A program made the position numbers and the translations under genes. Shown in pieces: positions 1 through 64,000 of a stretch of DNA of 64,000 nt (within the stretch, counting starts at the first letter, position 1; each line of letters begins with the position of its first letter). Below the pieces are notes generated by a model that saw only the letters and a program-made list of their open reading frames with translations, was not told the DNA's origin and searched no databases. Location of the stretch: contig JH720392.1 in the NCBI GenBank assembly GCA_000231825.2, positions 124,549 through 188,548 of the forward strand, read 5' to 3'. Source of the DNA: Tetrahymena elliotti 4EA. Its lineage: Eukaryota; Ciliophora; Oligohymenophorea; Hymenostomatida; Tetrahymenidae.

Positions 1-19
1 CTTAAAAAAGCGAGTTTCA

Positions 20-1298
20 TCAAAATTTAAATCTTTCTTAAAATAAATTTGAAATAATAATTAAGTTATATTAGAAATAATCTATCAACTTCATAGAATT
101 TAAATTTGGGATACTTTTATCTAAAACATTAACATAGGGTTGGCTTTATTTAATTTTTATAAGCTTCAATTACCCAACGTTTTTTAAACATGTTTCTGTT
201 AAATAAATGTCATATTAAAAAAAATTTTAAAGAATCCCCCCTATTAAGCCAATTAATTGGTTAGTATATTATTAATATTTATTTTTAGAAATAATTTTTA
301 AATTACAATATTTTTTACTATTCATCTAAAAATCAAATAGCTTAAATTTAGCTATTTTTTTGAACTTTAAATTAATTGGATTTATTCTAAAAAGTTTTCT
401 TTATATTTCTAAAATAGATTTAAAGTTTGAAAGTTTTGACTGATTTTCTTAAAATAAATTAATGATCAAGTAGATTTATTATTTCTATTGGAAGAATTGA
501 ATGCAAATTAATTACCTTGTTTGGCATAGACATCACCAAAATTTTGATCTTTGATTTCTTCAGTTAAATTGCAAAAATTAGCTAAATGGGTCAAAGGTAT
601 CATACTAAACTAATTAAAATGATAAAATATTAAAAAAACCAATTATTTTAAATTTATTAATATAAATTTATAATAAAAATCTTCTTGTAGGTGTTTTTAA
701 GTTTTGATACTGGATTTTAATTAATTTTTTAATATAATTTGATTATAATGGAAATATTGCAAATGTATATTTTCTATTATCCTGAAGATTGCTTTTAAAA
801 TATAATAATTTCTAGTTTTATTACTTAATCAATTTCAAATGAGACAGTAACAAAATTCATTGCTTGAACTATCTCATCAACTTATCTGAAATATTTCTCA
901 TTCAAATAACTTCTTTTTTACAATTATTTATTTATTCGATCAGATCTCTGCTCTTCTTCTTTATAATGCTTAAAACTTCTTTCCAATTTTGTGCTGCTTC
1001 TTAATTTGCTTTTAACCTATTTTTTTTACATCCCTTGCAAATCAATATAAGAATCAATCGAATCCTATAAAGCGCTCTAATCATTCATTTAAATTGGTGA
1101 GTTCTTCATTTAACTTGATTAATTTCTTTGCCTCTTTGGAGGAGAATGAGAATTATTTATTCTAACTACACTCGATTTAACTATTTAATTTCCTTAGTAA
1201 TTGTATTTAACATCTTCATGTTACAGATAAGGTTCATCTTACTCATATACTATACGACCATATTTATTAAGCTTTACTTTATCTTAAAAGTTTCCCAT
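20..1298 (-). CDS. Uncharacterised protein, three exons
   Basis: Minus-strand gene with exons 825..1298, 516..609 and 20..240, about 262 residues. The start is the ATG at 1298, and TGA at 20-22 ends it. Phases agree at both junctions: phase 0 at the GTAATA donor at 824, phase 1 at the GGTAATT donor at 515. Acceptors are TTAG at 610 and ATAG at 241. The N-terminal 150 residues are basic and glutamine/serine-rich, with a charged helical stretch (SFKHYKEEEQRSDRINKQ). The C-terminal part is more hydrophobic (SIPNLNSMKLIDYFQYNL). No family is recognised. TAA/TAG are used as Gln throughout. Exon structure is well supported by frame consistency; function is unknown. Confidence 0.65.
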
Positions 1299-2137
1299 AG
1301 CTAATAAGTATGCAATCCTTTGTATAATGTTTTTTAAATCCTATTAAATTGAGAGCTAAATCGATCGTCCTTATTACTTTATATAATATTTTACAATAAC
1401 GAAATTAATTGTATTTTACTAAATAGATTAATAATTTCTTTAATTCACTAAAATTAAGCATCAACCGATTAAATTGATAATAAACATATAATTAATAATA
1501 AATAACACAAATCTTTATTTATTTACTATTCGTTGATTGCTCGCTTTTATTAATTCAATTAGCTTCATTAATTATTTGCTTGTTTTTAAAAATATCTACT
1601 TTAAAAATATGAAACTTCACCATTTTTTTTAGGATTTCTCTGTAAGATCTATCTAAGTAATTGATAACACAAAAAACTAACTAATTAAATTTAATCAGAC
1701 AATTGTTATTTTTTATACTTTAGTTTCTCATTTATTTATGAGCTAAAAAGAAATTAGATAAATAAATTTTTTATTTAAACAAATGTTGCCTTGGTCCCCA
1801 TCTCTTTACATAATTCATTTGATAAAATATTTAAATATATGGTAGATAGATAGATAGATTTAACAATTTATCAAATTGTAAAATAAATCTGAAAATCAAT
1901 AAAATAAATTTATCTTTTATGATAAATCCAGTATTTGTTTAACAAAAAAAGTATGAATGAATTTTGAGAAATTAGTTGGTTTGATTAAAGATTGGATGGA
2001 TTTAATATAAAATAAATAGATAATTTTAGTAGATACATATTTAGTTGAAAAACTTTTTTAGGTTATTTATATAGTTCTTATATTTTTAATTAAATATTTA
2101 ATTAGATTTGGAAGGAGTGAAATAAAACAACAACTAC
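1299..2137. other. Intergenic stretch, A+T rich
   Basis: No coding frame seen. It holds a short TAGA microsatellite at about 1842-1860. It separates two minus-strand genes and must contain the 3' UTR of the next gene and the promoter of the first, but no motif can be picked out. Confidence 0.5.
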
Positions 2138-3322
2138 TCAGTATCGTTTTGAAGAACTTGTAGACAATTGAGGAGAATTCTTGATGAGACTATTATTCAT
2201 ATAGTTTTTACTAGGAGTAATCAAAAGATTTCCAGTAGTTTTCTTAGGCAATTAAGTTTTTTTACCAGGCTGCAATGTATTTAAGTTGTTGTTAGTTATG
2301 CTATGTTTTTTAGGAGGATTTATAATTTCTGAGTAGTCTTAAGAGGATAAGAAATCTTATTATCTAATTTAAGAATCTAAATGGTTATGAAAACTATTCT
2401 AAAAAGTGGAGCTTTAATTTTATATTTGAGACTAGGCACTTTGTTTGATAGGGAGTTGTTGGAAATCACTTTCTTTAAAAATACCAACCTAATCTTAGTT
2501 TCTGATTTCAATATAATTAGACTTTGGGTATTTTTAAACAAGCTCATAATTATCACCTTTACTAACAAAAAAGAAATCTTTGCCTTATGAATGAGTATCA
2601 ACTAAAGCAACTAAATTAATTTTAGTTTAAGTATCTTAATAATCCCATAAATTATTATTTTAAGTTTTATTATTTGTATCATTATATTAATTATCGTTAT
2701 TATTCTTTCTATCGTAATTTTTTCTTTGTTCCTCTTTTTTCTATTCTCTTTTCAAATACTTTTAATAACAAATAGTAACATTTGTTGGTAAACATTCTTC
2801 TATATTATCATCATCAGTTAAAAAAAAGTTAAGATTATCATTCTTCTTTTTGAAAATGGTAAAAAGATCCTCAATTTTCTTAAATGTTTTCAGATTCTGC
2901 TCTATTCTATCATACATATATTCATAGCTTAGCTTCTCAATCTTAGAATAATTCAAATCACTATTGTATGGTTCATGATTTTAAAGAATTGAATCCAATT
3001 GTGTTCTTGGCTCTACTTAATTCTAATAATCAAGAACCTACTCTTTTATCGGATGCATTTTTTCATATTTAAACTACTTTTTCGTTCTTACTATCTTATC
3101 TCTTAATTCATCTTCTATTATATCATCCTTCACTTATTCTTATTTTACAAAAGCAGGATATTCTGGCATCAAAGGATAGTCCAAAATAATTTATGATCTC
3201 TCAGGAAACAAAGATTCATCCCTATCATCTATCTCCCAACTTTGCTAATAAATCTGATTTTATTATTCATTTAATTAACTGTTTTAAGTTTAAACCATCT
3301 GCTATAATTTAGGGTTATTCAT
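2138..3322 (-). CDS. Uncharacterised charged protein, single exon
   Basis: One uninterrupted frame of 394 codons from the ATG at 3322 to TGA at 2138-2140, with many TAA/TAG read as Gln. The middle is acidic/lysine-rich and likely helical (YDRIEQNLKTFKKIEDLF), followed by an Asn/Gln-rich stretch. Around residues 230-290 there is a segment that could be a small SH3-like or beta domain (LVALVDTHSQGKDFFFVSKG). The C-terminus is Ser/Thr/Asn-rich and basic. No known family recognised. The frame stays open upstream of the chosen ATG, so a 5' extension is possible. Confidence 0.65.
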
Positions 3323-3829
3323 TTTATTCTTAACTTAGATATGTTTTACTTCTTTTAAACTCGTACACTATGTATTTATCAATATGATATTTTTTACAAA
3401 CCTATTCGTTTATTTTATAAAAAATTCAATTTAAAATTATTATTAAATTTTTAATAAAAACAAAAACACTCTTGATTATCGCAAATTTATCTGTTGGTCT
3501 AACAAAATAATCATTCATTCATTTTAATAATAAATAAATATTCTTTGATTTTTCATTTATTCATTCTATTTGTTCATTTATTGATTCTATTTGTTCATTC
3601 ATTCTAATTTGTTCATTTTTTAGCAAATAAAAATGTTGTCCCAAATAGCTTTTTTCAATAAATAAAAATTAAAAGACAATTTTGTTTGATTTAAGTAGTG
3701 TATGAGACTTTCATTTTTATGTATTTATTTAAAAAGAGGGTCAAATCCTTAAAGGCCACAAGGAGACTCTCTTAGGCATACTGGTTTGCATGTATAGAAA
3801 CATATCTTGATTTATTTTAATAAAATAAA
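3323..3829. other. Divergent intergenic region
   Basis: Lies between a minus-strand gene ending its 5' side at 3322 and a plus-strand gene starting at 3830. It contains repeats of a TTCATTTATTGATTC-like motif at about 3540-3620. No gene seen. Confidence 0.5.
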
Positions 3830-4701
3830 ATGAAAGAAATTGAAAAGTTTTACAACAATTTTGAAAATAAATTTGAAATAAATATGCAAATGAATGAAAA
3901 ATTAATTAGTTTATTAATACTTTGTAGCTTTTTGAAACATAAGAATAAAAAGATTTGCATAATATTATTTGATCGTTTGATTGATTAATACTTGATAAAT
4001 AGCTTTTATTAATTAGGGATATAGCAATACACACAAAGTTTTATAAATTTACTGAAACAAACCAAAAATTTAGCAAAAAAGAGCAATTTGATCAAAAAGA
4101 AATAGATTTTATTGAGTTTATGTCAACTATTCCTTGTTATTCAGTGCCTGCTCCAAATGAAAAGTCTAAGATCTTGAAAAAGATATTACTTTGGATTTGG
4201 ATTTGGTAGATACTTCTTTGTGGGGCTAAAGGATATTTTCTTTCAAAGATTGAGTTTTTTTCTGAATTAGTGGCTCTGGGAGTCCTTTGGTTTTCTTTTA
4301 ATTCTCTGAACTATTGCAACTGTGTTTTTTACATATTTGTTTGCATAATGAATGGAGTATTTATAATTATTAACCTTGCTACAAAAATTTAAGATGGAAT
4401 AGTAATTACTGACTTCTAGGATTAATATTAAAAAATATATATTATTCTCTCTTCGATAAGCTTTGTATTTTATATAGTTAGCATCTACTTTGCCTTCTAA
4501 GCATACAAAGAGTTCAAGGGTATAGCATACGACATCCTTGTGGCAACTTAAAATCATGAACAATCCATTTTAAGCTAATTTAATTCTCCATTGAAATTCA
4601 GAACATTTGCAAGCAATTTGAACTCTGCTAATAAATTAGATTAATAAGATTCTTCATAATAATTTAATATAGATGAACTAAAAAAATACAAATAAAAATG
4701 A
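3830..4701 (+). CDS. Small multi-pass membrane protein
   Basis: Two exons, 3830..3923 and 4025..4701, 256 residues, ending at TGA 4699-4701. The intron runs GTAGC to ATATAG in phase 1; an alternative donor a few bases upstream cannot be excluded. Four hydrophobic segments are visible: ILLWIWIWQILLCG, ELVALGVLWFSFN followed by CVFYIFVCIMNGVF, and IYIILSSISFVFYIVSIYF. A YKEFKGIAYD cytosolic stretch and a Gln/Asn-rich hydrophilic tail follow. The layout resembles small tetraspan trafficking proteins of ciliates, but no family can be named from the sequence alone. Confidence 0.6.
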
Positions 4702-6114
4702 ATAAAATCAATATCAAACTCTCTCTTATTAAATATTTTAATTGTCAAATATTTACTGTAAATACTTTTGTTTTCACAATTTGAATCATTTCATTCATAT
4801 CTCAAAAATTAACAGTATACCATTTTATCATCTCTCACCATATTTTTCTATTTAAAAATAAAAATGTTTTGCTGCAAAAATAAAACAATTCATCAAATTA
4901 CATTTTGGCTTTATAAACCCTTCAAAAACTAACCCTTATATATTTGAATGAGTTAATATAATAACAAATCACATTATAAAAACCAATAGGGTAATTAAAA
5001 TAATTAAAGAGTTTTCATGATATTTTACAATTAAACTAAGAACATTTTTTTGGAAATTTTACAAGAATAACCTATTTCATTTTCTTTTTTATTAAACTTT
5101 GAAATATTGATATTTAATAAATTATTTGTATTTATTAGATATAAATTTATTAGTTCAGAGTTGTTTCCATTTATATGCCTTGATCAGTTAATTTAACTTA
5201 AAAATTTACATAAAACCAAAGGATATTTTGAAAAAAACAACTTAATGATTAAAGTCATCAAAATTTTATTATTATTTTATAATTTATCTTAAAGCATATT
5301 ATCATTTTTTTTATTTTAAATAAAAAATAATAAATACCTCATTTCATTTTTTTGTTGTTTTTAACTAAAAATTAAATATGATAGAATATTGTTTTCTTAT
5401 TCTCTCTGAAATAATGTAAATTTATTTTAGATTTGTTTCTTTAAATATTTATTTAATTTAACAAAAAATAAATATGACCTCCTTTAAATTTTACATCAAA
5501 ACATGGTGAATAATAGTTAAAGTATATAAAGAGTTTTAATAATATTTAGTAATTTATTAAAAAACATAACATTTTTTCTAGAGTTTTAAATAAGGAAAAA
5601 TTAATTTGTTCATCCATTCTCTTTTTTTATGAAGAAAATGCGAGAGAATATTATTGATTTATCTAAATTTGCATGATATGACATAAAATTATATTAGATT
5701 TCTTACCATTATCAAAAATAATTGATTTTTTAATGCTCTTTGCATGATATGACATAAAATTATATTAGATTTCTTACCATTATCAAAAATAATTGATTTT
5801 TTAATGCTCTATTTTTCAAAAAATATATTTTGAAATTTCAAGAAAAATTAAACGAATGAAAAAGAAGCTTGTAGAAATAATGAGTGCATAAATATATTTA
5901 TTATGTATAGAGGTTTTGATTATATTTAATATGATTTCTCTAGATTTCTATTAGAAGAACATAAGTAAGTAAGATATAAAAATATTAATAGAGATATATA
6001 ATAATATTTTGATAAATAGAAGTAGCAGTATTATTAATTAATACAATACAAATCTAATTATTATATAAAGAAACATACTGATAGGAAAGTAGATTTATAA
6101 TTATTCATTTAAAT
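4702..6114. other. Intergenic stretch with one tandem duplication
   Basis: No gene seen over about 1.4 kb. It contains the exact 71-bp duplication listed separately at 5670-5810. The last few hundred bases are the likely promoter of the gene at 6115. Confidence 0.5.
5670..5810. repeat. Exact 71-bp tandem duplication
   Basis: The segment starting TGCATGATATGACATAAAAT at 5670 repeats without visible change starting at 5741. Two copies only. It is non-coding. Confidence 0.9.
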
Positions 6115-7754
6115 ATGATAGCAAATGCAGTGAAGGTAATATTTACCAATTTGAAGAAGCAAAATAAGCAAGCAAATAAAATTACCCATGAAGTTTAATT
6201 CTTCTTTAGTAAAGAAGAGAGGATTATGAAATGGAAAACTTTTTAAAATCCAAGAATGAAAAAGATGCAAGAAAAGTTATCAGATAAGTTTAATGAAGAT
6301 GAAGAAAAATACATTCAAAGGAAAGAGCGTAGAGAAAAAGAGCTTAAATTTTTAAAAGAGTACGAAGCTTATCAAAAACTAAAAGATGAATAACTGAGTG
6401 AAGTTCCTGCTAATTTGGTTATTAAAAATCTGTATTATCCTTAAACTAACACCTCTGTTCTCTTACTTGGTGTTGAGAAAAGAAATTAAATGCATGCCTC
6501 TTTTGTCCATGGTAATCATTATTTCCAATTATCACAACATTCTTTCATAATTTGTCAAAAGAAACATTTCAAACATAAAATCGTTCTTTATTTTGATCAT
6601 TTTGATGGCTGATTTGAATGATTTTTTAATTCAGAAAAAATAAATTTTTTTATTGAGAAAATTCTAGCTTTTATTCAAAAAAATATTAAAAATAAAAAAT
6701 AGATTGTATGGTAAATTTAAAGCCTAATTTAGTAACTACTTAGATAGCACCTGATATGCCATATTTTATTAGAACAAAGATATAATTTGATTAGGCATGG
6801 AGCCGTTTTGTAAAAGGGAAATTTGACTATAAATTTTATGTAAATCCTGATCCAGTTAGTTTATATGATATAATGCTTACAAGTGATAGTATTAATTAAA
6901 TGATGAATGGAGGTATCATTAATTGTTAGGATGTATTTGAAATAGGAAGTTTATTTGTATACACTAAAAGCCATATTTCTGAGGAATTTGAAGTTGATAC
7001 TTATCTTACTCCATTGCTTTATTTGTATAACAATCCTCATATACATTGTAACTTAGTAGTTAATGATTATCCTTTCCTTAAGTATAGAGAAAATGTTAAC
7101 AAGAATATTAGTTTGCCAGATTTAAAGGATTTGTTTGATTAATATAAACAGGTTTTAGAAGAACAAGGTGTCAAAACTATGTTTGATCCTTTACTTCTTA
7201 AGCCTGAATTATTCATCAATCCAAAGGTTGCTTACATTACTGAAACAATAAGAAATTCTTGTTACACTTCTAAAAAAGTTATCGCTATTGTTGATAGATA
7301 CATGACAGATGAGATAGAAAATTATTGGAAAAAATTATCAAAAGACCCTTAAAGTATAAATAGATTTTTGAATGATGATTACTTCAAGTAAAATTTGATA
7401 GAATAAAAAGAGCAGGAAATGAAACAAACAAAGAATTAAATTGGACCAGTTGTTACTGAAAAAGGTATTTAAATTGAAGACTATTCAGTGAGAGATACAT
7501 TCTTAGAATATGTAGAAAAACATGTTTTGTTAGATTTGATGCTTGGAACTTATGTCAGAGAATACTTTATTAATAATAAAATCTTCCCATTCACAGGAAA
7601 AAAATATACTGGTTAAAGAACTATGATTTAATAAATATTTGTCATGCTTGATCATTTCTATAACTAACATACTAAATCTACTAAAGAATAAGAAGCTCAA
7701 TCCTTTGATGAGCGTCTTGTTCATGGTACACCAAATGAAACTAAACTTTAATGA
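6115..7754 (+). CDS. TraB/PrgY-like protein
   Basis: Two exons, 6115..6511 and 6703..7754, 482 residues, ending at TGA. The intron (191 bp, GTAATC..AATAG) sits in phase 1 and its removal joins LGVEKRNQMHASFVH to DCMVNLKPNLVTT. That junction resembles the TraB family core, in which a short beta strand with Gly is followed by a His-containing helix and then KPD-like residues. A second family-like segment is KKVIAIVDRYMTDEIENYW near residue 320. The N-terminal 90 residues are a basic charged helix. TraB family members occur in bacteria and in eukaryotic mitochondria. Assignment rests on motif spacing only, so it is tentative; gene structure is firmer. Confidence 0.55.
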
Positions 7755-8565
7755 AATACTTAAAATTAATTAAGATTTACTTCTTTTATTACAAAAAATT
7801 GTAACTTTATTTTTATTCTGTTCACACAAAATACCTAATCCTCTTCAAAAAAAATTTAGTTTAAATTTATTCAAAAATGTATCATTCATTAATTTATCAC
7901 TTTTTTTTAAATTGCTTTAAAATGCTAATTATACAATAAACTATTTTGATACCATATATTTTTTAATATCAGAACCTTAAAAATATTAATAAGAGCAAAA
8001 AAAATTATCAGAAAATTCTATGTATAAAATTAATAAATTTCTCTAAAAATAGCAGTCAAAAGAAGAAATGTGGTATTCTGTTAAAAAAATTACTTTTATC
8101 ATTCAGTTAATATTTTTGTTTTTAAACTTTCTTCTCAAATAAAAATTGGAGTATGTGAATAATTCACTTTAATTATTTTAATTAAATATATGTTAGATCT
8201 TCTTAATTTTATTAAAATTGCATTTTTATAAAAAAAGAATATCTAATTTAATTATTTAATAAAAAAATTTTATTTATTTCATTTTTCTTTTAAAATATCA
8301 TTTGTTTTTCATTGTTTTTAAAAAAATGAATAATTAAGTTTACAACATATAAAAACACAGAAACTAATTACATAAATTAATTTTACACATTTTACATATT
8401 ATAACTTATTTATTCACTTATTTTCAAATTTTAATTTATTTCTGATATAAATCAATGCGCCTTTCATTGATGAGTCTAAAGACACTTTTGTAGTCAATCT
8501 TCTATGCTTTAAGATCAAAATATTATTTTTTTATAAAAAAAAAGTTTAAAAATAATTTTACTCTC
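7755..8565. other. Convergent intergenic region
   Basis: Lies between the 3' ends of the plus-strand gene ending at 7754 and the minus-strand micro-exon gene ending near 8566. No coding frame. One intron-like AG-N6-GTAT motif at about 7932-7945 lies beyond the inferred stop codon. Confidence 0.45.
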
Positions 8566-11500
8566 TCTTGTTAACAGAATCATTTTATAAGAATAACCTT
8601 AGTTCAATTCTTTGTATAGTTATAATTTTACCTTGATAATGTTCAAAATAATTAATTTTTTATATTTTTCATTTTTAACATTTTAAATAATAATAATATT
8701 TACCAACTATTAAATTAGAACAACTTATTAAATGAATTCCACATCAAAAATATGAAATCTATTACTCACTATTTTTATTGTTCGCTTGTAATAAAGTTTA
8801 ATTCAGAATGCAAATATTACAACCTATTTATTTATTTAATTTTGAAAAAATTATAAATATCTCAATTATTTGGAATAAAATGAAAATCTACTCTCTAAAT
8901 GAATAATTATTATCATGCCAAGTTTTTTCAAGATAAATTTACATTCTTTTTAATAAAAATTAAAAAAATTAAAATTTCTAAGAATCTCTAGAATATCTTA
9001 CTTGCTTTTATTTAATTAAATAAATCAAAATATCAATAAAACTTTATGAGATGTTTTAGTATTAATTACATGCTAATTAGATTAAATTTAAATTAGTGTG
9101 ACATACTTCTAAATTTAGCATTTTACTTTCTATTTTTCATCAAATGATATGACATTATTCATTCATTTCTTTTATAAAATCATTTAAATTACGGCCTTTT
9201 ATTAAATTTAATCCATATCTTTTATATTTAACTTTAAATCTTTCAAAAGTGATAATTACTCTCTTATTTATTAGAATAAATTAGTTAAAATCTTTTGATA
9301 TTTAATAAATTAAAATATTACTTCCATCTAGATTTAAAATTAGGAAAGATCTTCACTTAAAATGGTTAATGATTCTTAATTTTACAATCTGTTTTTTTGA
9401 AATTATTTTAAGTATCTGCTAAAATTTAATTCTTAAGATATTACTTCAAGCTTTTGATATTATTTATATTTAGTTAGAAATATTTAATTTTAAATGTATT
9501 TCTTAATATTACTTTGCACTATTTTAAATTCAAAATGTAGATGAATCTCATTAGAATTTATTTAATCCAAAAATATTACTCATAGCTATTTTTATTTTGA
9601 AAGTTATTTTATTATTTTTCAATTTAAAATTATTAAAGTTACTTCTTGCTATTTTTATTTAAAAAATAAATTAAATATCTTTAAATTTAAAATTATTTAA
9701 AGAAATTACTTCCAGCTTTAATGAATGAGTTATTTAAATAAATTATTTTTAAATTAAAAACCTTTTAATTCTTTTAATTTTAAATAATTTATCAAATTAG
9801 ATTACTCGAAGCTATTTATATTTTAAAATTATTAGATTATTTTTTAATTTCAAATTATAATAATTTTTACTCCAAGCTATATTTATTTGAAAATTAAATT
9901 AAATCTCTTTCAACTTAAGATTGTTTAAAGATGTTACTTTTTGCTATTTTAAGTTAGTTATTTAGATAAATAATTTATGTTTCATAAAAATTTCTAAAAA
10001 TAATACTTGAATCTATTTAGTTTCATAGTAAATATGATTTTTTAATACTTTCCAGTCTAAAATGATCAAGTATATTTACTTGCTATTGTTAGTTTTATTT
10101 TGAAAATGAATAGTTGATATTTTAATTAGAAATAGTAAGTAAAATTACATGCTGTTTGAATAAAAGTCAGTTTGAAGTTTAAAATTTACTTGAATAAGAT
10201 TTGAAATCTAATTTACATTCTATTTTGAAAATAAAGAGTCCTTAATTAATCAAGTTTAAAACTAAAAAAGTATTTTAATAATCTGAATTACTCCCTATTT
10301 ATTTCAAAAATTAATTAATTCCATATTTATTCTTTAAGGTAAAAATAATTTTTACTTGCTATTTTTTGTTAGATATTTTGTTAGCTCATTGTTAATGAAA
10401 TAATTCTATCAAAATTCAATTTGAGATATTTCTTTATTTATTACCCACTTGTTTTACATAAAAGTTATTATTATTTATTAAAAAGAACAGTCTCAAATTA
10501 TTACAAGCTTTTAGATTAAATAGATATTTTAGATTTTTTGTCATTGAACTTCATTAATAACTAAAGTTACATTCTTTTAATAGGATCAAGATTTATCACA
10601 AAACTTAAATTATAACTTCAAATTTGCTTACAATCTATTAATTAGCAAACAGTTAGTTGTAAATAAACAAAATCTAATATATTTCTTCTCAATCAATTTA
10701 AACAAAATCTTACGAACTATTTTCAAATTTTAATTTGCAGTCTTTTAATTTCTAATAAAAGCATTTATTTACATCCTATAAAATTTTATTGATAAAGTCC
10801 TGAGAGTAGTTTGTTTAAAAACTTACTTGCTATTTAATATTTAAATAATTTTAAAAATATTCGAATTTAAATACTTTTTTATGATTTACCCACTTTTTAT
10901 TGAATACCAAATGTTTGTTTTGTTATTAAATAAATTGCCATTACATCCTAATATAAATTATAATTTTTCCAGTCTACTTTTAAAGTCTATTTCAATTAAA
11001 TTATTTACTCTTTGCTATATTAAAATAAATCAATTTATGTTAAAAGACATTTGTTTTTACTTTCTATTTTAGGAGATTATATTTAATTAGCATTATTCTA
11101 ATTCAATTTTTTGAAGATATTACAAACTATTTTAAATATTGAATTAAATTTGCTGAAATTAAATTAAGCTTTTAAAGCTTTTACCTTTTTATTTTAATTA
11201 TTTAATTAATTAATTGTTATTAAATTTACAAATTTTAGAAAATTACTCCCAGCTATTTTATAAATAAAATGTATTCTATTGTATGAGTTTCTTATGAGAA
11301 TTCAAATATTCAAAAGTACTCGCTATTTTAGATATAAGCTTAGATTAAAAGAAAAAGAAAATAATAAATTACAATCTATTTTTAGACAAGCAAATTGAAT
11401 TAGACATAATTGATTTGAGGATGAATGTTTCAAATAGAATTACAATCTATTAATTATTTACATAATCATTAAGTAAATAATAAATTTATTCATCAATAAA

Positions 11501-13671
11501 CATATTACGGTCTTGAATTAAATAAGATGGTTTAATTTATGTATGAATTGGTTTCTGTGAATTCAAAATGTACATGCTATTAAATAGAGTAAATTAAAAA
11601 TATTTTCTGCTTTCATTTTCAAAAGATGAATGAATTGTTTACTTCCTTTTATTTTGTAAATTAATTCTAACAATTTGAAATAGGGTGATCAATGATTTAA
11701 AATGGAAGTGTTGATTACTGGCTATTTGATTCATTCATATTTTAATATGTATTACTCAATCAAAGCTATTTGTTTAAAAATCTTACTAACCAATTTCTCT
11801 GATATTTCAATTTTATTATTCAATTTAGCTAACTTTCCTTCAAAATTTTTACTTGGCGCTTTTTTATTATTATTACCAAATATCATGTATGTGTAAATGT
11901 TTGAAATAATTTTACTTGTCGAAATCTCTATAAATAAACAAATCAGTGTAATTTTTTTTAATTAAGCTTCATTCAAACTTCAAAAACTATTTACAGTCTA
12001 ATTAATTAATTATTAATTTATTCATAATTCTTATTTAAATTCAATCAAAATTATTACCTCCTATTTTATATTCATTTAATTTTACTTGTTTCATTTAATT
12101 GATAATATTTCTAAATGTTACTCGCTATTTAGAAATTAATTATTTTTTATACTCCTTTCTTAGTTTAAATTTTATTTACATGCTTTTTCGTAAAATTTAA
12201 TTCAAATTTTAATTAATAAATGAAGAACCATTACTATCTGTTTTATGTTTTTATTATTAATTTCTATTGTCTTAGAAGTATCAATGCTTCATTTACCCTC
12301 TTTTATATTTCAATTTTGCTTAATCAACAGCAAATCTTGATAAATTAAAATAATTTACATCCTATTTTTTTAACATAATTGATTTTAATTAATTTTTTTT
12401 AAAAATAACTACTTTCTATAAAATTTTAAAGCTGTTTCATTAGCTAGACAGAGCAAATGTAAAATTACTTCCTGGATTAAATTTTAAATTAGAAGTTACT
12501 ATCTAAAACGAATTATTTCAAAGCATAGCTTTACTTTCTTTTTTTTAAAATAGTTTTTAAATGAAACCAAAAATATCAAAAGATAAACTGAAATTTTACT
12601 GTCTGTTTAAATTTGGATAAAATAAATAATGTGACTTGTAATTTTTCTACTAAATAACTAGCTAATTGACTAGCCAATTATCTATCTAATAGACTAATCA
12701 ACTAAATAGTTTGTAGATATCTTCAATTTAAGTTCTTACTCACTTTTTATAATTATTTTTAAATTTTACAATTTTGAAGCCCTAAATTTATAATTTTAAG
12801 TCTTACTCGCTGTTTAATATTTTATAGATGCTTTGATTTCATCTAAATTCAATTTCTATTAAATTTTACAAACTATTTTTTACAAATTTTATTTTCTTTC
12901 TAATCTTATTATTCTTATTTTATTTTACATCCTATTTTTAATTGCAAAATTTATTCATTTAAATGCATCTTCATCTTTCAATCTAAAATCCTTTCAGAAT
13001 ATTAATTAATTACATCCTATTTTTAATATGAAAGCATGCATCATCATCATCTTCATCTTTCAATCTAAAATCCTTCAAGAATATTAATTAATTACAAGCT
13101 ATTTTTATGAAAATAAATAAATAAATTGGACATGCATCATCTTCATCTTTCAATCTAAAATCATTCAAGAATATTAATTAATTACTAGCTATTTTTAATA
13201 TGAAAATAAATAAATAAATTGAGCATGCATCATCATCTTCATCATGATCTTTCATTTAAGAATATAAATTGATTACTCTCTATTTTTAATGGAAAAATAA
13301 TGAGAGTGTGAGTAAGTTAAAAATGAAATGAAAATATACGAGCTATTAAAAATAAATAAGTTATAAAAGCATTCTGTTTGTTCAAATGAGTCAAAAGAGG
13401 TAAGAAAATATTTATTTATCTAAAGCTTTACAGACTTTTTAGAATAAAAGTGTTAGGATTTTATGAATATTTGCAAAATATTACTATCTACATTTTAATT
13501 TTACAAAAATAAATTTTATTTTTAAATTGCATGAAAAAAGAGAATTTACCCTCTTGAATGATTTAATTACATTAAATTATTTTGTTTCAGCATTAAAAAA
13601 CATACTTTCTATAAGAACAAATAAAAGGATATAACTATTTGCAAGCATTACTTAATTATCAAAATTACTTC
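8566..13671 (-). other. Array of ~74 in-frame micro-exons (3, 6 or 12 nt)
   Basis: On the minus strand the pattern (T/A)AG - 3, 6 or 12 nt - GTAA/GTAT recurs every 50-95 bp. Low coordinates of the 3-nt exons: 13669 13606 13550 13485 13432 13340 13277 13186 13096 13014 12929 12870 12807 12740 12600 12535 12469 12413 12359 12297 12235 12180 12122 12058 11995 11719 11643 11574 11509 11444 11373 11320 11124 11061 10945 10890 10827 10773 10714 10632 10571 10505 10445 10356 10292 10217 10149 10080 9386 9260 9193 9127 9070 9002 8943 8892 8821 8766 8704. 6-nt: 11853 11247 11009 10007 9938 9871 9806 9710 9643 9580 9513 9445 9322. 12-nt: 11916 11787. Uncertain: 12-nt at 12770 and 3-nt at 12500, which would leave very short introns. 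Joined in phase 2 they read about 93 codons without TGA, for example YIERLDFDNAKEIGY and GKISLIFGKEIIKFNKNLDF, then stop. The two other phases hit TGA. Confidence 0.65.
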
Positions 13672-16600
13672 CTTAAAAATAGATAAAAAGAATATATATT
13701 TAATATTTTTCAAATCTTTTAAAAATTTCATTAAATCAAATAAAATCTCCATTTTTTTGAATATTTTTAATCTAAATTTGTTAGTAAATCTTAATGTTTA
13801 ACCAAAATATTTCCAAAACTGAGTGAGCGTATTCATTTTATAAGAATTCTGGATCCTTAGTAAAACTGCACAAAAGTCCTCAAGTAAAAAGTTGCACATC
13901 AAAATTGCGTGGTAATTAGTGCAGTACTGTACAAAGTTTTACTGAATATTACATTAGTAGCAAAAAACGAATTTTTTTTCTTTTAATACATAAATTTGCG
14001 CAAACTTAAATTATTAAAGAGAACTCAAATTAGAATAAAAGCTATGGTGAACTAAGTAAGAATAAAAAAATTAAAATGTTTGATTCTTTTTTTCTAAAAA
14101 TATTTANNNNNNNNNNNNNNNNNNNNNNNNNNNNNNNNNNNNNNNNNNNNNNNNNNNNNNNNNNNNNNNNNNNNNNNNNNNNNNNNNNNNNNNNNNNNNN
14201 NNNNNNNNNNNNNNNNNNNNNNNNNNNNNNNNNNNNNNNNNNNNNNNNNNNNNNNNNNNNNNNNNNNNNNNNNNNNNNNNNNNNNNNNNNNNNNNNNNNN
14301 NNNNNNNNNNNNNNNNNNNNNNNNNNNNNNNNNNNNNNNNNNNNNNNNNNNNNNNNNNNNNNNNNNNNNNNNNNNNNNNNNNNNNNNNNNNNNNNNNNNN
14401 NNNNNNNNNNNNNNNNNNNNNNNNNNNNNNNNNNNNNNNNNNNNNNNNNNNNNNNNNNNNNNNNNNNNNNNNNNNNNNNNNNNNNNNNNNNNNNNNNNNN
14501 NNNNNNNNNNNNNNNNNNNNNNNNNNNNNNNNNNNNNNNNNNNNNNNNNNNNNNNNNNNNNNNNNNNNNNNNNNNNNNNNNNNNNNNNNNNNNNNNNNNN
14601 NNNNNNNNNNNNNNNNNNNNNNNNNNNNNNNNNNNNTTATTTTGAACGCACTTACTTTTACCTGAGCTGTGTAGCTAAGTCTTGGTTCTACTAACTTACC
14701 AAGAATTCTTTTCTAAAAATAAAATTTTATTTTTTGCATATCAAAATTATTTATGATTTATTTGATTTGTTGAAAAAGGAGAGAATCAAGTTATTTGACA
14801 AGAATTAATTACTTGTTGTTTTAAACTTTGATTTGCTAAACAATCTCTTGGTTCATCTCATTTTGCTGAATGAGTGCTTACTAACTGAAAACCTAATAAG
14901 TATTTGCTTATTAATTTTAAATAATTGGTTAAATATTTTGTTGCATGCTTTTTTATTAAGCTATTTCTTTTTATTATTTGCTCATAGTATTTTTCAGACT
15001 TTCAATTTCTTTTTTCAACCCTTTAATAATTTAATCCTTTTTTTATATAAATTAATAGGTTAAAAATTTATCTTCAAATTAAATAAATCAACTTGCTAGT
15101 ATTGGTCGTTGCCTTAAATTTCTTAAACGAGTTGCTAGAGCATATTATTTTCATTTTCACTAAAAAAATATTAAAATTTTATTTTGAGGAGATTAATAAA
15201 ATAAAGTAAATAAAGTACAAGATTGGGTAAAACTTATCTTCAAAATGCTGAACTAACTCCATTTATTATTGGAATGGCTGAATTAATTGCTATACTACTT
15301 CACTTTTGGCTTCCATGAGTTCGACAAACTTGCTTTCTAAAGAAAATTCTAATGAAATAATTCCTTTTAATATAATTAAAATATCCTTTATTTAAAACCT
15401 ATTTCTTGGAATGAATTAAGTCAATCCATCAATAATGTATTGAAGTTGCTTCTTGTAAGTGAAATTTTAGAAGTCAGGCCCGTATTGCAAAGGATTGTGC
15501 TTGTTGAAGATCAGTTATGGATTTAATCCTGAAATCATTGCATAAATTAGGTAACCTGTTATTAATTTTATATCATTAAGAAGAAAAATATAGATGAACT
15601 CTTAATTTTATAGTCAGTAAGTTAGTTAGTTAGTTAGTTAGTTACCTAAAGAACATGCTTCACTCTATTTTAAGTTAGTTTATAAAATTGAAATATATTA
15701 ATTATATCGACTAGAAATTTACTATTTGACTTGGCTCTCTCTTAACAGCAATTCCTAATTGTTAGTATTCCAAAGAGTAAGTGTCAAATTCTTGAGGATC
15801 ATAACACTCAGGAGCCTAAAATGCTGCGTTTCTCATCTTTGATAGCGAAATTGGTTACTTAATAAAATGAAAAGAAGCATTTGATTTGAAATTAATTACA
15901 TATAAGCCAACTGAATATCCTGATTATCCTGATTATTTAGGGAGATGATTAGCCAACCCAAAATCAGCTAGTTTTTTAAACATCGTGAAAATTAGATCTT
16001 TTTAATTTTTCCTAAACAAATGCTTACAAACAACTGCATTTCCATTGTAGTCAATCAAGATATTATCCATCTTAAGGTCATTGACCAAACAATTCTTTGA
16101 ATGAATAAAGCAAAGTCCCTCAGCTATATCCTTTCCATACTTGATTGCAGATAATTCATTCAATCTTCTATTAGGATTCCTCAAGATGATTTGATTAAGA
16201 GTTCCTATTTTTTAAAAGTATCTGATAAGATTATCTCCTAACTTAAATTGTTAGCTTAGTAATTAATTAAGCATAAGCAAATTTTTTTATATTTTTACCT
16301 AAGCACTCAGTGAGTATGAGATAAACATACTAGCTTCCTTCAATTTTTCCAACAAAATTGACAACATAAGGTGATCCTTTGCATTTATTGAGTATTTCAA
16401 TTTCTTGGTTGACCTATTTTAAGGTATTTTAATCAATATTTCCTTGGGAATCTTTAACACGTATTCCTTTGATGGCAAATCTTTTATTAGAAAATTATTC
16501 CTAAGCTAGAACAACTAAGCCCTAAGCTCCTTATCCTAAATACCTAAAGTCTCTATATCCCTTTTAAGATAGTTCATTTTTCATAGCAATATAGATATTA

Positions 16601-16940
16601 TTCAAGGTTGCATTCAAATTAGGGTCTTACATATCCTGAACTAAGGGTTTAAATAAAATTAGCAATGGATTAGAAAAGTGTTTGTTGATTTAATATTAGT
16701 TAGATTGAATAAAATAGCAAAGGCTTATAATTCTCAAAATAGTGATTTCATAATCAATGGTTTTAATAATTATGATTAAAAATCATAAAATAAGTATTTA
16801 CTCAATAATTCTTGATTATCAAGAATCTATATACCCTTGTCAGCATACATCTTCTTAATTGACTGCCTATTTTCTATGTGCTAAACTAGCTTCTGCTTAA
16901 AATCCTTAATTTGCTATAGATTTATATTATATGAGTTCAT
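8566..16940 (-). CDS. Protein kinase with micro-exon C-terminal half
   Basis: Starts at ATG 16940. Exons: 16802..16940, 16299..16640, 16028..16237, 15900..15967, 15731..15857, 15234..15555, 15093..15159, 14813..15036, 14662..14712, an assembly gap, 13803..13865, then the micro-exon array. Residues about 70-380 form a kinase domain: glycine loop YLGQGAQGLVVLA, lysine in FAIKG, catalytic loop CLVNDLKMDN (an HRD variant that keeps Asp), SDFGLAN, and QAPECYD. A glutamine-rich coiled coil follows (IQQNEMNQEIVQQIKVQNN). All splice phases agree; the 15731/15555 junction (GTCAAATAG donor) is the weakest. The last part is spelled by tiny phase-2 exons that end in TGA across 8704/8566. About 630 residues are visible outside the gap. 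The kinase is secure; the micro-exon reading is inference from sequence. Confidence 0.7.
14107..14636. other. Assembly gap (530 N)
   Basis: Run of N inside the micro-exon kinase gene, between the exons at 14662..14712 and 13803..13865. Both flanking exons are phase 2, so the missing piece may hold one or more exons of length divisible by three, or intron only. Confidence 0.99.
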
Positions 16941-18234
16941 TTCTAATATTTTTCTACTAATAACCTTTTTGTTTGTTTACCAAATTAATTTATTAATCAA
17001 TTAATTTAATTTTTTAATATATTATGACTGTTTAAGAATATTTATTGCCTTGATAAATAGTAATTAGTCTCTTGAAATAATGGGTATTTTTAATTTTATT
17101 AAGCGAAATGATCTATCAACAAATTAAAAATTTTTCTGTTTTATAAAGATAGATTGATTAATTTGATAAAAGAAATTAATTCCCATTATGAATCATATTT
17201 GTGTAATACAATTATATTGTAAAGTATCTATACTATTCAGATATATTCACATTTAAGTATCAGAAATATAGTATTCCTATCTTTGATAAAAAATTGTCAT
17301 TTTTTTTCTTTAACTTCTAAGTAGAAATAAAAAAACTAATTAATGAGAAGATTAAAAGCAATTAATAATAAATTTATTATCGAAAATATTATTAAAAAAT
17401 GTCTACTTTCTTTTAAATATTTATTACAATTATTTTTTATTTGCTAATCCTTTAACTTGTTTTTTTGTTTATTGGTTTTTATTTTCAAATCAAATCATAA
17501 GAGGATTTTATCTCAAAATTAAAATTTTACTAATAATTAATAATTGAGTGTTTTTTATAACATAGCTTGGTGTAAAAGACTTCATAAGAGCTCAATAAAG
17601 TAGAATTTTATCATTTTGCTTCATAGATAGATCAAAATCACTTTCGAATATAATTTTTTATTTAGGATAGAAAACATTTCAAAACTGTTATCAAAATTAC
17701 AATTAAATTGATACTTTAAGAATGCTAAGAGTATTATAATAATCAGCTTATGATGAAATAAATTGATTTTATCTTTAATTCTGTGATTTAAATTAATATT
17801 ACAATTTTTATTGACCTCAAATAAACCTTAATTTAACAAATATTCAAACTAAAACCCAAATACAAGATAATAAAAATATTCTCAAATGTATTATCTATCT
17901 AGTAAAGGAATGAATGTTCTTATTTTTTCTAGCAATTACTGTAATTATTTACTATAAAATTTGGCAAAAATAACAATCATAAAAATGAGATTTTTCATTT
18001 ATTTGCTAAGATTTGAAAAAAAAAAAAAATTGACAGTCCTCGTTTTCATTTCATCGCTTGTACTGAGGAATTAGGGTATATCTATATAATATTTAAAATC
18101 TTCCATCATCAAAATTTCTAAGTCCTCATATGCTTATATTCTTGAGCAAATTTTAGTGGTTTTTGAATATGAATCTCATTCATAAGAGGAACTTAAGATT
18201 CTTTAGAATAAGTAATATCCATTGCTTTTTAAAA
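16941..18234. other. Intergenic stretch, mostly featureless
   Basis: Upstream of the kinase start at 16940, very A+T rich. The first 1.05 kb shows nothing coding. From about 18040 to 18234 short coding-like frames exist downstream of the ORF at 18235-18585 (for example AYEDLEILMMEDFKYYIDIP), which may be additional 3' exons of that ORF. Confidence 0.4.
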
Positions 18235-18585
18235 TCACCTCTGTTTAATTTAACTATTTAAATGACTTATTTCCTAAGCAACTGATACTAGTAGCTATTA
18301 CTTTTTTGGATAAAATACACTTTAATGCCTTCTCTTACTTTGTTTGCAAAGATAGAGACTCTTTTTTTTATACTTTTTCTATTTAATGAATACTACCAGA
18401 TTTTAGTCTTAAGATAAGACAGTTTGGATTTAGGAGAGAAATTTTAATAAAAGCCTTTATCTTATAAAATATGGTATCTATCTCCTTTCAATATTCCTGA
18501 TTAATTTAAAAATACTTTTATAGTATTTATATTAATTTCTCTATGCCAAATATTTTTGATACCCATATTTAAATCTAAACTTCAT
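18235..18585 (-). CDS. Small uncharacterised basic ORF
   Basis: Open frame of 116 codons from ATG 18585 to TGA 18235-18237, with TAA/TAG as Gln. The product is basic and helical (IFKLIRNIERRQIPYFIRQR). A second frame over the same bases is also open and protein-like, and further coding-like frames lie at 18040-18230. The true exon structure may therefore differ, for instance through a GTGATT donor just before the stop. No family recognised. Confidence 0.35.
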
Positions 18586-19418
18586 AAAGCGTTTATTTAA
18601 TATTTACAAAATTATTAAATCTTTTTGTAATTCAAGAAAAAACCTTAAGATTCTCAAAAAAATCATTTAAATTAATTAAAAAATATTGGATTGAATTAAA
18701 TTAATAGATATTCAAATTTTAGAAATATTTTATTTTTTAGGAATGTAAAAGTGACTTACTTACTTCTTAATTTTTGAAGAGCAGTAAAAATAAATAAATT
18801 TAAATTAAATATAAATTACAAAATGCATTTATTTTTTACCAATAAAATCTTTAATTTTAGAAATATTTTTCATTAATTAATTTTTAACATTAAGAATATT
18901 TAGTAAATTGAGCTGGGAATATTTATTGTAGAAGAGAATGCTTTGCTTGCATAAGTGAATGTAAGCTTTTTGAAGAAATAGTAAAAGAAAAAATTAGACA
19001 GGAATAATATTGTAAATAATCTGTTTATATTGAAAACAATAATTTATTTCAAATCAAATTTAATTTATTTATGTTCTTTCTATTAAGTTGTTTTTTCAAT
19101 CATAGAAAAATTTTTTTAACTAAGAAATACTGTTTTTAAAACTAAATTCTTACAAATTGTTGAGCTAAGAAAAATAACTTTAAAATAAAAATATTTAAAT
19201 TTTGATTTTGTTTTCATACAACAGATAATATAGAAATTATGACGAAAAATATATATATACTTTTAATCCTCTTTAACTGAAACGATTAGATTGAGATACA
19301 GTAATATTTATTTGGTCTATATTTTAAAACCTTCCTTTCTAAATTATCGAAATATAATTGTTTCTGTTTTACAGAAATTACATTTTATAAAAAATAATTT
19401 TGAGATTCTTAAAAATAA
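18586..19418. other. Intergenic stretch, A+T rich
   Basis: No coding frame or repeat stood out between the small ORF and the end of the kinase-LRR gene. Confidence 0.45.
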
Positions 19419-22400
19419 TCAATATTGTAACTTCAATTCAATTTCTTTTCTGAAAAAATTGATGAACGATGTATCTCCATTGAATTTGTTCAATCTTTTT
19501 TATTATTATTTTTTTATATTTATTAAATACACTTATTTTTAATTTTAGATTACCTTAAATCGATTGTTAATTTTAATAATTTCTCACATTTAGATATTTC
19601 CTTAGCAAATACTTTTGCTCCATCTGAATCTATGTTGTTGTTACTAATTTCATTATCAAATTTAATTAAATATTATTCATTCTTTAAACTATAAATTGAA
19701 AAAAGTGTAAAAAATTACTAGAGGTTGAGGGTTAAAGTGGAGAGATTAGTACATTTAGCTATTTCGGAAGCAACTGCTTTCGCCCCATCTGAACCTATGT
19801 TGTTTCCACTAATTAAAATTAACAAAAATACTTAAATATTAATAAATTCTTTGATTTCTTTAATTATTTATTTAAACTATAAATTGAGAAAATGTGTAAA
19901 AAGTTACTAGAGGTAGAGGGTTAAAGTGGAGAGATTAGTACATTTAGCTATTTCGGAAGCAATCGACTGAATTTAATTTTTATTAATTTTTTGATTTCTG
20001 TTTTATAAATAAAAATTACTATTAAGGATATAAAAAAAGATTAGGTTTTTTTTAAAAAATAAGATTAACATAGAGAAGATAATATATTAATTACCGGTAA
20101 TTTAAAGAAAGAATTTTAAAATAAGATAGATCTGTGATAACCTATTAAAAAATAAATAAAATGAATATAGAATTGTGAAAAATAAAAAATGATTACAGGT
20201 TGAGTTGAAGAATAAATCTTTGAACAATAAAGGAATCCTTATTTTTCTAAATTAGATAGAATTAAAGATAAAGGGTTTCTAAAAAAAGGATTAAAGACAA
20301 CAGTTTTAAGGACAATGTCATAGATTTATCCTTTTCTATTGATAATTTCTTCTTACAAATTACAATTTTTTTCAAAAGGGATTTAAAAACCATAAAAGTA
20401 ATCAAGAGCTTTTTTCAAAATGAAAGGTTCTAAATTCTCTAAATTATCGATAAGAGCTAAGCAAACTCCAACTGCAAAAATTTCGCACTTTTAGTATATG
20501 TTTATATAAATGAATATTAATAATATTTTATCATATTTTACCTCAAAAGTGTATTATGCATTTCTAAAGAATTCTGGTGATAAATATCCTAATGTTCCAC
20601 ACTTTTTAAAAATTATTTTTAAATTATTAATTACTTTTCATAATTTTACAATTCCTTAAGCAGGTGAATATATTCTTTTATATTCATTGGTATCATCGTC
20701 ATAGTATTAAATAAATGGCATTTTTCTTGATTAATCAAAATCAGCTTATTAATTTTATGATAAACCAAGAAAATTAAAAAATATATATATATAGTACCCT
20801 AAGGTACTGCCTATAAGGCTACATACAGTTCTAACAGGTATTATTAATTATTTATATTTTTTTTTGTTAAATCTATATTGGACTAACCACTTTATGCCAT
20901 TAGATTTGTTTGTTTTATATTATTTTTATTTGATTTAGTTTTTTTAGTATTTTACTTTTTTTCACCTGGTTTTTTGGTGTTTATTTATTTTTTTAATTAA
21001 AATATTTAATAAAAAGTAAAATAAGAAGAGAATACCTAGTTTAATAGAAGGTACACCTGATAAATTTTCAGTATAAAGAAAATTTTCTAATTTGATGTCT
21101 CGATGCACAATGCCATTTTGATTAAGGTAATTGACAACATCTATAATTTAAACAGCGATCTACAATTTCTGTTTTTCAGTGAATTAAATTTTTTCTTTTG
21201 TCAGTTTACTTAAGAATTATTTTAAGTTTCCTGTAAATCATAAAAATAAACTTTAAGATGAATTATATAAATACTAAAAATCAATTCAAAAACAACAAAA
21301 TCATCTATTTGATCAACAGACAAGTAGAAATAATCATAAAACTTAACCACTAGAGGTATTTGGCAGTCTCTCATGATACCAACTTCAAGAATAACTTCGC
21401 TCTTGGACTAAATTTTCTAAATCTTTAGAGCAACTTTTCTGCCATGAAATTTATTAAAAGCTCCTAGGACCAAACCTTTTGCACCAACAGAAATGAATTC
21501 GAAGTTGTTTTGATACTTAGGATTACTTTAAAGAAGCTTAAGGATTACCTCATATTATTGTTAATTGAAAGGTTTTTGTTTAATCTCACAAAACATTTTC
21601 ATCAAATTATCTATTTGCTGTTTCTGATTCTAAAAATAAATAACCGAAATTAATTAAAATAAAGAATTAAAGAGATTATTAAGATTAATTACAAGATTTT
21701 TTTGAGCCTTAGAGATTTCCAAGATCTAAGTTTTTTTTTTTTGTTAATATTCAATGATACTTTTTTGCATCTAATTTAATTGCTAAGAATTCTGCTTTAA
21801 TTAATTCTGAATGAAATTTATGAATAAATTAAAAATATCCTTAAAGTTTTAATAATACTTTATTAAATAGAGAAAAAAGGCTAACTGTCAAATATTGTTG
21901 ATTGTAACGAATAAATTCAATCAGTAAGTCTAAAGCAGGTTTACGTTTATCAACCTAATAACTTAGACATTATTGAGCTATGTTGTAAAGAGAAGAATAC
22001 CTATCTATCTTATGGTTTACATAGATTTTTCCTGCATTTATATCATATCTCTCCTGATTAGTAGTATCATTGAAATTAAACGTAGCTATATTGTCTAATT
22101 CCAGCAAAACAATTCCTAATGAGAAAATGTCTGACTAATTTATGATTGAATAATATAATATTTAAGAAAACTAACTTGTCTTTTGGTAATAAAAAATAAA
22201 TTACTTCTTTTCTACAAATTCCAAACTCAACTTCTGGAGCAAAATAAGCCTAGGTTCCTTTCTAAGAAATAAAAGATAAATATTAAGTTACTAAAGCTTT
22301 TCATAAATATTAATTACTATTTTAGATACTGTGATCCTTGATTTGTTATTCTTTAAAGCAGATGCAAAAGCCAAATCACCTAAAAAATATTGAATATCAA

Positions 22401-25400
22401 ATTAAATTTGTTTAATTATTTTTTAGGTTGGAATTTGAAAAGTAAGGAATTAAATTACATATTTTGACTATGGGAGATCCATTTTAATCAAACTAAATCA
22501 AAAAATTTGATGGCTTGATATCTCTGTGAACAATATCAAATCTATGAAGATATGCTAGAGAGTCTAACATCTGAATTAGCATGATTTCTTTATGTTAAAT
22601 TGAAGGAACAATTTTGTTTGCTCTGCATTCCATAATATAGGTTTCTAGATTTTCTATTCATATTTGACAAAAAAATTGTTTAAATATTCATTTTCTTATC
22701 AAGTTTATTCATTTATTTAGATGAATTCAAATTCATATTTTTATGTTTGAACATTAAAAACTCTGATTTTAAATTATCAATAAATAAGTTAATTTAGAAG
22801 GATTTTAGAAATTTAATGTTAATCAATTTTAAGACTCAATAGTGTTTCATTTTTAATCTAAGAGAAGATATTTTACTACCTCAATAACATAGATATTATC
22901 AAAGATACTGTAAACAATTTTTATTCTGTCTTTTTTAACTAAATCTAAACAAATTTAGTTGATAAAACTCATTTTATCACAAGAGAAAAGCATACTTTTA
23001 AAGAAATTCCAATTTTATCAAATCAATAAAATAAGATTAAATCATCTCTTGGAATTTTCAACCAACTCTAATATGTTTAAAACTAATTTTTTTCAATTTT
23101 TGCTTTTAAAAACAAAGTAAATTTTTAATCTAAAATATTAATTTATCCAATTAACTAAAAAAAACAACTTTTTTAACTGAATCTAGTGATTTTTACAGTT
23201 AGAAGATAAGTTTAGCCCAACTTATTTGCTTTTAAGTGCTTTTAGCTTCAATTTTATTTAAAAACAAGCTCAAATTTTGCTAGAAAAGATTTTCTTAGGT
23301 AAAAATGAAAGAATAAACTAGCTATTATTATATTTTAACTAAGTAATAATTCATTTTTAGAAATATTTTTTGCTCATTCTTACTTAATATATCTAGTATT
23401 ATTGATTTAACTTTCAGATTCTCCAAAATTTTAGATTTTTAAACTAAAAAAATAGTATTTTTACAGACAATAAGCCTAAAAATTTATGAAAATACCTATT
23501 TTATGATCTAATTGAGTGTTTTTTTTTGAAAAATAATGTAAATGTATTAAAAGAGATATAAATCAAGCATTTATTATCAGCTAAATTAGTTTGATTATTT
23601 ATCAATAGATTTTATTTGTAAAAATTTATATTTTTGAATTATTAAGTTAGGATTTTCACTTATTTTTTGAAGAATTGATCTACTTTCCCTATTATAGAGT
23701 TAAATTAAACTCTTTTTAGGCAGATAAAGATGGTATATTGTTTGATTTCGTAATTATTTATGAGTCCTTGGTTAATTTTTCTTGCTTTACTTATGATAAT
23801 CTTAAAAAAATTGAATTTAAAAATACCTTATTCAACTAAAAAAAATAAGAATAAGCATTTTGAACTTTTTTATTTAAAATGATGAGCTAGCTTGATAGAA
23901 AAAAAAAAAATTTAGCATACTTCCTTTCTTGAAAATTGATTAATTTAACTTCAAAACAAGTCAAATTTGGTTGTGTGAATAAGTAAAAATTTTTCATAAT
24001 TTTTACTTATTTACACAATATTTAGGAATATTGTTTGAATTTGGTACCTATTATTGTTTATTTGTTTATTTTTCAGTCTTTTTTAAGTTGATTTAAAATA
24101 ATTCTAAAATAAATCCATATTTTCTTGACTTATTGCTTAAAAAATATGTAATATTTGATAAAAAAAATGAAGTAATATAAAAAATGAAGATATCTTTCCT
24201 TAAAAAGTAATGAAGATACATTAAATCGATATAATTTTGATCAGGCATTTCATATGATTGCTTTCCTCCTCTAAAATATTTGCTTATCTTTACAAATTAT
24301 TAATAACTTTAAAATAAAATGTCATCATAAAATTAAAATTAAGTTGCTCAGTTCAAGTTTTATAGTTATTACTAGCAATTTAAATATATTACTTAAGAAT
24401 CTCACCTTTTACATACTATTATCTGTCTATGTAAAGGCTATTAAAAGACCATCAAGCAAAAGGTTATGTGTCAAAAATAATTTGTGTTTTCATATAAAAA
24501 ATGAATAGAAAGTTTCTTTAGTAATTTTGAAAGGAAAATGAGTTCAAAATTTCTCTTTGTAAAATGAATGAAATTATATTTATTTATTTTTTATTCAATT
24601 TTGAATGAATTAACAAAAATTTTAAAATGCGCAACTTTTAACTGGTCAAAAAAAAATGAAAGAGAATTTATTTTTAATGAGTGTAAATTATTTGCTTTTA
24701 ATTTTTATTCATTTTAATTAATGGTAAAGTTAATTAAAAAAGCAAATAATTAACAAACGCTTAAAATGCGCAAAAAAGAAAATAAAAAACAATGGGAATT
24801 TGTCAGTCAAAATTTTACTTGTTATAATGAATGTAATTTATTTGCTTTTAATTTTAATTCATTTGAGAATGAAAGTAATTAAAAAAGCAAATAAATATCA
24901 AACATTAAAGATTAAAAAATTTCTTGTTCGAATGAATGTAATTTATTTGCTTTTAATTTCAATTCATTTTTGAATGAAAAATTTATGACAATAGCTTTGG
25001 ATTGGAAAATAGTGAGATAAGAAAAAGAAAAACAAAGAGATTTTTATTTAGTAGAAGATTAATAAAAATTTTTTTCTTATCAAATTGAATGTAATTTCTT
25101 TAATTATTTGCCTTCTAATTTATCTATTAAAATCAATGAACAAAATTACTATTGGGAAATGGCTTAAATAAGTCAATGAAAAAAGCCAAAATAGATGCTT
25201 TTTACATAGATCAACCTTTTTAATAGATTTTGTAATGATCTTCTTTGATTTTCATTCAAATCAAGTAAAAATCATTTTAAAGATAGGAGCAAATCAATTA
25301 AAAAAGCCTGATCAATATTATTATAAAATAATAAAATGATCATTATAGTATCATCCTTCTTAAATATGAAGTAGTTCAACAGAAATGGAGATATTTCTAA

Positions 25401-26025
25401 AAAAATTTACTTTGGCAAAACTCTTCTTCAATGACAAAGTAGACTTTTCTCTAATTTTTCTATTCCTTGATTTATCTTTCAGCAATTTGCTCTTCTTCTT
25501 CTCCATTGCTATCTTCATCTGAATCATCATCGACTGTCAAAAAGAAGCAGTTGTAGACCTTAACAATGTACTTACTTGCAAGATTTTCCAACAATTCGTA
25601 TTCTTTAAGTACTGATTCCATACCAATTAGGTCGTTGCTATCACATTCAGCAACTTTAAGGGCAACAGTCTTTTAAATCTGCTTATTGAATGCTTTTAGC
25701 ACAAATGCAAAAGCTCCATTACCCGCATAAGTAAAATCTGTATAATGATTTTGCTAAATCTTCATGAGATCAAAAAATTTCATGACTGTAACATACTTCA
25801 TACTACAATCAACAATTAGATTAGCGATTTACTTCTTTGTTTGTTTCACACTCATCATCTTTCTAGAGATAACTTCCTTAGCTTTTTTTCTAAACTTTTT
25901 CCTAAACTTTTCTAACTTTGCTAAATACAGCTTATATTCTAAATAAAAAGATAAATTCAAACAAATATACTAATTCCTCTTTTTAAAGCCTATTCAAAAT
26001 TGATCAGATAATATACCTAATTCAT
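19419..26025 (-). CDS. Tandem protein kinase with LRR C-terminus
   Basis: Sixteen exons, all phase-consistent: 25971..26025, 25411..25938, 22459..22644, 22330..22379, 22205..22261, 21859..22134, 21693..21791, 21275..21629, 21036..21230, 20650..20744, 20542..20601, 20197..20487, 19908..19966, 19719..19808, 19554..19643, 19419..19494; 853 residues. Kinase 1: glycine loop YAGNGAFAF, VALKVAE, hinge EEEFC, then after a 2.77-kb intron IVHRDIKPSNF, CDLAFAS in place of DFG, YFAPEVE, DIFSLGIVLLEL. A coiled-coil linker follows (NQMQKSIIEYQQKK). Kinase 2: VGAKGLVLGAF, VALKIQ, IVHRDIKLENF, ADFDQS in place of DFG, GYLSPEF, CEIFAVGVCLALI. Three ribonuclease-inhibitor-type leucine-rich repeats follow (NNIGSDGAKAVASEIAKCTN), each a 90-bp or shorter phase-2 exon. 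Both domains keep the VAIK lysine and HRD aspartate, so activity is plausible. Confidence 0.8.
22645..25410 (-). other. 2,766-bp intron between kinase lobes
   Basis: GTAAATTTT donor at 25410 and AATCTAG acceptor at 22645, phase 1. It separates the N-lobe/hinge from helix D of kinase 1; splicing gives EEEFCQKTYIMECRANK in frame. The intron has no coding frames and contains the repeated hairpin segments at 24430-25000. Confidence 0.7.
24430..25000. repeat. Repeated palindromic segments inside intron
   Basis: A segment of the form AATGAATGTAATTTATTTGC-TTTTAATT occurs at about 24680, 24825 and 24935. After the first two copies comes its near-inverse AATTAAAAAAGCAAATAA, so each could fold as a hairpin. 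A GACC...AAAAGGTTATGTG motif at 24448 and an inverted relative ending TAACTGGTC at about 24650 look like imperfect terminal inverted repeats of a roughly 200-bp element. Confidence 0.5.
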
Positions 26026-27746
26026 TTACTTTTCATATATAATCAAATAATGAATGAATGTGAGTATGTTCATTATAAAATACATGAAAAAAAAACCAAA
26101 ATAATACTCAATATTTGTATGCAATTTTCATTAAATTTTTCATGAATTACTCTAAAATGTAATTTCATTTAAATAAATAAAGGAAAGGGATTCTAATTAT
26201 TGATAAGTAAATAATACAATTCAATAGATAAGATCCAATAAATTAATGTATTATTTTAATTTAATACTACCACCTGCTTCTAGAAGCTTGTTAATAATCT
26301 ATAAAATTATCTCTCATTCTTCCATGAAAGCTACTAATAGATGAAAAATTAACTCTTATTAGAATAATTCTTTGAAAATGCATCCAAAATCTCTTTTTAT
26401 TTAAAACTACTTTCTTTAAGCTAAATTAACTGTCAATAAAATTGATTTAATCTCCAATTTTATATCTTATTAGTCTATTAAAGCAGTTAAGAGCTAAACA
26501 ATGAACTATGATTAAGATTATTCTTCGTAAAAGCAGCCAAAGCCTTTCTTATTAATTATTTTTTTAGATCTAGTTAACACTTCTAGAAGCTAAAATAACT
26601 ATTAATAAGACTTGTTTCATCACTAATTTGATCAGCTTAAGCTAATAACAGATCAAAATTAGCTATGATTGTAATAGTTCATGTGAGAAATGTAACCAAA
26701 GTCTTTTTTTGTCATTATTTTTATTAATAACTGCTTTATATTTCTGTAATCAGTTAGCAATAAATAAAACTTGTTTAGGCCCAATTTCTATCTCATATTA
26801 ATGCATTTATTTAAACCACCATTAAACCATTAAGAAAGTTATATGTAATTTTATCAAGTATTAAATAAAACAGTCAAAATTAAATTTGAGTTTTGTAGTT
26901 TGGTTTGAAAACATAATTAATGTTTCCTATTAAAAAAGACTTATTTACTTAGGAAATTTCTTATGATCTGTGAAGAAAAGAGTGAGTAAAATGAGGGACA
27001 TATAAGTAAATTAACTCAAGTAGCAAATTTCATTTGGGATTTAATTATTTTTGATCAAGTATATCTAGAGCTTATTTGAGGAGTTATGTTATAAATACAG
27101 AGTGAAATATAGTAAATAAAATGCGAGAATTGAAATAAAAATTTCCATCTTGGCTTCTGTGAAATATTTGTTTATTGGCTTGAGCTATAATTTCTTATAT
27201 AAAATATTAATAAATCAGTTTTTTATTTATTTATTTGTAGAAATTTATCAAATAGAAAAAAAGTATAACAAGTTTTTTCATTAATAAGAATTTCAGCAAG
27301 CATACATAACATATTCTTTTTTAGGTACCAATTATTTGCAAAGAAAAAAATAAAATTTGGTAAACCCACCATATTTGCAAATAAGTTATGGTACTTTTAT
27401 TCTTAAAATCAAAAATAATATTTTTAAATTTCTTTAATAAAATAATTCAAAGAAAAGATTTAAATCAAATAAAGTTTACCTACCAATCATATTTTTTTTT
27501 AAAACTTGACTGAAATTTTGAATATTTCAATAATCATCAGAAATGCATTTTTTTCTATTACTGAATTATTTGTATTCAATATTATATCATAAAAATAACT
27601 ATAATCAACTTTGTTTTTTTTATAAAAAAACAAACAAAATTAATTAAAAATTTAGGTTATTCAAATTAATTGAACAAAAATCTTATTTGATTTCATCTAG
27701 ATTTAATAGTCTTAAAAAACGAATACCTTGCAAAGATCCATCAAAA
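26026..27746. other. Divergent intergenic region with degenerate repeats
   Basis: Separates the kinase-LRR gene (minus) from the NACHT-WD40 gene (plus). It holds the roughly three-copy degenerate repeat at 26280-26830. From about 27655 to 27746 the plus strand is open in the frame of the downstream gene after a TTTAG acceptor-like site, so a further 5' exon is likely. Confidence 0.45.
26280..26830. repeat. Degenerate ~185-bp repeat, about three copies
   Basis: On the minus strand, related blocks beginning near AACAAGTTTTATTTATTGC recur three times with strong divergence. Parts stay open for 60-70 codons (ADQISDETSLINSYFSF, FTKNNLNHSSLFSSQLLQQ) but frames shift between copies. This may be a decayed repeat-protein gene or non-coding repeats. 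Confidence 0.4.
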
Positions 27747-30700
27747 ATGGCTTTAAAAATAATCCACTTAGATAGTTAGGATTCAAATTCTTTACAAAAT
27801 GGTTTTTAGTAACAAATCAAAGCTAAAAATAAAGATTCAATTAACTAAAAATGTGATAACCCCCTTAAAAGAAAATATTAAACAAGCACCAAAAACGCTT
27901 AAGATAATCAATATGAAGAACAAAAACAAAACTAAGAATAAGATAAAGAAATAAGTAATTTCAAAAGAAGTTAAAATAGTAATTTACCTTTGAAATTTTA
28001 GAATTCTGTCAACTATTTAGCTCTTTCTGTTAAGGATTGCTTTGAAAAAAACACTTTTGAAGCCTAAAATATGAAATAGCTTATTAATAAGAAAAACAAA
28101 ATCAATCCAATCTTGCTAAAATGGCTAAAAATGTCAAATCAAAATAGAGGTTATCAAATTAATTACAACTCAATTACATCAAAAGTGTAAAGCAAAAGAA
28201 ATCATGGCAATTCTTAGTTGATTTAAAATGAAAATGAGATAAATAAGCAAAAGTAGAATCTTACAAGAAACTCATTTATATTCTACAAAGCAAATAATTA
28301 AAGCTTCTCACAAGTTTAAAGATAAAAAATAAATAATTTTATTTAAAAGAGCAGCTATATGAAAACACAAAGATAAGGATAACTGGCATTTTTTTATTAT
28401 TAGCTCAACACTTTTCAAGGAAATATTTAGTAAATATAAAGTGAAAAACAATCATATTAGAGAGAAAACAGCAAAGTAGACTTAAATTTAAATAGTCTTT
28501 ATGCAGTTGTTAAAGACCTTAAAGGTAATTTATTTTTAATTAAGTATGATTTTATATTAATTTATAAAAAGAATTAGATGAGAAAATGTTTAGGATTCAG
28601 TTTAAGCAGAATGAAAAGAGCAGGCTTTTAGGAGGAGGAGGGTGTTATTCACATACTTCTTAGGTGTAGCCTTAGAGCATAAAGCATAAGAAACTGGACA
28701 AATAGAATTTGAACTAAATATAAGGTTTGTAGAAAGATAATTACTTTAAATAGGATGATGGGTAGTAGAAATAGGGAAATAATAATTAGGAAATAGAAAA
28801 GAAGAATAATAAAAGACAGAATTTTAATACCCATTATGAAGCTTACTTTACTAATGAGAAAGTTGATGAAGATGAAATAGAAACTCATGTAAGACTTATT
28901 GTGGAAGAGGTGATTTATAGATATAGAGAAAAGATTGTTTTGCAAGAGATTAGATACAAAGTGATTGATTTAATTAATTTGATAATTAATTATTTGTTGG
29001 TTGTGATACAAAAGAATGATACTTAGAGTTTATAATAAGATATAGATGAGATTGATAAAAAGCTGAAGACATTGTAGAAGTATTGTTTAGAGAATAGAAA
29101 GAGATATCCTTGTATGGATTTATATTACTATATGGAGATTTTGATATCTTTGAATTAATAAAGATAAGGTTTAGACAGAGCTAATTAGAGTGCTATCTCT
29201 AAAATAGCTGAGAAGATTATATAAGTAGCTAAATTTGGTGCAGGATTTGTGAGTATTGCAGGGGCTATTTAGAATTTAACTTAAATTAACTTTGATGAAT
29301 TGAAAAAGTTTGTTTAAGAAGTGAAGGAGATATATGCTTAGGTAGCTTAATCTTCTTAATAAGTTGTTCCTATTGCTTAAAATGCAATTGTTAGTTATAA
29401 TAAAGGAAATTTGTTTCACTAAATTTGTAGCTTGTGGATGAGAAAAATTGAAGCTTTAGGAGAGAATATTTTAGATGCTTAGAAAGAAATCATATTCTAT
29501 TTAGAAGAAAGAGACAAAATGCAAAACAAAGAGATTATTCTGTTTGTTTACATGCAATTAAATTATTTGTTGGCAAAGCAATAAAAGGTAGATGATTTAG
29601 TAGGACTTTCGAAAGAATTGATTAAATTAAAAAAACAGAATTTAATCATCGATTTTGCGAATGAATTATAGCTCAAGTAGTATTAGAGTGGAGTTATAGA
29701 TTATATTAAAAATTTAGCTAATTTAATAGCTTTTAATGAATAATTTAGATATCTGAAAGCATCTCTCTTGTAAAAAATGGCAATCATAATTTATAATTTT
29801 GACAATAAAAAGTAAGAATATCAATCAATTATGATTGATTTATGTTTGAATTACATTCAAGAAAAAGAAGTTTCAGTGAAAATTGTTTACAAAGGAAACT
29901 AAAAAATGAAGGAATTTATTGATAACATTGATAAATATTACTAAGAAATTCTTAATGAGTCTTAATAATTGAATAAGCAGATGACCAAATTTGTTGAAGA
30001 CAAAGAATAAATTGAATAGATTTCTAATAACATACAAACAGAGTAGGATATACCTAAGTTGTTAGCAATAAATTTTGTTCAAATGTGGGAAGTTGGAGTT
30101 AAATAAAGACTAGATTAGCATAAGATAGCGCATAAAGATGATGCTTTACTAGAAGCTATCAACTTGTATGTGAAATAATCAATAAGTTATCAAGATGGAT
30201 TTAATATCATAGCAAAACAAAATAGTTCAGATTAGATTGATAATCAAATAAAATCTAATGATGCTCTTAAGTATATCATTGAGAATTTCCTCATATATAA
30301 TTATGTGAGTTCTTCTAAAGATAATTAGCCAACAAATGGAAGTGATTAGAAAAATTTGAATAGATGTAAAATACTTTCTATTTTGGCAGAAGGAGGATCA
30401 GGAAAATCAATGCTTTTGAAGAAACTTGAAGTTGAATTGTTAAAAAGTGATTCTGAATATGTAAAAGATGAAAGAGCATAGTATATTCCTTTGATAATTA
30501 AATGCAATTCACTCGATTTAGAGAATCCTTCTATCGAAAAATATTTAAAATCATAAAATTTAAGGGAATCAGAAATAGAAATATTGAAGAAATCTGAAAG
30601 AAATAAGATATTAATGCTTGATGGATATGACGAATACACAGGTAATTACTTTAAAGTCTTCAAAGAGTTGAAAATTTATGAATGGGTCAATACTCTTGTG

Positions 30701-33700
30701 ATTGTAACTTCTAGATTAGAAAAAATATCAGTGAGTGATGCAAAGAACTATTTCTGTTTCTATGATGAGAATGGTAAGAAAGGAGACAATGTTTCATTTG
30801 CTGTAGTGAAATTAGAAAGGATATCTCATTCAGATATTCAAGAATATTTAGCAAAATTTAAGGCTTAAATGCAAGAAAAATAAAATAAATTGAATGAAGA
30901 AGACTATAATACAGCACAGGAAATTATATTTAAGAATAAAAATTTAATTGAATTGCTGAAACTTCCAATCAATTTGTATTTAACAACAAGAATGATGAGT
31001 GATTTGAATTTGAAAGATGAAAAAGTTAAAGAAACACTTAAAAAAGCATCAGATTAAATAGAAATTCAAGAATTATTTTTCTAAGAATAATTTGAGAAAT
31101 AAGCTCAAAAATTTGTTGCTGAGATTAAAAATTAAAATCAATAAGAAGAGGTTATTTAGAAAATTAAATCAACATACTTTGAATATTTTTAGAATATTGC
31201 TATGATCATGTTTTGTTAAAAGGGAAAAAAATAAAATTTCCTTTCTTCTCGCAAGGCAGAGATAAATTTTTAGTTGAGAGAAGAAGTGAAAAAATGTTTA
31301 AAATAAAACAAGATAAAAGAGCAAGTTTTGATTTAAAATTTAACTAATTTCATTGATTAAAGAGTTATCACAAGGATTAAATTGTCAACAGAAAAAGAAA
31401 ACGAAGACAAATAAAATGAAATTGATGAATAAGAATATTAAATGATTGATGAAGATTTTAATTCAGAATTTGAATTTAGACATAAGTCTATTTTTGAATA
31501 CTTTGCAGCAAGGGCTATGAAGTTTGACTTTGATGTTTATTAAGAGAATATTCATAAATTGCCATTGAAACAACTTGAAAAATTTAATATAAATTAAAAG
31601 TTAATAATGAATGCAGGATATAATAAATCAGAGCAATAAATTCTTTTGAAGCTATTTAAATTGATTGATATTGATTTAAATAATGTTGATTATACTGATA
31701 ATTATACTTAAAATGAAATAGAAAAAAATAACAGATACATATAATATGTTAAGAGATCTTAGATTAGTCGCTATGATCAAATAAGCACAATTGATATTGG
31801 TTCTTCCAATTTACTTTCAGCTTTATTTTTATCTAAATTTTCCTTTCAAAATTTAAAGCTTTTTCAATGCTCTCTGTCCAAACTTTATAATATTGGAAAT
31901 AAAAAAAGCAGTTTAAATTTTGATTAGTGCAACTTGAATAACGCCTTGCTCAAAAATATTAAAATGAGAAGTGTAGAATCTTCTTATATTGAAAAATCTG
32001 TTTTTGATGCTGTGCAGTAGATTTTCTCTACTTAACAAATCTATAATTTTACTTAAATAGCATTTGAATAAAATAAACTCATTTCAGTTAATGATTTAGG
32101 ATTTATTAATTCATTTTCTATTCAAAAAGGTGATAAAAATTAATTTATTTTAGATTAATCTAAATAAATCACCTGCTCTCCTTTAAGTTTCTTAAAAATT
32201 TTCTCTAAAAACTATGCCTTAGTTACAGCTAAAGCTACTGTATTCTTGATTAATTTAGGTAATCTTTAAGTTCATTCAATCAAAAAATTTGAATCTAAAA
32301 TAACATCTTTAGATTCCTGCAACAATCAAATTATTCTCTAGCTAAAAAACCAAAATACTTATTTTGGAAATTTTGAATCTGGGTTCAAAGAAATCTCAAT
32401 TCAAGGAAATAATGCGAAATTTTCTAAAAATGCAGACTTAATTATGACGATTAATTAGAATGACATTCTTCTTTTTAACAAAAAAGATTAAAATTTTACA
32501 TAATTAAAAAACATCAATTGCCACAATTTAAAAATGATTTCAGCTGTTTTTTCTCCTGATAACAAATTCTTAGCAAGCAGTTCAGAAGATAAAACTTGTA
32601 AAATTTGGAATTTAGAGAAGGGAAATGAGTTGGTCTATACATTACAAGGACATGAAGAATCAATTGATTAAATAAAATTCTCTAATGATGGAAAATATTT
32701 TGCAAGCATTTCTTAAGATAAAACATGTAAATTGTGGAATGTTACTAAGGGATATGAATTGATGAAGACATTCGAAATGAATGAAAATATACCTAATTCA
32801 ATTTCATTTTCAACTGATGGAAAATACTTAGCTATAAGTAAAAGCAATTAGTGCGAAATAATAAACATAGAAAAAGAATTAGAAGTTTTTGATAAAATAA
32901 ATGGACATACATAGAAAATAGTCTAAGTTACATTTTCTGGAAATGGTTAATATCTAGCAACTGGATCAAAAGATCAAACATGCAAAATTTGGGATGCTAA
33001 AGATGGATTTTAACTTATAAAAACAATTTAACAATATAAAAATCCAAATTAAATAACATTTTCATTGAATGGAAAATATTTTGCAATGATTTCATCAGAA
33101 AATATCTGTTAAATATTTGATCAAACAAAAGAATTTGAATTAATTCATTCAATACAAAATATTTAATCTTCATCCCCATAAATTGCATTTTCTCCAAACA
33201 GTAAATTGTTTGCAGTAAGTTCAGATGATAAAACTTGCAAGATATTTAATGTTGAATAAGGTTTTACTTTAATTAATTAAATAGATAAAAACAATGACAA
33301 ATTTACTTTAATCACTTTTTCTGCTAATAACAAATATTTAGCAATTGGTTATGATAATTAAAAACAATTATTTCTTTATGATACAGAAAAATAATTTGTA
33401 CAATTTAAAGCTTTAAATAATTCATAAGATACAATAAAATTAGCTGCTTTTTCTGGTGATGGAAAATATCTTGCAATATGCTTAAATAATGAAGATATTT
33501 TAGTGTATAATTTAGAGTAAGAATTTAAATTTATCAAAAAAATAAAATGTCATGAATATCATACATATTAAATAACATTTTCTGTGGACACTAAATACTT
33601 TGCTACATGTTCAATGGATTAAAAATGCAAGTTGTGGAGAGTAGATAGTGGCTTTGAACATATAAATACCATTAATCTTCAAAGTGATATACTATCTATT

Positions 33701-34771
33701 GCTTTCTCTTCTCAAGGAAATTATTTAGCAACAGCGTGTGATGAAAGTTAATGTTAAGTATGGTAAACAGAGGAATTATTTGAATTTATTAATAAAGCTT
33801 AAGCTCATGATTAGTATATAACATCAATAGCTTTTTCTTCAGATTGTAAGTATCTTGCAACTGGTTCAGATGAAAATATTTGTAAGATATGGAATGTCTA
33901 AAATAGATTTGAGTTATTTACAACAATTAAAGCATAAGTTGATAACAGAATTTATTCAGTAGCTTTCTCATTAAATGGAAAATATTTTGCTATTGGATAA
34001 ATTAATCTTTGCATGGTTTATGATGTAGGCTAAGGCTTTTAGTTTATTAAAGAATTATAGGGCAATGCAAGTATGATGAGTCTTTCTTTTTCTCCTGATG
34101 GAAAGTATCTTGCTAGTGGTTCTATTGATAGATCTTGTAAAGTGTGGAATATAGAATAAGATTTTCTATTAATAAAAAATAAAGAATTATGGAATGGAGA
34201 AGATGTTATCTGTTCAGCTTTTAGTCCTGATAGTAAGTATCTTGCATCTGGTAATATAGGAGCAGCATGCTATATTTGGCTAGCAAATAATGATTTCGAA
34301 TCGAATTCAGGAGCCTATCATAAAAATAGAGTTACTTCTGTAAACTTTTCTCCTGACAACAAATACTTAGCAACTGGTTCCTACGATATGACTTGCAAAA
34401 TTTGGGATGTTTAAAATAATTTTTCACTTGTTAAAACTATTGAAGGTCATACATAAGATATAACTTCAGTTATATTCTCATCAAATAGTTAGTATTTAAT
34501 TACTAGCTCTAATGATAAAAAATGTAAAATTTGGAATTAAAACCAAGATTTTAGCTTAGTAGCAACAATAAAATGCCCTAAAAGTATAAACAAGATGGAT
34601 TTATCCTATGATGGAAAATATCTTGCTACTTGTTAATCAGATAATTCATGCATTATTTGGAATATTTAAAGAATAATAAATTCTAATAGTATCTCAGAAA
34701 AAGAAGATTCAAATGGTCAATCTTTATAACTGGAGAAATTCCAAAGATTTTACCCTGAATATATGGTATGA
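27747..34771 (+). CDS. NACHT (STAND) NTPase with WD40 repeats
   Basis: Two exons, 27747..28524 and 28572..34771 (47-bp phase-1 intron), 2,325 residues, TGA at 34769. Residues 1-280 are hydrophilic and Gln/Asn/Lys-rich; about 280-850 are helical. The NACHT core has Walker A (LAEGGSGKSMLLKK, near residue 862) and Walker B (KILMLDGYDEY, near 937) followed by an ITSR-like sensor (VIVTSRLE). From about residue 1570 to the end there are some 16 WD40 repeats (FSPDNKFLASSSEDKTCKIW and variants). This is the classic STAND layout: helical N-terminus, NTPase switch, sensor repeats. Such proteins act as ligand-gated oligomerising switches. The reading stays open and protein-like upstream of the chosen ATG, so a missing 5' exon is possible. 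Confidence 0.85.
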
Positions 34772-35393
34772 TATTCTTTATGTTTGTATTTTTTCTATAA
34801 TTTCAAATTAATCATTCTTTTTTTTGAAGCATCTAAATTAATTTAAAAATTTGTTTAAATATATAAAAATGTATAGAAATTTATTTTTATTAAAATTTTA
34901 TTTCTTTAGACTTGTATTTTTTTAAGAGATGAAAGAGGTTCTTTATTATTTTATTTAGAAAATATTATTTAATATTTTTGTGACTAAAGATAAGAGATTT
35001 TACATTTAAAATAACTATATTTTCTAATACAACCTCCTTGAAATAATATAATAAATAATTCATTAAAACATTAAAGTTTTGTAATTTTTATTTTATCTGT
35101 CTTAAAAGAAAGGTTTAAAAATTTTATAATCTGAATTTATTTACATAATATGTTATTGCTATTTTTCATAATGAATCAACAATTCGTATAATTTTTCAAA
35201 TAAATAAAAAGATAATTAAAAGATTAATCATTAATAAATTGAAGTGCTTTAAAATTAAATTGAGTAAAATGATGAAAAAAGTTAAACAGATAGTGATAAA
35301 ACTCTTTATATTTGTTATAATTTTGTATAAGTGAGTAAAATTCAATTAATATAATGTTTAGAGAAAATTGATAAAAGTGATTAACAGAAATTA
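34772..35393. other. Convergent intergenic region
   Basis: 622 bp between the stops of the NACHT-WD40 gene and the ABC transporter. It holds only A+T-rich sequence, which must include both 3' UTRs. Confidence 0.5.
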
Positions 35394-38300
35394 TCATTTT
35401 TAATTACTGTTAATACTATTAGAATTTATTTGTATTTTTTGAGGAGGCATGTTAGTGTTAGAGGTTATTTCGAATGGTTATAGAGCTTACTATTATTCGT
35501 TGTCAAAATTCTATGAAGCCTTGGCTTTTTACAATTTGAGCTTAATTTGATTGTCATATCTTCCTTCAGCAAAGTTATTAAAGATTTATTCAATTGTAGC
35601 TTATCTAACATTATATGAAGATATGTTCAATTGCTTTTTGCTTTTTTCAAATAACTCAAATACTTTTCCAATTGAACTATTTGTATTTTCTACTTTAAAC
35701 CTATAGAGATTAGAGAAATGCTCAATAATTGAATAATCACCAAAGTTTGCTTCAATAAATTTCTAAATGTTTTAGCCATCATCTTCAATGCAAACAAATT
35801 CTATAAGCTGTTCAATAGTAATACCTTTTCCAGAATTGATATTCTATTTAATAAGTTTTCCTGATTCATCTTCATTAATTTATTCAAGTAATTCTGGTTT
35901 TTTCATAATATTCAAGATATTTTGAGCTTCATTCATTGTTAATAATCTCTATTAACCATCTAACTTCAAATTTTGAAGGTAATCAGCTACTTTTTATTAA
36001 GGAATTTCAGTTTTAACAACTAACTCATATCCTTATCCATATTTATTCTTAATCTAAGTAAGACTTCCCAAACACTTGAAAGATCCATTAACCATGATAG
36101 TTAATCTATTACAAAGAGCTTCTGCTTCTTCCATTGAATGAGTAGTTAATATTACTGATGATTGTTTTCTCTTAGTTGAAATACGAGAAATCACATTCCA
36201 CATAAATCTACGAGCCTCTGGATCCATACCTGTAGAGGGCTCATCTAAAAATACAATAGGGGGATTTCCAAGCATAGCTATTGCTACAGATAATTTTCTT
36301 TTGTTACCTCCAGAATATGTTCCTGCACATTTATTTTCAAAGGCGCTCAATCCCATTTCTTTAATTTTTTATGATACAAGTTACTCTCTTAAATCTTTTG
36401 GGATACCTTTAATTGCTGCATATAATTCTAAATGCTCTCTTGCCGTTAAGTTTTCTAATAAAGCATCAAATTAAGGACAATATCCAATATATCTTCTGGC
36501 GTCATTAATTTAATAACTTAAATCATATCCCATGATATGGACACTTCCTGATGAAGGTTAGATTTCACCTGCAAGCATTTTGAATGTTGTAGTTTTACCT
36601 GCTCCGTTAATTCCAAGTAAACCGAAACAATCACCTTCTTTAATACCAAAAGAAACTCTATCAACAGCAACTTTAGGTTCATTACCAGCTGCATAGAATA
36701 TCTTTTAAATATCTTTAACTCTAACTGAATAATCATTATTGCTTGAATTAGCTACTGTATCCATTTCTTTTTAAACATCGGAATCAAAGTTTTAATTCAA
36801 ATATTTGATTTGATTTCCTTAAGATTTTATTAAATCTTTTACTGATTTTTTTTACTTCAAATATTCAATTAAAAATATTAAAGAATAATAAGCTACTCCT
36901 TCTAAGGCAAGCATCAATACATCTCCTCCTGTAATGTCCATATCCCATGTGCTCTATTAGGCAGTTTTTCCAATAATAGTAGCATAAAGAGATTTATTTG
37001 CCATATTAATAATACCATAACCAAAACAGAAAGATGGGAAGAGTCTTAAAATCCATTGAATTTTTAGAGCAGTGGAACGAGTAGATTTAATGAGTCTCAA
37101 TACCATGAATAGAATTGGACCAACTGATCCAAGTAAAAAGTTAAAGAAGAAAGCAAATACTTAAGCAATACCAGAATTTTAGAATAAAAATCCAACTAAG
37201 TATGTGAAAGGAATGATAGCCCAACCATATAAAATAAATAGAGTACACATAGCTCCAAAATTATCTCCTGAACTAAAAGTTTCAATGTTATAAGCAATTA
37301 CCATTAAGATACATAAGCAAGCTGGTATAAGATGCTTACTCATATCAACAATGTAATTACTTATCCAATAGCTTCTAAGAGTTAATCCTGATACAAGTTA
37401 TTAATGCTTAATGTTTTCTTCTCTTTCTTTCACTGTAAAAATAATAAGAGAAGCAGGAATCAAAGCATATGCTATTGAAAAGATGAATGAAGCAATAATA
37501 CCATCAGATGTATTCTCAAAACCTTTAACTTAATATGGTAATGGGAAAGGATTAAATGTTAATTTTATATTCTTTTTAGGATCATTTGTAGCTAGTCTTA
37601 ATATAGCATTATTCATCTAATTTATGAATAATGGAGTTGTATCCTTAGATATTGTCTGAACCTAGGCATCATATGAAAAAGCTAAATTAGTAGTGTCAAC
37701 TTGAGTTATGAAATAAGATCCCTTTCTATCAACTGATTTCAAAGAGAAATTTTATTCATCCCATACTGTTTTTGAATTAGTATTAAAGAATTCAGTCTTC
37801 CAATCATTTGGATTTAATTTACTAACAAGATCAGACATTTTTTAAGGTGTTTCAGAACCTGAATAAATAATGTTCAAAGGCGTAGAATAAATAGATGGTT
37901 CAATTACTAAGGAAGGACTTTCAGTAATAATTTGTATCAGAGTAATACTTAATCCAAGAGCAACAACCAAAAAGGGAATAACAATTTCACAAAATAGACC
38001 TCTCTTGTCTCTCTTAAAGTAGATAATTCTCTTTAGGATTTATCCTTTGCAGTGATTTAAAAATAATTCAAAACTTCCTTTGATTCTTACTTGATTTAAA
38101 TCAAAGTTATCAACCTAATCATCTTCTTTTACTTCTTTGATTTCTGGACTTCCTTATTTCTATTCAACGCTATTGTTTTGATTTTCTTTTTCTTTTTCTG
38201 AAGATTGCTCAGCTATTCTCAAGAAAACTTCTTCTAAAGTTGTAATTGAAATACCATAAGATTCTATTTAAAAGGTCTTTTTGTTTTATTCTATTCCATT

Positions 38301-40721
38301 AAAGATCTCAGGGAACTTAGAAATTGTCTCGCTCTTTAACTAGATTGTAATTTCACAAGAAACATCGCTTAAAACATTTGCTGATGGAATTACTGATTTA
38401 ATGTAACTAATAATGGGTTCACTCTTGACATTATTTTCTTACTTTAAAATAGATAAATTATAACCAACACCGAAACGATCTTTTAAAAATTCAGAAGAAC
38501 CACAACAGATAAGTTTTCCTTAACCCATAATACCTATTCTATCACCAAGATAATCAGCTTCATCCATGAAGTGTGTTGTTAATATAATAATTCTGTCATT
38601 TCTATATTATTTTAACATATCCCAAATGTATCTTCTAGCAGAAGTATCCATACCGCTTGTTGGTTCATCTAAGTAAATAATTTTACTGTATCCAACAAAA
38701 GCAATAGCAACACTTAGACGTCTTTTTTAACCTCCTGATAAATTCTTGCTAAGTACATTAGTTTTTTCTTATAAGTCAACATCTGCAATTAATTTTTCAA
38801 CTTCTTTTTTCAATAATTATTAGTCTTTAAGTCCTCTAAATGCAGCGTAAAGTTCAAGATGTTCCTTCACAGTTAAATTATCAAATAAAACATCATGCTA
38901 AGGACAAACTCCCATGAAAGTTCTTATTTCTTCCATTTATGTTGAGAGATCTAAGCCATAAACCTTTGCAGAACCTTTTGTGCTTTAAAGCAAACCAGTC
39001 AACATAGATATTGTTGTGGTCTTACCAGCTCCGTTATGACCAAGTAAAACAAAAATCTAATTTTTATACATGGTTAAATTTAAATTTTACACAGCATTAA
39101 ATGGAAGTCCTCTGCCATAGAAAGTTTTTTTAAGATTTTAAATTTATAAGACTTCATTTTTAAGCTCTTAGTCCTTCATAAGCTAAGTAACTTCTTCAAT
39201 ATTTTTTAAAGAAATTTATTCATTGTCATTTTATTCTTCAAGTAAATGTTAATCAGTGTTATCTTTATTGGCATTTGCATTATTATTTTTCTTAAAGAGA
39301 CAGTCTAAGAAGAATAAAGGTTTTTTCTTTTAACCAAATTCATTTGGAAGAACTTAATCAAGATAAAGAGAAAAAAGAGCAAAAAAAGCAATATTAAGTA
39401 AATTCATTAAAATTTATGCTTAAACATTGAAATTGTTCACCATTTAATCAGCATTAGAAAAAGTAACTCCCAACGAATTAGCTTCCAAAACAATTATAAC
39501 CTCGCATGCTAGAGCTATTCCTGTCTAAGTTAAGAAACTTGCTCCAGTATATTGCGCAGTTGAATAAACTCCATTTTATAATGTAGTATTGATGACTATT
39601 GTAAACAAGAAAAACAATACTGCAAAGAGTGTTCCTTATCTTGCCTTAGTAAAGAATGAGGTCATAAAAATAGCTTAAAAGATTAAAGAAATACAAAATA
39701 GCCAAAACCATATGAAAAGGAAGAAGTAATTGCTTGATTTGAAGACAGTAATTTTTAATGCGAGTGCTTGTAAAAGGGAAATTACCGTAAAAATAGCTAG
39801 ATAATGTATAATCCATGATAAATAGAATGAGGAAGTCTTCATACCTTAAATCTTCATTGTTTCTCTAATCTTCTTTTCCTTTTCAGTTAAAATGCTTTAA
39901 CATAGTCTCAAATAACTTAGAATGAGAGGCAAAACAACAAAAGGTGCAAAGTTTCCTGTTATTTAAAGATCAATCTCATCCTTTGTATATTTCTCTGTTT
40001 TAATTGGATAAACATTTGCTTAGATCTTAGCATTTGCATTTGCTGTTTCTTTTCTCAAAATAAGATTATCGATATAATTCTATAGAGTAACAAATCCTGA
40101 AGAAATCCATTTATCGTAAAGAGGATCTTTGAATTCTGTCTTGTAATCATAAGTAGTAAGTCTAGTAGTATCTGGAACTTGATCCATTACTCTAGAAGGT
40201 GGACCAGTGTTGTTAAAAACTAAAGTGTAAGAATATTAACCACTAGTAGAAGTAGAAATTTCAATAGCCATACAAATATCCCAGTTATAATTTATATCTG
40301 TTGTATATTTGAACAGTTCATCAAGTGAATCCCATCCCTCAGTTTCATACCCATAAACATTTTTAAGCATTGAACCAACTTAGTCAATTAGTTCATTTGA
40401 TTTTGGAACTAAAACTACTCTTCCATTTCTATTAGGTCTTCCATCTCTCATATTATTCTTACAGTTTAACATAGGAGGAATAATTTCTTATCCAGTAGAA
40501 TTAAATATACCAGTTGGAATATTTGGATATAAAACATCGGGTTTATCTATATACGATGTCTCTGGAATGACTGAAGTGCTCACATTTGATCTAATTAAAC
40601 CAAGTCCTCCCAAACAAACAAGAAATGGTAATAAAACTTCAAATAAACTGCAGCAAAGGTTCCTTCTCCAAAGTATAAAGTTCTTCCTAAGCAAAGCACT
40701 TAGATGTTTATCTTTTAACAT
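35394..40721 (-). CDS. ABC transporter, ABCA-type full transporter
   Basis: A single 1,775-codon frame without introns, ATG 40721 to TGA 35394. Order: TM helix (near residues 20-45), large extracytoplasmic loop with PPMLNCKNN and a RxxxPD region, TM bundle ([13 protein letters not shown] onward), NBD1, linker, second TM half with its own loop, NBD2, and a Gln/Asn-rich tail. NBD1: Walker [13 protein letters not shown] (near 557), signature LSGGQKRRLSVA, Walker B IIYLDEP. NBD2: Walker [13 protein letters not shown] (near 1367), signature [12 protein letters not shown], Walker [13 protein letters not shown]. Both sites are complete, so both should bind ATP. ABCA proteins move lipids across membranes in well-studied animals; the substrate here is unknown. 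Length fits the ciliate ABCA family. Confidence 0.95.
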
Positions 40722-42321
40722 TTTATATTTTATTTTTTAAATTGTTTTTATAATTAATAATTATTATAAAATTTGTAATATAATTTTCAACTTTTCAAAG
40801 CCTTCAAGTAAAAATAAAATAACAATAAATCGCAATACAGCTGCTGTTGTCAAGAAGAAACTTCTTTTTTAACCTTAATTACTTTTTCTTTATTAATATT
40901 ATTATGATTATTTTTTAATTAAAAATATAAGTAAAACAGTAAATTCTAGATTTATGATGATACAATATCTTTGTTATTAATTTATTATTTAGATCATCAT
41001 TTTCATGGCAACTATTCTTAATTCTAAAAATCTCCACATTCAAGCTAAAACTTCCAAAAACGAAAATTTCTTCTTTTTTTTAGAAATATTTTAAAAAATA
41101 AGTTTGCGAATAAATAGATTTTCTTTTAAAGTGTAAATTTTATAAAACCTTTCCAAAAATATTTAGAGATTTTGAAATAATTTTAAAATATAAAACAAAA
41201 ATAGGGAAAAAAACAATGAAAATAACTAAATCAAATCTTGAAAGTAATTCTTATGACTGTCTGCTGTAATTTGGCAATAAATTCTGTTCAACATCAAATT
41301 TTTTTAATTAATTTTTTAAAAACAAATGTAATAGATCCAAATCAAAATTTACAATTACTTACTGCATATTTTTTAATATTTTCTTTTAAATATCGAAACT
41401 AAAAAATACTTGCAATAAATAAACAAACAATTACTTTATAATAATCCGCATTAAGCTTCCGATGATTTTAACAACACCTGCATTTCACATAAATCATTAA
41501 TTGTGAAAATAAAAATTTTTAAATTTTAAATAATTTTCTAAAATAAAGACAATAAATTTTATTTATATTTAAATTATATTCTATATTTATTAAAAGATTG
41601 GGAAGCTATTTTTTTGAAATAAACAATAAACCTTCTTATTATAATTTTTACTTTCTTGAGCTTAATTAAAATAGATTGGAACACTTGGTTTATTTTATGC
41701 ATTCTATCTAGAAAAAATAAAATACCCAGCTTTCAATTTACATAGAAATTGAATGACAGGATTAATAAGTATCCATAACAACTTACATAATCGAATTCTG
41801 AACTCTAAATATAATTATCTATTTATATTATTATCTTATATGAAGTATAATTACAATATTATTAAATCAAATGTTATTTTTTATTCATAACAAATAAATA
41901 ATCCCAACCAATTTTAAGAAGAGAATGAATATAAATTTCTCAAATTGAGTCAAGTTTTACTTAAAAAGTTACTTATGACCAATAAATCTAATAAATGAGC
42001 TCATTTTTATTGCTAGTGTAAAAGTTTTTGACTTATCACCAAAATTAAATCCATCTTTTTATCTAATAAGTCTAAGTTTTTTATAGAAACAAATCTCGAG
42101 GTATCTTTAAAGTCTTTTCATGTTATTTAAAAAATTTTTGTTTAAGACCATTGCTTTTGTTTATTTTTGAATATTAATTTGCATAAAAAAATATTTTTTG
42201 ATTGTTATTAAATTGCGGTTTTAATTCTGAATAAAGAATTTTTCAAAATACCATATTTTAATTTCTATGAGCTATGAGCAGAAAGCATTTTTATTGATAT
42301 AAACAATTTTTGATAGATGGA
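40722..42321. other. Intergenic stretch, A+T rich
   Basis: About 1.6 kb upstream of the ABC transporter. No coding frame, repeat or RNA gene recognised. Confidence 0.5.
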
Positions 42322-42867
42322 ATGAATGCCATATTATTAAAGTAATTAGATATCAAAGAAAAGAAAAAAATATTTGATGAATAGATTAATGAAAATGAAT
42401 TTAAAACAGTAACAAATAGCAGTAATTTAGAATTTTCTAGATTGATTTATAATATTTAGCCATCTTTAAACACTTTATAAAATATAAATTTGGCTATATT
42501 GATTTTTTTAGAAGTGGCAAATAGCATATAGTTTTCTCCTTTTCATTATTTGTTTTATTTAATTGCTATTTTAACTTTCTCATTATTCAATTGTAAAATA
42601 TTTCTTTTAGCATTAGAGAGATTCATTTCTGTTACTTAGAGCCTGTAAAAGAGCGACTCAGTTTCTATTTATTAGCTAATACCTTTTTACCTTAAAACGA
42701 ATAAGATGTTTAGTTTTTAAAACATTTTTTTAAAAAAATTTCTCCTTTCATTTTTTAGTTTTTCTTTATTAAAATAAGCAGTTTTTGCTAAAAGAAAATA
42801 AATATACCCTTCTTCCTCAATTATAGGCTATAACAAAACTATTATCTTTAACAAAATGAGAATATGA
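42322..42867 (+). CDS. Uncertain ORF, possibly first exon of a gene
   Basis: Open for 181 codons from ATG 42322 to TGA 42865. The first 60 residues look protein-like (KQLDIKEKKKIFDEQINENE, TVTNSSNLEFSRLIYNIQPS). After that the composition becomes low-complexity Phe/Leu/Ile, which is what A+T-rich non-coding DNA gives. Donor- and acceptor-like sites exist in the second half (for example CTTTTAG near 42611), so the real gene may be spliced. No family recognised. Confidence 0.35.
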
Positions 42868-44084
42868 AAAAGGAGTTTTTAATAAAACTAAATATTATTT
42901 AGAGGATATATTTATTAAAAATATGGTATGATTTACATACATATAAATATTAGATTTAGCATACTGTTCTTAGAAACACAAAAATAATTTATTTCATTTT
43001 GTTCTTTAATTAATGCTTTTGAAGAGAAAATAAAAATAAATGTTTTTTAATATTAAAAATAGAAAGAAGTTCATTTTGGTGTGTGTCATTATTAGATCTT
43101 TTGTATTTAAGATATCAATTTAAAAATATTAAACTATTCAGCTGTATTTTAAAATAATTATTATTAAAATGTTATTAAAATTCTAAAAACTCATTTTGAA
43201 TCTTTTGTTTTTGCCAAACAAAAAAACAAATTTTTAAATTATTTATTATAGAAAACTTCAAAATATTTTTTTTAAAGAAGAGGATTTAAAAATAGATTTT
43301 GATAATCTTTACTATTTTTTGCTATATGACAAATCGATTAGAATACAAAACTAATTTAAATTAGTTTTTTTTATTGAAACTAAATTCTTGATTTTTCTTT
43401 TAAATTAACAATTTAAAATTTAATTAAAAAAAAGAAATTAAATTAGATTTTAAATTTTTGTTAAAATTTAGGCATTTAACTTTAATTAAATATTTTTATT
43501 TGTTAAATAAATTCTTTTCTTCTTTATTTTTATAATAATCAATCAACTTTAATTTAAAAACTAAGTTAACTAACCTTTATTTACTTAGAGTTGAATATTA
43601 TTTTATATTTAAAAGTAATGAACGGTGATTTGTTTAACTTGTCTTATTCTTTTTCTGTAAGTTAGTATTTTTGCTATTATCTCTAATTCTTTAAAATAGC
43701 AATGCCTGAAACATCAATAGGGACTACTGAAGGGCATTCTTCCCTAAGAGAGAAATTCTAAATCTGATCTTATTCTAGATATTTTAAAAACTTAATTTTA
43801 GTTTAATTCAAGTTATAATACTATTCTTAAAAATAAAGATATCTTTTTTAAAATGTTGGAATTTTTTATTTTTTTGATATAACTAATTTTAAACAAAGAA
43901 AGAATCCATGATAGAATCAATAAATATTTATGAAATTGATATAGTAATTGATAATAAAATTTTTAAAAAGAAGGCTAAATAATAATAAAACTCAGGAATC
44001 CTAGAAGCAAAAATTAACACGCATAAATAAACTCTCTATTTACATAAAATTGATAAATGAAATTAATAAATTTTGCAAAGCCAA
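42868..44084. other. Intergenic stretch, A+T rich
   Basis: No confident feature. Possible continuation exons of the ORF at 42322 cannot be fixed. Confidence 0.45.
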
Positions 44085-47000
44085 TCAAACTTTGCTGATA
44101 ATTTCTTTCTTCAAATCAAGGTTAAAGCGGTTATAGACATCATCAATTAGTTCATCATAGTTAACAAAAAGTTTCCAATAAAAGAGACAGACATAAGACT
44201 TTTAATCAAAAATAGTTGTTGAGTTATTTTAATTGGTTTAAAAAATGTATTTATTACTTTAAGGAAAATGAAGATTAGCTGCATTATAGGGATTAAATAA
44301 CTCATACCTTTTCCAATCATGTCATATTATGAATCAACTGAATTCCATTTCTGTATTTACATTTAAAAAATATTTAATTTAATATGTTATTTGTTCATCT
44401 TTAAGTGAAAAAGTTACTGATGGATACGTTATGAACCAGGTTATAGAAAGTGAAATAGAAGCTAAAAAGATTAAAGTAAACCTTCTTAGTCTTTTTCTTG
44501 TCATGACTTAGCAGTAGAAGAGAATGTAGCAAGTCATAACTAAGACCATCTATTAAATTATAATTAAATTTTTCATTTTATATTGAAAGTTTAAAAAGTA
44601 AATCATTACATCTATGAAATTGCAATTGTCATAACTGAATAAAAGGAGATATAAAATGTATAAGAGAGTTATTCTAAAGATAGTTGTAGCCCAGTCGTTG
44701 ACTTTATTTTTATTTTAAGAGTTTTTATTTTTTAGTTTTAAATAATAGAAATTACCAAAAGGAGCAACTAAGGCAGAAAGGGAGTTGATGAGATTAACTT
44801 CAAATTTCAATACTGAGACTGAAGAGGAATCTTGATCAATAGTTTGATAACCCAAACTAAAATTAGTAGTTTGAAGTTTTCTGTCTTTAGCTGCAGTATT
44901 CTTTTATTCTGTTATTTCATTTTACCACATTTAAGCAAGGAAAACTGATGGATTTGGATTTATGGGACATTATTCCTTATTCATCATTTACATGCTAGAC
45001 TTAAAGCTGTATTCAGTTCTGTAATCTTAAGTAGCACTAAACTTAAAAACAAGGACTTGTTCTTTTTGTGGTGGAATAGCTATTTCTATATTGTCTTTAT
45101 CTATAATATATAAACGTTATATAAGCAATCAAACAAAAAGTTTAATAAAATTAGATTACCTTAATATTCTTTTGGGAGACTGTATCCAAGTAATTTTGTG
45201 AAAGTTAGTTTTTAGTACAAGCTTGTATTCCATGAAAAATTGTAGAAATAGAAGAAAAGAAGACCCATATCAGATCCATAAATTCTACCAATTTATTCAC
45301 CATTATATTTGTTGATTTTAATCTTTGAGTTAGGATTTCCAACTGAAAATTTAATATTCTCTTAGCAATAAGATTTAATTGCCTAGCACATAAATTTATC
45401 AAAATCCATACCTTCTTGAATCAATGAAAATTAAGTTTCTTATTCACCATAGCAACCTATTTTTTAGTTAAAATTATAATTATCATTAAATAAATCATTT
45501 TGGATTCAGTATGCATGTTTCTAAATTTGCAAAAGATGTTAAACCAATTGAAATTAAATTATCAAAATAATAAGTTTTGAATATTTTACTGACTACCAAA
45601 TTTCTATAATGGCTCTAACACCACATAACTTCTGTCAAAATGTAGTATTCACCTTGATCTAAATTATAAGATCTGATTGCAATATTTCTTTCTACATCAA
45701 ATTCTCCTCCTATCCATTTAATATCTCCGTTTTATTCTCTTTTGACAAGAATAAAAGTAGCAAAAGAATATTTATACTTTGATTCATCGTTATTATAATG
45801 ACGCATATCTTTTTAATTAAGAGAAATAGCTAAATGCTTGGTCTTCTTGAGTACCTAAAGTTTTAGAATAGCCTAATTGCTCTATGATAATTTAAATGAT
45901 ATAGAGTTATATTTTGCTGAATCTTAGATCTAACAAGCTCCTACACCTTCAAAGAACTTGCAAAAATCTTAGATATTCATCCAAAATGACCCATCCTCTT
46001 CTCTTTTGAAGTTAGGTACCTAACTCATTGTGTATTAGTTCCACAATTTAGTATCATTATCTGACCAATCTCCTTTCCATTCTCCTTTACTATTTTTATA
46101 ATAAAATGTTGAAAAATCATTAAAGAACAACTATTTCAACGATTAAGGATAAAAAGTAAACCAATAATATGCATTTAAAAAAATAATTTTGATAAAATTG
46201 ATGGGGTCTGAAAAGGGAGGATAAATATATTTTCTCTAATTTTTAATAGGAGTTTCAAGCTAGTTGCTGTCCTAATTAAAACAAAGACTAATATATATAT
46301 TTTGTTTATAATACCCCCAAGTTAATTCAAAACAAATTTATTGAAAAAATATTTTTGAAAAACCTATTTATGATGTCAATTTGATTGATTGGAAAAGGTA
46401 AAATTTATGTCTAATTTTATGTTATTGCATTTTTTGAGTATTTAGTATTTGCTTATTTATTTAATTCTTTTTTTGAGTGTGTGTCTTAGTTTGAACTAAT
46501 TATTTGTTGATAAATGCATGTATATTGATAATATATCCCAAATAGATATAAAAAGCTTTTAAAAAGATTAAAATATACCCCCATGGATTTCTAATTTAAA
46601 GAATGCGATGTTCTTATCCGTCTTGAGTCTTCATTTTACGAACGTCTAAAATTGAGTAAGCATGTCCAGAATAAAGACCAACTTCTAATTAGGCTTCCCT
46701 AATATCTGTGGAAGGTGTGTAGCATGTAAGGATATCACCTCTTCCAGCTTTATCATGCTCAAATAAGAAATTAAACATGCTGTCAGGATCTTTTTCATCA
46801 AAATTGACATAAGGAGCACCTGTTAAATCTCTGAGAGCAACTGCTGGATTACCACCTTCAATTTTATAATATGAACCATAGGCTTTTGCATAAGCCTTTT
46901 CCAATAAAAGTACCCACAATTCATTTCCATTAGATCTAGTGAATGCGGGTTATCCATTTTTACATGGAATGTGATCATCAACAACGATACATCTCCATTC

Positions 47001-47474
47001 TCCTTCAATATTTAACCAGATAGCATAAAGACCATTTTCTTAGTAAACCTTAGTCTCAAATAATCTCTTAATTAACTATTCTCTTTCTGCTAGAGAACTT
47101 AAAGATGATAAAAAATAGCAATCACCTAAAATACCTTATTTGATATCGTTTGGTTCAATAGAATCAAATAATTTTGGCTATTCTCCTGGAGCTAACTTCA
47201 TAAATTGTTTTGGTCTGAGCCAAGTAATTTGAGACCATGATTTTAAAGTAGAAGCATCAGTTATATCATCCCAATTGTGGCAAAGAGATTCTCTATCAGG
47301 AGGGAATTGCTCATCTATAAAAAAGGATCCAGGATTCTAACTTAAATGATCTTTACGCATCTAATATTCAGAAATATCAACACCAAACTCTTTACAAAAT
47401 ATTTGCTTGATGTTATCCATCGAATCGTGTGTAGTTCCTCCTAATTTACTTGAAGAAGGTATTTGCATCGACAT
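44085..47474 (-). CDS. Calpain-family cysteine protease with membrane anchor
   Basis: Six phase-consistent exons: 46579..47474, 45590..46089, 45160..45456, 44610..45100, 44482..44549, 44085..44307; 824 residues. The catalytic triad is intact: Cys in GDCYFLSSLSSLAE (near 116), His in GHAYSILDV (near 270), Asn in RNPWG (near 295). Splicing across a 489-bp intron gives RNPWGKGEWKGDWSD, the canonical continuation. Residues about 340-690 fit the calpain C2-like region (FWMNIQDFCKFFEGVG, YYILTEVMW). Near the C-terminus a hydrophobic hairpin (FRITLLYILYLLLF, MVLVMTCYILFYC) precedes a basic TRKRLRR stop and a cytosolic tail ending LKKEIISKV. Calpains cleave proteins in the cytosol, usually Ca-dependently. 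No EF-hands are seen, so Ca regulation would have to act through the protease core. Confidence 0.88.
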
Positions 47475-48865
47475 TTTTTCAAATTCTAAACCTTTTACTT
47501 ATTTGTTAATATTGCTGCTTACTGATTGTAATAATCTTTAAAACTTTTTTTTGAATGAATATTAATTAAACAATATTTTATTTATGCATTCTTTAATCAA
47601 ATCCAAATAGAACTAATAATTTTTATTTCGCGATAAACCAATACTAATAACTCCAAACAAATCTTATTTAATTAGATACTTTAAGATAAGCGATTTGATT
47701 TATTATTTTTTGCCAAAAATACTCTTTAGCCATAAATTACTTTTATTAATCAATCAATACCTTCATTACAAAAGATTTCAATTTCTTCTCAAATTCACAT
47801 AAAAAAGGATACGTTTTGCTCACCCAACATTGAATCTGTTTTTTACATTTTGATCTCTTTTAATTTCAAAGATAAATTTATATTCAATATATCTAACAAT
47901 TTATCAATAAATACTTAAGTAAGTTATTTTTGATAAGAAATTTAATTGTTTAAATTTAAATTTGCTTTGTTTTTCTTCAAAAAAATAATCTACATTCTTA
48001 TCCATGAATAATTATTAAAAAATAGATCCATTATTTAATATTAATATCTAAAAATGCTAAAAATTTAATGAAACAAAAAATTATTAAACAACTAACATAT
48101 TATTAAAGTTAAATTATCATATAAATTTTATTTTTATTCAGATAGTAATAATAATTTCATTAATATTTATTTGTTTAATTCTATTTGTTGCAAATATTTA
48201 TTTGATTAAAAAAATAATATTTTTGAAGATTGAAAAGCAGAATTATTTAAATAATTATTTTGCGAAATAGAACATTTTTAAATTTAAAATATTCCTTAAA
48301 TAATAAATGTTGAATTAAATAAATAAAAAATTTTCATAAAAGTAATGATAGGAGTTATTTAATCTTTTATTACTTAAACTATTATTAATTTATTAAGTGT
48401 GTGTAAGAAAGAATTATTTTTTGTTTATTAAAAATTAGAAATTTACAAAATAATATTTTATTTTGTTTTTAAGTATTTTTTAGCTAAATATTATTTTTAG
48501 TAAAAAAAAGTAGTTTCTTCCACAAAAAAATGAATAAATGTTAGAGAATTTTATTTAAGAAAAGATAGAATAAAATAATTTTTAAAGTAGAAATTAAAAG
48601 ACTTTAGATAAACAAAGAATTATTATTTATCTTAATTTAGAAGTTAAGTTATTCAATTTTAAATAAAATAATTTAATTGTTTTGATTCTCTTTTATTTTA
48701 TGATTTTTTAAATAATGAAATTACATTACCATTATTGAATCAATTTATTTTGTATTTTGAATTTAATTCAAATCCAAAAAATTTATTAAATTTAAAATTA
48801 AATGCAATCCAAAAAATAATTAAATTCTTTTAAATATTAAAAATAGAGTTGATTTTAGATATTAA
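47475..48865. other. Intergenic stretch, A+T rich
   Basis: The frame upstream of the calpain ATG stays open for about 20 codons (SSNINKQVKGLEFEKM), so a 5' exon could lie at 47475-47540. Beyond that no feature was recognised. Confidence 0.4.
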
Positions 48866-49141
48866 ATGAAATTGATAAGATACCTCTTTCAGTAGATATT
48901 TTTTTTAATTACATAGTCTTTTAAAGATATTTTCAGAAGAGTAATTGATAATTAAGTGATCTAGCTAGATTAGTTAGAAATTAAAGTATAATTATTAATA
49001 GAGTTTATTGAAAAACAGGGTGTTTCATATTACTAATTTAATAGAGGCATATTTCAAATTTTTTATTTTTTTTAGGATTATTCTGAATTGCTTGAATTAT
49101 TATTACTCTAAATCCTCATAAATTATCATCGTATTTTCTGA
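48866..49141 (+). CDS. Uncertain 91-codon ORF
   Basis: ATG 48866 to TGA 49139. The product is hydrophobic and helical (FKDIFRRVIDNQVIQLDQLE, DYSELLELLLLQILINYH). It may be one exon of a larger gene continuing into 49319-50033, but no combination of splice sites I tried keeps frame throughout. No family recognised. Confidence 0.3.
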
Positions 49142-49318
49142 ATTATAGATAAATTAAATACATTATATTAGGATTTAAAATTAATAGATAGAATAATATG
49201 TTGCTAATAAAAAATAAATTTATGATTTTTTGAACTCAGATTTTGAGTAATATATAAAATAAAAGGTTTTAAGATTTAGTAAGATAATTTTTTTCTTAAA
49301 ATAATTTTTTATTTTAGG

Positions 49319-50033
49319 CTTGAATTAAAAAAATATCTGTAAGAAAGAGGTAAGCGAAAACTTCTAAAACAATATTAATATCTGAATAAGAATATAAATA
49401 ATATTTTCATAAGCTTGGAATAATGGTATATTGGAATCAATAATGAAAATTAATTTTATATAAGCATACTGTTTTTGCTATGGTAATTAAACAGATATTT
49501 CTTTCAAAAAATATCAAGATAATTTTTTGCTTTAATACAAGCATTTCTGTGCATCCCTTAAATCTTCTATCTTCAAATGTATGTTTAAATTAAAAAAAGA
49601 AACTTGTAAGGATGATGTTGAGCCATATATGATATATTATTTACTGAAAAGGGATTTAATTGATTTAAATAATTTAGGAATAATCATATATATGTCTCAT
49701 AAGTTTGAGAGAATAATATATTTAATATTTGTGTACAAGATTTTATGTAGTAATTTAATAGATATATATTTCAATACATATCAAGATAATTTTTTTGTTT
49801 AAATAGATATATATTTCAATACATATCAAGATAATTTTTTTGTTTAATTTAAGAAATTTAGTGTCTATTAAATGAAAATGTTATCAAAAAAGAATGAATT
49901 AATCTAATGTTTGAATAAAAAAATAAATGTGTAAGGATGTTATAGATTATTTGTACTCATAGTTAAATCTTATGATATTAGTAAGAATTATTATAAATAT
50001 AAGAAGAAGAATTCAAGTGATTTAGATAATTGA
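49319..50033 (+). CDS. Two overlapping open frames, unresolved
   Basis: After a TTTTATTTTAG acceptor-like site at 49319, one frame is open to 49615 (LELKKYLQERGKRKLLKQYQ). A second frame, ATG 49581 to TGA 50031 (150 codons), overlaps its end. The second contains a 15-residue exact duplication caused by the 45-bp tandem repeat at 49757-49846. Neither resembles a known family. Only one of the two, or a spliced mixture, is likely to be real. Confidence 0.3.
49757..49846 (+). repeat. 45-bp tandem duplication, in frame
   Basis: Copies at 49757-49801 and 49802-49846 are identical. The unit length is 15 codons and keeps the surrounding open frame. Confidence 0.9.
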
Positions 50034-50204
50034 GGAATAATGATATGTTGCAAGTTATAAATATGTATATTTTATGTATGTGTACAGGATAAGTTGGTTT
50101 TGTTGTATATAAATAAATTAATTGAGATGGTTTGTTTTAATTGTACATTGGTTTTAGTTAATTTAATTAGAATTTAGTATAATAAAGGGTGGAGTGAAAT
50201 TTTA

Positions 50205-50222
50205 AGAGAGAGAGAGAGAGAG
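50205..50222. repeat. (AG)n microsatellite
   Basis: About nine AG units in the 3' flank of the kinase ending at 50356. Confidence 0.9.
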
Positions 50223-50355
50223 TAGGGAAGTTTTTTTTTTGGTTGAATTAAAAGAGTGTATGTTCAGAATTTGTTAGTTTTTTTAATTATTGTAGATGCA
50301 GATTGATATTTTCAAGAGAGTTTTTAGAAACCAATAATATCATATTTCATCTGAA

Positions 50356-51279
50356 TCAGTTATCGCTAGAAATTATATCTCTAACGAAGTTGGAAGCTTC
50401 TTCGTAAGTGCAAGCAGATTCTTCTTATAACCAGGGGTGGTTGAGGATTTCAGAAGCACTGATTCTATCTTCTTCATTGAAAGCCAACATTCTGTTGATT
50501 AAATCCTTGAATTCATCAGAGATATTGTTGTTGTATTTCTTAGCGAGGTTGGCCCAATAGGAGTGATAGTTGTTATCAACAAAGAATCTGTAATAGGGAT
50601 CACTAGGGGTAGCCTTGAAGAAGGGAGGCATGCCATTAACAATAGAGAATAAGACAACACCACAAGCAAAGATGTCAGCCTTTTTTCCACAATATCTTTG
50701 TCTGGCTTATAATTCGGGAGCCATATATCCTTCAGTTCCCATAATTCTTTCGAATTTTTGACCTTCAGTAACCTTGGAAGCAAAACCGAAGTCAGCAAGC
50801 TTCAAGTTGAATTCATCACTGATTAAAATATTTTCAAGCTTAATATCTCTATGAGCAAAGCCATTTTCGTGAATATATTGAACAGCATTAATTAATTGTC
50901 TAAAGTAGAACTTAGCTACTCTTTCAGTAAATTTCTTTTTGGCAACAACGTCGAATAATTCACCATTGGAGAGGTATTCAAAGACAACGTTTTTCTTATC
51001 AAAAGAGATCATTTCCATGATATTTTCATGAGAAAGAGTTTAAAGAGAAGTAATTTCATTATTTAAATCTTAGACTGCAGAAGCATAAGACTTGAATTAC
51101 TTGATAGCAAAAATTTTATCAGATTTAGGCATTTTAGCAGTCTTGACTGTGCAAGTCTTACCCTTTCCAATAGTTCTCATAATTTCCATTTCATCAATTT
51201 AGATGTTATGGAAATCTAAAACTTTCTTAGATTCATTGTTGTTGTTGTTTTCAACAGATTAGTTATTTCCTAAGCTCAT
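50356..51279 (-). CDS. Ser/Thr protein kinase, CAMK-like
   Basis: Intronless, 307 residues, ATG 51279 to TGA 50356. After a 34-residue Asn-rich N-terminus the kinase domain runs almost to the end: glycine loop IGKGKTCTVKTA (last Gly replaced), lysine in FAIKQ, HRDIKLENI, ADFGFAS, GTEGYMAPEL, DIFACGVVLF, and the C-lobe helix LINRMLAFNEEDRISASEIL followed by HPWL. All catalytic residues are present, so it should be active. The HPWL end and GxPPF motif (NGMPPFF) point to the CAMK/SNF1 group. Fewer TAA/TAG Gln codons and a lower A+T content than its neighbours suggest good expression. No regulatory tail follows the kinase domain. Confidence 0.92.
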
Positions 51280-54122
51280 TTTTTAAGAATAATTTGTATT
51301 TGATTGTATAGTATTAGATGATGATTGAATTTCTATTAAAAGATTAATTTATTTGTGAAAGAGTATTTATTAAGAAGATTTGCTTTCTTAAATTTTTTAA
51401 ATATTTGTGATTTTTTGTGTTTTTGAATTAATTTTTGTTTGAGTTTTAAATTAATTATTAATTATTTGCAGTTGACGAAATTTAATTAAAGTTATCCTTA
51501 TAGACGCTATATTAATTTCTTTCATTCCTACTGTTCCTACATACCTAATCCATATAATAGATGCTTTAAAATTCTGACACTAATTTCTTTCGCGCATATA
51601 ATTTTCTTGCATATTTCATCAATTGGCTAGTTAGCTAATTAATTAATTTGCTCTCACTTTTCTATGAGATTGTTAGTCACTAGATATCATTCTGCATATA
51701 ATAGCTCTTCTTTCTTTTATTTTCTATGCGGTTCGCTCCATTTAATTAAATATATCAATCAATATTGAGTTTCTTTTAAAAACTCATTTCTTTTAACTTG
51801 GAGCCAAAAAAACAAAAAAACAAATAAATAAATAAACAAACAAAGAAACCATGAATTTTAACTTGTTTTTTTCTGCTAAGAATTTCGCCTTAAAACTGAT
51901 CAGAAGAATTTAAATCAAGGCTGAATTTGATTGATACCCACTTCAATTTTCGATAGATAATTTTGTATCAACTAAAAAGTAATTCTAGTAATAACAATCA
52001 TATAAATTTATGCATGTATTTGGTATGAAACGGTAAATCTAAATTAATCTAGAAAATAAAATAACTTTTTCATTTTGAACCAACCATCAGATAAATTTGT
52101 ATGATATAGAAGAAATTATTATTCTGATTATGAAACTATAGTAAATTCTTTTTAATTTATTATTAGCTCTTTATCTACTTTTCTATTGCTTTTTTTTTCA
52201 TTCCAAAACCTATCAGCAACTATTTTATAAATTGGCACTAATATAGATTGAGACATTAAAATCAAATAAACAAACAAACAAATTTATCATTCTATGTATC
52301 TTCATTCATTCATTAACAAAAAAAGTTTAATTTTCTTAATTCAGCCTTGTCTCTGGTAGATGCAAGTATATCTATCTCTTAATCCTGTAATATCCACTTT
52401 AGGTAAGATAAATACTTTTCTTCTTTCCTTTTTTATCTATTTAAATTTCGCATTCAAACAAACCCTTAAAATAAATGAGACATGCAAATTTTAAATTAAA
52501 TTTTTTCATGACTCCTAATTTGCTACAAGGTAATTTCACAACTCGCAAAATTTAATGCGACACAAACAAACAAACAAAATTTAAAAATCTTTCAAATTCA
52601 ATTTCATCAAAAAAATTTTTTCATTTAATTTAACAAGGCAATTTTGTTTATGAATTAATTTATGAATTATTCATGATGTTAATGGGTAAAACATAAATTT
52701 TACATTTACTTTCAAAATCTTATATAATTTCAATGGAAAAAATTATTAATACCAAATATTATTTGGTTTCTTCAAATGACTGATGCTCTTTAATTAATGT
52801 TATCAATTAAGATTTAATTACAAACAAAAAAAGCAAAGCAAGGTTGAGCATATTAAAAATGTTCCAAAGTTAATGTAAAGTGAAGAGAATGAAGGAAAAT
52901 AAAATAGATTATAAAGAGGAAAGGAAAAACGCTTAACAAAAATAATCGAGAGAGATAGATAATAAAGGGAATTTAAGCTAAATTAAAAAGTGAATTAATT
53001 TGCTTATTAAATTTACATGGATAATTTGATACATAATGAAAAATCATAGATATTTGAATAGAATAATACGTACATAGATATAAGATAAAGATTAAGTGAG
53101 AAGAATTTATTATAACTATTTAAATAGATAAATACTTTGTAATGGCGATAAAGATCAAATCCTAACCTAAATTTAAATAAGATAAAATTATATTGATATT
53201 TAACATTGTATTTAATTCTTTTTTGCTTAAAGTGATCTCTAAATTTAATAAATAACTTATCAACTAGCCAAATTGAACTTTTTGTCTAATAAATCGAGAA
53301 GAATTTTTATATTCATAATAATATAGATCAATTAATAGATTGTATATAATTTTCATTCAAATTACAATAAGCCAAATAGATCTTTTAATATCCACTTGTT
53401 TGTAATCAGTCACGCTACTTATTATTTAAATTGAAAATACATTTAAATCTTATAATTGATATTCCCTTTTAATTTCTCATCCTCCTTTAAATAAGCTCAG
53501 CCATCAAAACTAAATCAGCCTCTCAAAAAGTATTTGCTTATTACCCATTATTTTCTCAAAATGCTATCACCCATTTCATATTAACCATTTTATAATTATT
53601 TTCAATGAATGTATTTAATAAGTAAATACTTTTTAATTTTCATTCAATTCGCATTGACTTTTTAGTAAACTAATTACACTTTTAAATATTTGATTTAAAA
53701 CCTTCATTCTCATATCATTAAATTCATTTATTTTTCAATTGAAATTAAAAGTTTAAATTTAATTGTTGTTGTTGTCTAAAATTGAAGATTTTCTACTTCT
53801 TTTTCTTCTTTATTTTTCTTTCTTTCTCTTTCTTTTTCTTTCTTTCTTTCTTTCTTTTTTTCTATTTCTTTCTTTCTCTGTTAGGTTCTAATATCGCACA
53901 TTTCCTTATTTGCTTTTCTTTAATAGTAAGAAGGAGAAAAGCTAAGTATTTATCAATATTTCTTTCATAAATTGTTAAATAATTTAGTAAACAAAGCTAT
54001 TTGCTAAGTGTTTTGTGATTTAATTATATAAAAGCATTAATTTTGCTTTGAAAAGCTTGTATTTTGTTGATTGATTGTTTTGTTTTAAGGAAAGGATTGA
54101 TAAGGTATTATTTAAAATACAA
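51280..54122. other. Long intergenic stretch
   Basis: About 2.8 kb without a convincing gene. It contains several AAAC/AAAT short tandem runs (for example 51810-51845, 52265-52285, 52563-52580) and the pyrimidine tract at 53791-53879. Confidence 0.5.
53791..53879. repeat. Pyrimidine (TTTCT)n low-complexity tract
   Basis: Almost pure C/T over about 90 bp, mainly TTTC and TTTTC units. It gives a spurious Phe/Ser/Leu frame. Confidence 0.9.
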
Positions 54123-57100
54123 TCAATCTTGTTCCTAAACCTCCTCTTCTATCTCTTCTAGAGGAGGCTGAGATGACTACTCACTATCATCAACCTCTCT
54201 CTAAACCATTTGAGTTGAAGAAATAACTTTCATGAGACCATATACTTTGCTCTTTAAGTCTACTTGAAGAACTTGTGCAATTTTCTATATTGATATAATT
54301 TATCAGAAAAGGCTTAATTTATGATCAAATATTTATATTTAAATAGAAATAAGCTGTATTTTTACCAATCTACATAGATAGCACTCCCCTGTTTTCTTCC
54401 ATATTTCTAGCGAACAATCATAGCAAACACCTTTTTAAATTTTTACATTAAAATATAAATGAATTTTATGTTATTTTAAGGAAAATATATTCATAATATA
54501 AGGCAAGTTAATATTTAATATTTTTAGCTTGAATACAAACAATACTTTGCTTAAAATTTTTGTGATTATTTGCTTTGAATTTCATTCATTCTTAGCATAA
54601 TAATCTTAAAATTATTCAATCATAAAAAGTAATATCAATAAAATATATTATGTCATATTATTATTTATCATTTTATGTTTCAATCATAAATGTATCAATG
54701 AAAGAATGAATGCAATCTTCCATCCAAAATTATACTATATCTAATCATTTAATAAAAAAATAGAGCAGTATTGATTAATTGATTGATTGTGAGAGATTCA
54801 TTCAAGTAAAAAATAAAAGGAATGAATGATTGAAAACCAAGATTAAACAAGCTCGAAAATAAATAATAAAAGTTTAATTAATGTAATAATACTAATTATT
54901 TTCAATTCATGATAAGAATTATCAAGGATTAACAAATAAATTTCTTCATGAATTTCATTATGTTGTTAGATCAAAGCTACATTACTTATGTATCATAGCA
55001 AGACCTTATTAACATCATTTCATAAACAATTATTTGTTTTTTTTAAATATTATCAATTCAATAAACTGAAAAAATTAATTTTTGATCTTTCATCAAAGTG
55101 GTTTGTTTGTTTATTCAATGATTTTTAATTGCTATCAAAAACTTATCTTTCATTTTTATTCTTATATATTTACTAAAAAATAAACCTGTTTAAAGTATCT
55201 TAAGGGAATATATAGAGAGAGTATAAATTCACTATAGAATATTTTAAATGCTTTGGTTTTAGATATATTTTAGTAATTAAAATTTACTTTTGCTTACATT
55301 TTTGATAAGCCTTTATTAAAAAATTGGTTAGTGAAATAGTAAAGTAGTTTTTAAAACAAAACTCCTAGCTATTTTAATAATTTGACAGCGCATAATATAA
55401 AAAAAAATAGATAATTCAACTACACTAAAGTAGAAAAAAAAGCTTAGTAGTTGTTATAAAATTTCTATGTAGAATCTATCCAGTGAAATAGAACAACAAA
55501 TTTATTTTACCTATGATAAACGTTACGTTTAACAGTAATTTTTCAAAAGAACTAACTAACAAATCAACTATTTATTTTTGTTATCACTTTATGATAAATT
55601 ATCTCATTTTTCTATATTTTGTTGGAAGTAGTAATTTAGTAGGTTTTTTATCTTGCATTTTGCAAATTTGTATTCAAAAAAATAATGAAAAATAGGTAAG
55701 ATCTCATTCAAAAATCTAAGGTTTATGAAAATATTTATTTTACCTCCATGACCGCAATCCATAAAAACTGAATCTGGAGATTTATCAAAGCAAACCAAGC
55801 AAGTATTAGCAGATTTATCCATCCTGCTACAGGACATTATAGAACTTTAATCCTATTAGCATTTACTCTATTGTGATTGATCACAGATTGAACTCTCTTC
55901 TTCAAAAGGTGGCAAAGGCAATTTATTAGTGGAATCTTAATTCTCATTTTTTAATGATATTTATCTATTGAAATTCATCTAAGAGCTTAATTATGCACTT
56001 AAGAATCTTCTATGTTGATTAGTATTATTGCTAATACCATTCCAATTTTAAAGTAGAACTTCCTCTTCTTTCTTATTCAAACCACTTATCAATGGATTAT
56101 TTTATTTCTTTCCAAACTAATAATTTGAAGGACTGTGAGGAATATTTTATATTGAAGGTATCCCTATTTTTATTTAAAATATTTTTTATAAACTCTTAAT
56201 GTTAAGACTTATAGATATCTATTTAAAATTTATGTTAACAATTTCAATTAAAAGCTGAAAATAAAATAGCTCAAATCAATAATTTGTTTGGTTAGTTTTT
56301 TACATTAAAATGAAATCAAAAATACTTTATTGTTAAATTGTATTTAAGATATTCCATTAAAATATATTTTTTTAGTGAAATTATTTCAATTTAATTTAAA
56401 TATTTGATTATTTTCAAAAAAATCCTTAATTTAATTTAAAAATAAAATTAAAATAAGATATTTTAAAGCAAAAACTCTTAATAAGAAACATATTCACTAA
56501 TATTATATATACTAAAATATACCAATAATCAATCATCAATAAAAAGTCATTGACATTGATGCAAATAAATCCAAATCCTAATCCTTATGCACCAATCCCA
56601 TCGCTAATGAAAATGGTTTAATTATTTGAATATTGTATTAAAAATAATAATTTTATTTCATAAATCAAGAAATATTTTTGTTTGATTATTATTATTATTT
56701 TATAATAAATAAGTAAAGATAGTTTTTTGCCTTTTTTAATCAGATTTGAAAGAAAAAATATTAAAAACTATCATTAAATTCTTTCAAAAAAAGAAGATTA
56801 AGTTAGTTCATTTGTTTATGTTTAAATAGAATATAATATTTTTAGGTGATAAACAAATTTAGTTGAAGATATTTTTCAGAAATAAAAAATTATTTTAATA
56901 ATATTGAATAAATTAAACAAAAGTGAATAATCTTAACCAAAAAATAATTAAATTTTAATAAATGCATAAGAGTAGTTGCTTTGATTGAATGAAGATAACT
57001 TTTTTGCTAAATTTAATTAATTTTGATAAAATTCTATTTTAGATTTAAAAAAGAACTTTTCGAAGTTTATTTTGGTTGAAAATGATTAAAAAAATTTTAT

Positions 57101-60100
57101 GATTTAGTTCGAAATTTCAATTTGGTTTTTTATCAAAAATAAATAGAAAATATTCTTATTTGAAGATTGATTTGAATGACTAAAATAAGAATTAGTTTAA
57201 GATGAGTTACCTAGGTTGTTTTAATAAGCATCACACTAACTAAGATTTCTTTCTCTTTTTTGAGTTCTAGAGATGATATTGTTATTATTGGTTTGATCGA
57301 GAATACTTTTTTCTTCAATAATTGTGTTAAGTTATTATCCTTCTTCATCACTGTTATGTTATATTAATTCTATTTGCTATTGTTCATTTATCTCATCATT
57401 ATTTTAATAAAAAATGTTATCATTTGGGTTTAGATCATTTAATTGGATTTAAATATTGTTATTTTATTGCATTTAATTACTGTTGTTAATTATATTATTT
57501 TCTTGTTACAAAGGGTTTTCTATTATTGAAACATGCTGCTCTTTATCTCTTTAGCTTGGAATTCCCATTTTGTTATTCATTTCATCTCTTTCAGATTCTT
57601 AAGTTTCGAATTCAATCACACATTCCTTGTTTTACTTGTTTTGATTTAAGTTTTATTCATCGCTTTCAGTAAAAGGAATGAGAATCTAATCATTTCTTTG
57701 ATTATTATTGCTTTCTTATGCTACCAAAGACATTTCATTTTAGGTTTAGCTTGGTCTCTTAAAGTGCATATTCTAAATAATATTATTAGCACCCTTTTTC
57801 AATGAAGTAATCAGCTCATTAGCAAACCCAAATTTATTTCCAGAATTCTATGAAAAACTACTATAATCGAATACTATTGAAGAAGCTGATCTACCATGAC
57901 TTTTATCTACAAAATTCTTTTTACTATTTTTATTGTTAATGTTGCTATTGGAGTTTTAGATTACTAATTAATTTTATTAAGCTGATTCTTCTTTATTGAT
58001 AGTCTTTTTGGGTTGTTGCTATTTTTTAGGTTGCTGCTTTTATTTTTTTTATTCTTCTTTTTATTGCTTTTCTTTTTACTTCTATTTATAATACTCATTT
58101 GGGTTCATTTTAGGATCTGTTTTTTTGAAAAATGTATTTGTCAGTTTTTCTAAAAACCTTGGAATTAAAAGAGGCTAATCAATTTATTTTTCAGAATTAT
58201 TATCACCTTTATTGTCTTATTAATTTTGATTATCATTTTATAAATTTTATTCATCATTTTACATTTCATTCAAATCCTCATTCTAACCATTTTGTTCTTA
58301 CTATTAATTGTTTACAGGCTCTACATTTTATTGGACATTTTGTTCTATTTTTTACAAGTACAATTTTCTCACATAATCTGTATCAAACGAAGACATTGAC
58401 TTTAAATAAAACCTATAAAATTATCAATAAATTTGTTTATTTATTCATTTTATTAATGCTTGAAATATTTTACAAAATGGAAGTTCTCCAATAAGAGCTT
58501 AGAAAAATATATAATAAAAAGTAGGCAACCACAAAGTAAACAAATATCTATAATTGTTTCTTTTCATTATTATCTAAATAATCTATCAAACCAAAAAGAA
58601 ACAAACAAGACCCAGAAGTTGTTCCTGCAACATTAAAGAAAGCCCAAAATATACCTTTCACTAAAACAATTAAAATTTAAACATAAAATAAACTATCAAT
58701 TCACTTTACATTCAAAGCTTTAAGCCTCATTCAAACAAACTTAAAATAATTTGCTTAAAAGCATTAGAAAAGAACCAAAAACAATGCCAACCATTACTGA
58801 AAAAATAATCCAATAAGACCAAAACGTTTGTTACCAATTCCAATCAACATGGCCATCTGTTTTTAAGCACACAGAAAAGCTACACAATATTACAAACACT
58901 CTGAACCCTAAAAGAAACTATTTATTATACAAAAAAGTGTTCATTTATTTATTTTTTAAGTATTTTTATTCAAATTTGAAAATAATTCTTTCATTTTTAT
59001 TAAAGATTGTATTGATCCAAAAAAATACAAGCTGTACTAAGTGGGAATAAGATAATAGGCTAAAGAAAGAAGAAAAAAGGGGCTGATTAGCCTCAGTCTT
59101 CAATTTTAGTTTAAAAAATAAATAAAAATAATACCAAAAGTTTTTATATTTTCTTAAATCTTTATTTTTATTGAAAATTAATTTGGTGTAATGCTTTCTA
59201 TTTAATTCACTTCACCTTAAAATTAATTTAGTAGCATGACATCAAATTAAAAGCTTTAAATAAAATTCATATTATTTCTTTGTAATTTTTTAAGTATTTT
59301 TATCTTTTTTCATCTCTAAATTTTACTTTCTTGATATATTTTCATGTTATTCTGCTTTTTCAATTCTTTCAATTATTTTTAATGGTTTAGTAAATTGATT
59401 TTGAGTTTAACATTTCTTTATTTCTTTTATTGGTTAATTGACTAATAAAATGTTATTGAAAAAACAGTAAAATTTACAAAGTTGATGAGGGAGTTGCAAT
59501 CTTCACTTTTTCTCTCCAGTTTATAAATAATAATTCTCAATAAACAATAAACACTGATAGGGATCATAGCAAATAAAGAATAAAAGAGCTAAGTTTGGAC
59601 ATAAATGATAATGAGGATCTTTTTTGTTTTTTAGATAAAAATAATATTTTAATGTGGTGTAGATAAGTTTCTTTGGCATAAAATAAATAACTAAAACTTC
59701 TATCTGTTTCATTGTTTAATTAAAAATTCAATTATATTTTGAATGAGATTGGGAGTCTTAGAATAATTTTTGAGCCATATTTTGTTTGATATTATTAAAC
59801 AACTTACTTTTGCTATTATCAAGCAAAATATTTCAAGCATGATAATTCTACACTTAATACGATTTTTTTGACATGAATAAAGTGTTAATCTATAAGAGCT
59901 GCGGACTATACTAATTATATCATAGGCAAAGAATAGAACGAATGGAATAGCATATGAAATCTTGTACAAAAAAACAGAAGCTACCAAGAAGGCAAAAAGA
60001 GACATCATAACTTAGTGATAAACTAATTCAAAATAATGGACAAATGTTCTATATTCCCATTCTTAATTGTAAATCTAATTAACAAATGTGTTTTCATGGA

Positions 60101-60579
60101 AAATAGATAAATTTTCTGAATATTGCAAACTAGCTATTCTGTTTGGCCTATTCTGACTATTATTCTACTATTAAGATATACTTCTTTAATAAGAACTATT
60201 CCTACTTAAACTCTAACCATTTCCATTTTAAATACCTACTCCTATCACTCCGCTTATTCTATTAGATGCTAAAGATCTTTAATTTCTTCCTACATTAAAA
60301 TGTAATTCTGATCCTCTTTCTGAATTCAAAACTATTTTATTTGTAATTTTTATTTTCTATTGTTAACAACAAATAAAGAATGCTTTTTATACCACTTCCT
60401 CCTCTATTTCCATTTCTAGCTGAATTGTTGCCTTAACTTCTGTTAGAAGAGATCGACTAAGATCCTCCTAACTAATTTCTTCTTTGATCATTTTGGTGAC
60501 TCCTTTAATTTAAGATATTTTGTTAGTCCTATTATGATTAACGACTTTAAGAAGATAATTATGATATTTAAGAATTCAT
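54123..60579 (-). CDS. TMEM185-like membrane protein with RING finger
   Basis: Ten phase-consistent exons: 60393..60579, 59808..60319, 59478..59618, 59029..59059, 58737..58907, 58474..58660, 57241..58412, 55744..56163, 54366..54430, 54123..54284; 1,015 residues. The N-terminus is Ser/Asn/Gln-rich. Residues about 170-410 form a multi-pass membrane block (MMSLFAFLVASVFLYKISYA, MLEIFCLIIAKILIIIYV). Its hallmark CLKTDGHVDWNWQQTFWSYW matches the LRLDG..W.W..VF.P pattern of the TMEM185/Fragile-X-F-associated family. A 450-residue Asn/Gln/Glu-rich linker follows, then a C3HC4-type RING: CLVCFDKSPDS, CGHGGVCYDC, CYLCR. The same order, membrane block then RING, is known from plant members of that family. 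It is likely a membrane E3 ubiquitin ligase. Exons three and four are the least certain. Confidence 0.75.
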
Positions 60580-61749
60580 CTCAGCTCCTCTAGCATCTTT
60601 TGTTAATTTTTATTATTTTTTTAATATAATTTATATGCAAAGTTTAAATCAATGTACTCCTAGGCTAAATAGCTACAACTTAAGCATTCATTCTATTTTA
60701 ATTACTAAAAAAAATCGCTCTTGTTGCTTGGTTAGTTAATCTAATACTTTAATTTTGTAAAATGAATTTTTCTAAATAGCTAATTTCTTTTACTTTTTGT
60801 AATAAAACCGAGCGAGCTGGTAATATTGCTAATTAATTAATTTAATTTCATTTAAAAAATTTAATAATTCAACTCAATTACAAAAAAACCAAATGCTAAA
60901 GAGCTAAAAGAAAACAGATAAGCATTAAAAAGAACAATAACTACAACAAAAATAAAAACAACAACAAGCAACTAATCAATTATGCAAACATTTGTTAATT
61001 GTTATTTTAAGTTGTGAAAGAAAGTCTTTTTAATAAAACAATATAGCAACCTCTAACATTCCAACCCAAAACAATATTTTAAATATTTCTTTCACCAACC
61101 ACTCAAATTATTATTATTATTTTATCTATTCAGTTCAAAGTTAGTTTATCTATAATCTGTAAATTCAAACATCTTCTTTTTTTTGTCTTTTCCCAAAAAA
61201 TATCATGGAAATTTTCATAAATTTCTTACAAAAAAATCTGATAATTAATTAATTTATTATTAATTTCTTCCAAAATTAAATTTTTGCCTAAAATTAAATC
61301 CAAATTTGTTAGTTTGAGTTTTTGATAGAATACTCTTTAATTTTCTCAAATCATATTTTATAAAAAGATACTAAAGTCCTTTTTTTTAGTTTTGATAATA
61401 AATTTAAAAATGAAACACTTTCTAGAAAAATTATTTCTTCTATTTTTTTATTTAACAAACATCCTAAATTTTACGAATTAAATTTTTTTTATTTTTTGTT
61501 TCCAAGATTTACAAATTAAAAATAATCATTAATTTATTATTTTATATTTTATTTCATTAATATTTCTAATAGGTAGGGGTCAAATATATATAGGTATTGT
61601 CTAATAACTTTTATATTCGATATTCGGACTCAACAATTTTTTGAAAATTAATCATGTTATTTGAAATTTAATCAAAATAAATAAAATTTATTTAAATAGA
61701 AAAAAAAACAGATTAAGATGGAAAAAATTTAACACCAAGACAATACTAT

Positions 61750-61798
<49 letters not shown>

Positions 61799-61836
61799 GT
61801 TTCATAATTAAGACATTATTTAATGTAGGAGGATAA
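60580..61836. other. Intergenic stretch, A+T rich
   Basis: Nothing coding seen. A (TTTA)n tract lies at about 61746-61795, just beyond the 3' end of the LRR gene. Confidence 0.5.
61746..61795. repeat. (TTTA)n microsatellite
   Basis: About twelve ATTT units without interruption. Confidence 0.95.
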
Positions 61837-64000
61837 TCATTAGTACTCTATTGATAATTTAACTAATCTTTTTGCTTTTAATAGCTCTGATTTTAATTTT
61901 TTTTTGGCAATTTCACTCAAAAGACTGTTTCGTTTTAAAAAATGATAAATAAAGAGAAATTTAAAAGAATGAGAAAAACATTAAAATTCAAATTTAATCT
62001 AAATAAAATAACAAAAAAAATTGTATGAATAAGCTAAACTAATATCAATAAAAAACTAACCCAAATTAGTCAGTCACTTAATTAGTTAGTTACTCATATA
62101 TTCAAGTATTTTTATTTAAAATCCATCACTGCATCACTGGCAAATTAAAGTCTTTATTTATTCATTCAAAGATGCATAATTAATTACAAAAGGTTAAGAG
62201 TCAAAGTTTTGAGATGAGAACATTTGGCTAGCTCAAATCCTAACCGTTGTGCTGTCATTTCATCAATATTATCCCCCCTTTTAAAGAATAAAAAAATAAA
62301 TATTAATAAATTTAAAGAATGATAAAAACATACAAATTAGAATTAAATCTAAAGCAACAAGTAAAAATTAAAGAATGAGAGAGCCAAATAAATATTACGT
62401 AAACCAACCCAAATTAGTCAAGTGAGTTAGTTATTAGTAAATTAAAGTCTTTATTCTTTCATTAAAAAATGCAGAAGTAATAATAAAAGAAACATTATTT
62501 TTACTCAAATTCTAGAGTCAAATCTTAGAGATTAGGGCATTTACCCAAGCCAGATCCTAATTCTTATATTCCCAAAACACCAATCCCATTAAAGCTTTTA
62601 AAAAATTAAAAAATACTTTAAAGAATGACAAAAACATAAAAAATTGAGTTAAGTCTGAAAATAAATAAATAGCAAATAAAAATTAATTAATGATTCAGTG
62701 AGTGAGTTAGCTAAAAAAATATCAAGTAAATACAACAAAGTTAGTTAATCAATAAGTTATTCATAAACTAAAGTCTTAATTTAATCATTTAAAGAATTAA
62801 AAAGTGATATTGGACCACTATTTTTACCTGAGGTTAAGAGTCAAATTTTAGAGATTATTGCATTTTACTAAATTAGATCCTAATTCTTGAACTCCCATAT
62901 CACCAATATCATTCTCACTTTTCAGAAATAAAAATTAGTATTGAAAGAGATAGAAAAAAAATTAAAATTTGAGTGAAGTCTTAAAAGAACAAATGAAAAT
63001 TAATTAATGATCCATATCAATTAAATATAAAAAATTAATCAATCAGTCACTCGCTTATATGTTAAAGTCTTTATTTATTAATTGAAAAATGCATAATTCA
63101 TTTATTGAAACTCTATTTTTACTCAAGGTTTAGAGTCAAAGTTTAGAGATTAGAGCATTTTGCTATTTCAGATCCTAATCCTTCTACTCCATTTTAATAA
63201 ATCCTATTAATACTTTTAAAAACGATTCAAATAAATTTTGAACAAAAAAATATTAAATAGAATGAAAAAAACTTAAAAATTAGAATTAAATCTGAAAAAA
63301 AACAAATAAAAAATAATGAATGAATCATGAGCAAAACAAATATCAAGTAAACCAGCTTAATTTAGTCATCTGCCACAGTGACTCACAAATTTTTATATAT
63401 TCATTTAAAAATGAATAACTCAAAATAAAACTAACTCTATTTATACCTTAGGTCAAGAATCAAAGTTTAGAGATTAGAGCATTTTGCTAAGCCAGACCCG
63501 AATCCTTTAATTCCCATTTACCCAATACTATTGAAACTTATAGAATGAGAAAAACTTAAAAATTTGAATTTTATCTGAAAAGAACAAATAAAAATTAATG
63601 AATGAGTGAGTGAGCGAGCAAGCGATCCTAACAAGTATCAAGTAAATCACCCAAATTAGGAAGTAAGTCAGTTACTCACTCATAAATTAAAGTCTTTAAA
63701 ATAAATAATTAAGAATGAAAATATATTTTTACCTTAGACCAAGAGTCAAAGTTTGCAGATTAGAACATTTTGCTAACTCAGATCCTAACCCTTATATTCC
63801 TGTTTCTCCAATCTTATTGTTACTTTTCAAAAATAATAAATAAGTTTTGAATAGAGAAATATTTAAAACATGAGTAAAACATCAAAAATTAGAATTAAAT
63901 CTGAAAAAAACAATAAAATTAATGAATGAATGATCCAAACAGATATCCAAATTAGTCAGTCACTCATAAATTAAAGTTTTTATAAATTCACTCTAAAATA
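61837..64000 (-). CDS. Leucine-rich-repeat protein, 3' part
   Basis: Seven exons are visible and the 5' part runs off the right edge: 63733..63822, 63447..63536, 63123..63212, 62828..62917, 62505..62594, 62188..62277, and a terminal exon 61837..61924 ending in TGA. The first six are exactly 90 bp, each starting one base before a codon and ending two bases into one (phase-2 introns). Each encodes one ribonuclease-inhibitor-type repeat, for example NNKIGETGIQGLGSELAKC followed by SNLQTLTLGL. The introns between them are 210-250 bp and resemble each other, so exon and intron were duplicated together. The kinase-LRR gene at 19419-26025 uses the same module. What lies upstream (kinase or other domain) is unknown. 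Confidence 0.85.

Follow-up and report, generated by a model that had tools for sequence, protein, structure and literature searches.

A run of mostly one-codon micro-exons predicted to write the C-terminal domain of a coiled-coil kinase in a Tetrahymena-type ciliate

In the window (the whole 64-kb stretch of DNA analysed here), a coiled-coil kinase gene on the minus strand is followed by an array that very probably represents some 75 real, spliced exons, mostly one codon long and in phase 2, predicted to encode a C-terminal domain of about 93 residues. The array most likely belongs to a class, in which other kinase genes of the same genome are predicted to write their C-terminal domain likewise. 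If true, the accurate joining of single codons would be needed dozens of times in succession. Isolated exons of 3 nt are already known; dozens of them in succession, and in many genes, would represent a new lower limit for the cutting of spliceable coding sequence.

Upstream of the array, the hand-joined kinase exons score 112.8 bits against Pfam Pkinase (PF00069; cut-off 31.7), and both the coiled-coil exon and the linker exon have relatives in the C17:759924 locus, where the relative of the linker precedes the array of that kinase. The kinase/coiled-coil context claimed in the original prediction is upheld, and the larger exon before the array, the linker, is in phase 2 at both ends. The gene is laid out as follows:
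15160..16940, minus strand: protein kinase exons with the ATG at 16940, read from the frames, exons placed by eye
14815..15036, minus strand: coiled-coil exon, with an 82% identical relative in the C17:759924 locus
14662..14712, minus strand: likely exon KRILGKLVEPRLSYTAQ, positioned by eye, following the coiled coil
14107..14636, no strand: withheld stretch (N) that separates the array from the coiled-coil exons
13803..13865, minus strand: linker exon of 63 nt, FTKDPEFLQNEYAHSVLEIF, phase 2 at both ends, donor GTTA
8704..13671, minus strand: array of 75 micro-exons, one zero-length site and 75 introns (chain model, phase 2)

On the minus strand of 8566–13671, the pattern AG-Nk-GTA, counted for k = 0–20, occurs at 59 sites for k = 3, 14 for k = 6 and four for k = 12, with 0–6 sites for every other k. 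Across 200 second-order Markov sequences, the mean was 4.8 (maximum 11) for k = 3 and 5.3 (maximum 12) for k = 6, and AG-N3-GTA occurs twice on the plus strand of the same interval and about three times per 5.1 kb on either strand of the rest of the window. The enrichment is real and is limited to k = 3, 6 and 12 and to the minus strand. Intron-like distances link these sites into chains of 38, 16 and 14, and neither the shifted sets k = 4/7/13 and k = 5/8/14, nor a mixed control, nor any other part of the 64 kb gave a chain of at least five sites. Chance or composition as the source of the array is ruled out by the Markov sequences, the opposite strand, the other spacings and a reversed-pattern control over the genome.

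The final chain comprises 76 sites (60 of 3 nt, 13 of 6, two of 12 and one of 0 nt), exon lengths divisible by three being the only ones that the model permits. Its 75 introns span 46–90 nt with a median of 61 nt and are all bounded by GT-AG, by construction of the chain. The donors are GTAA in 67 of the 75 introns, GTAT in three, GTAG and GTAC in two each and GTTA in one, while the acceptors are TAG (48), AAG (20) and CAG (7). A weak donor, GTTA, follows 12661–12659. The original prediction had described some 74 micro-exons of 3, 6 and 12 nt in regular AG-N-GTA spacing on one strand, separated by introns of about 45–95 nt and richer in G+C than their flanks; its count and coordinates prove right to within a few exons, the enrichment and the intron lengths agree with it, and G+C is 0.34 in the exons vs 0.18 in the introns. 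Two bare-pattern matches, ATA at 12502 and AAAGGA at 12158, were excluded, as they would require introns of 21–32 nt. This exclusion is a judgement, because T. thermophila has annotated introns down to 18 nt (PMC3341644); the conserved IGxI-D motif, by its spacing, is consistent with omitting both sites.

Along the array, the following features are placed:
12932..13276, minus strand: four consecutive near-copy introns (neighbour identity 0.84, 0.79 and 0.84) among the codons AGA, CTA, CTT, GAT and GAT
11787..11927, minus strand: least divided part, with exons of 12 nt (11927–11916), 6 nt (11858–11853) and 12 nt (11798–11787)
11184..11185, minus strand: zero-length site AG/GTAA (chain model), flanked by introns of 62 nt and 58 nt; the neighbouring exons are CTGGGA and TTT
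8631..8632, minus strand: AG/GT without an exon, read from the sequence, which cuts the last gap of 139 nt into 72 and 67 nt and lies outside the chain
8564..8706, minus strand: array end, read from the sequence, where the TTG exon at 8706–8704 gives the TG of a split TGA, completed by the A of the exon that follows, starting at 8566 or 8564

The least divided part, together with the adjoining bases, reads L-D-F-D-N-A-K-E-I-G-Y. A predicted peptide stretch that crosses many micro-exons is EIGYQNIPLFDWDLNK. As had been predicted, phase 2 is the only open phase of the array at 8566–13671, the other two being closed, and it closes with the split TGA at the array end; the paralogues likewise terminate in TGA, after CEYELF-like ends. 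A reading of the gene beyond the array to about 8405 was dropped, and the TGA at the array end is preferred because the members of the family stop at a TGA in phase 2. The paralogue L021 has an AG/GT site comparable to that at 8631–8632 at the matching position (74 and 67 nt).

The multi-gene class of arrays is not visible from the window alone. Genome-wide pattern counts against reversed controls gave 248 vs 36, 164 vs 2 (three in a row) and 60 vs 2. In 26 stretches plus the window, chains of at least six sites number 30 in the forward direction; there are none on the reverse strands and none when 1 or 2 is added to the exon lengths or taken from them. In 15 chains, TGA interrupts phase 2 at one of 994 codons (C3b has one internal TGA within its chain model) and the other two phases at 48 of 1009 and 34 of 994, and 1000 exon-order shuffles of phase 2 contained 14.8 TGA on average, with a minimum of five. 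This count excludes L016, L019, L022, L024, C24d, C18, L020, L023, L025 and short chains; the first five of these have phase 0 open, and profile comparison finds no similarity among them (1.1–3.7 bits, shuffles up to 5.2–9.3). The kinase family was found at 33 loci, at least 18 of which have array sites nearby, and several arrays have kinase context.

The phase-2 peptide of the window array scores 48.9 bits against a profile of the other array groups, 300 shuffles reach at most 10.3, and the other phases score 0.0 and −0.3. Furthermore, each of 11 array peptides, compared with a profile of the other groups, exceeds all of its 300 shuffles, though L012 does so weakly (16.6 bits vs at most 9.4 in shuffles); this test leaves out the chains excluded from the TGA count and also L021 and C24a. 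At the DNA level, 0–14% of the window array is alignable with five other groups, with C24b at 14%, and the groups are partly dependent, as C24 and C33 align over 39–49% at 72–73% identity. The peptides are 70–97 residues long as modelled, some incomplete at the start, and share fixed motifs across many exons (invariant G, G, G and N). On codon-level conservation, to which the original prediction had looked in related species, the reading holds among these paralogues of the same genome: the array groups form one domain family, in phase 2 only. It is therefore very likely that the one-codon exons write a conserved domain at the C-terminus of a family of kinases, and the first interpretation of the array as coding micro-exons is supported.

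Between close paralogues, most exon boundaries are shared, and splice sites differ at 2–4% of positions vs about 19% in intron interiors. The codons diverge no more slowly than the introns (0.236 vs 0.194). In seven pairs, exon positions 1, 2 and 3 differ at 100, 101 and 72 of 408; position 3 is not clearly the freest, and the positional test alone therefore lends no support to phase 2. Pooled by hand over five pairs, with both C24a pairs excluded, pS and pN are 0.43 and 0.26 in phase 2, 0.23 and 0.27 in phase 0, and 0.36 and 0.26 in phase 1. Because few positions are fixed and many codons change at the pace of introns, the role of the domain would likely be recognition or regulation.

Outside the arrays, no database protein with the domain was found (of 6869 candidates, 0.55–1.75 times as long as the query, none reached E ≤ 10), and the domain is missing from 34 annotated kinase relatives. 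A search of the same genome, run without a positive control, found no undivided copy, and database and literature searches found no protein or paper showing arrays of one-codon exons. The refined array peptides, searched in the version read on to about 8405, match no Pfam family, leucine-rich repeats included. A 5-fold beta-flower (PF21785; cut-off 38) scored 14.6 bits (E 0.03) with the first peptide model and was gone in the refined models; the L013 peptide scores 19.5 bits (E 0.00088), half of the cut-off, and remains a lead. Among solved structures, the profile found three chains at E 0.07–0.22, and one early peptide model found short stretches of repeat proteins at E 0.0008–0.0017.

It is highly improbable that the kinase stops before the array and that the array is non-coding, whether as repeats that resemble splice sites, as a decoy or as a decayed stretch. 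The annotated T. thermophila relatives that were found do end before such a domain, and L021 is short, with several of its splice sites gone; but a non-coding array accounts poorly for phase-2 openness, for homologous phase-2 peptides in several groups and for splice sites held at so few differences. Ciliates eliminate internal sequences from DNA, and in a Tetrahymena-type host the spacers might be such sequences, cut from DNA and not from RNA. This is scarcely credible, since on the coding strand, and there alone, 74 of the 75 spacers start with GTA and the spacers close with AG, in the manner of spliceosomal introns. A further possibility, which we regard as unlikely, is that the micro-exons are real but largely optional, so that the array generates many isoforms and not one domain. 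As the length of each micro-exon is divisible by three, skipping would leave a protein changed in single residues; every modelled exon follows this length rule and lies in phase 2 throughout, and the speed of codon change also fits. Nevertheless, the invariant motifs spanning many exons indicate regular inclusion of at least those exons.

The lattice probably arose by local copying of introns into a coding sequence that had once been less divided, since adjacent introns can be near-copies beside codons that are unrelated. Neighbouring introns of at least 75% identity form 22 pairs (mean 0.79), vs one of 1025 random pairs at that identity; the following codons are identical in two of the 22, and their bases agree at 26% beside similar introns vs 0.32 beside dissimilar ones. 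This suggests that introns were copied in between codons. The array could instead have grown by duplication of exon-plus-intron units, with selection then replacing codons and the protein lengthening with the array, which is possible but doubtful. The near-identical neighbouring introns, the variable peptide length and an excess, between paralogues, of codons replaced at all three bases (9 of 206 vs 2.7 expected) would all suit it, whereas duplications of that age should have left many more alike codons than were found.

Splicing of such an array would have to rely on intron definition, with introns of about 60 nt as the units recognised, and a progressive order would be simplest, with each 3-nt exon joined to everything upstream before its own donor is used. 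Such an exon need not be recognised alone, because it is joined upstream before its donor acts. Each step would contribute one codon, and the rare zero-length AG/GT sites may be plain ratchet points. The fuller scenario, to which we would give an even chance, is that intron copies were driven between codons until the whole domain was written at one codon per exon, and that it is read out in order, ratchet-like, over more than 70 steps of one codon or none each, as a freely mutable recognition domain of an expanded kinase family. If true, the arrays would offer a natural system in which to assay intron definition, zero-length exons and the order of splicing, and intron multiplication at one-codon resolution would bear on the question of intron gain. 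Meanwhile, the absence of the domain from the annotated T. thermophila relatives that were found suggests that annotation can miss whole domains.

Recursive splicing occurs at zero-length exons, where AG/GT sites place one intron directly after another. The zero-length sites predicted here are alike but are interspersed in an array most of whose steps would contribute a codon. Introners are families of near-identical new introns; the resemblance lies in the 22 neighbour pairs of near-identical introns beside unrelated coding sequence, but here the copies adjoin, one codon apart. Isolated 3-nt microexons, for instance that of the Ncam gene (PMC8042270), are likewise one codon and divisible by three, but they stand singly among ordinary exons and not in dozens serially. 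According to PMC6564038, Tetrahymena LRR genes are a fast-evolving multigene family with tandem 90-bp exons, extreme phase-2 bias and background introns of about 50 bp. They resemble the array in their tandem exons, phase-2 bias, fast evolution within a multigene family, intron size and genus, which is that of its nearest relatives; their exons carry one LRR each, whereas the array has exons of 3–12 nt that would encode a domain of kinases without leucine-rich repeats, so that it shares the phase bias of these genes but not their 90-bp exons or repeats. Aphid bicycle genes belong to another organism and encode other proteins, and their small exons are not described as single codons in the available part of PMC9168663; that text does describe many small internal exons, nearly all in phase 2, in highly divergent genes, and a megacycle gene whose microexons exceed 100 (PMC9168663), and many small phase-2 internal exons are likewise what the array contains.

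Along the minus strand of 8566–13671, AG-Nk-GTA sites (k, the exon length) number 59 at k = 3, 14 at k = 6, and 4 at k = 12, with 0–6 at the remaining k up to 20; no enrichment exists on the plus strand of this interval or in the remainder of the window, where counts are flat. Joined at intron-like distances, sites with k = 3, 6, or 12 form chains of 38, 16, and 14 sites, and no such chains appear with three control spacings or elsewhere within the 64-kb window. The final chain model, obtained by dynamic programming with splice-site matrices, comprises 75 exons (60 of 3 nt, 13 of 6 nt, and 2 of 12 nt), one zero-length site (AG|GT without an exon between), and 75 introns of 46–90 nt (median 61). 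The original prediction of AG-N(3k)-GTA spacing on one strand, with approximately 74 micro-exons of 3, 6, or 12 nt and introns of about 45–95 nt, is thereby borne out. The sequence ATTCTTATAAAATGA is common to the linker exon (13855–13836, minus strand) and the stretch just beyond the array (8597–8580, minus strand); the match could be due to chance or to an old duplication.

Along kinase matches in the window's genome, TAA and TAG are frequent and TGA is rare; hence, TAA and TAG were taken as sense codons. Counted over 15 family chains without the final four codons of any chain, TGA is found 48 times in phase 0 (1009 codons), 34 times in phase 1 (994 codons), and once in phase 2 (994 codons), in agreement with the earlier claim for the window's array that only phase 2 stays open; 1000 exon-order shuffles gave a mean of 14.8 TGA in phase 2 and a minimum of 5. 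The strongest test scored each left-out array against a profile built on the other groups' arrays, and all 11 arrays tested beat every one of their own 300 exon-order shuffles. The window's array reached 48.9 bits in phase 2, against 0.0 and −0.3 in the remaining phases and at most 10.3 for shuffles; the weakest, L012, scored 16.6 bits against 9.4 for its best shuffle. Among nine arrays compared by blastn, the window's array is alignable over 14% with C24b, 5% each with C24c and C33b, 3% with L012, and 1% with C3a, and not alignable with C23b or L013. The C24 and C33 arrays align over 39–49% and are therefore not independent of each other. Ten aligned peptides (L012 omitted) have G, G, G, and N as invariant residues and in common the motif IGxI - QNM - KxIGxVSL - GKKIY - NCEYELF, the window's array ending in the variant NIKIEFD; the peptides of 11 members span 70–97 residues as modelled, some without a start. 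Judged from sequence, the predicted arrays are very likely coding, in phase 2.

In five paralogue pairs, the AG and GTA beside 3-nt exons differ by 2–4%, and the exon bases by 24, 26, and 20% by position; intron cores differ by 19.4% (four pairs). Shared boundaries, counted as exons of the first-named member, amount to 56/56 for C24a–C24b, 62/73 for C24b–C24c, 57/65 for C33a–C33b, 55/77 for C23b–C23c, 69/76 for C3a–C3b, 23/34 for the second C24a array–C24b, and 26/76 for the window's array and L021. The latter (3732–5852) is a short, partial paralogue of the window's array in which several splice sites have been lost; it appears to be a copy in decay. Codons diverge slightly faster than intron cores (0.236 vs. 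0.194), with an excess, among 206 codons, of both unchanged codons (108 vs. 91.8 expected) and codons changed at all three bases (9 vs. 2.7 expected), a pattern read as a putative domain whose core is fixed and in which many positions are free, and not as a demonstration of positive selection.

A 3-nt exon is hardly definable as an exon, but introns of about 60 nt are definable as introns. Recognition would proceed by intron definition across introns of about 60 nt, and, with in-order removal, a micro-exon would already be joined to its upstream neighbour once its own donor is used. The chains contain 15 zero-length sites with 46–74 nt on each side; some occupy equal places in paralogues (C24b/C24c, C33a/C33b, and C3a/C3b), and two lie opposite a codon in the paralogue (C33a vs. 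CAA, C23b vs. GCT). These sites agree with ordered intron removal, an order that we infer. AGGTAR is more frequent on the coding strand of the arrays (51 vs. 15 in 75 kb), although AG before GT is generally favoured at exon ends. Background Tetrahymena introns are about 50 bp, according to a passage of PMC6564038.

The micro-exon arrays form a class in this genome (90 Mb in 134 contigs). The triple pattern has 164 matches vs. 2 for the reversed pattern, and further forms 248 vs. 36 and 60 vs. 2. The 28 stretches fetched were chosen by pattern match or by kinase, so enrichment within them is not independent; the independent part of the scan is that 26 scanned stretches and the window's piece hold no chain of at least 6 sites when the reverse strand is read or when exon length is offset by 1 or 2. 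There are 23 chains with at least 15 sites, several with a similar kinase upstream. A search with one kinase exon yielded 33 loci at E ≤ 1e-11 (two loci taking two rows each), and, judged by position, at least 18 of the 33 have same-strand array sites in the 10 kb downstream; beyond these, C3:2302078 has a single pair match only. Two of the closest relatives, C10 and C17:759924, open GAA AAA AGG ATA like the window's array, with seven sites readable and much of the remainder N. Stretches of N also occupy 14107–14636 of the window and lie in or beside the kinase-array loci of L015, L017, L023, L025, L035, and L036, so array lengths at such loci are not readable.

Among the 7987 best candidates scored, the 34 protein relatives are mostly Tetrahymena kinases (T. 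thermophila 26, T. utriculariae 2, T. malaccensis 1), the best from T. thermophila having 57% identity at 76% query coverage. Such identities point to a Tetrahymena-like ciliate that is probably not one of these three species. The array domain has no convincing match in the 34 proteins (lowest E 0.039, for a kinase from outside Tetrahymena), an outcome to be expected should gene finders be unable to place exons of 3 nt. In the window's kinase (about 16090–16060, minus strand), as in relatives, the catalytic-loop HRD motif is VND (VNDLKMDN), so the arginine normally present there would be missing from these kinases; the glycine loop, AIK, and DFG appear intact.

Phase 0, in which a 3-nt exon makes up exactly one codon, is the open phase of five further arrays with 18–42 sites:
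L016, 4478–6658, open in phase 0
L019, 3975–5672, reverse complement, open in phase 0
L022, 3524–4596, open in phase 0
L024, 2425–3886, open in phase 0
L032, 3379–6063, reverse complement, open in phase 0
Most start aromatic-x-x-aromatic-acidic (WEKYED, YTSYEE, WTSFEK, WNNWDN), a pattern that looks shared; profiles find no similarity among the five, and a different kinase precedes one of them. These arrays may represent a second class.

As to origin, 21 of 1025 neighbouring intron pairs are at least 75% identical, against 1 of 1025 random pairs; a recount without zero-length sites gives 22. Growth by duplication of exon-plus-intron units should have duplicated the codons as well, but the codons following these 22 pairs are identical in 2, and their base agreement (26%) does not exceed that beside dissimilar introns (0.32). 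One series occurs in the window:
13276–12932, minus strand, four consecutive near-copy introns among codons AGA, CTA, CTT, GAT, and GAT
Here, GAT and GAT adjoin, giving one equal-codon pair. Unit duplication therefore fits less well, and a lattice from intron copies placed between existing codons would be the better fit.

Neither a description of one-codon exon arrays nor the phrase 'one-codon exon' was found by searches of the open-licence PMC literature. In these ciliates, very small annotated exons are no novelty in themselves, since the shortest exon is 2 nt for both T. thermophila and Ichthyophthirius in a table of PMC3341644. The arrays, predicted from DNA, are very likely real and represent a novel and extreme form of micro-exon gene, whose nearest known kinds are the Tetrahymena phase-2 arrays of 90-bp LRR exons (in a passage of PMC6564038) and the aphid phase-2 microexon genes (in an excerpt of PMC9168663).
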